Below are positions 1-58,288 of a stretch of 58,288 bases of DNA, piece after piece. The stretch spans positions 1 to 58,288 of the forward strand of contig JARGFU010000029.1 of NCBI GenBank assembly GCA_029210625.1, read 5' to 3'. The translations under genes and the position numbers were made by a program. The stretch comes from Deltaproteobacteria bacterium. Its GTDB lineage: Bacteria > Myxococcota > Myxococcia > SLRQ01. The notes beneath the pieces were generated by a model that had not been told where the DNA came from, searched no databases, and saw nothing but the letters and a program-made list of their open reading frames with translations. Each line of letters opens with the position of its first letter. The first letter of the stretch is position 1.

Positions 1-846
1 CCGCCGCGGCCCGTGGAGGCCGCTCCGCCGGCGCCGAGGCCCGCCCCCGCGCCCGAGCCCGAGCCCCCGGCGCCCCGGCCCCAGAACCGGCCGAGGCCCA
101 CCGCGGAGCCGAAGAGCATCGCGGACATGGCCTCGGCCATGGCGGCGAAGGCCGAGGCCGAGGGCCTCACCCACGCCCCCGAGCCGCCCGAGTCCGAGCT
201 GCCCGAGCCCCCGGACCGCGACGAGCCGCCCCCCCTGGGTGAGCTCACCGAGCGCCCCGGCGGGGGAGGCCCGCCCCGGGCGAGCGCCCCCCCGGCCCCG
301 CCCCCGCCGGCGGCCCGGCCGGCGCCGAGGCCCGAGCCGAGGCCGGAGCCGAAGCCCGAGCCGAAGGTGGAGAAGAAGGCCTCCGAGGGCGGCGCCCCGG
401 CGGCGCCGCGCCTGCCCCTCGGCGACGATCCCGGCGCCGACCTGGCCACCCGCTACGAGGCCCTGGTCACCGCGGTGATGACCCACGGCTACCGCCCCTT
501 CCTGGCCTCGGCGCTGGAGCATGGCCGCCCGATCGAGATCACCGACGAGGTGCTCTCCCTGGCCATGCCCCGGGGCCTCTACCTCGACGGCCTGGGCAGC
601 CCCCAGAACCGGGGCCTGCTCGAGACCTTCCTGGCCGACCACTTCGGACGCCCCATGGAGCTGCGCCTGGAGGTGCAGGACACGGTGAAGACCGACGCCC
701 TGCCCGAGGCGATCGCCACGGTGCGGGAGCGGGAGCTGGCCGAGCACGTCGAGCGGGTGCGGGGCGCCGCGATGGAGAACCCGGCGGTGAAGCTCGCGGT
801 CGAGGCCCTCGGGGGTCAGATCGAGGACATCCGGATCCTGGAGTAG
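1..846 (+). CDS. dnaX: DNA polymerase III subunit gamma/tau, C-terminal part (5' truncated by window)
   Basis: The reading frame is open from the first base, so the gene begins upstream of the window and only about 281 codons are visible. About the first 140 visible residues are a Pro/Ala/Glu-rich low-complexity linker with PEP and PAPRP runs. A folded C-terminal region follows, from about base 445 to the stop. This layout fits the tau-specific tail of DnaX, which links the clamp loader to the polymerase and helicase. The AAA+ ATPase part lies outside the window. The call rests mainly on the linker-plus-tail layout and on recR starting only 6 bases after the stop, since dnaX and recR are neighbours in many bacteria. 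No ybaB gene lies between them. A different Pro-rich protein cannot be fully excluded. Confidence 0.7.
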   Translation, partial: PPRPVEAAPPAPRPAPAPEPEPPAPRPQNRPRPTAEPKSIADMASAMAAKAEAEGLTHAPEPPESELPEPPDRDEPPPLGELTERPGGGGPPRASAPPAPPPPAARPAPRPEPRPEPKPEPKVEKKASEGGAPAAPRLPLGDDPGADLATRYEALVTAVMTHGYRPFLASALEHGRPIEITDEVLSLAMPRGLYLDGLGSPQNRGLLETFLADHFGRPMELRLEVQDTVKTDALPEAIATVRERELAEHVERVRGAAMENPAVKLAVEALGGQIEDIRILE

Positions 847-852
847 GGCGGG

Positions 853-1449
853 ATGGCGATCGCAGGACCCATCGGGCGCTTGATCACCCTCCTGGGCCGC
901 CTCCCCGGCATCGGGGAGAAGTCCGCCCAGCGCCTGGCCTTCCACATCCTCCGGGCCCAGCCCGAGTACGCCCTCGAGCTGGCCGAGGCCATCCGGGCCG
1001 TCTCCCAGGAGGTCAACCTCTGCCCGGTGTGCATGAACCTCACCGAGGCCGAGCTCTGCGCCGTCTGCGCCGACGCCCGCCGCGACGCCAGCCTCCTCTG
1101 CGTGGTGGCCACCGTGCCCGATCTGCTGGCCGTGGACCGCACCGGCGAGTTCCAGGGGCGCTACCACGTCCTCCACGGGGTGATCGCGCCCCTCGACGGC
1201 ATCGGCCCGGACGACATCAAGATCGCCGAGCTGCTCTCCCGCCTGCGGGAGGGGCGGGTCGAGGAGGTGATCGTGGCGACCAACCCCGACGTCGAGGGGG
1301 AGGCCACGGCCCTCTACCTCCACCGGCTCATCGCCCCCCTGGGGATCACCGTCTCCCGCCTCGCCCAGGGCATGCCCATGGGCGGAGACATCGAATACAC
1401 CGATCAGGCCACCCTGGGCCGAGCCCTGGCCGGCCGGAGGCCTCTCTAG
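853..1449 (+). CDS. recR: Recombination mediator protein RecR
   Basis: 198 residues, the usual RecR length. The order of domains is standard: an N-terminal helix-hairpin-helix (LGRLPGIGEKSAQRLAFH), a four-Cys zinc finger (CPVC...CAVC, about residues 57-72), a Toprim domain (VIVATNPDVEGEATALYL, about 137-156) and a C-terminal Walker B-like segment. RecR works with RecO and RecF to load RecA on SSB-coated single-stranded DNA during gap repair. The ATG lies 6 bases after the dnaX stop, so the two are almost certainly co-transcribed. No key residue looks missing. Confidence 0.95.
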   Translation: MAIAGPIGRLITLLGRLPGIGEKSAQRLAFHILRAQPEYALELAEAIRAVSQEVNLCPVCMNLTEAELCAVCADARRDASLLCVVATVPDLLAVDRTGEFQGRYHVLHGVIAPLDGIGPDDIKIAELLSRLREGRVEEVIVATNPDVEGEATALYLHRLIAPLGITVSRLAQGMPMGGDIEYTDQATLGRALAGRRPL

Positions 1450-1490
1450 GCGCCGGAAGGGCCGGCGAGCGGACGCCAGTGTTTTGGCGT

Positions 1491-1519
1491 TCTTGCCCCG
1501 CCCTCCCCGATCCTGCTAT
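1491..1519 (+). promoter_or_regulatory. Candidate promoter for mglBA
   Basis: The 160-base gap between recR and mglB holds a plausible -10 (TGCTAT, 1514-1519) with a weak -35 (TCTTGC, 1491-1496) at 17-base spacing. This would leave a leader of about 85 bases before the mglB ATG. The match is partial, so this is only a candidate. Confidence 0.25.
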
Positions 1520-1609
1520 CACCCACAGAGTTTCGTGGCCGCCCTCAACGGGGGTGGCGGCTCAAGACGTTCCAAAGATTCCCCAAGTCACGACCGAGGC
1601 GCCCACTCA

Positions 1610-2089
1610 ATGCACCCTCAGATGGTTCTCTTCGAGGAGGACTTCCAGGCCGTCCAGGCGATCTGCGAACGCCTGACCCGGGAGGCGAACGGGCGGTGCG
1701 TTTTCCTCATCGACAAGAACGGCCAGTTGATCGCCGCCGCCGGCGATACGGAACACCTCGACACCACCTCGCTGGCCTCCCTCACCGCCGGCAACATCGC
1801 GGCCACCGGAGGTCTGGCGAAGCTGCTCGGTGAGAAGGAATTCTCGATCCTCTTCCACGAGGGCGAGAAGGACAATCTCCACATCACGATCGTCGGTGGA
1901 CGCGTGATCCTGGTCGTCATCTTCGATCAGCGCAGCTCCCTCGGTCTGGTCCGCCTGCGGGTCAAGAAGGCCTCGCAGGAGCTGGCCCAGATCTTCGACG
2001 CGCTGGCCAACAAGATGGCCCAGCCTGGGGTGTCGTCGCCCTTCGCCGAGATCACGGACGACGACATCGACAACCTCTTCAGCGACTAG
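1610..2089 (+). CDS. mglB: MglB, Roadblock/LC7 GTPase-activating protein for MglA
   Basis: From the ATG at 1610 the product has 159 residues, the length I recall for Myxococcus xanthus MglB, and it is close to it throughout: FLIDKNGQLIAAAG, DTTSLASLTAGNIAA, GGLAKLLGEKEF and the acidic tail PFAEITDDDIDNLFSD. An in-frame start at 1484 would add 42 poorly structured residues and is rejected. MglB is a homodimeric Roadblock protein that stimulates GTP hydrolysis by MglA and excludes MglA-GTP from the lagging cell pole, which sets the front-rear axis for motility. It is followed 30 bases later by mglA, the conserved mglBA order. Confidence 0.95.
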   Translation: MHPQMVLFEEDFQAVQAICERLTREANGRCVFLIDKNGQLIAAAGDTEHLDTTSLASLTAGNIAATGGLAKLLGEKEFSILFHEGEKDNLHITIVGGRVILVVIFDQRSSLGLVRLRVKKASQELAQIFDALANKMAQPGVSSPFAEITDDDIDNLFSD

Positions 2090-2119
2090 CTTCCCACCCC
2101 ACAGAGCCTCAAGGACGCC

Positions 2120-2707
<588 letters not shown>

Positions 2708-2715
2708 CCCCGGCC

Positions 2716-2736
2716 GGGGGGGGGAATCGCCCCCCC
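2716..2736 (+). other. G-tract/C-tract stem-loop after mglA
   Basis: A run of nine G (2716-2724), a short AATCG loop and seven C (2730-2736) form a strong hairpin just after the mglA stop. No T tract follows, so it is not a canonical intrinsic terminator. A very similar hairpin lies at 11415-11435. It may slow RNA decay or polymerase and so adjust mglBA expression relative to the downstream genes. Confidence 0.45.
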
Positions 2737-2847
2737 AAAGGCCCCTGTTTCGGGTTATCCTGCCCGTTGGACACTTCGCCGGGAGGGGCGAACTTGCGCG
2801 AGAGGCCCGAGACGGCCTCGCAAGGGGACTTGGAGGTCAGCAAGAAG

Positions 2848-3639
2848 ATGCGGCGTGCAGCAGGCTGGCTTTCGCTGCTCCTCACCCTGCTCGTCGTCGG
2901 GCCGCTCCGGGCCCAGACCGAGGGCGGCGGTGAGGCCCTCCCCGCGACCGAGGCTCCGGCGCCTCCGGCCGAGCCCGCGTCCGTCGACGGGATCGGCGCG
3001 GGTGAGACCACCGTCGAGGCGACGCCGGTCGAGAGCGCCGAGGGCTCCGGGGCCGCCGCCGACGAGGAGAAGACCTTCGACCTGAAGGTGAAGGGCCTCG
3101 AGGAGCGGGTGACCGACCTCAAGGAGCGCATCTACCGCACCAAGGCGCGGCTGCTGCTGCTCCAGGAGACGGTGATCAGCGACAACCTCACCTCCGGCGC
3201 CAAGGCGGTCCTGATCCACCGCAACGAGATGGGCGCCTCCTTCGTCGTCGAGTCGGTGACCTACGCCCTCGACGGCGCGCCGATCTACACCAAGGTCGAC
3301 ACCGGGGGTGAGCTCGACCGGCAGGAGGAGATCGAGATCTTCAACGGCCGGATCGTCCCCGGCAACCACCAGATCACGGCGCGGGTGGTGCTGCGCGGCA
3401 GCGGCTTCGGGGTCTTCTCCTACCTCGAGGGCTACAAGTTCACCGTGCAGTCCTCCTACACCTTCAACGCCGAGGGCGGGAAGACGACCCAGCTGAAGAT
3501 CGTCAGCTACGAGAAGGGCGGCATCACGACCGACCTGAAGGATCGCCCGGCGATCAAGTACGACGAGACCACCAGCAAGGATCAGCCCAAGCGCAAGCTG
3601 CGGGGCGGGAAGAGCAAGGACGAGGGGACCGAGAAGTGA
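2848..3639 (+). CDS. Conserved secreted protein of the gliding cluster, function unknown
   Basis: I chose the ATG at 2848 (263 residues) because it begins with Arg-Arg and a clear signal peptide (GWLSLLLTLLVVGPLRAQ) and has GGAGG about 12 bases upstream. A TTG at 2767 would put 27 charged residues before the signal. After the signal comes an Ala/Glu-rich linker (about 20-75). A predicted coiled coil follows (LKVKGLEERVTDLKERIYR, about 78-110), then a beta-rich domain with DGAPIYTKVDTGGELD and FSYLEGYKFTVQSSYTF, and a Lys-rich tail. Similar proteins in myxobacteria have been annotated as dihydrolipoamide acetyltransferase, but no lipoyl or acyltransferase motif is visible, so I do not accept that name. 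It overlaps the next gene by 4 bases (GTGA) and is probably a periplasmic part of the same machine. Confidence 0.8.
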   Translation: MRRAAGWLSLLLTLLVVGPLRAQTEGGGEALPATEAPAPPAEPASVDGIGAGETTVEATPVESAEGSGAAADEEKTFDLKVKGLEERVTDLKERIYRTKARLLLLQETVISDNLTSGAKAVLIHRNEMGASFVVESVTYALDGAPIYTKVDTGGELDRQEEIEIFNGRIVPGNHQITARVVLRGSGFGVFSYLEGYKFTVQSSYTFNAEGGKTTQLKIVSYEKGGITTDLKDRPAIKYDETTSKDQPKRKLRGGKSKDEGTEK

Positions 3640-5990
3640 GACGGGAGCGGGCCGCACGCCTGGCGGCTGCTCTCGGGGCGACCGCCGCGCTCCTGCTGGT
3701 CCTGCCGGGCGTGGCCCGGGGCCTCGATCGCAAGAAGATCGAGCGGGAGCTCCTCGAGCTCGAGAAGCTCTCGACCGAGCTCAACGGGCGCAGTGACATC
3801 GTCATCGCCCAGTACAGCCGCTCTCCGGCGGCCGATCGCCTCGGCGACGTCGAGAACCGCTTCTCCGAGGCCGAGTTGCACTTCCTGCTCGAGAACTACA
3901 ACGCGGCGGCGGTCTTCCTCTTCGACCTGGTCGACCAGCCCGCGTTCCAGGCCAGCCGGCACTACCACGACGGCCTCTACTACCTCGCCGAGAGCCTCTA
4001 CCAGCAGTCGTCCTACTTCCCGGCGCGGGCGACCTTCGCCCGCCTGCTCTCCGAGGGGGGCGGGCGCTACAGCCAGGACGCCCTGCTGCGGATCATCGAG
4101 GTCAGCGGCAAGCTCGACGACTACACGGGCATCGACGAGCACGTGGAGGCGCTGCGCGCCAGCGGCGCCACCCTGCGGCCCCAGGTCCTCTACGTCTACG
4201 GGAAGTTCCTGGCCGGCCGCTCGGACCTCCCCGATCGCGATCGCCTCGCCCGGGCCCTCACCGTCTTCGCCGAGGTCCCGGCCGACAGCCCCTTCGATCT
4301 CCAGGCGCGCTACTTCATGGGCGCGCTCTACGTGCAGGCCGGGGACCTCGACTCGGCCCAGCAGGCCTTCGAGTCCATCCTGCCGCGGCCGGCCAAGTCC
4401 GAGCGCCAGCGGGACGTGAAGGAGCTGGCCTGGATCGCCCTGGGCCGCCTCCACTACGAGCGGGGCGACGTGGACGCCGCCATCGACGCCTACCAGCGGG
4501 TCGAGCGCTCGAGCGTGCACTTCTACCGCTCCCTCTACGAGGTGGCCTGGGCCTACGTGAAGAAGGAGGACTACCAGAACGCCCTGCGGGCGGCCGAGAT
4601 CCTCATGGTGGGCGCCTCCGACTCGCCCCTGGCTCCCGAGGCCCAGATCCTCATCGGCAACCTCTACTCCCGGCGCAAGCGCTACGAGCAGGCCCTCGAG
4701 ACCTACAACGGGGTCATCAACACCTACGCCCCGATCCGCGACGAGATCGACGCGCTCCTCTCTCTCCACGACGATCCAGTCACCTACTTCAACGAGCTGA
4801 TCCAGGAGGAGGGCGAGTCCTTCGCGGTCGAGTCCATCCTGCCGCCGGTGGCGGTGAAGTGGGCCTCCACCGAGACCGACGTGAAGCAGGCCATGGCCAT
4901 CGTCAGCGACGTCGAGCAGGGCGATCGCGACGTGGTCGAGGGGCGCAAGATCGCCAGCCGGATCATCGCCTCTCTCGAGGAGCGCACCCTCGAGCCCTTC
5001 CCGGCCCTGCAGGAGGGCAACGCCCGCGCCACCGAGGTGCTCAACGGCACCGTCCAGATGCTCTCGCGGCTCGCCGATCTCGAGCGGAGCCTCCTCTCCG
5101 ACGTCCTGGAGGACGCCGAGCGCCAGCGCCTCTCCGAGATCCGCGAGCGTCGCGCCCGGCTCGAGCGCCAGTTCCGGGCGCTGCCCAGCTCCCAGGAGGA
5201 GCTCGAGGCCCGAGACACCCTCTGGGTGGAGTCCATCGGGCGCGTCGAGCGCAAGGCCTACCGGGAGAAGCTCGCGGCCACCTCGCTGAACGCCCAGATC
5301 GTCGCGATCCGCAAGTGGATCGACGACACCCGTGACCGCCGCACCGAGTCGGCCGAGGAGATCGAGGCCTTCCTGCGGCGCCTCGACCGGGAGAAGGAGG
5401 TCGCCGACGCCCTGGAGGACGAGGCCGACGACCGCCTCACCGAGGCCCTGCGCCTGAAGGACGAGATCAAGAGCGGCGCGGCCTCGGTCGCCGAGGATCT
5501 CCTGCGCAACGAGTACCAGGCGGCGCTGGCCACCGAGGCCGGCCTGATGGACAGCCTCCGCTCGCGCTTGCCGGCCGACCGGAAGGACTACCACGCCCGG
5601 ATCCTCTCGATGCGAGCGACGGGGGAGGGGAACCTCTCCGAGCTCCAGGGCCTCCTGGCCACCATCGACGAGCGTGCCGAGAAGCGCCGCCTGGACATCC
5701 GGCGGCAGGTCGACATCGAGCTCGAGCGCCTCGAGGGCTACGGCCGGCAGGTGAGCGAGGTGATGGGTGACACCAAGAACCTGGTGGGCCGGATCGCCCT
5801 GAACTCCTTCCGCCGGGTGCAGGACGCCTTCTACTCCCTCATCCTCAAGGCCGACGTGGGGATCATCGACGTGGCCTGGGGCCGCAAGGCCGACAAGTCC
5901 AAGGAGATCCAGCGGCTGGCCCAGGAGAAGGATCGCCAGATCCGCCTCCTCGACCAGGAGTTCAAGGAAGTGCTGGAGGAGGCCGAGTGA
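3636..5990 (+). CDS. Periplasmic TPR and coiled-coil protein of the gliding cluster
   Basis: 784 residues, starting at a GTG that overlaps the previous stop (GTGA). A signal peptide (about 1-30, ending VARG) is followed by TPR-type helical repeats from about 50 to 400 (for example ARYFMGALYVQAGDLDSAQQAFE and WIALGRLHYERGDVDAAIDAYQRV). A long charged coiled-coil region runs from about 430 to 784, rich in Glu, Arg and Leu. There is no lipobox Cys, so it should be soluble in the periplasm. It resembles the periplasmic TPR components of the Myxococcus Glt machinery (GltC is one candidate), but I cannot assign orthology from sequence alone. Its place between mglA and the GltD-like gene, with 4-base overlaps on both sides, argues for one transcript and one complex. 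Confidence 0.75.
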   Translation: MRRERAARLAAALGATAALLLVLPGVARGLDRKKIERELLELEKLSTELNGRSDIVIAQYSRSPAADRLGDVENRFSEAELHFLLENYNAAAVFLFDLVDQPAFQASRHYHDGLYYLAESLYQQSSYFPARATFARLLSEGGGRYSQDALLRIIEVSGKLDDYTGIDEHVEALRASGATLRPQVLYVYGKFLAGRSDLPDRDRLARALTVFAEVPADSPFDLQARYFMGALYVQAGDLDSAQQAFESILPRPAKSERQRDVKELAWIALGRLHYERGDVDAAIDAYQRVERSSVHFYRSLYEVAWAYVKKEDYQNALRAAEILMVGASDSPLAPEAQILIGNLYSRRKRYEQALETYNGVINTYAPIRDEIDALLSLHDDPVTYFNELIQEEGESFAVESILPPVAVKWASTETDVKQAMAIVSDVEQGDRDVVEGRKIASRIIASLEERTLEPFPALQEGNARATEVLNGTVQMLSRLADLERSLLSDVLEDAERQRLSEIRERRARLERQFRALPSSQEELEARDTLWVESIGRVERKAYREKLAATSLNAQIVAIRKWIDDTRDRRTESAEEIEAFLRRLDREKEVADALEDEADDRLTEALRLKDEIKSGAASVAEDLLRNEYQAALATEAGLMDSLRSRLPADRKDYHARILSMRATGEGNLSELQGLLATIDERAEKRRLDIRRQVDIELERLEGYGRQVSEVMGDTKNLVGRIALNSFRRVQDAFYSLILKADVGIIDVAWGRKADKSKEIQRLAQEKDRQIRLLDQEFKEVLEEAE

Positions 5991-8900
5991 TCCCCCGGCG
6001 CCTCCTCTCGATCCTCCTCCTCGCCGCCGGCCTCGGCGGCGCGGCGCCAGCGCCCGCGCTCGCGCAGGCCGGCGACGAGGCCGGCGCGGCCGCCGAGGGG
6101 GCCGGGGCCGGGGAGGCCGCCAGCGAGGAGGAGAAGGTCGCCGCCGAGGCCGCCGCCAAGGCCGCCGAGCGCGAGGCCGCCCGGCAGCTGGCCCTGAAGA
6201 AGGAAGAGGAGGAGCGGCGCAAGCGGCTGCCCCCCGAGCTGGTGAAGATGATCGAGCGGGTCGAGCTCTTCGAGCGCGAGGCCGCCGACTTCCGGCGCGA
6301 GGTGCAGCTCCTCATCGAGCGGAAGTACCACCAGCGCCGTGAGCAGCTCTCCAAGAGCTACGAGAAGGCCATCGCCGACCTCGAGGTCCTCGAGCGCAAG
6401 GACCGCCTCGACGCCATCGCCCTCTTCGAGGAGTTCCTGGCCCGCTACCCCGACGAGCCCAAGTACTCCCCCGACGCGATGATGCGGCTGGCGGAGCTCT
6501 ACTACGAGAAGATCGAGGACGAGTTCCGGATCACCGAGAAGGAGTACTACGCCGAGATCGAGCGGCGGCAGGCCACCGGCGAGGAGCTGACCGAGCTCCC
6601 GCCGCTGCCCGAGAAGAGCTTCGCCCAGCCCATCGCCCTCTACCAGCGGCTGATCACCCAGTTCCCCGACTACCGCTACGGCGACGCCGCCTACTACCTC
6701 CTGGGCTACCTCCTCGGCGAGCAGGAGGAGCACGAGGAGGCCCTGGCCACCTTCGACCGCCTGGTCCGCAAGTACCCGAGCAGCCGCTTCGTGCCCGAGG
6801 TCTGGATGCGGATCGGCGAGTTCTTCTTCGACGCCGACCAGGGGGTCTACCCGGACGCCCTCTCCCGGGCGATCGCGGCCTACACCAACGCGCTGCCCTT
6901 CCGGGACCACCCCCTCTACGACAAGGTCCTCTACAAGCTGGGCTGGACCTACTACCGCATCGACGACTACGACTCCTCGGTGCGGGCCTTCGCCGACCTG
7001 CTGGCCTTCTACGACGAGAAGGCCGCCGAGGCGGGCGAGGAGGTCGGCGGCGACCTGCGGGCCGAGGCGATCCAGTACACGGCCATCTCCTTCGCCGACG
7101 AGTCCTGGGGCTCACCGGAGAAGGCCCGGGCCTTCTTCGAGCAGCGGGGGCACCCGCCCTACGAGTTCGACGTGATCCGGCGCCTCGGCGACGTCTACTT
7201 CGACCTCACCAAGCACCAGCAGGCGGTGGCCACCTACGAGTTCCTCCTGGCGCGCTACCCGACCGCCGAGGAGGCGCCGGTGATCCAGGAGAAGATCATC
7301 GCCGCCCACGAGCGCGATCGGGCCTTCGCCAAGGCCTTCGCCGCCCAGGAGGCGCTGGTCAACAACTACGCCGAGGGGAGCGCCTGGTGGGAGGCCAACA
7401 AGGGCAACCCCGAGGCGCTCGCCCACGCGGCGGACCTCACCGAGAAGTCGCTGCGCGCCGGCGCGGTCTTCCACCACGAGCAGGCGCAGAAGTTCCGGGA
7501 AGAGGAGAAGATCGAGCTCGCCTTCACCGAGTACAAGCTCGCGGCGGACGCCTACGGCCGCTACCTGCAGCTCTACCCCCACACCAAGGACCTCTACGAG
7601 TTCCAGTACTACTACGCCGACTCGCTCTACAACTCGGCGCAGTTCGTCGAGGCGGCGAAGTACTTCGAGCTCACCCGCGACTCGAACTACGACGCCGAGT
7701 ACCTCGAGGACTCTGCGCTCGGCGCGGTGCTGGCCTACGAGAAGGAGATCGAGCGCCAGCAGCAGGCCGGGCTCCTGCCGGTGCGACAGGTGCTCACCTC
7801 CAAGGACTGGCCGGAGGGGCAGCCGGTGGTCGAGGAGCCCATCCCCGAGCTCTGGCAGCAGTACATCGCCGCGGGCGACGCGATGATCAAGCGGATGCCC
7901 GAGGCGGAGTCGGCGCCCAACGTCGCCTACAAGTCGGCCGAGGTGCTCTACATCCACGGCCACCACGCCGAGGCGCGGCGGCGCTTCGAGTACATGGTCA
8001 AGCGCTGGCCCGGCGAGGAGTCGGCCCAGTACGCGGCCAACCTGATCATCGAGAGCTTCCTCATCGCCAAGGACTGGCGGGGCGTCGAGGAGACCTCCGC
8101 CCGGCTCCTCGAGACCGAGGCCATCGCCAAGGCCGGCGGCGAGGTGCAGGAGACCTTCACCCAGTTCAAGCTCGGGGGGCGCTTCAAGCGCGCCCAGCAG
8201 CTCTTCGACGACGGCTCCTACGAGGAGGCGGCGACCCTCTACCTCCAGCTCGTCAAGGAGGCTCCCAAGCACGAGTTCGCCGACCGGGCCCTCTACAACG
8301 CCGCGGTCTGCTACGAGAAGGTGCTGCGCTTCGAGTCGGCCCTGGGGCTCTACGAGCGGGTCTTCCGCGAGTACCCGAGCTCCGAGCTGGCGGACAAGGC
8401 CCTCTTCCTGGTCGCCTACAACGCCGAGCGGGCGTACGACTTCGACAAGGCCATCAAGGAGTACATGGACCTGATCGAGAACTACCCGCAGTCCCAGCAG
8501 CGCCAGCCCGCCCTCCAGAACGCCTCCCTCCTCCTCTACCTGACCCAGAAGTACGAGCGGGCCGCCGCGCAGTTCCGGCGCTTCGCGCGCCTCTTCCCCG
8601 ACGCCGCCGAGACGCCGCGCCTCCTCCTGCTCGCCGCCGAGTGTCAGGAGAAGGCCGGCAACCCGAAGGGCGCGATCTCGGCCTACGAGGAGTTCATCCG
8701 CCGCTTCCGCCGCTCGCCGGAGGCCGCCGCCGAGGTCGTCGAGGCCAAGCTGAAGGTCGCCAAGGCCTTCCTCCTGCTGAACCAGTACTCCCAGGCGCAG
8801 GAGGCCTACCACCAGACCGTGGCCCTCCACGCCTCGCTGGCGCCCACCCTCTCCGGCGACGAGGTCGCCCTGGCCCGCGCCAGCGAGTTCGCCGCCGAGG

Positions 8901-9496
8901 CCCAGTTCATGATCGCGGAGAAGGAGTTCCGCGCCTACGACGACATCAAGATCGTCGCCAAGGGCCGGGGCAAGAAGCTCCAGAACGAACTGAAGGCCGC
9001 GCTCGAGAAGAAGAAGGAGAAGTCCCGGGAGGTCTCGGCCCTCTACCGCAAGGTCTACGACTACAAGCGCCTCGACTGGACCCTGGCCGCGGCCTACCGC
9101 ATCGGCTTCGTCCTCGAGCGCTTCGCCGGCGCCCTCTACGACGCGCCCATCCCCACGGAGATCAAGCGCCTGGGCGAGGAGTATGTCTGGGCCTACCAGG
9201 ATCAGCTCGCGCAGGTGGCCACCCCCATCGAGGAGGAGGCGCAGAAGGCCTACGTCACCGCGATGGAGAAGGCCCGCGACGCGGGCATCATCAACCGGTG
9301 GACGAAGCTGACCCTCGAGAGCCTCAACCGCTACCGCCCCGACGAGTTCCCGATCCTCAAGGAGGCCCGGGACCACTACGCCACCACCCCGATGGCCGCC
9401 ATGCCCGTGGCGCCGAGCATCGAGGGCATCCCGCCGCCGGTGCCGATGGGCACCCGCCTCGGGGGCCTCGGAGACGAGGAAGAGGATGAGAAGTAG
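5987..9496 (+). CDS. gltD: Giant TPR protein, GltD/AgmU-like
   Basis: 1169 residues from a GTG that overlaps the previous stop by 4 bases. A signal peptide (about 1-27, ending ALAQA) leads into an Ala/Glu-rich segment (28-75). Many TPR or Tol-Pal YbgF-like repeats follow through to about 1000, such as YGDAAYYLLGYLLGEQEEHE and ADKALFLVAYNAERAYDFDK. Length and layout match AgmU (GltD) of Myxococcus, a periplasmic TPR protein of about 1200 residues that moves with gliding complexes. There is no transmembrane segment after the signal and no enzyme motif. The next gene starts inside its last codons (11-base overlap). The gene symbol is by analogy; GltD/AgmU is the best match by size and neighbours. 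Confidence 0.75.
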   Translation: MIPRRLLSILLLAAGLGGAAPAPALAQAGDEAGAAAEGAGAGEAASEEEKVAAEAAAKAAEREAARQLALKKEEEERRKRLPPELVKMIERVELFEREAADFRREVQLLIERKYHQRREQLSKSYEKAIADLEVLERKDRLDAIALFEEFLARYPDEPKYSPDAMMRLAELYYEKIEDEFRITEKEYYAEIERRQATGEELTELPPLPEKSFAQPIALYQRLITQFPDYRYGDAAYYLLGYLLGEQEEHEEALATFDRLVRKYPSSRFVPEVWMRIGEFFFDADQGVYPDALSRAIAAYTNALPFRDHPLYDKVLYKLGWTYYRIDDYDSSVRAFADLLAFYDEKAAEAGEEVGGDLRAEAIQYTAISFADESWGSPEKARAFFEQRGHPPYEFDVIRRLGDVYFDLTKHQQAVATYEFLLARYPTAEEAPVIQEKIIAAHERDRAFAKAFAAQEALVNNYAEGSAWWEANKGNPEALAHAADLTEKSLRAGAVFHHEQAQKFREEEKIELAFTEYKLAADAYGRYLQLYPHTKDLYEFQYYYADSLYNSAQFVEAAKYFELTRDSNYDAEYLEDSALGAVLAYEKEIERQQQAGLLPVRQVLTSKDWPEGQPVVEEPIPELWQQYIAAGDAMIKRMPEAESAPNVAYKSAEVLYIHGHHAEARRRFEYMVKRWPGEESAQYAANLIIESFLIAKDWRGVEETSARLLETEAIAKAGGEVQETFTQFKLGGRFKRAQQLFDDGSYEEAATLYLQLVKEAPKHEFADRALYNAAVCYEKVLRFESALGLYERVFREYPSSELADKALFLVAYNAERAYDFDKAIKEYMDLIENYPQSQQRQPALQNASLLLYLTQKYERAAAQFRRFARLFPDAAETPRLLLLAAECQEKAGNPKGAISAYEEFIRRFRRSPEAAAEVVEAKLKVAKAFLLLNQYSQAQEAYHQTVALHASLAPTLSGDEVALARASEFAAEAQFMIAEKEFRAYDDIKIVAKGRGKKLQNELKAALEKKKEKSREVSALYRKVYDYKRLDWTLAAAYRIGFVLERFAGALYDAPIPTEIKRLGEEYVWAYQDQLAQVATPIEEEAQKAYVTAMEKARDAGIINRWTKLTLESLNRYRPDEFPILKEARDHYATTPMAAMPVAPSIEGIPPPVPMGTRLGGLGDEEEDEK

Positions 9497-10970
9497 GCTC
9501 CTCCTCCTGCTGCCCCTCGGGGGCCTCCTCCTGCTCGGCGGCTGCGCCGGCAAGCAGAAGCCCGAGGAGGCGCCCCTCCCCGAGGTCACCGACACCGGGG
9601 CGGAGGCCAGCACCCCCGAGATCCCCACCGACGCCGTCGCCCGGGCCCCCGAGCCCGAGGTCCGGCGGGAGTCGGAGTCCTCCTCGGAGATGCCGCCGCC
9701 GCGGGAGCGGCCCGAGCCCGAGGTGGAGGAGAAGGAGGCGGCCCCCGAGCCACCGCCGCCGCCCCCCAAGAAGAAGCGCACCTCCCGCGGGCAGTCGGCC
9801 TTCGACGCCGGCGTGCGAGCCAACGCCAAGGGGGACCTGACCACCGCCGAGGGTCACTTCCTGGAGGCGGTGACCAAGGACGATCAGCTGGAGTGGGGCT
9901 GGTACAACCTGGGCGCGATCCGCGAGCACAAGGGTGACGTGAGCGGCGCCCGCACCGCCTACCGGCAGGCCCTGCAGGTGAAGGCGGACTTCACCGAGGC
10001 CTCGGCCAACCTCACGGCGCTGCTGGTCCGGCAGGACAAGATCGAGGAGGCCGAGCGCGATCTGCGGCGCCGCATCGCCCGCTACCCGGCCGAGCTGGAG
10101 TTCAGGAACCTCCTGGCCGGGATCCTGGTGGTCCGGGGCGGGCAGAAGAACCTCGACGCCGCCTTCACCGAGGCCCGCAAGGTGCTCAAGGCCGACGAGC
10201 GCAACGTGGGGGCCATGATCGTCCTGGGGCAGGTCTTCTACGAGCAGGGCAAGCTGGAGCTGGCCGGCTCGGTGCTGGAGAACGCGGTCCAGATCGATCC
10301 CTCCCACGCCCAGGCCCACAACCTCCGGGGCTTCGTCTTCCTGGCCCAGAAGGAGCGGGACAAGGCCTTCCAGGCCTTCAAGCGGGCGGCCGAGCTGCGC
10401 CCCGACTTCCCCGAGGCCCACATCAACTACGGCGCCTTCCTCAACCAGGCCCAGAGCTTCGACGAGGCGGTGCAGGAGCTCGAGCTGGCGGTGAAGTACG
10501 CCCCGAAGCGCCCCGACGCCCACCTGAACCTGGGCAACGCCTACCGGGGAGCCGGCGAGCACCAGAAGGCCCTGGCCGAGTACAAGCGGGTCCAGGAGCT
10601 GGACCCCCGCAGCGCCGACGCCCTCTTCAACCTGGGCCTCCTCTACCTGGACGCCCCCCTCGAGGGGATCGAGATCCTGCCCCGCCTCAAGAAGGCCAGG
10701 GAGTACTTCGAGCGCTACCAGGCGGCCGGGGGCAAGGACGAGCGGATCAGCCTCTTCATCGGGGACGCCGACAAGGCGATCAACAAGGAGGAGCGCCGCA
10801 TCGAGCGCGAGCGCAAGGCCGCCCTGCGCAAGGCCCAGGAGGAGGCGGAGGCCAAGGAGCGGGCGGCCGAGCGGGCCTCCAGCTCTCGTCTCGGCGAGGA
10901 GGAGGAGGAGGATCCGGGGCCCGGGACCGGCGGCTCCACCCTGGGCGCCGGCGACGAGGAGGAGAAGTAG
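9486..10970 (+). CDS. gltE: TPR lipoprotein, GltE/AglT-like
   Basis: 494 residues. The N-terminus is a lipoprotein signal with lipobox LLGGC (Cys 20), followed by a disordered Pro/Glu-rich spacer to about residue 95. Tandem canonical TPRs then run from about 100 to 420 (EWGWYNLGAIREHKGD, AHNLRGFVFLAQKERDKAF, PDAHLNLGNAYRGAGEHQKA). The C-terminus is a charged helix plus acidic tail (GEEEEEDPGPG). AglT/GltE of Myxococcus is likewise a TPR lipoprotein next to AgmU and is needed for adventurous gliding. It probably anchors the periplasmic part of the complex to the outer membrane. It starts 11 bases before the end of the preceding gene, so translation is coupled. Confidence 0.8.
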   Translation: MRSRLLLLLPLGGLLLLGGCAGKQKPEEAPLPEVTDTGAEASTPEIPTDAVARAPEPEVRRESESSSEMPPPRERPEPEVEEKEAAPEPPPPPPKKKRTSRGQSAFDAGVRANAKGDLTTAEGHFLEAVTKDDQLEWGWYNLGAIREHKGDVSGARTAYRQALQVKADFTEASANLTALLVRQDKIEEAERDLRRRIARYPAELEFRNLLAGILVVRGGQKNLDAAFTEARKVLKADERNVGAMIVLGQVFYEQGKLELAGSVLENAVQIDPSHAQAHNLRGFVFLAQKERDKAFQAFKRAAELRPDFPEAHINYGAFLNQAQSFDEAVQELELAVKYAPKRPDAHLNLGNAYRGAGEHQKALAEYKRVQELDPRSADALFNLGLLYLDAPLEGIEILPRLKKAREYFERYQAAGGKDERISLFIGDADKAINKEERRIERERKAALRKAQEEAEAKERAAERASSSRLGEEEEEDPGPGTGGSTLGAGDEEEK

Positions 10971-11035
10971 CCGGAATCCGGGGTGTTTTCTCGGGGTCCC
11001 CCCCTTACACGTTCGCCGATCGGGCCAGTGCGCGG

Positions 11036-11064
11036 TGGATCCGCCCAGGCCCGTCGAGTAGGAT
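11036..11064 (+). promoter_or_regulatory. Candidate internal promoter before the small secreted gene and motor genes
   Basis: The 169-base gap after the TPR lipoprotein gene contains TGGATC (11036-11041), a 17-base spacer and TAGGAT (11059-11064). The match to a housekeeping promoter is partial (3 of 6 and 4 of 6). The gap is the largest inside the cluster, so a separate start for the motor half is plausible. Confidence 0.3.
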
Positions 11065-11139
11065 GCGTCCCCGGTCGATCGGGCATGAGCCCGGGAGACC
11101 CGAAAAACCCGAGCTGGATGGGGCGTGACGGGAGACAAG

Positions 11140-11382
11140 ATGCGAATCCTTCTGGGACTTCTGGGGGTCCTCGTGACCCTGCTGATGGCGACGGTGCCCA
11201 CCGCCGCCCTGGCGCAGAAGAAGAAGGTCATTCGCCTCGAAGAGATCACCGTCGAGGGCAGGATCCAGAAGCCGCAGGCCTTCTACATCCTCCCCAGGTC
11301 CAATCTGGACTACGAGGCGCTCGATCGAAAGGAGAGCTTTCTCCAGGAGATCGACGTGTCGCTGGAGAAGGATCCCTTCTAG
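11140..11382 (+). CDS. Small secreted protein, possibly GltF-like
   Basis: 80 residues from the ATG at 11140, which has GGGAG 5 bases upstream; a GTG at 11125 would only add four residues. A signal peptide (MRILLGLLGVLVTLLMATVPTAALAQ) leaves a mature protein of about 54 residues starting KKKVIRLEEITVEGRIQKPQ. The mature part is charged, has no Cys, and contains one short conserved-looking core (PQAFYILPRSNLDYEALDR). The VEGRIQKP segment is faintly like a TonB-box or plug entry, but this is speculative. Its position between the GltE-like and TolQ-like genes corresponds to the gltF slot of Myxococcus clusters. Function unknown. Confidence 0.75.
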   Translation: MRILLGLLGVLVTLLMATVPTAALAQKKKVIRLEEITVEGRIQKPQAFYILPRSNLDYEALDRKESFLQEIDVSLEKDPF

Positions 11383-11414
11383 CCTCCGGAAATCTCTTCA
11401 ACTCTCTCTTTTTT

Positions 11415-11435
11415 CGGGGGGCTATTCGCCCCCCG
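11415..11435 (+). other. GC-rich stem-loop between the small secreted gene and the TolQ-like gene
   Basis: An 8-bp perfect stem, CGGGGGGC (11415-11422) with GCCCCCCG (11428-11435), closes a 5-base loop (TATTC). A T run lies before it rather than after it, so it is not a normal intrinsic terminator on this strand. It closely resembles the hairpin after mglA. It could be a processing or stability element that gives the motor genes a different expression level. Confidence 0.45.
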
Positions 11436-11524
11436 GGAGTATCTGGTAGACAATCTGGCCTTTCGGGAACCTTTCGGGGCCCCGGATGTCCGAAACTGCG
11501 AAAACCCCAAGGAGACTCGCCACA

Positions 11525-12172
11525 ATGGGTTCTGCTGCAAAGTTCTTCGTCGAAGGTGGACCGTGGATGTGGCCCATCGCCGCTATGTCGGTGGTTGGCC
11601 TCGCTGTCGTCATCGAGCGCTTCATCTTCCTGTTCTTCAAGTACAACATCAACGGCTCCGCCTTCATGGCGCAGATCCAGAAGCTCGTGATGGCGAACAA
11701 CATCGACCGCGCCATCAAGCTCTGCAACGCGGCTCCCTCCGCGGCCCTGCCGAAGGTGATCAAGTCCGGCCTCACCCGCGCGAACAAGGGTGAGATCGAG
11801 ATCCAGAACGCCGTCGAGGAGGCGACCCTCGAGGTCATCCCCGCGATCCAGAAGCGGACCAACTCCCTGCAGGCCGTCGCGAACCTCGCCACCCTGCTCG
11901 GGCTGCTCGGTACCGTCATCGGTCTGATCCAGGCGTTCCAGGCGGTTGCCCAGGCGGCCCCGGATCAGAAGGCCGCGATGCTGACCTCCTCCATCTCGAT
12001 CGCAATGAACACCACGGCGTTCGGTCTGATGGTCGCGATCCCCTGCATGGGCGCGCACGTCATCCTCGCCGGCATCACCAAGAAGATCATCGACGAGATC
12101 GATCAGTACTCGGTGAAGCTCGAGAACCTCCTGATCTCCCGCGGTAAGGGCGCTCAGAGCTCGCTCGAGTAA
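11525..12172 (+). CDS. aglR: MotA/TolQ/ExbB-family motor protein, AglR-like
   Basis: 215 residues from the ATG at 11525, which has GGAG 10 bases upstream; an in-frame ATG at 11486 would add 13 residues. Three membrane segments are visible: about 12-38 (WMWPIAAMSVVGLAVVIERF), about 125-150 (ANLATLLGLLGTVIGLIQAF) and about 160-185 (SISIAMNTTAFGLMVAIPCM). The LLGLLGTVIGL and NTTAFGL motifs are typical of TolQ/ExbB proteins, which form a pentameric proton channel around ExbD/TolR. In Myxococcus AglR, with AglQ and AglS, powers gliding. The two downstream ExbD genes give the same one-plus-two stoichiometry. Confidence 0.85.
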   Translation: MGSAAKFFVEGGPWMWPIAAMSVVGLAVVIERFIFLFFKYNINGSAFMAQIQKLVMANNIDRAIKLCNAAPSAALPKVIKSGLTRANKGEIEIQNAVEEATLEVIPAIQKRTNSLQAVANLATLLGLLGTVIGLIQAFQAVAQAAPDQKAAMLTSSISIAMNTTAFGLMVAIPCMGAHVILAGITKKIIDEIDQYSVKLENLLISRGKGAQSSLE

Positions 12173-12265
12173 GCGGTCGCTCCAGCGATCGTCAGCGCTT
12201 CGTAATCGTAAAAAAAGCAAAGAACGGGAGCGGGCGAAGAGCCTCCTCCCGACATGAGGCAAGAG

Positions 12266-12781
12266 ATGGCCAGTAAACCATCAGGGCGTGGACACCGAGG
12301 GAAGGAAGACATCCCTCCTCTCAACATCACGCCGATCATGAACCTCATCATCATCCTGATCCCGGCGCTTCTGTTGAGCGCGGCGTTCGTCCAGATCGCC
12401 GTCATCAACGTCTCGGCCCCCCAGATCGGTAGTGGGGTCGCCGAGGAGAAGCCTGAGGACGAGGAGAAGAAGCTGAACCTCACCGTCGCCGTGACCGACA
12501 AGGGATTCACGGTGGCAGGCACCGGCGCTGTGCTCGGTGGCGAGGGCGCGGAGGAAGCCGGCCCCACCATCCCGAAGAAGGCCGACGGTGAGTACGACTA
12601 CGAGGCGCTGGCGAACAAGCTGGCCGAGATCAAGGATGCGTTCCCCGACGAGACCAAGATGGTCCTCAACGCGGAGCCGGACATCAAGTACTCGAAGATC
12701 ATTGCCACGATGGACGCTACCCGGGAGCTCGAGGGGCGCATGCTCTTCCCCGACGTGGTGCTCTCTGCGGGCATCCAGTAG
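12266..12781 (+). CDS. ExbD/TolR-family protein with Asn at the usual proton-site Asp
   Basis: 171 residues from the ATG at 12266, which has GAGG 6 bases upstream; an ATG at 12254 is the alternative. The product has a short basic cytoplasmic tail, one transmembrane helix (NITPIMNLIIILIPALLLSA, about 21-40) and a periplasmic domain with KYSKIIATMDATRE typical of ExbD. In ExbD and TolR the helix begins with P-L-V/I-D, where Asp carries the proton. Here the matching position is Asn (P-I-M-N). The periplasmic domain also has an insertion rich in Glu and Gly (about 65-110). It probably pairs with the downstream ExbD, which keeps the Asp, in an AglQ/AglS-like heterodimer. Confidence 0.85.
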   Translation: MASKPSGRGHRGKEDIPPLNITPIMNLIIILIPALLLSAAFVQIAVINVSAPQIGSGVAEEKPEDEEKKLNLTVAVTDKGFTVAGTGAVLGGEGAEEAGPTIPKKADGEYDYEALANKLAEIKDAFPDETKMVLNAEPDIKYSKIIATMDATRELEGRMLFPDVVLSAGIQ

Positions 12782-12821
12782 TCCCCCTTAGTCTCGAGCC
12801 AAGCCTCTATTGGAGCCGTAG

Positions 12822-13382
12822 ATGGAAAACCCCAACGACCTCAGCCAGTTCGAGCCGGCGCCCGAAGAGTTCAGCGTCCGGAACCGGAAGAAGAAGCGGG
12901 AGGTGGAGGAGCCCGGGCCCCTGACCATCACTTCGCTGATGGACATCCTGACGATCCTCCTGGTCTTCCTGCTGAAGAGCTTCTCGGCCAACCCGGTGAA
13001 CATCACCATGTCGGACGATCTCCAGCTCCCGTCCTCGAGCGCGACGCTCGAGCCGGAGGAGGCCGTGCCGGTGGCGGTGACCACCCGCCAGATCCTGGTG
13101 AACGACGTCTCGGTCGCCGAGGTCATCGACGGTAAGGTCGACGTCTCCACCAAGCGCGACGGCGAGCAGGGCTTCTTCATCGAGCCCCTCTTCGAGGCGC
13201 TCAACAAGGAGGCCGACAAGCAGAAGCGCATCGCGAAGCACAACACGGCCCAGGAGTTCAAGGGCCTCGCGCTCGTGATCGCGCACCAGGACACGAACTA
13301 CCGGCTGCTCAACGAGGTGCTCTACACCGCGGGGCAGGCCCAGTTCTCGCAGTTCAAGTTCGCCGTCATCAAGAAGGAGTGA
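12822..13382 (+). CDS. ExbD/TolR-family motor protein with canonical Asp, AglQ/AglS-like
   Basis: 186 residues. A basic cytoplasmic N-terminus (RNRKKKREVEEPGPLTITS) leads into one transmembrane helix SLMDILTILLVFLLKSF (about 38-54). It contains the Asp expected at the proton-binding site of ExbD, TolR and AglQ. The periplasmic domain (about 60-186) ends with LLNEVLYTAGQAQFSQFKFA, the usual ExbD C-terminal fold. The gene starts 40 bases after the previous ExbD gene. With the TolQ-like protein it should form the proton-driven stator that moves the trans-envelope gliding complex. Which of the two corresponds to AglQ and which to AglS cannot be decided from sequence alone. Confidence 0.87.
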   Translation: MENPNDLSQFEPAPEEFSVRNRKKKREVEEPGPLTITSLMDILTILLVFLLKSFSANPVNITMSDDLQLPSSSATLEPEEAVPVAVTTRQILVNDVSVAEVIDGKVDVSTKRDGEQGFFIEPLFEALNKEADKQKRIAKHNTAQEFKGLALVIAHQDTNYRLLNEVLYTAGQAQFSQFKFAVIKKE

Positions 13383-13476
13383 TCCCTGCATCCGGATTGA
13401 TGGGCGCACCATGGGAGTAGGGCATGGAGGTCCAACCTCTCGAGCCCTTCAGGGGAGCTGAAGACCAGCCAGGCTG

Positions 13477-14826
13477 ATGCCCGCAAGAGTGGAACAGAAG
13501 GTCCTCCGCATTGGACTCATCCAGGGCGGCAAGATCATCGAGGAGCGGCTGATTCGCCGCCGGGAGCCGGTCACCATCGGGACGGCCCCGAAGAACACGC
13601 TGGTCGTCCCGGCCTCGCGTCTCCCGAAGACCTTCACCCTCTTCGACGTACGCTCTGGCCAGTACCATCTCGCCTTCACGGATCAGATGGCCGGCCGGGT
13701 CTCGGTGGGGCAGTCGGTCGTCGACTTCGCCTCCCTCAAGAGCCAGAACCTCGTGAAGAAGAAGGGTGGGCTCTACGCCTACCCCCTTCCCGAGACGGCC
13801 CGGGGCAAGGTCTCGCTGGGCGAGGTGACCCTCCTCTTCCAGTTCGTGACCCCGCCCCCCGAGCCGGTGCGGCCGACCCTGCCCAAGGAGGCCCGGGGCG
13901 GCTGGGTGAAGAGCATCGACAAGTTCTTCACCGCCCTGCTCCTGATCTCGGCCGTGATCCACTTCACCGGGGGCTGGCAGCTCTACCACACGCCGATCCC
14001 CACCGAGCTCTCCTTCGATCAGATCCCCGATCGCTTCCTGAAGATCATCGCCCCCGAGATCCCGGACGAGGACATCCCCGAGCCAGAGGGTGAGGGCGAG
14101 GCGATCAAGGAGGACGCGCCGGCGGACGAGCCCGAGGACGAGCCCGCCGACGAGCCCGCCGACGAGGAAGAGGTCAAGCAGCGGGCCCAGAGCAAGGAAG
14201 TCCAGGAGAAGGTCCGCTCCACCGGCCTGCTGGCGATCATCGGGGCCCGGAGCGACGGCGCGAGCGGCGGCTTCGGGGTCGCCGACATCATCGGTGAGGG
14301 AGGCGGCCTCGGCGCCGACCTCGACGAGGCCCTCGCGAACGTCTCCGGCGTCGGGGTGGCCACCAGCGCCGACGCGCTCGCCATGCGGACCGGCGTAGCG
14401 GGCGGTGGCGGCACCGCCGAAATCGGCGACATGGCCACCGAAGGTGGCGGCGGCGGCAAGGTCGCCACGGGGACCCGCAAGACCCCGAGGATCTCCGGGC
14501 GAATCACCTCGGGGCGGATGGAGGTCGAGTCCACCGAGGTCGACGCCGGGAGCATCAACCGCTTCATCAAGGTCCGGATGAAGTCCATCATCAGCTGCTA
14601 CGAGGCCGAGCTGAAGCGCAACCCGGCGCTGAAGGGCAAGCTGCTGATCCGGATCACGATCTCCCGCCGCGGGACCGTCGCCGACATCGAGATCGAGCGC
14701 GACACCCTCGGCTCTGCCACGGTAGTGAACTGCGTTCGCAACCGGATCCGGCCCTGGCGGTTCCCCGTCAAGCCGGAGGAAGACACCGCAGTATCGATTC
14801 CGTTCATCTTCGCGCCTTCGAGCTAG
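13477..14826 (+). CDS. gltG: FHA-like/TonB-like gliding protein, GltG (PglI)-like
   Basis: 449 residues. The cytoplasmic N-terminus (about 1-125) looks FHA-like (REPVTIGTAPKNTLVVPAS). A single transmembrane segment lies at about 150-172 (FFTALLLISAVIHFTGGWQL), followed by an acidic Pro/Glu linker (about 190-235) and a Gly-rich stretch (GGGGTAEIGDMATEGGGGGK). The C-terminal domain (about 360-449) is of the AgmX/PglI TonB-like type: MKSIISCYEAELKRNPALKG...LIRITISRRGTVADI...WRFP. This matches GltG, which spans the inner membrane and is thought to link the motor to periplasmic and outer-membrane parts. It directly follows the motor genes, which supports the reading. Confidence 0.83.
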   Translation: MPARVEQKVLRIGLIQGGKIIEERLIRRREPVTIGTAPKNTLVVPASRLPKTFTLFDVRSGQYHLAFTDQMAGRVSVGQSVVDFASLKSQNLVKKKGGLYAYPLPETARGKVSLGEVTLLFQFVTPPPEPVRPTLPKEARGGWVKSIDKFFTALLLISAVIHFTGGWQLYHTPIPTELSFDQIPDRFLKIIAPEIPDEDIPEPEGEGEAIKEDAPADEPEDEPADEPADEEEVKQRAQSKEVQEKVRSTGLLAIIGARSDGASGGFGVADIIGEGGGLGADLDEALANVSGVGVATSADALAMRTGVAGGGGTAEIGDMATEGGGGGKVATGTRKTPRISGRITSGRMEVESTEVDAGSINRFIKVRMKSIISCYEAELKRNPALKGKLLIRITISRRGTVADIEIERDTLGSATVVNCVRNRIRPWRFPVKPEEDTAVSIPFIFAPSS

Positions 14827-14865
14827 CCCGGTGCGAAGAGGGCTCGTGAGGGGCGAGCCCGAACC

Positions 14866-15861
14866 ATGAAGGCGAAGCGACTCGACGAGCTGAAGACCCT
14901 CCTGGAGGGGGAGGACTTCCTGGCCTGGTGGCGGTCTCTGACCGAGGCCAGGGCGGCGCTCCAGAAGTGCATCGAACGCTACGAGGTGGTGCTCCTCGAG
15001 CTGAACATGAGCGAGTTCCAGGCCGAGCTCGCCCAGAAGAACGCCATCGACACCGTCTACCTCTCGGGAGAGCAGGAGGACGAGTCCGCCACCTTCTTCG
15101 CGGAGGCGAGCCGGATCGAGAACGAGTCGATGCAGGCGGTCTCCGACTACGAGGAGCAGCGCTACCGCTCCTCGGACGCCTGGATCCGGCTGGGCGCGGT
15201 CGAGAAGAACCAGGAGGACAGCCGGGAGTTGCTCCAGTCCGCCCGGATGCGGGGGGACGAGGGGCGCGCCGAGGTCGTGCGGCTCGAGGCCCTCCTCCAG
15301 AAGCTGGAGCGGGATCGGATCACCTGCGTGGCGGAGTACGAGCGCGAGCAGCTGACCAAGGATCAGCGCTGGGAGCGGGTCGAGGATCTCTGGGCTCGCT
15401 CTCTCGAGTTCTCCCTCCTCCACGCCGAGCGCCTCGCCAAGGCGGGCCGGGTCAAGCGGGAGGCCGAGGCCCTCTTCTTCCAGGCCGAGCAGTGCAAGCA
15501 GGTCTCCGAGACCCTGCGCGCCGAGGCCGACGGCCTGGCGGAGCGGCGCGAGGGCATCGAGTCCTCCATCGTCGGCCTCTCCAAGGAGGCCCAGGAGCGC
15601 TTCGCCTGCGTGGCCGGCGACGACTTCCTCTACTGGGGCTCGAAGGAGAACGACCGCCTCGCCTGGTGCGTCTCGCTCATCTCCGACGATCGGAACTACA
15701 ACATGGAGGTGGTAGCGCTCGGCACCTACCGGGTAACCTCCCGGGAAGGCGTCCGGCGCCTCGAGCCGCCGCCCCCCGATGGTGTGAACCTGGAGGAGGG
15801 GGATCGGAGGATCGAGGCCTACTTCCTGGGGACGCGCGTGACCGAGGAGGAGGAGGCATGA
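14866..15861 (+). CDS. Cytoplasmic coiled-coil protein, function unknown
   Basis: 331 residues with no signal peptide or membrane segment. Residues 10 to about 250 are Glu/Arg/Leu/Ala-rich helix and should form long coiled coils (EALLQKLERDRITCVAEYERE, AERLAKAGRVKREAEALFFQAEQCKQ). The C-terminal 80 residues look globular (FLYWGSKENDRLAWCVSLISDDRNYNMEVVALGTYRV). I do not recognise the family. The stop overlaps the start of the next gene (ATGA), so its product is made together with a cyclic-nucleotide-binding protein. Its place right after the GltG-like gene suggests a cytoplasmic partner or regulator of the motor, but this is inference. Confidence 0.75.
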   Translation: MKAKRLDELKTLLEGEDFLAWWRSLTEARAALQKCIERYEVVLLELNMSEFQAELAQKNAIDTVYLSGEQEDESATFFAEASRIENESMQAVSDYEEQRYRSSDAWIRLGAVEKNQEDSRELLQSARMRGDEGRAEVVRLEALLQKLERDRITCVAEYEREQLTKDQRWERVEDLWARSLEFSLLHAERLAKAGRVKREAEALFFQAEQCKQVSETLRAEADGLAERREGIESSIVGLSKEAQERFACVAGDDFLYWGSKENDRLAWCVSLISDDRNYNMEVVALGTYRVTSREGVRRLEPPPPDGVNLEEGDRRIEAYFLGTRVTEEEEA

Positions 15862-16301
15862 CCAAGCTGGACACCATCCAGCAGACGAAGCTCTTCGAGA
15901 TGCTCTCGCGAGACGAGCTCGCCATGCTCTCGACGCTCTTCCAGACGCGCTCCTACAACGACGGTGAGTTGATCTTCTCCCAGGGGGACGAGGGCGACGG
16001 GCTCTACCTCCTCTCCGAGGGGCAGGTCGAGGTCTGCACCGGCCGGGGAGGGGAGTGCAAGGTCGTCGCGGTGCTCGACCCCCCGGAGTTCTTCGGTGAG
16101 ATGTCGGTGATCGACAAGGAGTTCCGCTCCGCCTCCGTGCGGGCGAGGGGCGCCACCGAGCTCTACTTCCTCCCGGTGGAGAACCTCATGGCCTTCCGGC
16201 GATCGTTCCGGGACGGCTTCACCTTCGTGGTCATCAACATCGCGAGGGTCATCTCCCGCCGCCTGCGGGAGACGACCTCGAGGCTCTCCGAGCGCCTCTG
16301 A
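15858..16301 (+). CDS. Stand-alone cyclic-nucleotide-binding domain protein
   Basis: 147 residues, a single cNMP-binding domain of the CRP/PKA type without a DNA-binding helix-turn-helix. The phosphate-binding cassette is well kept: FFGEMSVIDKEFRSASVRA (about 76-94) has FGE and the Arg-Ser-Ala positions that contact the ribose phosphate. A C-terminal amphipathic helix (VINIARVISRRLRETTSRLSERL) could be a dimer or partner-binding helix. It overlaps the coiled-coil gene by 4 bases, so the two may form a nucleotide-sensing pair. Such domains may bind cAMP or cyclic dinucleotides; the ligand cannot be told from sequence. Confidence 0.88.
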   Translation: MTKLDTIQQTKLFEMLSRDELAMLSTLFQTRSYNDGELIFSQGDEGDGLYLLSEGQVEVCTGRGGECKVVAVLDPPEFFGEMSVIDKEFRSASVRARGATELYFLPVENLMAFRRSFRDGFTFVVINIARVISRRLRETTSRLSERL

Positions 16302-16314
16302 TCCGAGAGCGCGG

Positions 16315-19300
16315 ATGAGCCCGAACCCACCGAGAGCCTCCTCGCGCGCGGGAGGTGTTCGCCTCCTCCTGGGGGCGCTCGCCCTCTGCGCGGCGCTCCC
16401 CTCCCCGGCGCGCGGGGCCCGGCCCCTCTCGAACTTCCCCCTGGAGCTGGGGCAGCGCATCGACGACGCCCCGGCGCTGGTGGACGTCGACGGCGACGGG
16501 CGCCTGGAGGTCATGGTCTCGGCCGGCAGCGAGCTGCACCTCCTGGACGCGCGCGGCGAGTCCCGCTACGGCTTCCCCCTCCGGGGGGACGCCGACCTGG
16601 TCGGGGCGCCGGCGATGGTCCGCACTGCCGAGGGCGCGATGGTCCTCGTGATCTCCGCGGCGGGCTCGGTCATCGTGGTCGACGGCAACGGCAAGGCCGT
16701 GCCGGGCTTCCCCCTGCGGGAGCTCGGCCGCCCGAGCGGCGGCGGCGCCCTCTTCGACCTCGACGGTGACGGTCGCCCCGAGGTGGTCTTCGCCACCCGG
16801 GAGGGGAAGCTCCACGCCCTCCACACCGACGGACGCCGGGGGGGCAAGCCCCTCGGGGGCTTCCCGGTGAAGCTCGCGACCGAGCTCTCCAGCCCCCCCA
16901 CCTTCGCCGACCTCGGCCGGCTCGAGGCGCGCCGCGTCGTCCTGATCGGCGGCAGCGACGGAGCGGTCCACGCCGTGGACGGCGCGGGCCGGATCCTCGA
17001 GGCGTTCCGGCCCAGCTCCCGCTTCGAGGTCAAGGCGGCGCCGGTCAGCGGAGACGTCGAGGGCGACGGTGAGGCCGAGGTGGCCTTCGGCAGCGGCGAC
17101 TTCAAGGTCTATCTCGCCGGTGCCGACGGCGCGCTGCGCCCCGGCTTCCCGGTGGCGACGGGCTACCGGATCCGCGCGGCGCCCGCGCTCGTCGATCTGG
17201 ACGGTGACGGCCGCCTCGAGCTCGTCTTCGCCTCGGGCGACGGCAAGATCTACGCCCTCGACGCCCGGGGCAAGCCGGTGAAGGGCTTCCCCGTGACCTC
17301 CCCCGGAAAGCTGGAGGCCGGCGTGGTGGCCGGCGATCTGGTCGGCGACGAGCGGCCGGAGCTCGTCACCGTGACCCGTCGCGGCGAGCTGGTCGTCCTG
17401 CAGGCCGACGGGAAGCCCGTCCCCGGCTGGGACGCGAGCCTGGGGGCAGAGGTCACGGCGACCCCCGCGCTGGGGGACCTCGATGGCAACGGCAGCCTGG
17501 ACATCGCCGTCGGGACGATGACCGGCCGGGTCGCGCTCTTCACCGGGCGGGGGGCGCGCCGGGGGCGGGCCCACTGGCCGGACGATCTGCACGGCGCGGC
17601 GCGCAGCGGCTGGCTGCACCCGAGCCCCACCCGCTTCGTGGACCTGCTCCTCACGCCCGAGGGGGCGACCACCCTCGAGGTGCTGAAGGCCGGCTTCGCG
17701 CACCTCGATCTCGATCGGAAGCCGCTCGCGGGCGTTCGTCTCGAGTGGCTGCGAGGCGGCGAGCCCGTCCCCGCCCTGGACGGCAAGCGGGAGGTCCCTC
17801 CCTCGGCCACCCGGAAGGGAGAGCGCTGGCGCTTCCGGATCTCGGACCCGGCCGACGGGGAGCAGGCGATCACCTTCGAGGCGCCGGAGGTGACCATCCG
17901 CAACACGCCGCCCACCTCGCCCGGGATCCTCCTGGGACCCGAGGAGGCGCGCAGCGGCGAGCCGATCGAGCTGCGCGTCGTCCAGGCCGCGGCGGACGTC
18001 GACGGCGAGGCCCTCACCTACGAGCATGCCTGGTGGCGCAACGGCGAGCCCGTGAGCCTGCCTCCGGACGCGACCCGGGCCCCGGGAGAGCAGGTCCGCA
18101 AGGGAGACGAGTGGACCGTGGAGGTTCGCGCCAGGGACTCGGAGGACCGCAGCGTCCCCGCCCGGGCCACCCTGCGGGTGGCCAACACGCCTCCGCCCGG
18201 AGCGCCCCTCGCCCTCTTCCCCGCGGCGCCGAGGGTCACCGAGGCGATCGAGGCCCGGGTGACGATCCCCGAGGCCGACGTGGACGGTGACCCGCTGCAT
18301 CCGCACTACGCCTGGAGGATCGACGGGGTGGCCGTCGGGCGTCCCTCGGCGGAGGGCACGCTGCCGGCCGGCCTCGCGGGCAAGCACCAGCTGGTCGAGG
18401 TGAGGCTCACCCTCGACGACGGGGAGGTGGAGGGTCCCGCCACCGAGGCCCGGGTCGAGGTGGCCAACACTCCGCCGGGCGCCCCGGGGGTGGCCATCGC
18501 GCCGGCCCGGCCGAGGACCGGAGAGGCCCTGCGGGCCAGGATCACCGAGCCCCCCGCCGATCCGGACCTGGATCCGATCCGCCTCTCCTACGCCTGGAGC
18601 CTCGACGGTGAGCCCACGACCCTCGTGGGCATCGAGGTCCCGGGGGAGCGGGTGAAGGCCGGGCAGCGCTGGCAGGTGAAGGTGACGCCCGCCGACGACG
18701 AGGCAGCCGGGACCGCCGGTGAGGCGAGCTTGGAGGTGATCCAGTCTCCTCCCCGGCCGCCGCTGATCGCCATCGAGCCGCTGCGGCCGGTTCCGGGGGA
18801 GGCCCTCGAGGGCGTCGTCCGCGAGGCGGCCGTCGATCGGGACGGCGATCCGGTCGAGCTGCGCTGGGCCTGGAAGAAGGGCGGCGAGCTCCTCCATCGC
18901 GGCCCCGCCCTGCCGGCGGGCAAGACCCGGCGCGGCGAGACCTGGGCCCTCGTCGCCACCCCCTTCGACGGCAAGGTCGAGGGGAGGCCCGCCCAGGCCG
19001 CCGTGATCATCGGGAACCGCCCGCCCAACGCGCCGATCGTGACCCTCGCCCCGCCGAAGCCGGTGGGAGGGCAGCCCCTGCGCGCCGAGGTCACCCTCGT
19101 CGGCGACCCCGACGAGGATCCGGTGGAGGCGCGGCTGCAGTGGTGGCTCGATGGTGAGCGGATCGTCGAGCTCGACGACGCGCGGGAGGTCCCCGGATCG
19201 CGGGTCTCGCACTTCCAGACCTGGGAGGTCACCCTCCAGGCCGACGATGTCGAGCTGCGCTCGAAGGCGGTGCGGGCCACCGCCCGGGTGGAGGATCGGC

Positions 19301-20136
19301 CACCCGAGCCCCTGGCGACGCGGGTGGAGCCAGCGAAGGCCCTCACGACCTCGGAGCTCACCTGCGTCGCCCTGCGGGCGGCCCGGGATCCGGACGGGGA
19401 CGAGACCCTCCTGCGGCACCACTGGCTCCGCGGCGGTCAGGAGACCAGCTGGGAGGGCGAGGTCCTCCCGGCGGCGGCGACCCGCAAGGGCGAGCGCTGG
19501 AGCTGCCGGATCACCACCTCGGCCCTGGAGCTCTCCACCCCGGGCAAGCTCTCGAAGCCCGTGGAGATCCTCAACTCGGGTCCCGTGGCCGGCGCCGTCG
19601 GCATCGAGCCGGCGGAGCCCCTCACGGAGGACGATCTCCACTGCGTGGTGAAGGAGCCCTTCACCGACCCCGACCGGGATCCCCTCGAGCTGCGCTTCGT
19701 CTGGACGCGGAAGGGCCAGAAGACCCGGCACAAGGGGAGGGTCCTCCCCTCCCGGCTGACGCGGAAGGGGGAGCAGTGGAGCTGTGAGGTCAGCGCCAGC
19801 GACGGCAAGGAGGTCTCCGGGAGCGCCCGGGCCTCGGTGAGCATCGGCAACACCCCGCCCACCGCGCCGATCGTGGAGCTCCTGCCCACCGAGCCGGGCA
19901 CCGATCGGCCGCTGCGCTGCGAGATCGTGGAGCGGAGCCGGGATCCGGACCAGGACTCGCTCTCCTTCCGCTTCCGCTGGTACCTGGAGGGGAAGGTGCA
20001 GCCCTTCGCCGCGACCTCGGTGGCGGTGCCGGTCCGCCTCCTCAAGGCCGGTCAGACCTGGTGGTGCGGGGTGGCGGGCCACGATGGGAAGGCAGAGGGG
20101 GCTGAGGGCCGCTCGTCGCGCCGGACCCTCCGATGA
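16315..20136 (+). CDS. Secreted FG-GAP/beta-propeller protein with eight Ig-like repeats
   Basis: 1273 residues. A signal sequence (about 16-36, ending ARGARP) precedes a beta-propeller (about 40-420) built from FG-GAP/VCBS-type repeats with calcium-binding-like loops: DVDGDGRLEV, DLDGDGRPEV, DLDGDGRLEL, DLDGNGSLDI. From about 525 to the end there are eight Ig-like or cadherin-like repeats of about 90 residues. Each starts with a variant of N-x-P-P and carries D-x-D-x-D-P (DVDGDPLHPHYAWRIDG and so on). The last three repeats gain Cys pairs that may form disulfides. No sorting signal or anchor is visible at the C-terminus. It begins 13 bases after the cNMP gene and may be the last gene of the gliding transcript, perhaps as a surface adhesin; that role is inference. 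Confidence 0.85.
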   Translation: MSPNPPRASSRAGGVRLLLGALALCAALPSPARGARPLSNFPLELGQRIDDAPALVDVDGDGRLEVMVSAGSELHLLDARGESRYGFPLRGDADLVGAPAMVRTAEGAMVLVISAAGSVIVVDGNGKAVPGFPLRELGRPSGGGALFDLDGDGRPEVVFATREGKLHALHTDGRRGGKPLGGFPVKLATELSSPPTFADLGRLEARRVVLIGGSDGAVHAVDGAGRILEAFRPSSRFEVKAAPVSGDVEGDGEAEVAFGSGDFKVYLAGADGALRPGFPVATGYRIRAAPALVDLDGDGRLELVFASGDGKIYALDARGKPVKGFPVTSPGKLEAGVVAGDLVGDERPELVTVTRRGELVVLQADGKPVPGWDASLGAEVTATPALGDLDGNGSLDIAVGTMTGRVALFTGRGARRGRAHWPDDLHGAARSGWLHPSPTRFVDLLLTPEGATTLEVLKAGFAHLDLDRKPLAGVRLEWLRGGEPVPALDGKREVPPSATRKGERWRFRISDPADGEQAITFEAPEVTIRNTPPTSPGILLGPEEARSGEPIELRVVQAAADVDGEALTYEHAWWRNGEPVSLPPDATRAPGEQVRKGDEWTVEVRARDSEDRSVPARATLRVANTPPPGAPLALFPAAPRVTEAIEARVTIPEADVDGDPLHPHYAWRIDGVAVGRPSAEGTLPAGLAGKHQLVEVRLTLDDGEVEGPATEARVEVANTPPGAPGVAIAPARPRTGEALRARITEPPADPDLDPIRLSYAWSLDGEPTTLVGIEVPGERVKAGQRWQVKVTPADDEAAGTAGEASLEVIQSPPRPPLIAIEPLRPVPGEALEGVVREAAVDRDGDPVELRWAWKKGGELLHRGPALPAGKTRRGETWALVATPFDGKVEGRPAQAAVIIGNRPPNAPIVTLAPPKPVGGQPLRAEVTLVGDPDEDPVEARLQWWLDGERIVELDDAREVPGSRVSHFQTWEVTLQADDVELRSKAVRATARVEDRPPEPLATRVEPAKALTTSELTCVALRAARDPDGDETLLRHHWLRGGQETSWEGEVLPAAATRKGERWSCRITTSALELSTPGKLSKPVEILNSGPVAGAVGIEPAEPLTEDDLHCVVKEPFTDPDRDPLELRFVWTRKGQKTRHKGRVLPSRLTRKGEQWSCEVSASDGKEVSGSARASVSIGNTPPTAPIVELLPTEPGTDRPLRCEIVERSRDPDQDSLSFRFRWYLEGKVQPFAATSVAVPVRLLKAGQTWWCGVAGHDGKAEGAEGRSSRRTLR

Positions 20137-20172
20137 GGCCGTAAGCGGGGGAAGACCCGACCCATCCGTTTG

Positions 20173-20202
20173 TTGACCGGCTCTTCCCGGGCTCCCTATA
20201 CT
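20173..20202 (+). promoter_or_regulatory. Sigma-70-type promoter for the envelope/polysaccharide-port genes
   Basis: TTGACC (20173-20178) and TATACT (20197-20202) are separated by 18 bases, the best match to a housekeeping promoter in the window. Start of transcription would be near 20209, giving a leader of about 60 bases before the ATG at 20269. It marks the break from the upstream gliding transcript. Confidence 0.6.
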
Positions 20203-20268
20203 GAGGGACCGCCTCCTGGTCGATTCCGACCCACCGGGGGCAGGTAGGTAGTGAGGTATGTTCCTGAG

Positions 20269-20841
20269 ATGAGCAAGACGAACCTTCGGGCTGGCATCCT
20301 GTTGCTTTCCGTCGCTTTTTTCGTCAGCCCCCTGCAGGCGCAGGTGGACCCGGAGGAGGGGCTGGGTCTGACCAGCACCGAAGAGGGTGAGGAGATGAAG
20401 CTCTCCGGCCGCCAGATGGTGGATCGGACCGAGGAGCACCTCGACCAGATGCGTCAGATGCTCAAGGACGTCCTGGAGATCCTCGAGGACGCCCGCTCCG
20501 AGAAGGACGTCGTCAAGCTCAACTGCACGAACGAGAAGCTCACTCAGATCAAGGGTTTGCTGCGCGTGAGCGAGCAGGCCTCCATCGCCCTGCAGGAGTG
20601 GTCGGCGAAGGATCAGATCGAGGACGCCCGACACGAGTACCGCAAGGTCTCCATCGCCCGGGAGAAGGTCCAGCAGCTGCGGGCCGAGGCCGAGGAGTGC
20701 ATCGGACAGCTCGCCTTCTACATCGACGAGGACATGACGGTGAACGTGGAGGTCCCGGAGGACCTGCCGGACGACGATCCGCGGATCGACCCCATTCCTC
20801 CCATCCTGGTACGGCCCTCGCCGGTGAGCCCCACGGGCTGA
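20269..20841 (+). CDS. Secreted helical protein of unknown function
   Basis: 190 residues from the ATG at 20269; a GTG at 20251 is in frame but gives a poorer signal. A signal peptide (about 1-24, ILLLSVAFFVSPLQAQ) is followed by a helical, probably coiled-coil region (DRTEEHLDQMRQMLKDVLEILEDARSEK...). There are two Cys (in LNCTNEK and EECIGQL) that may pair. The tail is Pro/Asp-rich (PEDLPDDDPRIDPIPPILVRP). I do not recognise a named family. It precedes a beta-barrel and an OPX protein in the same orientation, so a periplasmic helper of that export port is possible. Confidence 0.78.
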   Translation: MSKTNLRAGILLLSVAFFVSPLQAQVDPEEGLGLTSTEEGEEMKLSGRQMVDRTEEHLDQMRQMLKDVLEILEDARSEKDVVKLNCTNEKLTQIKGLLRVSEQASIALQEWSAKDQIEDARHEYRKVSIAREKVQQLRAEAEECIGQLAFYIDEDMTVNVEVPEDLPDDDPRIDPIPPILVRPSPVSPTG

Positions 20842-21013
20842 TCGCTTGCGGGCCGACTGACGACGAACCCCGAGGGATCACAAGGCGCGGAGGGGCGCTG
20901 GTGATGCTTGCTACATACGCTCTCGATCAAGAAGCACGGTGTGACCGGTGTCGCAGCCGCTACCCTTGCGTCGAGCGATCGTCTCGGGCGTGGCGCACCG
21001 GTTGGAGGACTGG

Positions 21014-22207
21014 GTGAGGAGAGGCCCGGCACGATGGCGCGCCGCGGTGGCGGCCTGCGCCCTCCTGGTGTCCCTCCTGGTCCCGACCGGGGCGGCGAGC
21101 GCCGAGGAGAACGGGGTCAAGGTCGGCTCCGGGCGGCTGCACCCCTCGATCGAGATCGGGGGCGAGTACGACAGCCGGGCCAAGGTCGAGTTCGGCACCG
21201 GTGACTCCATCGGCGGCTTCCTCCTCCACCTGAAGCCGGCCCTCACCTTCGACAACGGCTCGCGCGAGGTGGCCTTCAGCCTGCGCGCCAGCGGCGACGC
21301 CAACATCTACCCGATGAGGCAGACCCGCAACCTGACCTACTTCGGCGGCGACGTGGATCTGAGCCTCGACATCAACCCCCGGGGAACGGTCGGGGTGGTG
21401 CTCGAGGATCGCTTCGCCCACTCGGATCGGAACTCCGCCGTGGCGATCGGCAGCGGCGTGCGCTCGATCTTCAACGAGGCCGCGGTGAGCCTGCCGATCC
21501 GCCCCGGCGGCGGCGCCCTGGAGATCATCCCCTCCTACGCCCTGCAGCTCGAGGCCTTCATGACCGTCCTCGGGGAGACCACCGGCGTGGGGCAGCCCCG
21601 GGAGCTGAACTACCTCTCCCACCGCCCGAACCTTCAGGCCCGCTGGCGCTTCCTCCCCAAGACCGCGGTGGTGCTCGACGTCCTGGGCGACTACCGGCAG
21701 TACTTCGAGCCTGGCGTCGGCGGGAGCAACCTCTGGGGCTTCTACGCCAAGGCGGGCCTCTCCGGCCTGATCACCCCCAAGCTCTCGCTCGTGGTGAACG
21801 CGGGCTACGGCCGCTCCTTCCTGATCGATCCGGCCTACAACAGCGTGATCGGCCAGGCGGAGCTGACCTTCATCCCCAACACCTTCACCCGGATCAAGCT
21901 CGGCTACGCCCGGACCTTCATGCCGGTGCCCCAGCTGATCTGGTTCGGGGACAACCGGGTCTACGGCGGCGGATCGGTCCTCCTCGGGGGCCGCCTGCTC
22001 TTCGACTTCGAGGGCTCCTTCGACCTGGTGAACTACGCCACCGGCCGGATCGACACGGTCATCGGCCTCGACCTGGGGCTGCGGGTCCGGATCACCGAGT
22101 GGATGGAGGCCGGGGGCGGCTACCGCCTCGACATCCGGGGCTCGAGCGACGCGGGCTCGGCCTATCAGCGCCACCTGGTGGGCGCCATGGTCAACCTCCG
22201 CTACTGA
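21014..22207 (+). CDS. Outer-membrane beta-barrel protein, likely partner of the OPX exporter
   Basis: I place the start at GTG 21014 because GGAGG lies 5 bases upstream and the product then begins with a compact signal peptide (RRGPARWRAAVAACALLVSLLVPTGAASA). A GTG at 20948 would add 22 residues. The mature part of about 370 residues is made of alternating amphipathic beta-strands with aromatic belts, for example EIGGEYDSRAKVEF, LSLVVNAGYGRSFL and RIKLGYARTFMPVP. It ends in a strand with aromatic end (LVGAMVNLRY), typical of outer-membrane barrels. The gene is followed by an OPX gene. In Myxococcus, short OPX proteins are thought to pair with separate beta-barrels (such as EpsX) to form a complete polysaccharide port. 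Specificity is unknown. Confidence 0.8.
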   Translation: MRRGPARWRAAVAACALLVSLLVPTGAASAEENGVKVGSGRLHPSIEIGGEYDSRAKVEFGTGDSIGGFLLHLKPALTFDNGSREVAFSLRASGDANIYPMRQTRNLTYFGGDVDLSLDINPRGTVGVVLEDRFAHSDRNSAVAIGSGVRSIFNEAAVSLPIRPGGGALEIIPSYALQLEAFMTVLGETTGVGQPRELNYLSHRPNLQARWRFLPKTAVVLDVLGDYRQYFEPGVGGSNLWGFYAKAGLSGLITPKLSLVVNAGYGRSFLIDPAYNSVIGQAELTFIPNTFTRIKLGYARTFMPVPQLIWFGDNRVYGGGSVLLGGRLLFDFEGSFDLVNYATGRIDTVIGLDLGLRVRITEWMEAGGGYRLDIRGSSDAGSAYQRHLVGAMVNLRY

Positions 22208-22278
22208 CCCGTCTCGCCTGATTTCAGGGGGTTGGGTGAGTGTGATGCCGAACACTCGCTGACCCGGATCGGCGGTCC

Positions 22279-22284
22279 TATACT
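22279..22284 (+). promoter_or_regulatory. -10 element very close to the OPX start codon
   Basis: TATACT (22279-22284) is a strong -10 with only 10 bases between it and the ATG at 22295. Start of transcription would fall at about 22290-22293, giving an almost leaderless mRNA. No good -35 is visible 17 bases upstream (TCGCTG). Confidence 0.4.
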
Positions 22285-22294
22285 TCGTGACGTG

Positions 22295-22963
22295 ATGAGA
22301 CGTCGCTCCCCAGCTCTCGTGGCGCCCCTGGCGCTTCTCCTCCTGGCTCCTCTGCTCGGCGGCGCGGGCTGCTCGTTGCTGCGGGCCCGGGGCCCCGATC
22401 GGACCGACCTCCCCGGCGCGGGTGCGGCCGTGCCCGAGGTCGGGGCGCCCAGCGAGGAGGCGGAGGGCCCGGCGGCCACCACCCTCGGGGTCAACGACGT
22501 CTTCGAGGTGCGGGTCTTCGAGGAGCAGGAGCTCACCGGAGTCTACCGGGTCGGCGCGGACGGAGCGGTGAGCTATCCGCTCTGCGGGCGGGTGGAGGTC
22601 GGCGGCCTCGACGCCTCGGCGGTGGCCGGCCGGATCACCACCTGCCTGAAGCAGGGCTACCTCAGGAACCCGCAGGTCTCGGTCTTCATCAAGGAGTACA
22701 ACTCCAAGAAGATCTTCGTCCTCGGGCAGGTGCAGAAGCCCGGCACCTTCACCTTCGAGGACCGCATGTCGGTGGTCGAGGCCGTGACCCGGGCCGGGGG
22801 CTTCACCCGCCTGGCGGCCAAGAATCAGGTCGTGATCAACCGGATCGTCGACGGCAAGGAGCAGCGGCTCCGGATCCCGGTCGAGGACATCAGCCTGGGG
22901 CTGGCGCCGAACTTCGTGCTGCAGCCGGGGGATATCGTCTTCATCCCCGAGTCTTTCTTCTAG
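22295..22963 (+). CDS. Polysaccharide export (OPX/Wza-like) lipoprotein
   Basis: 222 residues from the ATG at 22295. The signal peptide ends in an imperfect lipobox GGAGC (Cys 26). The poly-export domain begins at about residue 62 (TTLGVNDVFEVRVFEEQELTGVYRVGADGAVSYPLCGRVEVGGLD). An SLBB domain follows (NSKKIFVLGQVQKPGTFTFEDRMSVVEAVTRAGGFTRLAAKNQVVINR), and the protein ends LQPGDIVFIPESFF. It is short and lacks the C-terminal helix with which E. coli Wza crosses the outer membrane. This explains the need for the neighbouring beta-barrel. No glycosyltransferase genes lie next to it, so it may serve a polysaccharide made elsewhere in the genome. Confidence 0.9.
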   Translation: MRRRSPALVAPLALLLLAPLLGGAGCSLLRARGPDRTDLPGAGAAVPEVGAPSEEAEGPAATTLGVNDVFEVRVFEEQELTGVYRVGADGAVSYPLCGRVEVGGLDASAVAGRITTCLKQGYLRNPQVSVFIKEYNSKKIFVLGQVQKPGTFTFEDRMSVVEAVTRAGGFTRLAAKNQVVINRIVDGKEQRLRIPVEDISLGLAPNFVLQPGDIVFIPESFF

Positions 22964-22964
22964 C

Positions 22965-23020
22965 CCGGGGAGAGGCCGTGCACGTGTACGTGCACGTTCA
23001 CGTACCCGGGTTCTCCCCGG
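22965..23020 (+). repeat. REP-like palindrome with NACGTG hexamers, copy A (both arms)
   Basis: A 9-bp perfect outer stem (CCGGGGAGA 22965-22973 with TCTCCCCGG 23012-23020) encloses a run of NACGTN hexamers. An inner palindrome GTGCACGT...ACGTGCAC lies at 22978-22995. It fills most of the 78-base space between two convergent genes. Related units lie at 52005-52041, 52069-52117 and 53769-53815. It may act as a transcription end for both genes. Confidence 0.75.
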
Positions 23021-23041
23021 AGCCCTGGCGCGGAGCGAAGG

Positions 23042-23779
23042 TCACGAGGCCCGATGTCGAAGGGTCTCCAGGGCCCGCAGGAGCATGAGCTCGGGTCGGT
23101 GTCGCGTCGCGGCGCAGTCCACCAGCACCACGCGCCAGCTCGCCGGTAGCTCGAGCCGCGCGGGCGGGCCCTCGGGCAACCAGGCCGCCAGCTGCTCGGG
23201 TCCCACCCGACAGACGAGGACCTCCTCCGGGAGCGCCCGGAGCAGCGTCCGGGCGGCGGCCCGATCGACGCGATCGGGACCGACGAGGAGCAGGGCCTGC
23301 CGGCAGGCGTCCTCCCGGCAACCCTCGCGCAGCACCTCACCGAGCCGCGCGGCGGTGGGCAGGCCGGTGGCCGGATCACCGCGCATCCAGGAGCGCAGGA
23401 TCTGAAGCACCGCGTCGCACTCGCTAGCGCTCCGGGGCGGCGGGAGGACCTGCAGGTGGGTGGCGCCCAGGCTGACGACACAGGGTTCGTCGATCCGGGC
23501 CACCCTCCGCCGCAGGCCGTCGACTCGCAGCTCCGCGTCGGCCCGGAGGGCCTCGACCACCAGGCGCTCGCCCGAGTGATGGAAGTGGGCGTGGCAGGGG
23601 GCGAGGGTGGGATCGGCCAGGGAGAGGGCGAGGCCGGGGGCCGAGCCGGCCACGGCGGAGCCGGCGTCGAGGCGAAGCCAGTGGCCCCAGGGCAGGCCGT
23701 GCTCCACCCGGAGGAAGGCGGGCAGGGAGGGGACGGCCACCGGGGCCGGCCCCTCCCCGGGCGAGGGGAGGGCCCTCAT
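23042..23779 (-). CDS. FHA-like protein with degenerate GGDEF-type domain
   Basis: 245 residues. Residues about 30-112 look like a FHA domain ([41 protein letters not shown]...[12 protein letters not shown]), a phosphothreonine-binding fold, although the usual Ser-Arg-x-His is changed to Ala-Pro-Cys-His. Residues about 125-235 recall a GGDEF domain: [17 protein letters not shown] matches the D-x-L-T-G-L-P-N start. The catalytic GGDEF loop is absent ([14 protein letters not shown]), so no cyclic-di-GMP synthesis is expected. Its ATG overlaps the recA stop (ATGA), so it is translated with RecA. A role in sensing or scaffolding is possible; function unknown. Confidence 0.72.
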
Positions 23780-24885
23780 GCGGCCTTCCCCGCGTCCTCC
23801 GGCTCGTCGCCCGCGTCCGCGGCGGCCGGCGGCTCACCCGCAGCCTCGCCGGCGTCGCCGCGCAGCCGCTGCTCGAGGGCCGCGGCCCGCTCGGGGTCGG
23901 CGGCCAGCGCCTCCCGGGCCTTCTCCCGGCCCTGCCCGAGGCGCTCGCCCTCGAGGCTGTAGAAGGCGCCGGACTTCTGGACGAGCCCGGCGGCGACGCC
24001 GTGATCGAGGAGCTCGCCGAGGCGATCGATGCCCTCGCCGTAGCGGATGTCGAACTCGGCCTGCCGGAAGGGAGGAGCGACCTTGTTCTTCACCACCTTC
24101 ACCCGGGTGTGGTTGCCGCGCACCTCCTCGCCCACCTTCAGGGCGCCGATGCGGCGGATGTCGAGGCGGGCCGAGGCGTAGAACTTCAGGGCGTTGCCGC
24201 CGGTGGTGGTCTCCGGGCTGCCGAACATCACCCCGATCTTCATCCGGATCTGGTTGATGAAGACCACGGTGGCGGCGTTGCGGTGGACGACGCCCGCCAG
24301 CTTGCGCAGGGCCTGGCTCATCAGGCGCGCCTGGAGGCCGACGTGGCTGTCGCCCATCTCACCCTCGATCTCGGCCCGGGGCACCAGGGCCGCCACCGAG
24401 TCGACCACGATCAGATCCACCGCGCCGCTGCGGACCAGGGTCTCGCAGATCTCCAGCGCCTGCTCGCCGGTGTCGGGCTGGCTGACCAGCAGCTCGTCCA
24501 GCTTCACCCCGAGCTTGCCGGCGTAGACGGCGTCGAAGGCGTGCTCGGCGTCGATGAAGGCCGCGGTGCCGCCGGCGGCCTGCACTTGGGCCAGGGCGTG
24601 GAGGGAGAGGGTGGTCTTGCCCGAGCTCTCCGGTCCGTAGATCTCGACGATCCGGCCGCGGGGCAGGCCGCCGATACCCAGGGCGAGGTCGAGGCCGAGG
24701 CTGCCGGTGGGGATGGCCTCCACCGGCTGGGTCTCGGCCTGGCCCAGCTGCATGATGGCGCCCTTGCCGAAGCTGCGCTCGATGGCGCCGATGGCCTGGG
24801 CGAGGGCCTCGTCCCGGCTGCCGTCGGCGGACGGCCGGTCTCCGGTGCGGGTGGTGATCTTCTTCAACGAGCTCTTCAGTCCCAT
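23776..24885 (-). CDS. recA: Recombinase RecA
   Basis: 369 residues, normal length. The start ATG has AAGGAGA 6 bases upstream. Motifs are the Walker [10 protein letters not shown] (about 83-91), Walker [11 protein letters not shown], the L2 region ([28 protein letters not shown]), and a [10 protein letters not shown] segment. The C-terminal tail is Ala/Glu/Asp-rich, as usual for this autoregulatory part, with a slightly long Ala/Pro/Glu stretch. RecA forms the filament on single-stranded DNA that drives strand exchange and LexA cleavage. It lies between comM (27 bases upstream) and the FHA-like gene (4-base overlap). I see no clear LexA-type operator in the 27 bases upstream, so its promoter may lie before comM. 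Confidence 0.97.
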
Positions 24886-24912
24886 GGGTTCTCCTTCGGG
24901 GGTTGGGGCCTG

Positions 24913-26463
24913 TCAGCGGGGCAGCTGGAGGTTGGGGTCGTCGGGGGCGAGGGTCCGGTAGGCGAGGGCCTCGGCGAGGTGGGGGGCGGTGATGCTCCCC
25001 TCGCCCTCGAGGTCGGCGATCGTCCGGGCGACCCGGAGGATCCGGTGGACGGCCCGGGCCGAGAGCCCGAGGCGGTCGGCGCCCCGGGAGAGGAGGTCGC
25101 GGCCTGCGGCGTCGAGGCGGCAGTGACGATCGAGCTCGCGCCGGCGCATGCAGGCGTTCACCGCCGGGAAGCAGCTGCGCGCGAGGCGGCGCCGCTGCCG
25201 GGCGCGCGCCTCCCGGACCAGGTGGGCGACGGCCCGCGAGTCGGGACCCTCCGGGGCGGCCTCGAGGGCGAGGTAGGGCACCGGCCGCAGGGTGATCTGC
25301 AGATCGATCCGGTCGAGGAGCGGCCCCGAGAGCCGCGCGGCGTAGCGCCGGGCCAGCCCGGGGGAGCAGGTGCAGGGCCGGGGGCTGCCCTCCCAGTCGT
25401 GGCCGCAGGGGCAGGGGTTGGAGGCGAGCACGAGCTGGAAGCGCGCCGGCAGGCGGGCGCGCTGCCGGGCCCGGCTGACGATCACCTCTCCCGACTCGAG
25501 GGGCTCGCGCAGGGCGTCGAGGGTGCCGCGGGGGACCTCCGCCGCCTCGTCGAGGAAGAGCACGCCGTGGTGCGCCAGGGAGATCTCCCCCGGGTAGAGC
25601 CGGTCCTGGCTGCCTCCCCCGACCAACGCGGCCTGGGAGGCGGTGTGGTGGGGCGCCCGGAAGGGGCGCTCGCGGATCAGCGGCTCGTCCCCCAGGAGGC
25701 CGGCGGCCGAGTAGATTCGGCTGGTCTCCAGGCGCTCCTCGGGGGAGAGGGGCGGGAGGATCCCGGGCAGCCGCCGGGCCAGCATGGTCTTGCCCGCCCC
25801 GGGGGGTCCCGAGAGGAGGAGGTGGTGCCCGCCGGCGGCGGCGATCGTCAGGGCGCGCACCGCCGCGGGCTGGCCGCGCACGTCGCGCAGATCCGGGCCG
25901 GCGCCGGCGGGGAGGCGGGGCGGGGGAGGGCAGGGGAGGCCGGCGGGCAGCTCCCGCTCGCAGAGCAGCGCCACCGCCTCGCCCAGGTCCCGGGCGCCGT
26001 GGACCGCCAGGCCCTCGACGCTGGCGGCCTCGGCGGCGCTCGCCATCGGGAGGACGATTCCCGCGAGCCCCTCGGACCGGGCCCGCTCGGCCAGGGCGAG
26101 GGCGCCCCGCACCGGGCGCAGGGCTCCGTCGAGGGCCAGCTCCCCGGCGAGGGCCAGGTGCGCGGTGTGGCGGGTGGGGACGATCTCCATCGCCGCGAGG
26201 AGCGCGATGGCCAGGGGCAGGTCGAAGGCCGAGCCCGACTTGCGCCGGTCGCAGGGAGCCAGGGAGAGGGTGATGCGCTTGTTGGGCAGCGGCAGGCCGT
26301 GGGCCTTCAGGGCGTTCTCGATCCGCACCCGGGCCTCGCGCACGGCGCCATCGGGGAGACCGATGATGGCGATGCTCGGCAGCCCCCGGGTGAGGGCGAC
26401 CTCGACGTCGATGCGGTGGGCCTCGACGCCCTCGAGGGCGGCGGTGATGGTGCGTGCGATCAT
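24913..26463 (-). CDS. comM: YifB/ComM family AAA+ Mg-chelatase-like ATPase
   Basis: 516 residues from the ATG at 26463 ([22 protein letters not shown]), the normal length and start for this family; an in-frame extension upstream to 26745 is low-complexity and rejected. The N-terminal Lon-protease-like ChlI domain ([50 protein letters not shown]) is followed by the AAA+ core. That core has Walker [22 protein letters not shown], Walker [11 protein letters not shown], and the FRAPHHTAS and NPCPCG motifs. A C-terminal helical domain ends the protein. ComM in Vibrio is a hexameric helicase that helps branch migration during natural transformation. The link with recA next door supports a role in recombination. 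Confidence 0.93.
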
Positions 26464-26771
26464 GGGGACCGGCGCCACAGCAACCGATGTGCCAGCGCCC
26501 GGGGAGGGCCCCCCGGCCTTCGCAGGATCCCGCCGGACGAGGCCGATCCTGGTGCCTGGAGGGCGATCCGGTGGGGAGCGCCCGGGCGAGCGCGGCCCGG
26601 CGAGCTCCGCCGGTCCGGCCCGGGAGGCGGCCCTCCCGTCCGGAGGGCAGACGGCGTGAATCCAGCGGGGGCGCCCCCGTCTCTCATCCAGGTTGGCGGG
26701 TGGGGGGTGCTGTGCTACCTGACGCAGCCCCGCGCTCACGAACACGAATCTCTACGAACCGGAGAATGTCC
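26464..26771. other. Intergenic region between divergent comM and the DUF4920 gene
   Basis: 308 bases without a gene. The stretch next to the DUF4920 gene has a weak promoter-like pair, TTGGCG (26693-26698) and TACCTG (26716-26721), and GGAG at 26761-26764 serving the ATG at 26772. Several GC-rich short palindromes are present, but I see no RNA gene or terminator. Confidence 0.4.
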
Positions 26772-27251
26772 ATGATCCGCAAGCTCTTCGCCCTCGCCCT
26801 CTCCGTGGTCCTCCTCGCCGTCGCGGCCCCGGCCCTCGCCGGCAAGTCCGAGGGCAAGGCCTACGGCAAGCCCCTCTCGAAGGAGGCCTTGAAGGTCACC
26901 GTCGCCCAGCTCGTCGAGAGCCCCGAGGACTACGTCGACAAGCGGGTGCAGGTCAGCGGCATCGTCACCGACGTCTGCTCGAAGCGCGGCTGCTGGATCC
27001 TCATCGGCGGCGAGGACGGCGAGACCGTCCGCTTCAAGGTGACCGATGGCGTGATCGTCTTCCCCATCGAGGCCAAGGGCAAGCGCACCGAGGCCGAGGG
27101 GATCTGGACCAAGTTCGAGCTCTCCAAGGAGCAGGTGATCGAGCGCAAGAAGCACCACGCCGAGGAGAAGGGCGAGAAGTTCGACCCGGCGACCGTGACC
27201 GGCCCCGAGACCCAGTGCCAGCTCAAGGGTGAGGGCGCGGTCATCAAGTGA
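26772..27251 (+). CDS. DUF4920-type periplasmic protein
   Basis: 159 residues from the ATG at 26772, which has GGAG 7 bases upstream; the ATG at 26766 is too close to that site. A signal peptide (MIRKLFALALSVVLLAVAAPALA) is followed by an OB-like domain typical of DUF4920. It has VTVAQLVESPEDYVDKRVQVSGIVTDVCSKRGCWILI and RFKVTDGVIVFP, and the tail carries Cys and several His/Lys (KKHHAEEKGEKFDP). The C-x4-C pair in VCSKRGCW is the family hallmark and could bind metal or be redox-active. It overlaps the following PepSY-TM gene by 4 bases, so the two products probably act together at the inner membrane. Confidence 0.85.
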   Translation: MIRKLFALALSVVLLAVAAPALAGKSEGKAYGKPLSKEALKVTVAQLVESPEDYVDKRVQVSGIVTDVCSKRGCWILIGGEDGETVRFKVTDGVIVFPIEAKGKRTEAEGIWTKFELSKEQVIERKKHHAEEKGEKFDPATVTGPETQCQLKGEGAVIK

Positions 27252-27853
27252 GCGACGCCAGGGTGCCGGACCGGCCGCTGAAGAAGGCCGGAGGCTTCAA
27301 GTGGAGGAAGTGGAACAACATCCTCCACCGCGACATCGGGTACCTCGCCGCGGCCCTGACGATCGTCTACGCGATCTCGGGGGTGGCGGTGAACCACATC
27401 CACCAGTGGAACCCGAACTACACCTTCGAGCACGAGGTGAGCACCTTCCCGCCGCTGCCGGCGGGGGCGAGCAAGGCGCAGATCGTCGCGCACCTGCGGG
27501 AGAGCCTCGACCTGCCGGAGCCGAAGGAGACCTTCAAGCCGGCGCCGATGAAGATCCAGCTCTTCTACGAGGGCTGGAACGTCGAGGCGGACCTGGAGGC
27601 CGGGCGCGCGGAGATGGAGCGCCCGCGTGAGCGCCCCATCCTGCGCGACTCCAACTACCTCCACCTGAACCACCCCAAGGGCCTCTGGACCTGGTTCGCC
27701 GATCTCTACGCCGTCGCGCTGGCCTTCCTCGCGATCAGCGGCCTCTTCGTCCTCAAGGGCAAGAAGGGCCTGACTGGCCGAGGCAAGTGGCTCTTCGGCC
27801 TCGGCCTCATCCTCCCCCTCGTCTTCATCGCCCTGCGCTACCTCGATCGCTGA
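27248..27853 (+). CDS. PepSY-TM-like membrane protein
   Basis: 201 residues from a GTG that overlaps the previous stop. The first TM segment follows a basic start (WNNILHRDIGYLAAALTIVYAISGVAVNHIHQ). A periplasmic PepSY-like domain (about 55-135) comes next. It is followed by two TM segments (HLNHPKGLWTWFADLYAVALAFLAISGLFVL and WLFGLGLILPLVFIALRYL). Conserved His in HRDIGYL, NHIHQW and LNHPKG suggest heme or metal binding, as in PepSY-TM proteins linked to iron uptake or flavin-based reduction. Pairing with a DUF4920 gene suggests a small periplasmic redox or metal unit. The substrate is unknown. Confidence 0.82.
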   Translation: MSDARVPDRPLKKAGGFKWRKWNNILHRDIGYLAAALTIVYAISGVAVNHIHQWNPNYTFEHEVSTFPPLPAGASKAQIVAHLRESLDLPEPKETFKPAPMKIQLFYEGWNVEADLEAGRAEMERPRERPILRDSNYLHLNHPKGLWTWFADLYAVALAFLAISGLFVLKGKKGLTGRGKWLFGLGLILPLVFIALRYLDR

Positions 27854-27957
27854 GCGCGCGGGGTTGCTTCCGTCGCGGCCCTTGCGGGCCCGGGGAGCGT
27901 CCCCCGGAAGGGGCCCTCCGCCTCGGCCCGCAAGCGCCGCGACGGAAGCAAGCGCGC
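27854..27957. repeat. Large inverted repeat between convergent genes
   Basis: Arms 27864-27890 and 27925-27951 are complementary at 25 of 27 positions. They start TTGCTTCCGTCGCGG and end CCGCGACGGAAGCAA. GCGCGC flanks at 27854-27859 and 27952-27957 can extend the stem. The 34-base centre forms its own hairpin (CCGGGG...CCCCGG). No T tract follows, so it is not a standard terminator, though a stem this long could stop transcription from both sides. It could also be a small palindromic mobile element; no target duplication is evident. Confidence 0.75.
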
Positions 27958-27965
27958 CGGCCGTG

Positions 27966-29204
27966 CTAGGAGAGCCAGCCGCCGGAGAAGTAGAGGGCGC
28001 CCCAGATGCCCATGTAGAGCGAGACCGCCGCGAAGATCCGGAAGGGCCAGTCCATCCGCCGGGCGCCGACCGCCAGCAGGACGAAGAGGAAGGGCGTCCA
28101 GTCGAGGCTGAAGCGGTAGCCGAACTGGAAGTAGCCGTCGTTCTGGTAGAGGAGCGCGGGCAGGGCGACCACGGCCACGCTGGCCCAGAGGGCCTTGGAG
28201 AGCCGCGCGCGGCGGCGGGGCCAGAGGAGGAGCAGGAAGAGCGGGGTGGTCAGGAAGATGCTCATCCCGTGGCCGTCGAAGCCGACGTTGAAGGGCTTCG
28301 CCGAGAAGGTCGGCAGGGCGAAGAAGGCGGCCTTCAGGTTCTGCTGGAGGTAGTGCGGGTGGAAGAGGCCGTACCTCGAGACCCAGGCGTTGACCCGGTT
28401 GTTCCAGAGGTGGGAGTGGCCGAACTCCAGGGGGCTCTCGAAGCGCACCCAGTTCATCCACATCATCACCGCGGCGAAGGCCACCAGCGGCGCCGCGAAG
28501 AGGAGCCCCCGCTTGAGGGTGTCCTTCAGCCGCGCCCCGAGGACGTCCCGGTCGAAGCGGCCGTCGGGGAAGAGCAGCTCGAAGAGGAAGAAGACGAAGG
28601 CGAAGGCCAGGGGCGTGCGGGTGAGCGAGGCGCAGGCGAGCACCAGCCCGGCGAGGAAGGGACGCCGGGCCTGGTGGGCGAGGTAGAGGTAGAGAATGCA
28701 GAGGGTGACGCCCATCGTCTGGGCGGTGAACCAGACCTCGCCGCGGATGCTGGCGTAGAAGTGCACCGTCCCGAAGCCCAGGAGCAGGGCGAAGATCAGG
28801 TTCTCCCGCCGGCTGCGTGGGGAGTCTCCGGTCCGCGAGAGGCGCTCGAGGAGCAGGAAGAAGAGCAGGACGTTCAGCGCCCCGAAGAAGACCGTGAACG
28901 ACGTGTCGACGAACTGGTAGCCGAAGAGGGCGACGAAGGGCAGCATCGCCACCGCCGGGAAGGGCGGGAAGGAGACGTAGAAGCGATCGCCCTTGCGGGC
29001 CCAGTCCTCCTGGTCCGGCGGGTCGACCTCGAGGTGGAGCTGCCCGGCGAGCCAGGCCCGGCCCTGATAGATGAAGTGGGGGGCGGCGCTCTGCTTGAAG
29101 AAGCGGGGGCCGGAGAAGAGGGCCAACACCAGGTAGCAGGCGACGAAGAGGCCGAGCTCCAGCTGGTGGGCGCGCGCCCAGTCGCCGAGGCGCGAGAGGA
29201 TCAC
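27966..29204 (-). CDS. Polytopic membrane protein, GT-C glycosyltransferase-like
   Basis: 412 residues with about ten predicted membrane segments (ELGLFVACYLVLALFSG, VFFGALNVLLFFLLLERL, MSIFLTTPLFLLLLWP and so on). A polar periplasmic loop after the first segment carries acidic residues (HLEVDPPDQEDW), the usual site of the catalytic acid in GT-C enzymes such as GT39/GT87. Later motifs include PPFPAVAMLPFVALFGYQ and FGYRFSLDWTPFLFVLLAV, often seen in hypothetical mannosyltransferase-like proteins. This suggests transfer of a sugar from a polyprenyl phosphate donor to a periplasmic acceptor, but donor and acceptor are unknown. It overlaps cinA by 4 bases. Confidence 0.72.
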   Translation of the reverse strand: MILSRLGDWARAHQLELGLFVACYLVLALFSGPRFFKQSAAPHFIYQGRAWLAGQLHLEVDPPDQEDWARKGDRFYVSFPPFPAVAMLPFVALFGYQFVDTSFTVFFGALNVLLFFLLLERLSRTGDSPRSRRENLIFALLLGFGTVHFYASIRGEVWFTAQTMGVTLCILYLYLAHQARRPFLAGLVLACASLTRTPLAFAFVFFLFELLFPDGRFDRDVLGARLKDTLKRGLLFAAPLVAFAAVMMWMNWVRFESPLEFGHSHLWNNRVNAWVSRYGLFHPHYLQQNLKAAFFALPTFSAKPFNVGFDGHGMSIFLTTPLFLLLLWPRRRARLSKALWASVAVVALPALLYQNDGYFQFGYRFSLDWTPFLFVLLAVGARRMDWPFRIFAAVSLYMGIWGALYFSGGWLS

Positions 29205-30448
29205 AGGCGCCTCCCGGCGCCCGCGCCGATGGCCTGACGGCCGAGCTCGAAGGCCGTGAAGGCCCCGCCCCGCCGGATGCGCTCCCGGCTGCCGCGGAAG
29301 GTGCGGGTGAGGCAGAGCTCGTGCTCGCCCGGCCCGCTGACCGCGAAGCAGACCGTCCCCACCGGCTTCTCCTCGGTGCCTCCCTCCGGACCGGCGATGC
29401 CGGTGATGGCGAGGGCCAGATCGGCGCCGCCGACGCGGCGGGCGCCGCGGGCCATCTCGAGGGCCACCTCCTCGCTGACCGCCCCCTTCGCCTCGAGGGT
29501 GGCCGGTGAGACGCCGAGCACCCCGACCTTCGCCTCGTTGGCGTAGGTGACGGCCGAGAAGGTGAGGAAGCGGCTCGCCCCGGGCGCGTCGGTGAGGAGC
29601 TTGGCCGCGTAGCCTCCGGTGCAGCTCTCGGCGAGGGCGAGCTTCAGCCCCCGGGTGGCGAGGGCCTCTCCGAAGAAGGTGGGGAAGTCGAGCTCGCCCC
29701 GGGCGTAGACGAGCTCGCCGAGGGCCGCCTCCAGCCGGGCGGCGGCCTCCTCCACCTGGCGGGCGCCCTCCTCGCGCTCGGCGCCGATCGGCGAGAGGAG
29801 GCGCAGGAGGATCTCGGGGAAGGCGACCTGGTAGCCCAGCTCCACGCCCGCGGGCAGCTCGATGGCCCGGACGAGGTCCGCCAGGCGCGACTCGCTGCGG
29901 CCGAAGGTGCGCAGCTGCAGGGCCGAGCGGGCGCTCCCGGCCGGCAGGCGAGGCGGGACCTCGCGCTCGAAGAGGGGCTGCAGCTCCCGGGGAGGGCCCG
30001 GGAAGAAGAGGGCCTCGCAGGCGCCGATCGTGAGGGCGAAGGCGGGGGCGGTGCCGTGGTGGTTTCGCAGCACCGCGCTGCCGGCCGGGAGATCGGCCTG
30101 CCCCAGCTGGCGCTCGGTGACGGCCAGGCCGTAGCCGCTGACCACCTCCGTGACCTGGGCGGCGGCCTCGGCGTTGCGCTCGAGGGCGACCCCGGCGGCG
30201 AGGGCGGCGGCCTCGGCGGTGAGATCGTCCTCGGTGGGTCCCAGGCCGCCGGTGCAGAGGATCAGATCGCAGCGGGCGGCGGTCCGCCGCAGGACCTCGG
30301 CGACGGCCTCGAGCTCGTCGGCGACCGTGTGCATGGCCTCGACCCGCGCGCCGAGGGCGTAGAGGCGCTCGGCCATCCAGGCGCTGTTGGTGTCGACGAT
30401 GGCGCCCGAGAGCAGCTCATTGCCGATGCTGAGAATCTCCACCCGCAT
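29201..30448 (-). CDS. cinA: CinA family nicotinamide-nucleotide amidohydrolase
   Basis: 415 residues, normal for full-length CinA. The N-terminal MoCF/COG1058 domain has EILSIGNELLSGAIVDTNS and LILCTGGLGPTEDDLTAEA. The C-terminal PncC-type amidohydrolase domain has LALAESCTGGYAAKLLTDAPGASRFLTFSAVTYANEAKVGVLGV, AVSEEVALEMA and AITGIAGPEGGTEEKPVGTVCFAV. The enzyme deamidates nicotinamide mononucleotide and may also have ADP-ribose pyrophosphatase activity, recycling pyridine nucleotides. It sits 16 bases after pgpA, a common neighbourhood. Confidence 0.95.
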   Translation of the reverse strand: MRVEILSIGNELLSGAIVDTNSAWMAERLYALGARVEAMHTVADELEAVAEVLRRTAARCDLILCTGGLGPTEDDLTAEAAALAAGVALERNAEAAAQVTEVVSGYGLAVTERQLGQADLPAGSAVLRNHHGTAPAFALTIGACEALFFPGPPRELQPLFEREVPPRLPAGSARSALQLRTFGRSESRLADLVRAIELPAGVELGYQVAFPEILLRLLSPIGAEREEGARQVEEAAARLEAALGELVYARGELDFPTFFGEALATRGLKLALAESCTGGYAAKLLTDAPGASRFLTFSAVTYANEAKVGVLGVSPATLEAKGAVSEEVALEMARGARRVGGADLALAITGIAGPEGGTEEKPVGTVCFAVSGPGEHELCLTRTFRGSRERIRRGGAFTAFELGRQAIGAGAGRRL

Positions 30449-30464
30449 CGTGAGGCGCCCGGTT

Positions 30465-30974
30465 CTACAGCGCGTTGGCGATCCACGCCATGGCGTGGAG
30501 CAGCGCGCAGGCGAAGAGGCCGGCCACCACGTCGTCCATCGTCACGCCGAAGCCATTCTTCACCTTCTTGTCGAAGTAGGAGGCCGGCCAGGGCTTGACG
30601 ATGTCGAAGAGGCGGAAGGCGAAGAAGCCGGCCACCGCCCAGCGCCAGTCGTGGGGGGCCAGGGTCATGGTCCAGAAGAGGCCGGCCACCTCGTCGATGA
30701 CGATCTCCCCGGCGTCGGTCTTGCCGAAGAGGGGCCCGGCCTTGTGGGCCGCCAGGGTCGAGATCCCGGTGGTCACCACCGAGAGGGCCAGCCACCCCCA
30801 CCCCCCGAGGAGGGGGAAGGCGAACCACCAGATGACGACGGCCGGCAGGGTTCCGACCGTGCCCGAGGCGAAGGGGGAGTAGCCGAAGCCGCCGAAGCTC
30901 GCCAGGGCCTTCCAGGGGAGGCCGCCCGGCTGGTGGACGCCCCGCTCGGGGAAGCCGAAGCGTCCCTCGCCCAT
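30465..30974 (-). CDS. pgpA: Phosphatidylglycerophosphatase A
   Basis: 169 residues from the ATG at 30974, which overlaps the pssA stop (ATGA). In-frame codons further upstream belong to pssA and are not used. PgpA motifs are ALASFGGFGYSPFASGTVGTLPAV, GEIVIDEVAGLFWTM (the acidic active-site region), AFRLFDIVKPWPASYFDKKVKNGFGVTMDDVVAGLFA. The enzyme removes phosphate from phosphatidylglycerophosphate to give phosphatidylglycerol in the inner membrane; three to four hydrophobic segments fit. Coupling to pssA joins the two acidic and zwitterionic branches of phospholipid synthesis. Confidence 0.93.
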   Translation of the reverse strand: MGEGRFGFPERGVHQPGGLPWKALASFGGFGYSPFASGTVGTLPAVVIWWFAFPLLGGWGWLALSVVTTGISTLAAHKAGPLFGKTDAGEIVIDEVAGLFWTMTLAPHDWRWAVAGFFAFRLFDIVKPWPASYFDKKVKNGFGVTMDDVVAGLFACALLHAMAWIANAL

Positions 30975-31810
30975 CAGGAGTAGACCTCTTCGTCCTCCTC
31001 GGCCGGGAGGAGATCTTCCTCGTCCTCCTCGGCCGACTCGTCCTCTCCCCTGCGGCGCAGGGCCTTGCTCTGCCGGTAGAGCTCCTCGACCAGCCCCAGG
31101 ACCACGTAGGCGCCGACGTAGCCCACCAGGGCGAAGGAGGCGCGGGCCCGGGTCGCCACCATCACCCCGGCGGCGAGGATCAGGAGGAAGACCAGGGCGC
31201 TCTTGCGGGAGAAGCCCACGTCCTTGAAGGTGCGGAAGCGGACGTTGCTGACCATCAAGAGGCCGAGGCCCACGACCAGCAGCCCCACCCAGTAGTGGTG
31301 GATCACCGCCCGGCCGAAGTGCTTGTGGTGGGCGATGACCAGGCTGATCAGCATGGCCGCCGCCACCGGGATGGGCAGGCCGACGAAGAAGGCGCTCGGG
31401 GCGTGGTGGGGTCCCTCGCGAGAGGCCAGCACGTTGAAGCGGGCCAGGCGCAGGGCGCCGCAGGCCGGGAAGATGAAAGCCAGCAGCACGCCGGTCGTAC
31501 CCAGGGGAGCGAGGCCCCACTTGTAGGCGAGCAGGCCGGGGGCGACGCCGAAGCTGACCACGTCGGCCAGGGAGTCGAGGTGCATCCCGAACTCGCTCTG
31601 GGTCCGGGTCAGGCGGGCGACCCGCCCGTCGAAGGCGTCGAAGAAGGTGGCGAAGAAGATGAGCAGGGCGGCCCGGTAGAGCTGCTCCCCGCTGGCCTCT
31701 CCCACGCAGAGGGTGATCGCGTAGAACCCGCAGAAGATGGACGAGACCGTGAAGAGGTTCGGCAGGACGAAGAGGAGCTTGCGAAGCTCGATGCGGGGTC
31801 GAGGTGCCAT
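30974..31810 (-). CDS. pssA: CDP-diacylglycerol-serine O-phosphatidyltransferase
   Basis: 278 residues from the ATG at 31810. The CDP-alcohol phosphotransferase signature D-G-x2-A-R-x8-G-x3-D-x3-D is complete (DGRVARLTRTQSEFGMHLDS then LAD). It lies after the usual start FVLPNLFTVSSIFCGFYAI. About eight membrane segments are seen. The protein makes phosphatidylserine from CDP-diacylglycerol and serine, the precursor of phosphatidylethanolamine. The C-terminus carries an unusual acidic tail (RRRGEDESAEEDEEDLLPAEEDEEVYS), probably cytoplasmic. It is the first gene of the minus-strand pssA-pgpA-cinA-GT block and is divergent from the hydrolase gene at 31940. Confidence 0.92.
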   Translation of the reverse strand: MAPRPRIELRKLLFVLPNLFTVSSIFCGFYAITLCVGEASGEQLYRAALLIFFATFFDAFDGRVARLTRTQSEFGMHLDSLADVVSFGVAPGLLAYKWGLAPLGTTGVLLAFIFPACGALRLARFNVLASREGPHHAPSAFFVGLPIPVAAAMLISLVIAHHKHFGRAVIHHYWVGLLVVGLGLLMVSNVRFRTFKDVGFSRKSALVFLLILAAGVMVATRARASFALVGYVGAYVVLGLVEELYRQSKALRRRGEDESAEEDEEDLLPAEEDEEVYS

Positions 31811-31939
31811 CGGTCCTTGGGATCTGAGGAGTCTTGCTCTCTTAGCACGATATGCGCCGAAAAGACGCCTGCGCTGGCCGCGCTCCACCCCGGCGGCCGC
31901 CCGTAGGCAGCTGGTGACGCATTGTGTCAGGATGGCGCC

Positions 31940-33070
31940 ATGAGCGATGCCTGGCTCCCCGGCCTGCTGGCCCTCGGTCTCCTGGCGCTCGTGGGGCTGC
32001 TCGCGCTCTACCGGATCGCCGCCCGCTGGCGCCTGCACCTCTCCACCGAGGCCGACGAGCAGCTCTGGGTGAGGACCGCCGATGGCTGGCGGCTCTCCCT
32101 CTGGGGCTTCGCCCCCGATCCCGCGGCGCCCCGCCGGCACCTGCCGGTGGTGCTCTGCCACGGCCTGCAGGCCAACCGCTTCAACCTCGACTTCGTCCCC
32201 GGGCGGAGCCTGGCCCGGGCGCTGGCCGCGGCGGGCTTCGAGGTCTTCGTGGCCGAGCTGCGCGGCTCGGGCGGCTCCTCGCGCAGTGGAGACGGCCCCC
32301 ACGGCGGCTTCGATGCTCACCTGCGCCAGGATCTGCCGGCCATCCTGGATCGGGTGGCGGCCCGGACCGGCCGGGATCGCTGCCTCTGGGTCGGGCACTC
32401 CATGGGCGGGATGCTGGCCTACGCCGCCAGCGGCCGCCCCGAGGGCGAGCGCCTGGCCGGCTTCGTGGCCGTGGGCTCCCCGGCGACTTTCCGGCACCAC
32501 GCGCCCTTCTTCCGCCGCCTGCCCGGCCTGGCCCTCACCCTCTTCCCCCGGGGCATCCGCCTGCGGCGCCTGCTGGGCTGGCTGGCGCCCCTCTCGGGGT
32601 GGCTGGGCGCCTGGCCGGCCAGCGACACCATCAACGCCCGCAACATGGAGGGCTGGGCCATCCGCCGGGTCGTCTACAACCTGGTGGGCGATCTCCCGGC
32701 CGATCACCTGCGGACCTTCGAGGTCTGGATCCGGGAGGGCGCCTTCCGCTCCCTCCTCGACGGGGAGGACTTCCTGGAGAGCCTCGGGCGCAGCCGGATC
32801 CCGGCCCTGCTCCTGGCCGGCGCCGGGGATCGCCTGGTGCCGATCCCCGCGGTCGAGGCCGCCGCCGAGGTGCTCGGGGAGCGGGCGGAGCTGCGGATCC
32901 TCGGTCAGGAGACCGGCTACGCCGCGGACTACGGCCACGGGGACATCCTCCTGGGGACCAGCGCGCCGGCCGAGGTCTACCCCCTGATCCGGGAGTGGCT
33001 GGTGGCCCGGGACGCGCAGCTGGCCCGCCCGCCCGCCTCCGGAGTCGAGCGACCGACCGCCGGGGCCTGA
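31940..33070 (+). CDS. Membrane-anchored alpha/beta hydrolase
   Basis: 376 residues from the ATG at 31940, with AGGA 7 bases upstream. One N-terminal membrane segment (PGLLALGLLALVGLLALYRIAA) precedes the catalytic domain. The likely triad is Ser in GHSMGG (about 159-164), Asp in GAGDRLVP and His in YGHGDILLG. The oxyanion-hole region is VVLCHGLQANRFNLDF. The fold resembles lipases or esterases of the abhydrolase_1 family; the AELRGSGGSS segment is also typical. Possible substrates are lipids or polyhydroxyalkanoate-like esters, but nothing in the sequence decides this. It reads divergently from pssA. Confidence 0.87.
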   Translation: MSDAWLPGLLALGLLALVGLLALYRIAARWRLHLSTEADEQLWVRTADGWRLSLWGFAPDPAAPRRHLPVVLCHGLQANRFNLDFVPGRSLARALAAAGFEVFVAELRGSGGSSRSGDGPHGGFDAHLRQDLPAILDRVAARTGRDRCLWVGHSMGGMLAYAASGRPEGERLAGFVAVGSPATFRHHAPFFRRLPGLALTLFPRGIRLRRLLGWLAPLSGWLGAWPASDTINARNMEGWAIRRVVYNLVGDLPADHLRTFEVWIREGAFRSLLDGEDFLESLGRSRIPALLLAGAGDRLVPIPAVEAAAEVLGERAELRILGQETGYAADYGHGDILLGTSAPAEVYPLIREWLVARDAQLARPPASGVERPTAGA

Positions 33071-33177
33071 TCTTCAAGGGCAGGAAGCGGCGGACCCCCG
33101 CCCGGCTTGATAGGATGGGTGGGCTTTCGACGGGGTCCTCGTCCGGGGACCACCGCCTGAAGGAGGGGTCCATCGTC

Positions 33178-36100
33178 GTGAACAATCCAAACGCGCTCCT
33201 TCGAGGCGGGTCGCTGCTGGCGGCCCTCGCCCTCCTCTTCACCCTGCAGCTCACCGGCTGCGGGCGGACGCGGCCCGAGGTCTGCGAGGCCCACGCCGAC
33301 TGCGGGCCCGGCCTCGAGTGCATCGGCGGCCGCTGCCACGCGGCGGGGCTGGTGGACTGCCAGGGGGACACCGACTGCCCGGGCGACGAGCTCTGCGAAG
33401 AGGGCCGCTGCGTGCGGCCGCCGCCCTGCGCGAGCGACGCCGACTGCGCGACGGGCGAGCGCTGCGAGAGCGGGCAGTGCGTGCCGATCCCGATCTGCCA
33501 GAGCGACGCCGACTGCGAGCCCGGAGAGTTCTGTGACGGGGGCGAGTGCGTGCCCTTCTGTCTCTGCGCCTCGGACGCCGACTGCCCCGAGGGCCTCGTC
33601 TGCCAGGAGTGCGCCTGCTGGCCGGCCGATCCCTGCGGCGGCTGCCCGCCGGGGACGGTCTGCGACGAGGCGAGCCTCCAGTGCCTGCCCCAGGAGTGCC
33701 CCTTCATCCCCTGCCCCGAGGGGGAGGTCTGCCAGAACGGGCTGTGCATCGCCGGCTGCGTCACCGACGCCGACTGCCCCTGCGATCCCTCCGGGGACTG
33801 CCAGGTCTGCGTGGGCGGGGTCTGCGAGGCGCCACCCGAGTGCCGGGTCGACGGTGACTGCCCGGTGGGCGAGCGCTGCGACCGGGGCCTCTGCGTGCGG
33901 GTGCCCTGCACCTCCGACGCCGAGTGCGATCCGGGCAGCGTCTGCGAGAACGGCGCCTGCGTGCCCGCCCCGAACTGCGTGCGCGATCGGGACTGCCCGG
34001 CCGGGCAGATCTGCGAGTTCGGCCAGTGCCAGCCCACTGTCTGCCAGAGCGACGACGAGTGTCAGGCCGGCTTCGTCTGCGTCGGGGGGCGCTGCGAGCC
34101 CCCCACCGTCTGCATCGACGATCGGGACTGCGCCCCGATGGGGATGATCTGCGTGGACGGCGCCTGCGAGGTGCCCGGGGGCTGCGTCACCGATCGGGAC
34201 TGCCCCCCCGACCGGGTCTGCCGCGCCGGCCGCTGCGAGCTGCCCCAGGGCGAGTGCCGGGTGGACGGCGACTGCCCGGTGGGGCTGATCTGCGAGGGCG
34301 GCCTGTGCACGGTGCCGCCCGAGTGCAGCACCGACACCGACTGCGGGCCGGGCTTCCTCTGCGAGTTCGGCCGCTGCCTCTGGGTCGGCTGCACCGACGG
34401 CACGACCTGCCCCCCCGGCGAGGTCTGCGATCCGGCCACCGGCGCCTGCGTCGCCTCCTGCCAGGGCGTGGTCTGCCCGCCCGGCTTCAGCTGCGAGCCC
34501 TCCTCCGGGGGCTGCGTCCTCACCGACATCTGCGCGGCGCTGCAGTGCCCGCCCGACACCTTCTGCGATCCCGCGGCGGCCGCCTGCATCCCGGTCGATC
34601 TCTGCCAGGGCGTGGTCTGTCCGCCGAACGAGGTCTGCGATCCGGCCAGCGGCCGCTGCCTCTCCACCGACGTCTGCGACGGCGTCGTCTGTGGGCCGGA
34701 CGAGGAGTGCCGCAACGGCGTCTGCCTCCTCATCTCCTGCGCCAACGGCCGCACCTGCCCGCCGGGGACGATCTGTGACGCGCCCTCCGGGGCCTGCATC
34801 CCGCACGATCCCTGCGACGGCATCAGCTGCCCCAACGGCTACGCCTGCGACGCCGGCCGCTGCGTGCCGGTGACCTGCAACACCTCGAGCGACTGCCCTG
34901 GCGGCTACCACTGCGAGGGCGGCGCCTGCGTGGCCGACGAGTGCGTGCGCCACCGGGACTGCCCGCCGCTGAACGAGTGCCAGGGCGGCCGCTGCGTCTA
35001 CGTGGGCTGCAGCACCGACGCCGACTGCCCGGCGGGCGAGACCTGCAATGCCTTCGGCGTCTGCACCGCGCCCTCCGGCTGCATCCGGGACAGCGAGTGC
35101 CCGAGCCAGCACGTCTGTCAGAACGGGGTCTGCATCCCCGAGCCGGGCTGCAGCACCGACGCCGAGTGCGGCGCCGGTGAGATCTGCGAGTTCGGCTACT
35201 GCCAGCCGGCGGCCTGCGCCCGCGACGCCGACTGCGATCCCAACTGGACCTGCGTCTCCCGGCGCTGCGTGCCGCCGATCCCCTGCAACGACGACGGGGA
35301 CTGCTCGGTGCTCGGCCAGGGGCTGGTCTGCATCGACGGCGCCTGCATGATGCCCGGCGGCTGCACCAGCAGCGCGGACTGCGGGCCCTTCGAGTCCTGC
35401 CTGGCCGGGGTCTGCATCCCCGACATCCTGCCCACCGACTGCACCAACGACGGCGACTGCGGGCCCGGCGAGCGCTGCGAGCTGGGCTTCTGCATCCCCG
35501 CCGGCCAGTGCATCGTCGACAGCGACTGCCCGACGGGGCAGGTCTGCAACCTCCTCTTCTGTGTCCCCGATCCCAACACCTGCTCCCTCGACACCGACTG
35601 CGACCCCGGGGACATCTGCGAGAACGGCCAGTGCACGCCCGGCGAGTGTCAGTCCGACGCCGCCTGTCAGCCCGGCGAGAGCTGCCTCGGCTGGCGCTGC
35701 GTCCAGACCGGCTGCGTGGTCGACGCCGAGTGCGGCAACGGCGTTGCCTGTGACGGGGCCGAGCTCTGCCAGGGCGGGGTGTGCGTGGCGGGGTCGCCGC
35801 TGGCCTGCTCCGACGGAGAGATCTGCACGGTGGATCGCTGCACCGAGCCCAATGGGACCTGCGAGTTCAGCCCCCGGCGGGACGGGCTGGCCTGCGGTAC
35901 GGATGGCACCTGCCAGGGCGGGCGGTGCGTCCCCAACGCCTGCAGCACCAACGCCGACTGCTCGGATGGCGACGCCTGCAACGGCGCCGAGCGCTGCACC
36001 TCGGGGACCTGCGTCTCCGGTGCTCCGATCGACTGCGACGACGGCAACGCCTGCACCACCGGCGTCTGCGATCCGGCCACCGGGGGCTGCGTCACCTCGA

Positions 36101-37665
36101 ACCTGCCGGACGGGGCCCCCTGTGAGAACGGGCGGATCTGCATCGCCGGGATCTGCAGCTCCACCGGCTGCGTGGGCGACGCCGACTGCGACGACCAGGA
36201 CCCCTGCAACGGCCTCGAGACCTGTCAGGCCAACCGCTGCGTCGCGGGGACGCCGCTCGTCTGTGCGGACACCAACCCCTGCACGCGGGACGTCTGCAAC
36301 CCGAGCTTCGGCTGCCGCTACCCCCCGATCGGAGACGGCACCTCCTGCGGGCCGGGGATGGAGTGCATCGGGAGGGACTGCGTCCCCATGGGCTGCTCCT
36401 CGAACGGCGAGTGCGACGACGGCCTGGCCTGCAACGGCCAGGAGACCTGCGACGCCGCCGGCGTCTGTCGGCCCGGGACGCCGCTCTCCTGCCCGACCAC
36501 CGATCCCTGCTCGCCCGGCGTCTGCGATGAGGCGATCAGCGGCTGCGGCGTCGGCCGCGAGCCCGACGGCACCCCCTGCGGACCGAACGGCGAGACCTGC
36601 TCCGGCGGGGTCTGCGCGGCCCCTGAGTGTCAGGTCGACCTCGACTGCAGCGACAACAACGCCTGCAACGGCTTCGAGTCCTGCAGCGCGGGCGCCTGCC
36701 TCCCGGGCACCGGCGCGAACTGCGACGACGGTAACCCCTGCACCACCGACGTCTGCCGGGCCACGGTGGGCGCCTGCAACCACACCAACCTGGCCGACGG
36801 CACGCCCTGCGGTGGCGGCAACCTCTGCCTCTCCGGCGCCTGCGTGCCGCCCTTCTGCACCTCCGACGCGGCCTGCAGCGACGGTCAGTTCTGCAACGGC
36901 CTCGAGAGCTGCGCCAACTTCCAGCAGACCTGCGAGCCCGGCACCCCGCCGAACTGCTCCCAGGTGGGGCCCTGCCGGATCGAGCAGTGCGACGAGGCGA
37001 ACGATCGCTGCCAGTGGGTGAACCGCCCCGACGGCCGCAACTGCCCCGGCGGCGGCACCTGTCAGTCCGGCCAGTGCGTCATCCCGCCGGGCGAGTGCCG
37101 GGACGACGGGGACTGCCCGAACGGCGAGATCTGCAACCCCTTCACCGCCACCTGCGAGGCGCCGACGCCCGGCTGCCTCACCGACACCGACTGCTCCTTC
37201 CCCGAGCTCTGCATCGGCGGGCAGTGCACGACCATCCAGGGCTGCCAGCGCGCCGCCGACTGCCCCACCGGCACGGTCTGCTACCCCAGCGGCATCTGCT
37301 ACCTCGCCCCCGAGTGCTTCTCGGACCTCGACTGCAACACCGGCTTCCGGTGTGAGAACTGGTCCTGCCAGCCGGTCAGCTGCAGCAGCGACAGCGACTG
37401 CAGCACCGACTGGGTCTGCCGCGCCTCGCGCTGCCTGCCGCCGGCCTACTGCAGCACCGACGCCGAATGCCCGCTCAACGGGCTGCAGTGCATCAACTAC
37501 ACCTGCCAGAACCCCGGCGGCTGTCAGTCCGACGCCGAGTGCCCCAGCAACCAGTACTGCCTCTGGGGGGCCTGCTACTTCCTGCCGCCGCAGGAGTGCA
37601 CCTTCGACGTCGACTGCCCGGCGGGGGAGGCCTGTCAGTTCGGGTACTGTCAGCAGGCGCCGTAG
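33178..37665 (+). CDS. Giant Cys-rich repeat lipoprotein
   Basis: 1495 residues from GTG 33178, with AGGAGGGG 9 bases upstream. A long open frame extends further upstream but overlaps the hydrolase gene in another frame and is rejected. The signal peptide ends in lipobox LTGC (Cys 28). Nearly all the rest is about 50 tandem repeats of 20-27 residues of the form C-x(2,3)-D-x-D-C-P-x-G-x2-C-x2-G-x-C. From about residue 850 these mix with longer MopE-like units (DGNPCTTDVCRATVGACN, LADGTPCGGG). Cys and Asp are extremely frequent, which suggests a rod of small disulfide-linked or metal-binding modules on the cell surface. Proteins of this type are frequent in Myxococcota, but no function is assigned. 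Repeat number may vary between strains. Confidence 0.88.
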   Translation: MNNPNALLRGGSLLAALALLFTLQLTGCGRTRPEVCEAHADCGPGLECIGGRCHAAGLVDCQGDTDCPGDELCEEGRCVRPPPCASDADCATGERCESGQCVPIPICQSDADCEPGEFCDGGECVPFCLCASDADCPEGLVCQECACWPADPCGGCPPGTVCDEASLQCLPQECPFIPCPEGEVCQNGLCIAGCVTDADCPCDPSGDCQVCVGGVCEAPPECRVDGDCPVGERCDRGLCVRVPCTSDAECDPGSVCENGACVPAPNCVRDRDCPAGQICEFGQCQPTVCQSDDECQAGFVCVGGRCEPPTVCIDDRDCAPMGMICVDGACEVPGGCVTDRDCPPDRVCRAGRCELPQGECRVDGDCPVGLICEGGLCTVPPECSTDTDCGPGFLCEFGRCLWVGCTDGTTCPPGEVCDPATGACVASCQGVVCPPGFSCEPSSGGCVLTDICAALQCPPDTFCDPAAAACIPVDLCQGVVCPPNEVCDPASGRCLSTDVCDGVVCGPDEECRNGVCLLISCANGRTCPPGTICDAPSGACIPHDPCDGISCPNGYACDAGRCVPVTCNTSSDCPGGYHCEGGACVADECVRHRDCPPLNECQGGRCVYVGCSTDADCPAGETCNAFGVCTAPSGCIRDSECPSQHVCQNGVCIPEPGCSTDAECGAGEICEFGYCQPAACARDADCDPNWTCVSRRCVPPIPCNDDGDCSVLGQGLVCIDGACMMPGGCTSSADCGPFESCLAGVCIPDILPTDCTNDGDCGPGERCELGFCIPAGQCIVDSDCPTGQVCNLLFCVPDPNTCSLDTDCDPGDICENGQCTPGECQSDAACQPGESCLGWRCVQTGCVVDAECGNGVACDGAELCQGGVCVAGSPLACSDGEICTVDRCTEPNGTCEFSPRRDGLACGTDGTCQGGRCVPNACSTNADCSDGDACNGAERCTSGTCVSGAPIDCDDGNACTTGVCDPATGGCVTSNLPDGAPCENGRICIAGICSSTGCVGDADCDDQDPCNGLETCQANRCVAGTPLVCADTNPCTRDVCNPSFGCRYPPIGDGTSCGPGMECIGRDCVPMGCSSNGECDDGLACNGQETCDAAGVCRPGTPLSCPTTDPCSPGVCDEAISGCGVGREPDGTPCGPNGETCSGGVCAAPECQVDLDCSDNNACNGFESCSAGACLPGTGANCDDGNPCTTDVCRATVGACNHTNLADGTPCGGGNLCLSGACVPPFCTSDAACSDGQFCNGLESCANFQQTCEPGTPPNCSQVGPCRIEQCDEANDRCQWVNRPDGRNCPGGGTCQSGQCVIPPGECRDDGDCPNGEICNPFTATCEAPTPGCLTDTDCSFPELCIGGQCTTIQGCQRAADCPTGTVCYPSGICYLAPECFSDLDCNTGFRCENWSCQPVSCSSDSDCSTDWVCRASRCLPPAYCSTDAECPLNGLQCINYTCQNPGGCQSDAECPSNQYCLWGACYFLPPQECTFDVDCPAGEACQFGYCQQAP

Positions 37666-37671
37666 GCGCTG

Positions 37672-37759
37672 GCTGCGAGCTGTGAGCTACGAGCTGTGAG
37701 CTGTGGCCTCGAACAACACGGGCTCCTGCCCCTTCGCCCTGTTGCTCGCAGCTCGCAGC
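37672..37759. repeat. Heptamer repeats and inverted repeat between convergent genes
   Basis: Four GAGCTGT-type heptamers run at 37677-37704. A 16-base arm (37672-37687) pairs with 37744-37759 with one mismatch, the second arm ending flush against the stop codon of the pseudouridine synthase gene. The element fills the 94-base gap between two convergent genes and has no T tract. Confidence 0.65.
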
Positions 37760-38752
37760 TCATGGCCGGGGCTCCGCCCGCAGCCCGGAGATCAGCGCCG
37801 CGAGGTCTCCCGGCAGCGGCGCTTCGACCTCCAGCCGCTCCCCGCTCACCGGATGCGGCAGCGCGATCGACGCGGCGTGGAGCGCGTGGCGCGGCAGGCG
37901 CAGCGCCGCGAGGTCCTCCTCGCTCAGGGCGTCGTCCAGGAAGCGCAGGAAGCGCTGCTCGTCGGCGCCGTAGATCTTGTCTCCGACCAGAGGCAGGCCC
38001 CGGTGGTGGAGGTGGGCCCGGATCTGGTGCTGCCGCCCGGTCTCCAGCGCGCACTCCAGGAGGGCGAGGGGCCGCCCCGCGTCGTCTCGGTAGCGCTCGC
38101 GCAGGGTGAAGCGGGTGCGCGCCTCGGCCCCGCCGGGGTGGCCGGGGGGCACGACGCTCATCCGGATCCGCACCGCGTGCTCCCCGATGAGGGCCAGGGG
38201 GGCGTCGACGGTGAAGCGCTCCTCCTCGGGCCAGCCCTCGCAGAGGGCTAGGTAGCGCTTCTCGACCTCGCCATGGTCGGCGAAGAGGGCCTTCAGCCGC
38301 CGGGTGACCTCCGGGCGGCGGCCGCAGAGGAGCACCCCGCTGGTCTCCCGATCGAGGCGGTGGGCCGGATCCGGGCGCAGGCCCTCGGCGTCCCGGTGCT
38401 CCCGGCCCAGGATCGAGGTGAGGGTGTGCTCGAAGTAGCGGGCGGTGGGGTGGACCGGGAGCCCCGCCGGCTTGTCCACCGCCAGCACCGCGCCGTCGTC
38501 GAAGAGGATCCCGAGGTGCTCGGGCAGGCCCTCGGGCTCCGGGACCTCCTCCTTGAGGAGCCAGAAGCGCAGCCCCGGCCAGACCCGGGTGGAGGCCTTC
38601 AGGGCGCGAGGCTCCTCGTGGACCAGCCGCTCCCGGATCAGCTGCTGCACCCGCGACCGGCTGGCGCGGCCCAGCTTCTCCTGCAGATAGCGGTCGAGGC
38701 GCCACCCGGCGTAGTTCACCTCGACCTCGAAGGGGATCCTGACCTCGGCCAC
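37760..38752 (-). CDS. RluA-family pseudouridine synthase
   Basis: 330 residues. An N-terminal S4 RNA-binding domain (GWRLDRYLQEKLGRASRSRVQQLIRERLV) precedes the catalytic domain. The active-site motif HRLDRETSGVLL carries the catalytic Asp, and ECALETGRQHQIRAHLHHRGLPLVGDKIYG is the conserved C-terminal block. Enzymes of this family convert uridine to pseudouridine in 23S rRNA or tRNA; the exact site cannot be told, although RluD-like enzymes share the S4 domain. It is convergent with the Cys-rich gene and divergent from the PEGA gene. Confidence 0.93.
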   Translation of the reverse strand: MAEVRIPFEVEVNYAGWRLDRYLQEKLGRASRSRVQQLIRERLVHEEPRALKASTRVWPGLRFWLLKEEVPEPEGLPEHLGILFDDGAVLAVDKPAGLPVHPTARYFEHTLTSILGREHRDAEGLRPDPAHRLDRETSGVLLCGRRPEVTRRLKALFADHGEVEKRYLALCEGWPEEERFTVDAPLALIGEHAVRIRMSVVPPGHPGGAEARTRFTLRERYRDDAGRPLALLECALETGRQHQIRAHLHHRGLPLVGDKIYGADEQRFLRFLDDALSEEDLAALRLPRHALHAASIALPHPVSGERLEVEAPLPGDLAALISGLRAEPRP

Positions 38753-38810
38753 GGGGCACAGACTGCCACGAAGGGGCGCTCCTTTGCCCCCTCGACGGCT
38801 CCTCCGGGCC

Positions 38811-38839
38811 TGGAACGGGTCTCCGGCCCCCGGTATGCT
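38811..38839 (+). promoter_or_regulatory. Promoter-like element next to the PEGA gene start
   Basis: TGGAAC (38811-38816), a 17-base spacer and TATGCT (38834-38839) end only 8 bases before the ATG at 38848. Transcription would start at or within three bases of the start codon, so the mRNA may be leaderless. The -35 is weak (3 of 6). Confidence 0.35.
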
Positions 38840-38847
38840 CGCCTGCT

Positions 38848-39975
38848 ATGAGCAGATTCGGCCGTCTCGTGGCGATCGCCGCGGTCTCGATCTTCTCTGC
38901 GCCGGGGGTCCTCCAGGCGCAGGAGGGCAAGACCTTCGTGGTCCTCGATCTCTCCGCGCCGCCGGTGCTGCGCAACCTCGGGCGGGTGGTGGCGATGACG
39001 GTCGCCAAGGAGGCGGAGGAGCTCGGCGCGAAGAGTATCGACGCGCGGGCCCTGGCCAAGGACGTCGGCAAGGCGAAGGTCGACGCGGCGGCCTCCTGCG
39101 GGATCGACGCCGACTGCCTGGGGGTCCAGCTCGCCGGGGTGAAGGCCGACCGGGTGATCGCCGGCACCTTCAACAAGACGGCCACCCACTACCAGGTGCG
39201 GCTGGTCCACGTGGATCTGGCCACCCGCCAGGCCGTCAGCCGGATGGAGCGGGACATCCTCATCGCCTCCCGGGCCCTGCAGAGCGAGGTGGAGGCCGGG
39301 ATCCCGGACCTCCTCAAGGGGGAGCCGGCGAAGATGGGCCTGCTGGTCGTCGTCAGCGAGGTCCCCGAGGCCACGGTGAGCATCGACGGCAAGGTGCGGG
39401 GGAGGACCCCCGAGGCCCGCATCCCGGTGCAGCCCGGCAAGCACCGCATCCTGGTCGAGCGGGAGAACTACCTCTCCCTGGATCGCTTCGTGGATGTCGC
39501 GGACGAGGGGGAGACCCGCTTCGAGGCCGACCTCTTCCTCATCCCCGGTCGGGAGGCCCCCACGGTGGTGGCCGCGCCCACCCCCGCCCCGGAGGGCGAG
39601 GCGCAGGGGCCCAAGACGGTGCTGCGCGTCCCGCTGGTCACCTGGATCGCCGGGGGGGCGGCCCTCGCCCTGGCCGGCGGCGGCATGGCCTACGGGATCC
39701 GGGCCCAGGGCATCGAGAACGAGGCCGTCGCCCTCAACTCCGGCGACACGGTGCTGGCCATCACCCGCCAGCGGGCCCTGGCCGGCAAGCGCTCGGCCAC
39801 GATGGCCAACGTCTTCTACGGCGCGGCGGGCGCCGGCGCGGTCACCGCCGTCGTGCTCACCGCCCTCCTCGGTCGCACCCAGACGGACGACGGGGCCGCC
39901 CCCGAGGCGCCCGGCGCCGTCACTCTCGTGCCGCTCCGGGACGGCGCGCTCCTCAGTGTCGGAGGGCGATTCTAG
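38848..39975 (+). CDS. Secreted PEGA-domain protein with C-terminal membrane helices
   Basis: 375 residues. A signal peptide (about 1-24) is followed by a TolB- or LpoB-like alpha/beta domain (about 27-160: FVVLDLSAPPVLRNLGRVVAMTVAKEAEELG, ADRVIAGTFNKTATHYQVRLVHVDLATRQA). A PEGA domain follows (about 170-235: GLLVVVSEVPEATVSIDGKVRGRTPEARIPVQPGKHRILVERENYL), then a Pro/Ala linker. Two hydrophobic segments end the protein (WIAGGAALALAGGGMAYGI; VFYGAAGAGAVTAVVLTALL). PEGA domains are common in myxobacterial surface proteins. The next gene starts right after its stop, so the two form an operon. Function unknown. Confidence 0.83.
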   Translation: MSRFGRLVAIAAVSIFSAPGVLQAQEGKTFVVLDLSAPPVLRNLGRVVAMTVAKEAEELGAKSIDARALAKDVGKAKVDAAASCGIDADCLGVQLAGVKADRVIAGTFNKTATHYQVRLVHVDLATRQAVSRMERDILIASRALQSEVEAGIPDLLKGEPAKMGLLVVVSEVPEATVSIDGKVRGRTPEARIPVQPGKHRILVERENYLSLDRFVDVADEGETRFEADLFLIPGREAPTVVAAPTPAPEGEAQGPKTVLRVPLVTWIAGGAALALAGGGMAYGIRAQGIENEAVALNSGDTVLAITRQRALAGKRSATMANVFYGAAGAGAVTAVVLTALLGRTQTDDGAAPEAPGAVTLVPLRDGALLSVGGRF

Positions 39976-42108
39976 ATGCGACTCGGAACCCTGCTCCTCG
40001 TCTCCCTCTTCGTGGTGGGCCTCGGCTGCACCTACGGCGTCGACACCGAGGGCTCGGAGTTCACCTGCGTCACCGATGAGGACTGCGGTGAGGGCTGGGA
40101 GTGCTTCGAGACCGATCCGGGTCGCCGGGTCTGTCATCTCGAGGGTGAGTGCACGATCGAGACCTGCAACGAGCAGGACGACGACTGCGACGGCCGCACC
40201 GACGACGGCTTCGACCTCGACACCGACGACGCGAACTGCGGCGCCTGCGGGCAGGCCTGCGCGGCGGGCTCCGCCTGCGTCGGCGGTGCCTGTCACGAGC
40301 TCGCCACCGACTGCGCGGACGGCGTGGACGACGACGGCGACGGCGCCACCGACTGCGCCGACGACGACTGCGACGCCGCGAGCTGCGGCGACCACGGCGT
40401 GATCTGCGCCGGCCTGGTCTGCGCCTGCCCCGGCGGGGAGGCCACCGAGCAGACCTGCGGGGACGGCGAGGACAACGACTGCGACGGCATGACGGACTGC
40501 GCCGACACGGACTGCCTCGATCGCAGCTGCGGCAGCCACGGCGTGCTCTGCGCCGCCGGCGGCGCCTGCGAGTGTCCCTTCGGCGAGGCGACCGAGGTCT
40601 CTTGCGGTGACACCACCGACAACGACTGCGACGGCCTGCCCGACTGCGCCGACGCCGACTGCGATCAGCAGGCCTGCGGCGCCAACGGCCTCCTCTGCCT
40701 GGCCGTGGACAGCTGCGCCTGCCCGCTCGGCAGCGCCCCGGAGACCTCCTGCGCCGACGGCGTGGACGACGACTGCGACGGCGCGACGGATTGCGAGGAC
40801 GTGGACTGCCTGGGCCTCTCCTGCGGCGCCAACGGCGTGACCTGTGATGCGGCCGGCGCCTGCAGCTGCCCGCAGGCCGGCCCCGAGGCCACCTGCGGCG
40901 ACGCCTTCGACGACGACTGCGACGGCATGACGGACTGCGCCGACGCCGACTGCCAGGGCCTCTCCTGCGCGGCGGACCTCGTCTGCGGCGCGAGCGCCTG
41001 TGACGTCGAGGCCACCTGCGACGACACCGTCGACAACGACGGGGACGGCGCCACCGACTGCGACGACGCGGACTGCCAGGGGCTCTCCTGCGCACCGGGG
41101 CTCACCTGCTCGGCCACCGGCTGCGACGCCGAGTCCGGCTGCCTCGACGCGGTGGACAACGACGGGGACGGCGCCACCGACTGCGCCGATCCCGACTGCT
41201 GTGGGGCCAGCCACTGCCGCGGCGTCGCCTGCTCGGCCACCGCCGCCTGCTCGGCCACCGGCTGTGATGGCGAGCTGCTCTGCGGAGACGGCGTCGATGA
41301 CGACGCCGATGGCGCCACCGACTGCGTGGACGCCGACTGCAACGGGCGGCCGGGCCCCGCGGGGAGCCTCTGCTCCGGCGGCGCCGCGCACGAGCTGGAC
41401 TGCGCCGACGGGGTCGACGACGACGGGGACGGCGCGACCGATTGTGCCGATCCCGACTGCCTCGCTTCCGACTGCGCGGCGGGCCTCCGCTGCAGCGCGA
41501 CGGGCTGCAACGTCGAGAGCAACTGCTCCGACGGGCTGGACAACGACGGCGACGCGGCGAGCGGTGGCGGCATCGACTGCACCGACCCCGACTGCGTGGG
41601 GGAGCTCTGTCAGCTCGGCGCCCAGGTCGCGGCCTGTGGCAGCTTCGGGGCCTGCGACGTCGAGGCGGAGTGCGGCAACGGCGCGGACGACGACGGGGAC
41701 ACCCTCACCGACTGCGACGATCCCGACTGCCTCGGCGCCACCTGCGGCCTGGGCATGGCCTGCATCACCGGCGGCTGCTCCGACGAGGTCGAGTGCGACA
41801 ACGGGATCGACGAGGACGGTGACGGCGCGACCGACTGCGCCGAGCTCATCTCCTGCGTCGGGAAGGTCTGCGCCGCGGGCGTGGCCTGCGACAACGCCGG
41901 CGCCTGCGCGCGGGAGATCGAGTGCGGCAACGGCTACGACGACGACGGCGATCTCGAGACGGACTGCGCCGATCTCGACTGCGCCGGCGCGGGCTGCGGG
42001 CTGGGTTGTACCTGCATCGGCGGCTTCGCCCTCGAGCAGGACTGCGCCGACGGCGCGGACAACGATCACGACGGCGCGACCGACGCGGCGGACAGCGACT
42101 GCCCCTGA
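39976..42108 (+). CDS. DGDGATDC-repeat lipoprotein
   Basis: 710 residues beginning directly after the PEGA gene stop. The signal peptide ends at Cys 18 (VVGLGC), probably lipidated. From about residue 55 to the end about 16 repeats of 40-45 residues occur. Each has a core such as DGVDDDGDGATDCADPDC followed by a Cys/Gly loop (GLSCAPGLTCSATGCDAES). The D-x-D-G-D-G-x2-D pattern resembles EF-hand or thrombospondin type 3 calcium loops with added Cys, as in MopE-like repeats of Myxococcota. Calcium-stabilised rod on the cell surface is the likely architecture; partner or ligand unknown. An all-repeat gene like this can expand or shrink by recombination. Confidence 0.87.
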   Translation: MRLGTLLLVSLFVVGLGCTYGVDTEGSEFTCVTDEDCGEGWECFETDPGRRVCHLEGECTIETCNEQDDDCDGRTDDGFDLDTDDANCGACGQACAAGSACVGGACHELATDCADGVDDDGDGATDCADDDCDAASCGDHGVICAGLVCACPGGEATEQTCGDGEDNDCDGMTDCADTDCLDRSCGSHGVLCAAGGACECPFGEATEVSCGDTTDNDCDGLPDCADADCDQQACGANGLLCLAVDSCACPLGSAPETSCADGVDDDCDGATDCEDVDCLGLSCGANGVTCDAAGACSCPQAGPEATCGDAFDDDCDGMTDCADADCQGLSCAADLVCGASACDVEATCDDTVDNDGDGATDCDDADCQGLSCAPGLTCSATGCDAESGCLDAVDNDGDGATDCADPDCCGASHCRGVACSATAACSATGCDGELLCGDGVDDDADGATDCVDADCNGRPGPAGSLCSGGAAHELDCADGVDDDGDGATDCADPDCLASDCAAGLRCSATGCNVESNCSDGLDNDGDAASGGGIDCTDPDCVGELCQLGAQVAACGSFGACDVEAECGNGADDDGDTLTDCDDPDCLGATCGLGMACITGGCSDEVECDNGIDEDGDGATDCAELISCVGKVCAAGVACDNAGACAREIECGNGYDDDGDLETDCADLDCAGAGCGLGCTCIGGFALEQDCADGADNDHDGATDAADSDCP

Positions 42109-42137
42109 ACGGGGAGCGCGGAAGGAGGATTGGCGGG

Positions 42138-43160
42138 ATGAATCATCGAGTGAGGCTCTTCGTCACACTGGCGTGCATCGGAAGTGGTGGCCTGAGCGCG
42201 GGCTGCCGGGGGACCCTCTACCGGCAGACGGGCAAGGTCATGTCCGGCTACACGGTGGAGCACATGGTGCCTGCGCTGATGAGCGACGACGACGTGGGGA
42301 TGGCCTGCGAGACCGGGGTCTCGATGGGGGGCTTCCTGATGTCCTTCGAGCGGGTCACCGACGTCCCCGAGCAGGCGGGCTCGGTCACCATGCTCTCGGC
42401 GGCGATGTGCGCCGAGGCCGAGGCCTGGGAGGCCGAGCTCCGCGGCCTGCGGGCCCTCCACGAGGGGAGGGCGACCGCCGCCCAGGACGCCCGGATCGCC
42501 GAGAAGCGGGCCCACTCCCTGGCGGCCCGCCGCTTCCTGCGGGCCTTCGAGCTCTCCGAGGCGGCCTTCGGTGAGGTCGGCGGGGCCTGCCCCAAGCTCG
42601 ACGAGGGTGAGGGCGCCTTCTACCTCCTGGGGCTCTCCGCCGGCCTGCTGGCCCTGATCCACGACCGCGCGGCCGAGGGCGAGGCGGGCGTCCCGATGGA
42701 CATCCCGGCCAAGGTGATCCGGGCGGCCGACTGCATCGAGGACGCGAAGTGGTGGGGCGCCCCGGGCGCGTTGAAGGCGGCGCTCTGGACCTCGGTCCCC
42801 GGCTCGGCCCCCGAGGGGACCGACCCCTGGGCCGCCCTCGACACCGCCGCGGCCACCGGTGAGATCGCCGGGGTCCGCCTGGCCCGGGCCTTCCAGGTGC
42901 AGGCCGCCGGCGCGACCGGGAGGGACGACCTGCTCCGGACGAAGGTCACCGCCCACGCGGCCTCGCTCGTCGAGCAGCCCTCGAATCCGGAGTGGAAGCT
43001 CCTGGACCGCTACGCGACCCACCTCATCCTGCACGAATCCGATAGGATCTGGACCAAGAACAGCGGCCACCGCACGCCTCTGGGAGCCCTCGGTGAGTTC
43101 CCTGGCGCGTCCGAAGAGCCCGTCGACGACTCCCTTCTCGAGGGCCTGGAGGACGAATGA
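42138..43160 (+). CDS. TRAP-associated TatT-like lipoprotein
   Basis: 340 residues from the ATG at 42138, preceded by a GGAGG. The lipobox is LSAGC (Cys 23). The rest is helical: VEHMVPALMSDDDVGMACETGVSMG, AFYLLGLSAGLLALIHDRAA, MDIPAKVIRAADCIEDAKWWGAPGALKAALW. This resembles the TatT family (TRAP-associated TPR lipoproteins, first known from Treponema), in which a helical trimer binds the substrate-binding protein. The stop overlaps the ATG of the binding-protein gene, which supports that role. The family match is from memory of these motifs, so moderate certainty. Confidence 0.72.
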   Translation: MNHRVRLFVTLACIGSGGLSAGCRGTLYRQTGKVMSGYTVEHMVPALMSDDDVGMACETGVSMGGFLMSFERVTDVPEQAGSVTMLSAAMCAEAEAWEAELRGLRALHEGRATAAQDARIAEKRAHSLAARRFLRAFELSEAAFGEVGGACPKLDEGEGAFYLLGLSAGLLALIHDRAAEGEAGVPMDIPAKVIRAADCIEDAKWWGAPGALKAALWTSVPGSAPEGTDPWAALDTAAATGEIAGVRLARAFQVQAAGATGRDDLLRTKVTAHAASLVEQPSNPEWKLLDRYATHLILHESDRIWTKNSGHRTPLGALGEFPGASEEPVDDSLLEGLEDE

Positions 43161-44185
43161 ACATTCGCAAGATCACCCTGCTCACCTCGCTGCTCACCCT
43201 CCTCGCCCTGCTGGCCCCGGCGGCCGCGACGGCCGGGGACGCTCCGGCGAAGAAGAAGCTGAAGCTCTGCATCTATGATCCCAGCGGGGCCGTGGGTGAC
43301 GCCTACAACATGGCCAAGGACTACCGGGCCGCGGCCGCCGCCTGGGGTGCCGAGCTCGAGCTCTCCCCCTACACCGACGAGCGCACCGCCAGCGAGGACT
43401 TCAAGGCCGGCAAGTGCGACCTCGCGCTGCTCACCGGCGTCCGCTCGCGGCACTTCAACCGCTTCGCCGGCACGGTCGAGGCGCTCGGCGCCCTCAAGAG
43501 CTACGATCAGCTCCACTCGGTCCTCAAGCTCCTGGCCAGCCCCAAGGCTGGCAAGAAGATGCAGAGCGGTAACTACGAGGTCATCGCCATCTTCCCGGCC
43601 GGCGCGGTCTACCTGATGCTCCGGGATCGCAACCTGCGCAACGTGAAGGACCTGGCGGGCAAGCGCATCGCCACCCTCGACTTCGACGAGGCCGCCATCT
43701 CCCTGGTCGATCGGGCCGGCGCCTCGATGGTGCCCGCCGACGTGGGCACCTTCGCCGGGATGTTCAACAACGGCGGCGTCGACGTGGCCTACGCGCCGGC
43801 GGCGGCGGTGGAGCCCCTCGAGCTGAAGAAGGGCCTGCTCCCCGACGGCGGCATGGCCCGCTACCCGCTCGCGCAGCTCACCCTGCAGATCCTCGCCCAC
43901 CACGATCGCATCGACGAGGCCTTCGGAAACGCCTCCCGCAAGTGGGCGGCTGACAACTTCAGGACGACCCTGAAGGTGGTCGAGCGGGCCGAGAAGGCCA
44001 TCCCCGCGAAGCTCTGGATCGAGATCTCGCCGGAGGAGGAGGCGATGTACGACGACCTCTTCCGCAATGTCCGCCTCGACATGCGCGAGAAGGACGTCTT
44101 CGATGGCACCATGCTGCGGCTGATGCGCCGGGTGCGCTGCCAGGCCAATCCCAAGCGCGCGGAGTGCGCCGAGAAGCGGGAGTAG
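43157..44185 (+). CDS. TRAP-type periplasmic solute-binding protein
   Basis: 342 residues starting with ATGA overlap to the preceding gene. A signal peptide (about 1-27) is followed by a two-lobed binding fold: KLKLCIYDPSGAVGDAYNMAKDYRAAAAAWG, FKAGKCDLALLTGVRSRHFNRFAG, VKDLAGKRIATLDFDEAAISLVDRAGASMVPADVGTFAGMFNNGGVDVAYAPAAAVEPLEL. It resembles the group of putative solute-binding proteins found next to fused TRAP permeases in Gammaproteobacteria and Myxococcota. The Arg that normally salt-bridges carboxylate substrates in DctP proteins cannot be located with certainty. The substrate is unknown. Confidence 0.8.
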   Translation: MNIRKITLLTSLLTLLALLAPAAATAGDAPAKKKLKLCIYDPSGAVGDAYNMAKDYRAAAAAWGAELELSPYTDERTASEDFKAGKCDLALLTGVRSRHFNRFAGTVEALGALKSYDQLHSVLKLLASPKAGKKMQSGNYEVIAIFPAGAVYLMLRDRNLRNVKDLAGKRIATLDFDEAAISLVDRAGASMVPADVGTFAGMFNNGGVDVAYAPAAAVEPLELKKGLLPDGGMARYPLAQLTLQILAHHDRIDEAFGNASRKWAADNFRTTLKVVERAEKAIPAKLWIEISPEEEAMYDDLFRNVRLDMREKDVFDGTMLRLMRRVRCQANPKRAECAEKRE

Positions 44186-44191
44186 AACCAC

Positions 44192-46321
44192 TTGAGCACG
44201 GATACGGGACGGGGAGGAAAGGCGCGAGCCTGGCTCTCGACTCTGCCAGTGGTCATCCTCCTCGGGGCGACCATCCTGCATGGCCTCGGCGAGGGGGTGC
44301 ACGCGCGCGTCCTCCAGATGGGGGAGGGGATCTGGCCCGGCTACGCCGAGCTGCGCTCCGACCCCGAGCGGCCGCCCTGTGATCCCGAGGGTGGGGCCGC
44401 CGCCGCCTCGGCGGGCGGCGAGGAGGAGGGCGCCGGGGCTGACGCCGAGGCAGAAGCTGAGGCTGACGCTGCCGAGGAGGGAGAGGGCGGCGACGACTTC
44501 CTCGATGACCTCCTCGGGGACGAGGACGAGGGCGACGAGGAGGCCGCCGCGGCCGCCGCGGCCGCCGCCGCCACCAAGTGCAAGCAGGAGCACGATCGGT
44601 ACGAGATCCTCATCTCCCGCATCACCCCGGGGCTGAGGGCCTTCCGGGGCTTCGAGGGGGCCATCGCGGCCTTCGTCCACACCGGGGTCTCCTACCTGCG
44701 GCACATGCTGGTGCTGCTGCTCCTCTTCTGCGCCGTCACCGCCAGCGCCCTGCGGGCGCACATCGCCCTGCGGCCGGCGCAGACCCGCCTCGACCTCTGG
44801 GCCTCCGAGGGCGCGATGGCCGCCGCCGGGCTGGCGCTGACCGTCTCCAGCTACTTCAAGTGGCAGGTCGAGGTCGACTCGGGACTGGCCCCTCGCAACG
44901 CTGGCCTGCCGATCCTCTGGATGATCGGCTTCGCCGTGATGACCGGCGTGGCGGTCTACCACCTGGTTCGGCCGCCCGAGGGGCTCTCGGAGGGCGGCTC
45001 GAAGGTGAAGGCCTTCCTCGCCGTCCCCCTCTTCGCGGTGATGGCGCTGATCGGCTCCTTCCACTTCTTCGTGCTGGAGAGCTACCCGGCGGGGCTGGCG
45101 AACTACCTGCAGAAGCTGACCGAGCACGCCCTGCTCTACATCCACGTGGGGCTCTACGTCTGGGCCGGCATGCTGCTGAAGCGCACGCGCATCGCGGCGC
45201 TCTCCTTCGACCTGGTGCGGCCCTGGAAGCTGACCCCCGAGCTGCTGGCCTTCGTGGTGGTCGCCGCCGCGGCCATCCCCACCGCCTACAGCGGCGCCTC
45301 CGGCATCTTCGTCATCGCGGCGGGCGGAGTGATCTACACCGAGCTAACCCGGGCGGGCGCCCGGAAGCAGCTGGCCCTCGCCGCCACGGCCATGTCCGGC
45401 AGCCTCGGCGTGGTCCTCTCCCCCTGCCTGCTGGTCGTGATCGTCGCCTCCCTGAACAAGCAGGTGACCACGACCCAGCTCTACGGCTGGGGCTGGAAGG
45501 TCTTCCTCCTCACCGCGACCCTCTTCCTCTTCGCCAGCCTGATCGTCGGTCGGAAGCTCCCCAAGATCGCCGCGCCCGGCGAGGCCTTCAAGGGGAGCCT
45601 GGCCGCGATGCGCCCCCTCCTGCCCTACATCGGGATCCTCCTGGGGCTGCTCCTGGCCTACGGCCTCGGCCTGGGCCTGACCCTCAACGAGCACACGGCG
45701 CCGGCGATGCTGCCGGTGATCCTCCTGGTCATCCTGGCCTACGACCGCCGCAAGGCGAAGAAGGAGGTCCGGGAGGACGAGAGCACCGACGAGGAAGATG
45801 CGAAGGCCGAGGGCTACCGCCGGGCGATCTTCGACGGCACCAGCGAGACCACCGGCCACATCGGGGCCCTGCTGATGCTGATGGGCCTCTCGGTGGTGCT
45901 CGGCGGCGTGATCGAGCGGGGAGACCTGATGGCGATGGTGCCCTCGGACTTCGGCTCGCCCCTGGTCGCCATGACCGTGCTGGTCATCCTCCTGGTCTTC
46001 ATCGGCATGGTGATGGACCCCTACGGCGCCGTGATCCTGGTGACCGTCGCCTTGGCGGGCATCGCCGACCAGAGCGGCATCGACCCGGTGCACTTCTGGA
46101 TGGTGGTGCTGGTGGCCTTCGAGCTGGGCTACCTCTCACCACCGGTGGCGCTCAACCACCTGCTGACCCGGCAGGTGGTCGGGATCGACCTGGACGAGGT
46201 GCACGCCGAGGCCGAGGCCGCCGGCATGGGCTTCTGGGGCCGGCACGAGCGGATCCTGCTGCCGATGTCGGTCATGGCGACCGCGCTGCTGATCGTCGCC
46301 TACCTGCCTCTCTTCTGGTAG
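44192..46321 (+). CDS. Fused TRAP transporter permease (DctQ-DctM)
   Basis: 709 residues from a TTG start, with GGGAG about 9 bases upstream. The first membrane segment (LPVVILLGATILHGLGEGV) is followed by an unusual acidic and Ala-rich insert (about 68-128, EEEGAGADAEAEAEADAAEE then a run of Ala). Four DctQ-like segments come next, then the large DctM-like domain with about twelve helices. The latter has typical motifs AYSGASGIFVIAAGGVIYTEL, LVFIGMVMDPYGAVILVTVAL and ELGYLSPPVALNHLLTRQVVG. Together with the binding protein and TatT lipoprotein it forms a complete TRAP system, driven by ion gradients. Its last 22 bases overlap the end of the convergent hemerythrin gene. Confidence 0.87.
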   Translation: MSTDTGRGGKARAWLSTLPVVILLGATILHGLGEGVHARVLQMGEGIWPGYAELRSDPERPPCDPEGGAAAASAGGEEEGAGADAEAEAEADAAEEGEGGDDFLDDLLGDEDEGDEEAAAAAAAAAATKCKQEHDRYEILISRITPGLRAFRGFEGAIAAFVHTGVSYLRHMLVLLLLFCAVTASALRAHIALRPAQTRLDLWASEGAMAAAGLALTVSSYFKWQVEVDSGLAPRNAGLPILWMIGFAVMTGVAVYHLVRPPEGLSEGGSKVKAFLAVPLFAVMALIGSFHFFVLESYPAGLANYLQKLTEHALLYIHVGLYVWAGMLLKRTRIAALSFDLVRPWKLTPELLAFVVVAAAAIPTAYSGASGIFVIAAGGVIYTELTRAGARKQLALAATAMSGSLGVVLSPCLLVVIVASLNKQVTTTQLYGWGWKVFLLTATLFLFASLIVGRKLPKIAAPGEAFKGSLAAMRPLLPYIGILLGLLLAYGLGLGLTLNEHTAPAMLPVILLVILAYDRRKAKKEVREDESTDEEDAKAEGYRRAIFDGTSETTGHIGALLMLMGLSVVLGGVIERGDLMAMVPSDFGSPLVAMTVLVILLVFIGMVMDPYGAVILVTVALAGIADQSGIDPVHFWMVVLVAFELGYLSPPVALNHLLTRQVVGIDLDEVHAEAEAAGMGFWGRHERILLPMSVMATALLIVAYLPLFW

Positions 46322-46713
46322 GCGCTCAGGTGCTCCGCCAGGGCCCGGTCGTCCTTGCGGGTGTGGGCCACGAACCAGTCGCGTAGCAGGAAGAAGGTCT
46401 CGGCGATGGCCGAGGCATCGGAGTGCGTGGCAGCCCGCCGCAGGTCCTCGAGGCGATCGAGGTAGGTGCGGTGCTCGTCGAGGTGGAGGCCGATCTGGGA
46501 GTAAGCCGCCTCGGCCATCAGCTTGGCCTCGGTGGAGAAGTGGGTCCGCAGCTGATCCAGCACCTTCCCCAGGGCGGCGTCGAAGCGCTCCGGGGTCCCG
46601 CCGGAGAGGACGAGCTCGTGCAGCTCGTTGAACGCCGCGCCGAGCGCCTCGTGCTGGGCGTCGATCTCCTCGTGTCCGAGGCGATCCTCTTCGGTCCATT
46701 TGACGAGCGGCAT
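46300..46713 (-). CDS. Bacteriohemerythrin
   Basis: 137 residues, full length for this family. The diiron ligands are visible: His in EEIDAQHEAL, His and Glu in HFSTEAKLM, two His in HLDEHRTYL, and His and Asp in HTRKDDRAL. The protein should bind oxygen reversibly at a mu-oxo diiron site and may serve as an oxygen store, carrier or sensor. No extra signalling domain is attached. A possible -10 (TACTAT on the minus strand) lies in the 217-base gap upstream. It converges on the TRAP permease with a 22-base overlap of coding ends. Confidence 0.93.
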   Translation of the reverse strand: MPLVKWTEEDRLGHEEIDAQHEALGAAFNELHELVLSGGTPERFDAALGKVLDQLRTHFSTEAKLMAEAAYSQIGLHLDEHRTYLDRLEDLRRAATHSDASAIAETFFLLRDWFVAHTRKDDRALAEHLSAYQKRGR

Positions 46714-46930
46714 GTCAGTCTCCAGTCATCCCCGAGATCGGGTGAGTGCGTCGTGATAGTAGGGGAGCCCGGGTTGGCCACCGTGCTGACCGTTCGAGAT
46801 CACCATAGCAGGTCCGTCCCGGGGTTCGCTCGACGAAGGGTGGAGGGCGGAATGCCTTGCCTCGACCTCGAAAAGGCGCTCAGTATCCCTGGTTCGACCG
46901 GGTTCGGATTCAAGCCAGAGGGGAGCCTCA

Positions 46931-47857
46931 ATGCCCATTGCCAGCAAGGTGACCGATCTGATCGGGGGTACGCCCATGGTCCAGCTGCGGACCGGGGAGG
47001 GAGCCGGCGAGGTGGTCGCCAAGCTCGAGTTCACCAACCCCTGCTCCAGCGTGAAGGACCGCATCGCCCTCGCGATGATCGAGGCCGCGGAGGAGGCCGG
47101 CGCCATCAAGGAGGAGAGCATCCTCATCGAGCCGACCAGCGGCAACACGGGGATCGGCCTGGCCTGCGTCTGCGCCGCGAAGGGCTACCGGCTGGTGCTC
47201 ACCATGCCCGAGACGATGAGCCAGGAGCGCCGCAAGCTGCTCTCGGCCCTCGGCGCCCAGCTGATCCTCACTCCGGGGCCGGGCGGGATGCGGGGCGCCA
47301 TCGATCACGCCGTCGAGCTCTGCAAGAAGGACGAGCGCTACGTGCTCCTCCAGCAGTTCGAGAACGCCGCCAACCCCGAGGCCCACCGGCGGACCACGGC
47401 CGAGGAGATCTGGTCCGACTGCGAGTCCCGGGTCGACGTGCTGGTCGCCGGCGTCGGCACGGGCGGCACGATCACCGGCGTGGGGCAGGTGCTCAAGGCG
47501 CGCAACCCGGGGCTGAAGGTCGTGGCGGTCGAGCCCGACGACTCTCCGGTGCTCTCCGGCGGCGCTCCCGGACCCCACCCCATCCAGGGCATCGGCGCGG
47601 GCTTCGTGCCGGCCATCCTCGACCGGGAGATCATCGACGAGGTGGTGCGGGTGAAGGGCGAGGACGCGGTGTCCACTGCTCGCCGCCTGGCGCGGGAGGA
47701 GGGCATCCTCGTGGGCATCTCCTCGGGCGCCGCAGCCTGGGCCGCCCTCGAGCTCTCCCGCCGGCCCGAGCACGCCGGCCAGCGCATCGTGGTGATCCTG
47801 CCGGACACCGGTGAGCGCTACCTCTCGACCCCGCTCTTCGAGTTCGAGGGAGACTGA
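46931..47857 (+). CDS. cysK: Cysteine synthase (O-acetylserine sulfhydrylase)
   Basis: 308 residues. PLP-binding Lys in [15 protein letters not shown] (about residue 41), the substrate loop [11 protein letters not shown] (about 67-77), the phosphate-binding [12 protein letters not shown], and [12 protein letters not shown] are all in place. The length fits CysK. The enzyme makes cysteine from O-acetylserine and sulfide. The next gene, 4 bases after the stop, is serine acetyltransferase, which makes the substrate and may bind CysK, although its C-terminal residues (EGGGGI) include the Ile needed for that complex. The upstream gap has only weak promoter-like sequence. Confidence 0.95.
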
Positions 47858-47861
47858 GGCG

Positions 47862-48785
47862 ATGAGCGACAAGGGTGACGAGATCATCCTCGGACCGGTA
47901 GTGGACGCCCTCTGCTCCCTGGAGAACCGCCCGGCGAGCCGCCGGGGCGCGGCCCAGCGGCAGCTGCTCCCCTCGCGCGACGCCCTCATCGACATCCTCG
48001 GGTCGCTGCGCTCGGTCCTCTTCCCGGGCTACTTCTCGGACTGGGACCTCTCCCAGGAGAGCCTCCACTTCTACGTGGGCGCCACCCTCGACCGGGTCCT
48101 CCACGTCCTGCAGGAGCAGATCCGCCGGGGCCTCTGCTTCGCGATGGAGGAGCCCTGCGCGGAGAGCGGCGACGCCCAGGAGCGGGCCCACGAGATCACC
48201 CGCGAGTTCCTCCGGCGCCTGCCCGCGCTCCGGGAGCGCCTCGACACCGACGTGCAGGCGCACTACGACGGCGATCCGGCGGCGACGACCCGCGGAGAGA
48301 TCGTCTACTCGTACCCCGGGCTGCGGGCGATCATGCACTACCGCCTGGCGCACGAGCTCCACGCGCTGGGCGTGCCGCTGATCCCCCGGATCATCACCGA
48401 GCACGCCCACGCCCTCACTGGCGTGGACATCCACCCGGGCGCGACGATCGGCGAGCGCTTCTTCATCGATCACGGCACGGGCGTCGTGATCGGGGAGACC
48501 AGCGTGATCGGGCGGAACGTGTGCATCTACCAGGGCGTCACCCTCGGGGCGAAGAGCTTCCCGAAGGACGAGAAGGGCAACCCGGTCAAGGGCATCCCCC
48601 GTCACCCGATCGTCGAGGACGGCGTGATCATCTACTCCGGGGCGACCATCCTCGGGCGGGTCACGATCGGGAAGGGCGCGGTGGTGGGCGGCAACGTCTG
48701 GCTCACCCGGGACGTGGCGCCGGGCACCATGGTGACCCAGGGGCAGAGCCGCCAGGTGGTCTTCGAGGGCGGCGGCGGGATCTGA
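47862..48785 (+). CDS. cysE: Serine O-acetyltransferase
   Basis: 307 residues from the ATG at 47862. It has a long helical N-terminal part (about 1-170) and a left-handed beta-helix of hexapeptide repeats (about 170-280). The repeat part carries HALTGVDIHPGATIGERFFIDHGTGVVIGETSVIGRNVCIYQGVTLGAKSFPKDEKGNPVKGIPRHPIVEDGVIIYSGATILG. The active-site His-Asp (DIHPGA and FIDHGTG) is present. The C-terminus ends in Ile, the residue that inserts into the CysK active site in the cysteine synthase complex. The operon with cysK gives the last two steps of cysteine synthesis. Confidence 0.94.
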   Translation: MSDKGDEIILGPVVDALCSLENRPASRRGAAQRQLLPSRDALIDILGSLRSVLFPGYFSDWDLSQESLHFYVGATLDRVLHVLQEQIRRGLCFAMEEPCAESGDAQERAHEITREFLRRLPALRERLDTDVQAHYDGDPAATTRGEIVYSYPGLRAIMHYRLAHELHALGVPLIPRIITEHAHALTGVDIHPGATIGERFFIDHGTGVVIGETSVIGRNVCIYQGVTLGAKSFPKDEKGNPVKGIPRHPIVEDGVIIYSGATILGRVTIGKGAVVGGNVWLTRDVAPGTMVTQGQSRQVVFEGGGGI

Positions 48786-48795
48786 GCTTCGGCCC

Positions 48796-49749
48796 TCAGG
48801 CCTTGCTGACCCGGTTCCCGCCGAAGGCGCGGGAGGTGCCCAGGGCGCTGCGCGCAGCCTCGTGGAGCCCGGCGGAGTCGAGGGCATCCTCGGGGAAGCC
48901 GGCGACCCCGATGCTGACCGTGATGATCCGGCCGCCGGCGCCCTGGAGGGAGCTGGCCACCGTGGCCCGGACCCGCTCGGCCTTCACCATGGCCCCCTCC
49001 TTCGGGGTGTCCGGCAGGAGCAGGGCGAAGCGGCACTCGCCGAGGCGCGCGGCGACGTCGCCGTCCCGGGAGTGGAGCACCTCTGGCTCGTCCCCGGCGA
49101 GGAAGCCCGCCAGCCGCAGGATCGACGCCTCGATCATGGCGCCGGCGAGCTCCTTGCGGTGGGTCTCGTACTCGTCGATGGAGAGGAGGATGAGGGAGAG
49201 CGTGCGCTCGTGCCGCACGGCCCGGGCGACCTCCTCGATCAGCCGCCCCTCGTAGTGGACCCCGCTGTAGAGGCCGGTGGTGAGGTCCCGCTCCGAGGCA
49301 TCGAAGGCCGACTTGGCCTCGAGCCGCGCGTAGAGGAGGGCAGAGGCCACCTTGAGGTAGCCCTCCAGGAGCTCGTCGGTGATCGCCGGCTCGCTCGCGT
49401 CGCCATCCGCCCAGACGATCACGCCCAGCGGCATCCCCCCCTGGGTGAGGAGCCGGTGGCCGTCGAAGGGGCGGCCGAAGGCCTCCTCGAGCGCCTCTGG
49501 CTCGTCGGCCCGGGTGGCCGTGAGGTAGAGGATCCCCGGGGCGACCTCGGTGCCCGGCGCGGCCGAGGAGGAGAGGAGGGCCAGCTCGTCACCCTTCTCC
49601 TCGAGGTAGAGGTGCACCGAGCGCGGTCCGCGGAGGTCGCGGATCGACTCGGTCAGCTTGCGGCCGAGGGAGAAGAGATCGCTCTCCTCCGCCAGCGCGA
49701 GGATCTGCTCGAAGGTCCTCTCGACGGCCGTCTGTTCCTGACGCGTCAC
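48796..49749 (-). CDS. GAF-like plus degenerate GGDEF protein
   Basis: 317 residues from a GTG. The N-terminal half (about 1-145) looks GAF-like (TFEQILALAEESDLFSLGRKLTESIRDL...VHLYLEEKGDELALLSSSAAPG). The C-terminal half (about 150-315) is a GGDEF domain by overall pattern: ERDLTTGLYSGVHYEGRLIEEVARAVRHERTLSLILLSIDEYE, and ITVSIGVAGFPEDALD. The catalytic GGDEF loop reads GECRF, so diguanylate cyclase activity is not expected. It could bind GTP or c-di-GMP, or act only as a scaffold. Its start overlaps the stop of the dehydrogenase gene upstream (GTGA), so it is co-expressed with that enzyme. Confidence 0.8.
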   Translation of the reverse strand: MTRQEQTAVERTFEQILALAEESDLFSLGRKLTESIRDLRGPRSVHLYLEEKGDELALLSSSAAPGTEVAPGILYLTATRADEPEALEEAFGRPFDGHRLLTQGGMPLGVIVWADGDASEPAITDELLEGYLKVASALLYARLEAKSAFDASERDLTTGLYSGVHYEGRLIEEVARAVRHERTLSLILLSIDEYETHRKELAGAMIEASILRLAGFLAGDEPEVLHSRDGDVAARLGECRFALLLPDTPKEGAMVKAERVRATVASSLQGAGGRIITVSIGVAGFPEDALDSAGLHEAARSALGTSRAFGGNRVSKA

Positions 49750-50795
49750 GCGTTCCCCTGGCCTCCTACCGCCAGGACGATCTTACCATGATGGTCGGCC
49801 GCCTCGAGGGCGGCGTAGCCCGCGTGGATCTCCTCGAGGGGGAGGACGCGATCGATCACCGGGGCCAGGGGGCCGCGGGCCGCGAGCTCGAGGCAGGTGG
49901 CGAGCTCGGAGCGCGTGCCCATCGTGGAGCCCAGCAGCTCGAGCTGCCGCGCGAAGAGCACCCGCAGGTCGATGCTGGCGGCGTGGCCGGTGGTGGCGCC
50001 GCAGGTGACCAGGCGGCCGCCGACCTTCAGGGCTCGCACCGAGATCGGCCAGGTGAGCTCCCCGGTGTGCTCGAAGACCACGTCGACCCCGCCCGGGGCG
50101 AGGGACTTCAGGCGGACCTTGAGATCCTCGGCCCGGTAGTTGATCACCTCGTCGGCCCCGAGGGCGGCCGCCCGCTCGGCCTTCTCGTCGCTGCTGGTCG
50201 AGGCGATGACCCGGGCACCCCGGTGGCGGGCGATCTGGATCGCGGCGCAGCCCACGCCGCTGGAGGCGCCGTGCACCAGCACCGTCTCGTCCCGGCGCAG
50301 GCGAGCCCGGGCGGTGAGCATGTGCCAGGCGGTGAGGGTGGCGACCCCCACCGCGGCGGCGACCTCGAAGTCCAGGCCCTCCGGCTTGCGCAGGAGGTTG
50401 CGGCGCGGCGCCACGAAGGCCTCGGCGGCGCAGCCGGGGCGGTGCTCGCCGAAGAGGTGGTACTCGCTGCAGAGGTTCTCGCGGCCGGCGATGCAGTCGA
50501 TGCAGCGGCCGCAGAAGTGGCCGGCCGACAGCACCACCTCCTCGCCCGGGTCGAGGTCGGTCACGCCCTCGCCCACCGCGTCCACCACGCCGGCGGCGTC
50601 GGCGCCCACCACGTGGGGGAAGCCGAGCTCGAGGCCGCGCCAGCCCTTGCGGACCCAGACGTCGAGGTGGTTGAGGGCCACGGCCCGCGGCCGCACCCGC
50701 ACCTCTCCGGGGCCCGGCTCGGGCAGGGGCAGGTCCTTCAGCTGGAGGACCTCCGGTCCTCCATGGCCGACGAGAGCTGCTGCACGGATCGTCAT
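49746..50795 (-). CDS. Zinc-type medium-chain alcohol dehydrogenase/quinone reductase
   Basis: 349 residues from the ATG at 50795 (MTIRAAALVGHGGPEVLQL), which overlaps the amidohydrolase stop (ATGA); an extension to 50840 is rejected. It is a GroES-like N-domain with a structural zinc lobe (CGRCIDCIAGRENLC, four Cys) and a Rossmann fold with ETVLVHGASSGVGCAAIQIA (about 168-187). The catalytic zinc site is not obvious: the usual Cys near residue 40 is replaced (ALNHLDVWVRKG, typical of quinone oxidoreductase or crotonyl-CoA reductase-like members). The likely cofactor is NADPH. Its substrate is unknown. Confidence 0.88.
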   Translation of the reverse strand: MTIRAAALVGHGGPEVLQLKDLPLPEPGPGEVRVRPRAVALNHLDVWVRKGWRGLELGFPHVVGADAAGVVDAVGEGVTDLDPGEEVVLSAGHFCGRCIDCIAGRENLCSEYHLFGEHRPGCAAEAFVAPRRNLLRKPEGLDFEVAAAVGVATLTAWHMLTARARLRRDETVLVHGASSGVGCAAIQIARHRGARVIASTSSDEKAERAAALGADEVINYRAEDLKVRLKSLAPGGVDVVFEHTGELTWPISVRALKVGGRLVTCGATTGHAASIDLRVLFARQLELLGSTMGTRSELATCLELAARGPLAPVIDRVLPLEEIHAGYAALEAADHHGKIVLAVGGQGNA

Positions 50796-51964
50796 AGGCT
50801 TCTTCCTTCGCGGTGGACCCCGACCACCCGGCGCAGACATCCTGGCTCCGTCAGCGGGTCCCCGTCGACCCGCGTGAGATCGGCTCGCCGTCCGGGGGCG
50901 AGGAGCCCCCGGTCGCCCAGGCCCAGGCCCTCGGCGGCGCCCGAGGTGCAGCTCACGAGCGCGGCGTGGGGCGGCAGGCCCGCCTCGATCATCGCCTCGA
51001 GCTCCGCGGCGAGATCCCCGTGGCGGTTGAGCGGGGTGCCGGCGTCGGTCCCGGCCACGATCCGCACCCCCCGGGCGAGGGCGGCCGCAAAGCTCTTGCG
51101 GTGATCGTCCACCGCCCGGGCCATCTTCTCCACCACGAAGTCGGGGACGCCCCGGCCCCGGCCGGCGAGGATGCCCCGGGAGGCATTGAAGGTGGGGACC
51201 AGGGAGGCTCCCTTCCGCTCGAAGGCGTCGAGGCAGGCCTCGTCCAGCCAGATCCCGTGCTCGATGGTGGCGACCCCGGCCTCGAGGGCGGCGAGCACGC
51301 CGCCGGCCCCCTGGGCGTGGGCGGCCACCCGCACGCCCCTCTCGGTGGCGATGGCCAGGGCGGCGTGGAGATCCCGGTCCGGGAGCTGCTGCTTCCCGGG
51401 ATCCACCCCCGGGGTCATCATCCCGCCGGTCACCGCCAGCTTCAGCCAGCGGGCGCCGGCCTCGATCTCCCGGCGGCCGGCCTCCCAGAAGCCCTCGGCC
51501 TCGGAGACCGCCCGGCCGACGAAGTCACCGTGGCCGCCGGTGATGCACAGGAGGTGCCCCGCGGGGATCACCTCCGGTCCCCGGCGCAGCCCGGCCGCGA
51601 TCTCCCGGGCGAGGCGGATGGCCTCGCCCCCCGGGGCCCCCAGGTCGCGCACCGTCGTCACCCCGGCGTCCAGGTGGGCCTCCGCCGCCTCCACCGCCTG
51701 TCGCTGCCGCTCCTCCGGGCTGGCGGCGAGGATCTCCGAGCGGGGATCGAGGCCTCCGGAGAGGGTGAGGTGGACGTGGGCGTCGATCAGCCCCGGCATC
51801 AGGGTCCCGGGGCCCGACACCTCGGGGAGGCCGCGGGTCTTCAGCTCCGAGAGGGGGCCGAGGGCCTCGATCCGGCCGTCGTCTCCGACGATCAGCCCTG
51901 CATCCTCGAGGGGCTCGGGAGCGGCGCCATCCCAGATCCGGTCGGCGGTGAAGAGGGTCCCCAT
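50792..51964 (-). CDS. Amidohydrolase, imidazolonepropionase/prolidase-like
   Basis: 390 residues from the ATG at 51964 (MGTLFTADRIWDGAAPEPL). The metal ligands of this superfamily are visible: HxH in GLIDAHVHL (about 62-64), a Lys in WLKLAVTGG, His in VAAHAQG, His in IEHGIW and Asp in AGTDAGTPL. The protein should be a binuclear metal hydrolase acting on amide or cyclic amide bonds, similar to Xaa-Pro dipeptidases and related enzymes. Substrate unknown. It starts the minus-strand block of three genes and is divergent from the MATE leader region, which carries REP-like arms starting 41 bases upstream of its start. Confidence 0.9.
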   Translation of the reverse strand: MGTLFTADRIWDGAAPEPLEDAGLIVGDDGRIEALGPLSELKTRGLPEVSGPGTLMPGLIDAHVHLTLSGGLDPRSEILAASPEERQRQAVEAAEAHLDAGVTTVRDLGAPGGEAIRLAREIAAGLRRGPEVIPAGHLLCITGGHGDFVGRAVSEAEGFWEAGRREIEAGARWLKLAVTGGMMTPGVDPGKQQLPDRDLHAALAIATERGVRVAAHAQGAGGVLAALEAGVATIEHGIWLDEACLDAFERKGASLVPTFNASRGILAGRGRGVPDFVVEKMARAVDDHRKSFAAALARGVRIVAGTDAGTPLNRHGDLAAELEAMIEAGLPPHAALVSCTSGAAEGLGLGDRGLLAPGRRADLTRVDGDPLTEPGCLRRVVGVHREGRSL

Positions 51965-52004
51965 GGCTCGATCCGTACCACGCACCTGCCTGGATCCCCA
52001 TCCC

Positions 52005-52041
52005 GTACACGTCCACGTACACGTACCCGGCTTCTCCCGGG
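52005..52041 (-). repeat. REP-like NACGTG repeat, copy B (inverted arm)
   Basis: On the minus strand this reads CCGGGAGAAGCCGGG followed by TACGTG/GACGTG hexamers, the same unit as copy A. Bases 52011-52026 are a perfect 16-base inverted match to 52092-52107 in copy C. Confidence 0.7.
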
Positions 52042-52068
52042 TGCCCGGCGGCGCCGACCTCTGTCCCT

Positions 52069-52117
52069 GGAGAGGCCGCGTACGAGCACGTGTACGTGTA
52101 CGTGGACGGTGCCTCCG
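52069..52117 (+). repeat. REP-like NACGTG repeat, copy C
   Basis: GGAGAGGCCG followed by four to five NACGNG hexamers. With copy B it forms a 16-bp perfect stem with a 65-base loop, a BIME-like pair of inverted units just upstream of the amidohydrolase gene. Confidence 0.7.
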
Positions 52118-52129
52118 GCAGGTTTCCGA

Positions 52130-52159
52130 TTGACCCGCTCGATCCCGATCGAGTACTAG
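52130..52159 (+). promoter_or_regulatory. Candidate promoter for the MATE leader RNA
   Basis: TTGACC (52130-52135), an 18-base spacer and TACTAG (52154-52159). The -35 is good, the -10 only 3 of 6. A start near 52166 would place the whole leader ORF and attenuator on the transcript. No other promoter is seen before the MATE start codon. Confidence 0.35.
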
Positions 52160-52203
52160 CGAGGATAACGAAGGCAACTCTTCGTCAGGAGCCAAGCTCG
52201 AGC

Positions 52204-52320
52204 ATGACCCACCGCATGTACCAGAAGACCCCCGACCTCCTCTGGAACCGGTCCGTCGCCGGTCCGCAGGGGATCGTCGTGGCCCGCGGTGGAGTCTCTC
52301 GAGAGGAGCGCCAGCCCTAG
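52204..52320 (+). CDS. 38-residue leader ORF of the MATE gene
   Basis: ATG 52204 to TAG 52320 encodes 38 residues (starts MTHRMYQKTPDLLWNRS). AGGAG lies at 52187-52191, 12 bases upstream, and part of it is inside the enclosing helix. Codon third positions are GC-rich like real genes here. Codons 2-4 overlap pairing region 1 and codons 26-30 overlap region 2, so a ribosome on this ORF would decide which RNA structure forms. There is no run of one amino acid, so it is not an amino-acid sensor of the trp type. An upstream in-frame start at 52090 would be inside the repeat and before the promoter, and is rejected. Confidence 0.5.
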   Translation: MTHRMYQKTPDLLWNRSVAGPQGIVVARGGVSREERQP

Positions 52321-52354
52321 CAAGTAGCTGACGAAGACAGTCTCGAGTCACCCA

Positions 52355-52391
52355 CCGCGGGCGTCCCGAAAGGGACCCCGCGGTTTTTTTT
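52355..52391 (+). terminator. Strong intrinsic terminator upstream of the MATE gene
   Basis: CCGCGGG (52355-52361) pairs with CCCGCGG (52377-52383). The stem continues with GTCCC/GGGAC after one bulged base and closes on a GAAA tetraloop (52368-52371). Eight T follow (52384-52391). This is the best intrinsic terminator in the window. Confidence 0.9.
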
Positions 52392-52419
52392 GTCCCACCT
52401 CCAACCCGAAACGAACGTC

Positions 52420-53841
52420 ATGTCGTCCCGTAGAGAAGCACTCCCCTGGAGCAACCACCCCACCCGAGAGCTGGCCCGGCTGGCCTGGCCGATCGCGGTG
52501 TCGATGGTCTCCTACGCCCTGATGACCCTGGCCGACACCTTCTTCGTGGCGCGCCTGGGGACCTCGGCCCTGGCCGGAGTGGGCTTCGGCGGCACCGCCG
52601 CCTTCTTCCTGCTCTGTTTCTCCTTCGGCCTCCTGCGGGGGGTGCAGATCCGCACCTCGGTGGCCGTCGGCGCCGGGCGCCGGGAGCAGGCGGGCTCCGT
52701 CCTCGACGCCGGGGTGCTCCTGGCGGGAGGGATGGGGGCGCTGACCCTGGGCCTGGGGCTGCTCCTGGCCGAGGTGGTGCCCTCGCTGATGGTCTCACAA
52801 GGGGCGGCCCTGCACGCCCGGGGCTACCTCCTGGTGCGCCTGCTCGCCGCGCCGCTGGTGCTGATCGCGGTGGCCCTGCGGCAGTCCCGCACCGGGCAGG
52901 GGGACGTGCACCACCCGATGGTGGCGGCCCTGCTGGCCAACGGCCTGAACATAGCCCTCGACGCGCTCTTCATCCTCGGCCTCGAGTGGGGTCCGGAGGG
53001 CGCGGCCTGGGCCAGCGATATCGCGGCTCTGGTGGAGGCCGCCTACCTCCTGCGGGTGGCGCTGCGCGCGGGCTGGCGTCCGGGCACCGCGCGCTGGCCG
53101 GTGGTGCGCGGGGTGCTCTCCCTGGGCGTGCCCACGGGCCTGCACTTCCTGCTGGAGATGGGCTCCTTCGCGGCGCTGACGGCCCTGCTGGCGCGGATGC
53201 CGGAGGTCGAGCTGGCGGCCCACCAGATCGCCCTGCAGGTCACCCACTTCTCCTTCCTGCCCGCCGCGGCGGTGGGGGAGGCGGCCTCGACCCTGGTGGG
53301 GCAGGCGGTGGGCGGCCACCGCGACGATCTGGTCCGTCCGCTGGCGCGCCGGGCGCTCCTGGGCGCCTCCCTCTACACCGGGGCCTGGACCCTGGGCTTC
53401 GCCTTCGGGGCGCCGCTGATCGTGAGCGTCTTCACCGGCGAGGCCGAGCTGGCCGGGGTCGCGGTGCGCCTGCTCTGGGTGGCGGCGGTCTTCCAGGTCT
53501 TCGACGGCGCCAACGTGGTCGGCCGCTCCGCCTTGCGGGGCACGGGCGACGTGCGGGTGCCGGCGGTGGTCGGCGTGGTCACGGCCTGGGTCCTGGTGCC
53601 TCCGCTGGCCTGGTGGCTGGGGCTGCACCTCGGCTTCGGAGCGCTCGGGGGCTGGCTGGGCCTCTGCGTCGAGCTGATCCTCGGGGCGGCGGTCTACTGG
53701 GCTCGCGTGGAGCGGGGAGGGTGGCTGGCGTCGGCGCGGCGGACGCGGGCCTCGGTCGCCGAGCGAGACCCGGGAGAGGCCGTGAACGTGAACGTGGACG
53801 TGTACGTGGACTTGGAAGGTGAGCCTCGCGAGGCCGCCTGA
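52420..53841 (+). CDS. MATE family multidrug efflux transporter
   Basis: 473 residues from the ATG at 52420; an in-frame TTG at 52390 lies in the terminator T tract and is rejected. No clear Shine-Dalgarno is seen. Twelve membrane segments in two MatE halves are visible (ELARLAWPIAVSMVSYALMTLADTFFVARLG; LGVPTGLHFLLEMGSFAALTALLARM). Family motifs are GVGFGGTAAFFLL and EVELAAHQIALQV...GEAASTLVGQAVGG. The protein should export cationic or other drugs by H+ or Na+ antiport. The C-terminus is odd: the last 25 or so residues (GEAVNVNVDVYVDLEGEPREAA) are encoded by a copy of the dispersed NACGTG repeat. Confidence 0.92.
   Translation: MSSRREALPWSNHPTRELARLAWPIAVSMVSYALMTLADTFFVARLGTSALAGVGFGGTAAFFLLCFSFGLLRGVQIRTSVAVGAGRREQAGSVLDAGVLLAGGMGALTLGLGLLLAEVVPSLMVSQGAALHARGYLLVRLLAAPLVLIAVALRQSRTGQGDVHHPMVAALLANGLNIALDALFILGLEWGPEGAAWASDIAALVEAAYLLRVALRAGWRPGTARWPVVRGVLSLGVPTGLHFLLEMGSFAALTALLARMPEVELAAHQIALQVTHFSFLPAAAVGEAASTLVGQAVGGHRDDLVRPLARRALLGASLYTGAWTLGFAFGAPLIVSVFTGEAELAGVAVRLLWVAAVFQVFDGANVVGRSALRGTGDVRVPAVVGVVTAWVLVPPLAWWLGLHLGFGALGGWLGLCVELILGAAVYWARVERGGWLASARRTRASVAERDPGEAVNVNVDVYVDLEGEPREAA
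53769..53815 (+). repeat. REP-like NACGTG repeat, copy D, inside the MATE coding end
   Basis: CCCGGGAGAGGCCG followed by TGAACGTGAACGTGGACGTG and further hexamers, matching copies A and C. It is translated as VNVNVDVYVD at the MATE C-terminus, which suggests that the element inserted into and extended the gene. Confidence 0.7.
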
Positions 53842-53851
53842 GCTGTCCGGT

Positions 53852-53900
53852 CCTCCCGTCCTCCTCTTCACGAGGAGGGCGGGAGGGCTTCCATTTTTTT
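53852..53900 (+). terminator. Terminator-like hairpin between MATE and ZIP genes
   Basis: A 15-bp stem (53852-53866 with 53872-53886, one G-T pair) closes on a 5-base loop (TTCAC). Seven T lie at 53894-53900, seven bases after the stem. The ZIP ATG follows at 53925, leaving only 24 bases for any promoter after the T tract. Confidence 0.75.
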
Positions 53901-53924
53901 CCGGCGTGCTGTCAAAAGGCGGCG

Positions 53925-54683
53925 ATGACCCTGGCCTACATCCTCGGCGCGAGCTTCCTGGTGAGCGTGGGCGGGACCGGCGCGGCGGCGGCGATCCTGC
54001 TCTTCCCGGACGAGGCCCGCTGCCGGCTGACCCGGGTGCTGCTGGCCTTCGCGGTCGGGGTGCTCCTCTCGGCGGCCCTGCTCGGGCTGATCCCCCACGC
54101 GGTGGAGCAGGGCGGAGAGCTCGAGCCGCTCATGGTGGCCATGCTGGTCACCTTCGTCGTGCTGATCGGCATCGAGAAGGTGATCCTCTGGGGTCACTCC
54201 CATCCCGAGGAGGAGGGGCACCGCCAGCACCACCACGAGCACACCATGGGGCCGATGGTCCTCATCGCCGACGCCCTCCACAACCTGGTGGACGGCGTCG
54301 TCATCGCCGCCGCCTTCTCGGCCTCGACCTCGCTGGGGCTGGCCACGACCCTGGCCGTGGCGGCGCACGAGATACCCCACGAGGTCAGCGACTTCGCGGT
54401 GCTGATCCAGGCGGGCTACTCCCGCGGGAAGGCCCTCCTGGCCAACATGCTGGCCGCGGGTACGACCTTCATCGGGGCCCTGCTGGCCTACTTCGTCCTC
54501 GCCGGCGTGCAGGCGGTGCTGCCCTATGCCCTGGCGGTCTCGGCGGCGAGCTTCCTCTACATCGCCATCGCGGCCCTGGTGCCGGTGCTCCACAGCCGCA
54601 CCGACCTGAAGAGCACCCTGATCCAGCTCGCCTCCATCGGCGCGGGGATCGGCCTCTCGGTGATGCTCCACGAGTGGCTCTAG
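53925..54683 (+). CDS. ZIP family metal transporter
   Basis: 252 residues, eight membrane segments. The His-rich cytoplasmic loop lies between TM3 and TM4 (HSHPEEEGHRQHHHEHTMGP). The metal-binding motifs are in TM4 and TM5: DALHNLVDGVVIAAAF (His-Asn-x3-Asp) and AAHEIPHEVSDFAVL (His-Glu-x2-His-Glu). This matches ZIP transporters that bring zinc, iron or other divalent metals into the cytoplasm. It follows a terminator-like hairpin and the MATE gene. The convergent Cys-rich lipoprotein gene ends 7 bases after its stop. Confidence 0.92.
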   Translation: MTLAYILGASFLVSVGGTGAAAAILLFPDEARCRLTRVLLAFAVGVLLSAALLGLIPHAVEQGGELEPLMVAMLVTFVVLIGIEKVILWGHSHPEEEGHRQHHHEHTMGPMVLIADALHNLVDGVVIAAAFSASTSLGLATTLAVAAHEIPHEVSDFAVLIQAGYSRGKALLANMLAAGTTFIGALLAYFVLAGVQAVLPYALAVSAASFLYIAIAALVPVLHSRTDLKSTLIQLASIGAGIGLSVMLHEWL

Positions 54684-54690
54684 GGGCTCC

Positions 54691-55071
54691 CTAGGCGCTC
54701 GGCGGCACGCAGGCCTTGTCGCTGCCCCCCTCGACCCGGGTGATGCTCGAGGAGCAGTTCGCCTCGTTGTCGGCCGAGCGGTTGGCGTTGCACTCCGACT
54801 TGTCGGTGCAGGTGCGGAAGCAGTAGTTCACGCTGTCGTCGTGGGTGACGCAGATCGAGGGCTCCGGGCAGTCCGCGTCGGCGGTGCAGCCCTGCAGTCC
54901 GCAGTAGCCGCCCTTGAAGCCGGTGAGGCAGGTGAGGCCCAGGTCGCCGTCGGGATCGCAGTCCGCGGTGGCGGTGCACTCCCCGGCGACGCCCAGGTCG
55001 TCGGCGTTGTTGCCGCAGCCGGGCAGCATGAGGAAAAGCGTAGCGATGACGGCGAGATAGAGGTGCTTCAA
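54691..55071 (-). CDS. Small Cys-rich lipoprotein
   Basis: 126 residues from a TTG at 55071 with GGAGGGG just upstream; a longer frame from 55152 would bury the signal peptide. The signal (KHLYLAVIATLFLMLPGC) has a lipobox LPGC with Cys 19. The mature part has about 12 Cys in the same C-x(2,3)-D-x-D-C style as the giant lipoprotein at 33178 (CTATADCDPDGDLGLTC, CTADADCPEPSIC). It is likely a small surface module; function unknown. Confidence 0.78.
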   Translation of the reverse strand: MKHLYLAVIATLFLMLPGCGNNADDLGVAGECTATADCDPDGDLGLTCLTGFKGGYCGLQGCTADADCPEPSICVTHDDSVNYCFRTCTDKSECNANRSADNEANCSSSITRVEGGSDKACVPPSA

Positions 55072-55263
55072 GGGTTCCCCTCCCGGGAGATGTCGGCCCC
55101 TCACGGGCCAGAGAGCGAGATCCACGGTAGACGCGCCTCCGCAGCCCGTCAACGGCGCTTCGCCGCTTGACTTCAGGTCCTTGGCGCGGGACTCGATCCT
55201 GACGCATGGCGTCGGAGGCTCCCCTCCCCGCCGCTTCGATCAACCGCCAAGACGAGGTTCGTG

Positions 55264-57636
55264 ATGAACGATCGATTCGAGAAGATCGCGGTTCTGGGCG
55301 CAGGCGTGATGGGCAGTGGCATCGCCGCCCACCTGGCCGGCGCCGGCTGCAAGGTCCTGCTGCTGGACATCGTCCCCAAGGACGCGCCGGCTGGCGACAG
55401 GAAGGCGCGCAACGCCATCGTGGACGGGGCCGTGGCCGCCGCCCTGAAGAGCCGGCCCGCCGTCTTCCACGATCCCGACGACCTGCGGCGCATCGAGACC
55501 GGCAACTTCGAGGACGACATCGAGAAGATCGGCGAGTGCGACTGGATCATCGAGGTCGTGAAGGAAGACCTGAAGATCAAGAAGATCGTCTTCGACCAGG
55601 TCGAGAAGTGCCGCAAGCCCGGCACGCCCGTGGCCTCCAACACCTCGGGCCTCTCCATCGCCGCCATGGGCGAGGGGCGCAGCGAGGACTTCCGCAAGCA
55701 CCTGCTGGTGACCCACTTCTTCAACCCGGTGCGCTACATGAAGCTCCTCGAGCTGGTGCCCGGGCCGGACTGCGATCCCGCGGTCGTCGAGAAGATCGCG
55801 AACTTCGGCGCCACCGTGCTCGGCAAGGGCATCGTGATGGGCAAGGACACGCCCAACTTCGTGGCGAACCGCATCGGCGTCTACGGGATGATGCGGACGA
55901 TGCAGGTGATGGAGGAGATGGAGCTCTCCATCGACGCCGTCGACTCCGTCTTCGGCCCGGCGATGGGCCGGCCGCGCTCGGCCGTCTTCCGCACGGCGGA
56001 CATCGTCGGCCTCGACACCTTCATCCACGTCGCCAACAACTGCTACGACTCGCTCCTCGAGGACGAGGCCCGGGACATCTTCAAGGTGCCCGGGTGGATG
56101 CAGTGGCTCGTCGACCAGGGCTTCCTGGGCGCCAAGAGCAAGAAGGGCTTCTACCAGAAGCAGGGCAAGGAGATCCTCTCCTTCGACTGGCGGAGCAAGG
56201 AGTACAAGCCCCAGGAGAAGGTCCGCTTCGACTCCCTCGGCGCCGCCAGGGGTGAGGACGACCTCGCCAAGAAGGTGAAGGGCCTGGTCAACGCCGACGA
56301 TCCGGCCGGCCAGTTCGCCTGGAAGGTGCTCTCCGCCTCCCTGGCCTACAGCGCCAACCGCGTCGGCGAGATCGCCGACGATCTCTTCAACATCGACTGC
56401 GCCATGCGCTGGGGCTTCAACTGGGAGCAGGGCCCCTTCGAGGCCTGGGACGCCATCGGCGTGCGCGAGTCGGTCGAGCGGATGAAGGCCGACGGACTCG
56501 CGATCGCCCCCTGGGTCGAGGAGTTCCTGGCCGCCGGCCACGAGAGCTTCTACCAGTGGCAGGACGGCGTGCTGCGGGTCTGGGATCCGGGCTCGAAGAT
56601 CTACGAGCCCCACGTGCCGCGGCCGGGCGTGGTGCAGCTGCGCAGCGTCCGCGACCGGGCCGAGAAGCCCATCTTCGACAAGCTGGGCTGCCAGGTGCAC
56701 GACCTGGGCGACGGCGTCGCCTGCGTCGAGTTCCTCACCAAGATGAACATCGTCGACGCCGACCCCCTCGAGGGCATCGAGGCCGCGCTGAACTGGGCGG
56801 AGGCCCAGGGCGTGGGCGTGGTCATCGGCAACGAGGGCAAGACCGCCTTCTCCGCCGGCGCCAACCTGATGCTCGTCTTCATGATGGCCCAGAACAAGGA
56901 CTGGGAAGGCCTCGACAAGATGGTGAAGTCCTTCCAGGACATCAACCTGCGCATGCGCTACAGCCCGGTCCCGGTGGTGGCGGCCCCCCACGGCCTCACC
57001 CTCGGTGGCGGCGCCGAGATCGTGCTGCACGCCGACGCCGTGCAGGCGGCGATGGAGACCTACATCGGCCTGGTCGAGGTCGGGGTGGGCCTGCTGCCCG
57101 GCGCGGGTGGCACCAAGGAGATGGCCCTGCGGATGGCGAACGCCATCCCGGCCGGCGTCAACGCCCTCGCCCTGCCCTTCCTCCAGAAGGCCTTCGAGAA
57201 CATCGCCCTGGCCAGGGTGGCCACCGGCGCTCGCGAGGCGCGGCGGCTGGGCTTCCTGCGCGACTCCGACGGCATCTCCCTCGGGAGCGAGAGCCTCATC
57301 GGCGACGCCAAGAAGCGGGTGCTGGCCCTCGCCGGCCTCGGCTACGTGCCGCCCCTGCCGGCCCAGGCCGTCCTGCCCGGGCGCGACGGCGCCGCCGTCT
57401 TCGAGTTCGTCCTCGAGGACTTCAAGGGCAAGCACATGGCCAGCGAGCACGACGTGCTCATCGGGAAGAAGATCGTGCACGTGCTCACCGGCGGCGACAC
57501 CGATGGTCGCAGCCCCGTGAGCGAGCAGGCGCTGCTGGATCTCGAGCGCGAGGCCTTCCTCTCCCTGGTGGGTGAGGAGAAGACCCAGGCGCGTATCCAG
57601 CACATGCTCATGAAGAACAAGCCGCTGCGGAACTGA
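55264..57636 (+). CDS. fadN: FadN-type 3-hydroxyacyl-CoA dehydrogenase/enoyl-CoA hydratase
   Basis: 790 residues from the ATG at 55264, with GAGG 6 bases upstream. The domain order is dehydrogenase first: NAD-binding [15 protein letters not shown] (about 12-26), catalytic His in [18 protein letters not shown] (about 155), and the C-terminal dehydrogenase domains. The hydratase domain follows, with FSAGANLML (oxyanion), [19 protein letters not shown] and [19 protein letters not shown]. Both hydratase Glu residues are present. This order is like FadN of Bacillus (about 790 residues) and not like E. coli FadB. The thiolase gene follows 14 bases later, so the two run beta-oxidation together. A FadR-like operator is not evident. 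Confidence 0.9.
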
Positions 57637-57650
57637 AGAAAGGAAACGAC

Positions 57651-58288
57651 ATGTCGACCCTCAAAGAAGCCGTCATCGTCTCCGCCGTGCGCACCCCGAT
57701 GGGCCGCGGCGTGAAGGGTGTCCTCAAGGACACCCGCCCCGACACCCTGGCCGCGATCGCCATCACCGGCGCGCTCGAGGCCGCCAAGGTCGATCCGGCC
57801 CTGGTCGAGGACGTGGTCCTCGGCTGCGCCATGCCCGAGGCCGAGCAGGGCCTCAACGTGGCCCGGATCGCCGCCTTCCACGCCGGCCTCCCCGACGAGG
57901 CCGCCGCCGTCACCATCAACCGCTTCTGCTCCTCCGGCGTCCAGGCCATCGCCATGGCCGCCGAGCGGATCATGGTGGGCTCGATCGACGTTGCCGTCGC
58001 CGGCGGGACCGAGTCGATGACCATCGTCCCGATGGGCGGGCACAAGTACTCGGTGAACCCCGACCTGCACGATCGCCGGCCCGAGACCTACGTCTCGATG
58101 GGCGTGACCGCCGAGAACGTCGCCAAGAAGTACGGCGTGAGCCGCGAGGACCAGGACGCCTTCGCCCTCAAGTCGCAGCAGAAGGCCGCGGCCGCCATGG
58201 AGGCGAAGCGCTTCGACGACGAGCTCGTCCCGGTGAAGACCCGGGTCTTCAAGGACGGCGAGTGGCACGAGATCACCGTCGACCAGGA
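57651..58288 (+). CDS. fadA: Acetyl-CoA acyltransferase (thiolase), 3' truncated by window
   Basis: The ATG at 57651 has AGGA 7 bases upstream. 212 residues are visible before the window ends. The N-terminal thiolase domain is clear: [33 protein letters not shown] (active-site Cys about residue 92), [15 protein letters not shown], and the [16 protein letters not shown] block. The catalytic His and second Cys lie beyond the end. The enzyme cleaves 3-ketoacyl-CoA to acetyl-CoA and a shortened acyl-CoA. With the FadN-type gene this forms a fadNA-like unit. Confidence 0.92.

Follow-up and report, generated by a model that had tools for sequence, protein, structure and literature searches.

In attenuators of the trp type, the strands of the leader transcript pair in alternative ways (1:2, 2:3 and 3:4), and the position of the ribosome decides between them. 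The vmlR leader of Bacillus subtilis comprises an upstream open reading frame (uORF) within an anti-antiterminator, an antiterminator and an intrinsic terminator; stalling on the uORF blocks the anti-antiterminator, and the antiterminator then replaces the terminator in front of the resistance gene (PMC9226507). In Pseudomonas aeruginosa, the PA5471.1-armZ leader controls the MexXY efflux pump, although its attenuation is, according to a review, still in need of confirmation (PMC12057347). A single uORF may also respond to multiple drugs with pauses at different positions, as does toiL of topAI in E. coli (PMC12121999). The leader described here lies at positions 52166-52391 of a 58,288-nucleotide stretch of DNA (the window, with a G+C content of 71%) from an uncultured myxobacterium. 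It may be a transcription attenuator of a gene for a MATE family efflux transporter, worked by a translating ribosome. This is the best single reading of the locus, and we give it an even chance of being right; that the terminator is a conditional one is quite probable.

The proposed target gene occupies 52420-53841 on the plus strand. Its product carries MatE domains above the cut-off (PF01554, E=5e-52), scores 230 bits with TIGR00797 against a cut-off of 147 and has its best relatives of solved structure in NorM. A divergent amidohydrolase gene is found upstream (50795-51964, minus strand), and the switch structures are carried by the right half (52130-52391) of the roughly 455 bp that separate the two genes. 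In front of the MATE ATG at 52420, a clear Shine-Dalgarno sequence is not recognisable within 52385-52420, and a target gene with no clear ribosome-binding site counts against attenuation. An in-frame TTG is present at 52390, where the T tract of the terminator ends; with this start, the MATE frame would gain 10 codons.

An earlier note on this DNA had proposed a strong terminator in front of the MATE gene, a helix competing with it, a short ORF spanning the competing parts and a further helix enclosing the terminating state. All of these elements were recovered on the plus strand. On sequence and folding evidence alone, an intrinsic terminator (52354-52391) stands between leader and gene, and its T tract ends 28 bases before the ATG. 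It has 13 pairs, a GAAA loop and an energy of -27.8 kcal/mol; the stem (52354-52384) contains one bulged C, and the 8 T are at 52384-52391. A simple terminator scan made no call at 52354-52391, and the bulge is the probable cause. A perfect helix of 11 bp (52282-52292 with 52352-52362) overlaps the terminator arm. The strand that competes for the antiterminator's partner (52209-52215) is located inside a 38-codon ORF at 52204-52320. The terminating fold is enclosed by a perfect 10-bp helix, P1, made up of 52179-52188 and 52328-52337 (CUGACGAAGA).

The core of the leader consists of three competing strands. Region 1 (52197-52215, CUCGAG-CAUGA-CCCACCGC) is the anti-antiterminator strand, which pairs with region 2 in the minimum-energy fold. 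Region 2 (52282-52306, GCCCGCGGUGG...CUCUCGAGA) can be the partner of either region 1 or region 3, and region 3 (52342-52362, UCUCGAG-UCAC-CCACCGCGGGC) includes the greater part of the terminator's 5' arm. Regions 1 and 3 are two copies of one motif, which includes a direct repeat ACCCACCGC at 52207-52215 and 52350-52358, and region 2 is complementary to both. Two elements can be added to the earlier description. The pairing of regions 2 and 3 extends further, as UCUCGAG/CUCGAGA, and a 5' hairpin ACGAAG/CUUCGU (52168-52185) competes with P1. The strand CUUCGU (52180-52185) has rival partners, namely ACGAAG (52168-52173) or, within P1, CUGACGAAGA. The hairpin fits the antiterminating fold and excludes P1; in transcripts without P1, its pairing probability is 0.96-0.999.

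Together, these strands yield two self-consistent folds: P1 with 1:2 and the terminator, or the 5' hairpin with 2:3. The best energies are -106.0 kcal/mol for the terminating and -99.9 kcal/mol for the antiterminating fold. When the RNA ends at 52362-52372, with the terminator still lacking its 3' arm, the 2:3 fold has a probability of 0.98-0.996; once the terminator is complete, the fold with P1, 1:2 and the terminator is preferred. The strands, their mutual exclusiveness, their energies and the predicted logic are established by computation.

Complementarity of this kind might arise by chance in G+C-rich DNA beside an ordinary terminator, and both the 71% G+C of the window and the occurrence of the leader as a singleton without conservation would suit such an origin. 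It is nevertheless very unlikely in the light of the shuffled controls. Pairing of the leader with region 3 has a duplex energy of -45.0 against a shuffle mean of -27.3 (sd 3.05), which is 5.8 sd away and was reached in 0 of 1000 shuffles, and a complementarity to the terminator arm of at least 11 bp occurs in 0.14% of dinucleotide shuffles. The full switch logic was also sought in 1000 shuffles of the leader, with the terminator kept unchanged; it appeared once by the loose and never by the strict definition. A P1-like helix is found in 1.2% of shuffles, and folding of the whole leader gives a z of -4.07. The leader contains, beyond chance, an exclusive antiterminator overlapping the terminator arm, together with a competing anti-antiterminator strand in region 1.

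How a ribosome might work this switch can be outlined if, as we infer, there is a promoter upstream, the ORF is translated and pausing is the trigger. The RNA would start near 52166. In a leader that is untranslated, or translated without a pause, region 1 would pair with region 2 inside P1; region 3 would then be free, the terminator would form and RNA polymerase would stop before the MATE gene. A ribosome pausing in about the first 21 codons would cover or pass region 1 and prevent its pairing. In that case the 2:3 antiterminator would form, the terminator would be blocked and the MATE gene would be transcribed. The behaviour of the full-length leader was followed in a thermodynamic, minimum-energy model. 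It takes no account of kinetics, pausing or proteins, nor of pairs that form behind the ribosome, and it represents the ribosome as a block that hides the transcript as far as its leading edge. In this model the terminator forms with a probability of 1.0 when there is no ribosome, the 2:3 fold dominates (0.98-1.0) with the P-site at codons 1-21, and the terminator dominates again from codon 24 on.

Because the effective pause window is wide, general translation stress would suit the leader better as a signal than a single amino acid. Ribosome-targeting drugs would be a likely cause of pausing, and such a signal would fit with the MATE product. Of the attenuation suggested in the earlier note, the conditional terminator with its three competing strands is borne out by statistics and energies, and the codons of the ORF are coding-like; sensing of drugs by the leader is plausible by analogy.

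The leader ORF (MTHRMYQKTPDLLWNRSVAGPQGIVVARGGVSREERQP) resembles a gene in its codon usage. Its G+C by codon position (0.69/0.49/0.87) is similar to that of the MATE gene (0.77/0.52/0.95). In a test limited to these 38 codons and interpreted partly post hoc, its codon score is higher than those of 98% of stop-free stretches in a wrong frame and higher than for every ORF found in 5000 shuffles, but it is low when compared with true gene stretches (3rd percentile). Before the ATG the codon signal lies below zero; it is positive from near the ATG as far as about 52281 and turns negative again in region 2, where the codons (TCT, CGA) are constrained by pairing. This bias can be taken as moderate evidence for translation. 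The possible Shine-Dalgarno sequence AGGAG (52187-52191), partly in P1, is placed 12 nt before the ATG, and this weak site with its long spacing counts against translation. Neither a stall motif nor a run of a single amino acid is obvious in the predicted peptide. In the 147 genomes of the class, no credible homologue of it was found; the matches were weak and scattered and mostly fell within long frames.

The poor spacing of the Shine-Dalgarno sequence would fit with an incidental ORF in a two-state terminator switch that is set by something other than a ribosome. The setting factor could be an sRNA, an RNA-binding protein or a small molecule (the leader then being an undescribed riboswitch) that occupies region 1, or that either opens P1 or makes it more stable. 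An unknown ligand or protein acting there is the main rival to control by the ribosome: the bistability has no need of translation, and P1 closes a structured domain in a riboswitch-like architecture. It is still rather unlikely, as the ORF has a coding-like bias, the leader has no above-threshold Rfam match, and neither a second copy in the genome nor one in relatives was found, while riboswitches are usually widespread.

In the whole window, no match to an Rfam covariance model reached the gathering score. Those near the leader were all sub-threshold and were mostly to an unrelated hexamer repeat at 52003-52109. Arrays of this hexamer, ACGTGN (GTGTACGTGTACGTG), are also present at 53781-53814 and 22978-23007. 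They often come as a pair of inverted arms with about 80 bp between them, and such pairs could form a long hairpin. One array lies within the MATE coding sequence, where it is read as VNVNVDVYVDL at the C-terminal end of the protein. The pattern has 284 matches in the genome (with at most 2 mismatches) against 15 for a reversed control pattern, and the arrays look like a dispersed repeat family.

A candidate promoter of the sigma-70 type, TTGACC-18-TACTAG (52130-52159, plus strand), not mentioned in the earlier note, would start the RNA at the first hairpin. This promoter-like site (52130/52154) scores 8.43, against a 99th percentile of the window of 8.03 per 105 bp; a stricter promoter scan called none. 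Between the terminator and the ATG, a comparable site was not found. The earlier argument that there is no room for a promoter is right about the 28-nt gap, but it is a weak one, because the next gene, for a ZIP transporter (53925), likewise follows a plain terminator at a distance of about 25 nt; this is an 18-bp terminator-like hairpin with 7 T, within the interval 53849-53925. No competing strand was found for that terminator at the end of the MATE gene.

A unit of about 225 nt is delimited by the promoter-like site and the terminator. It could be a separate upstream gene for a small RNA or a small protein, with its own promoter and terminator, the MATE gene being expressed by basal read-through or from an unrecognised promoter and the competing strands being incidental. 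The position of the ZIP gene indicates that such spacing is tolerated here. This explanation is, however, quite improbable, given that no more than 1 of 1000 shuffles has competing strands that behave as a switch and that 6S RNA, tRNA and tmRNA are all ruled out. No tRNA or tmRNA was detected, and an identity with 6S RNA (RF00013) was rejected, the 6S RNA of this genome being elsewhere. The latter is found at G000:C44:4601-4798, with 79.4 bits, and 6S RNA is present in 51 of the 58 genomes searched.

For an attenuator controlled by the ribosome, conservation in relatives would be welcome, and the lack of any homologous leader or peptide in them counts against it. BLASTN found no homologue of the leader in 193 relatives or subsequently in 195 genomes of the phylum, two largely overlapping sets. 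The matches in the 193 relatives were short (18-59 nt), and the four that were opened lay in, or apparently in, coding sequence. When 38 genomes were searched with two covariance models, both derived from this leader sequence alone, the present locus was the only one with a significant E-value. Neither a second copy in the same genome nor a related leader in viral contigs was found. The nearest MATE homologues for which the upstream DNA was read are 38-54% identical and have other upstream regions; by eye, a comparable terminator-antiterminator leader is absent upstream of those designated L033, L032, G047, G104, G026 and G080. The second MATE gene of the same genome and that of G001 are more distant and also have other upstream regions.

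Either the leader arose recently, or it occurs solely in close relatives that are not in the sample. It is possible to speculate further that one strand (ACGAAG...CUCGAG...ACCCACCGC) was copied to the beginning of the uORF as well as to the terminator arm, and that this produced a lineage-specific leader-peptide attenuator, which responds to ribosome pausing in general and acts directly to turn on a Myxococcota MATE pump; we consider this full scenario possible but doubtful. If it is true, a compact attenuator would exist in one lineage, possibly of recent origin because no sampled relative carries the leader. It would also suggest that a search of single genomes for competing strands near terminators can find switches that comparative methods miss.

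The mechanism itself is already known, and it is the MATE target and the Myxococcota lineage that appear to be new. In the open-access literature, outside which most subscription papers lie, no report was found of leader-peptide attenuation in myxobacteria or of direct attenuation of a MATE gene. The strand scheme is the same as in trp-type attenuators, but the MATE leader is without a run of codons for a single amino acid, and its pause window is broad (codons 1-21). Such a window would allow varied pause positions, in which it is reminiscent of toiL; the latter, however, controls translation and Rho-dependent termination, whereas the MATE leader has an intrinsic terminator. The PA5471.1-armZ leader is likewise from a Gram-negative bacterium, and its leader peptide has been put forward as a sensor of ribosome-targeting drugs that works through attenuation and so raises efflux. 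It works through an anti-repressor, while the MATE leader would act directly on the pump gene. To vmlR, the likeness is in the order of the parts and in the predicted logic, with no relationship by sequence known. The leader of vmlR shows conservation among Bacilli and has experimental tests behind it, whereas the MATE leader is described from sequence and folding. Furthermore, the MATE leader has P1 and the rival 5' hairpin as extra parts, and its target is a MATE pump instead of an ABCF factor. If the proposal is correct, the direct, drug-sensing attenuation of a resistance gene would be extended beyond the Bacillota, both to the Myxococcota and to a transporter of the MATE family.
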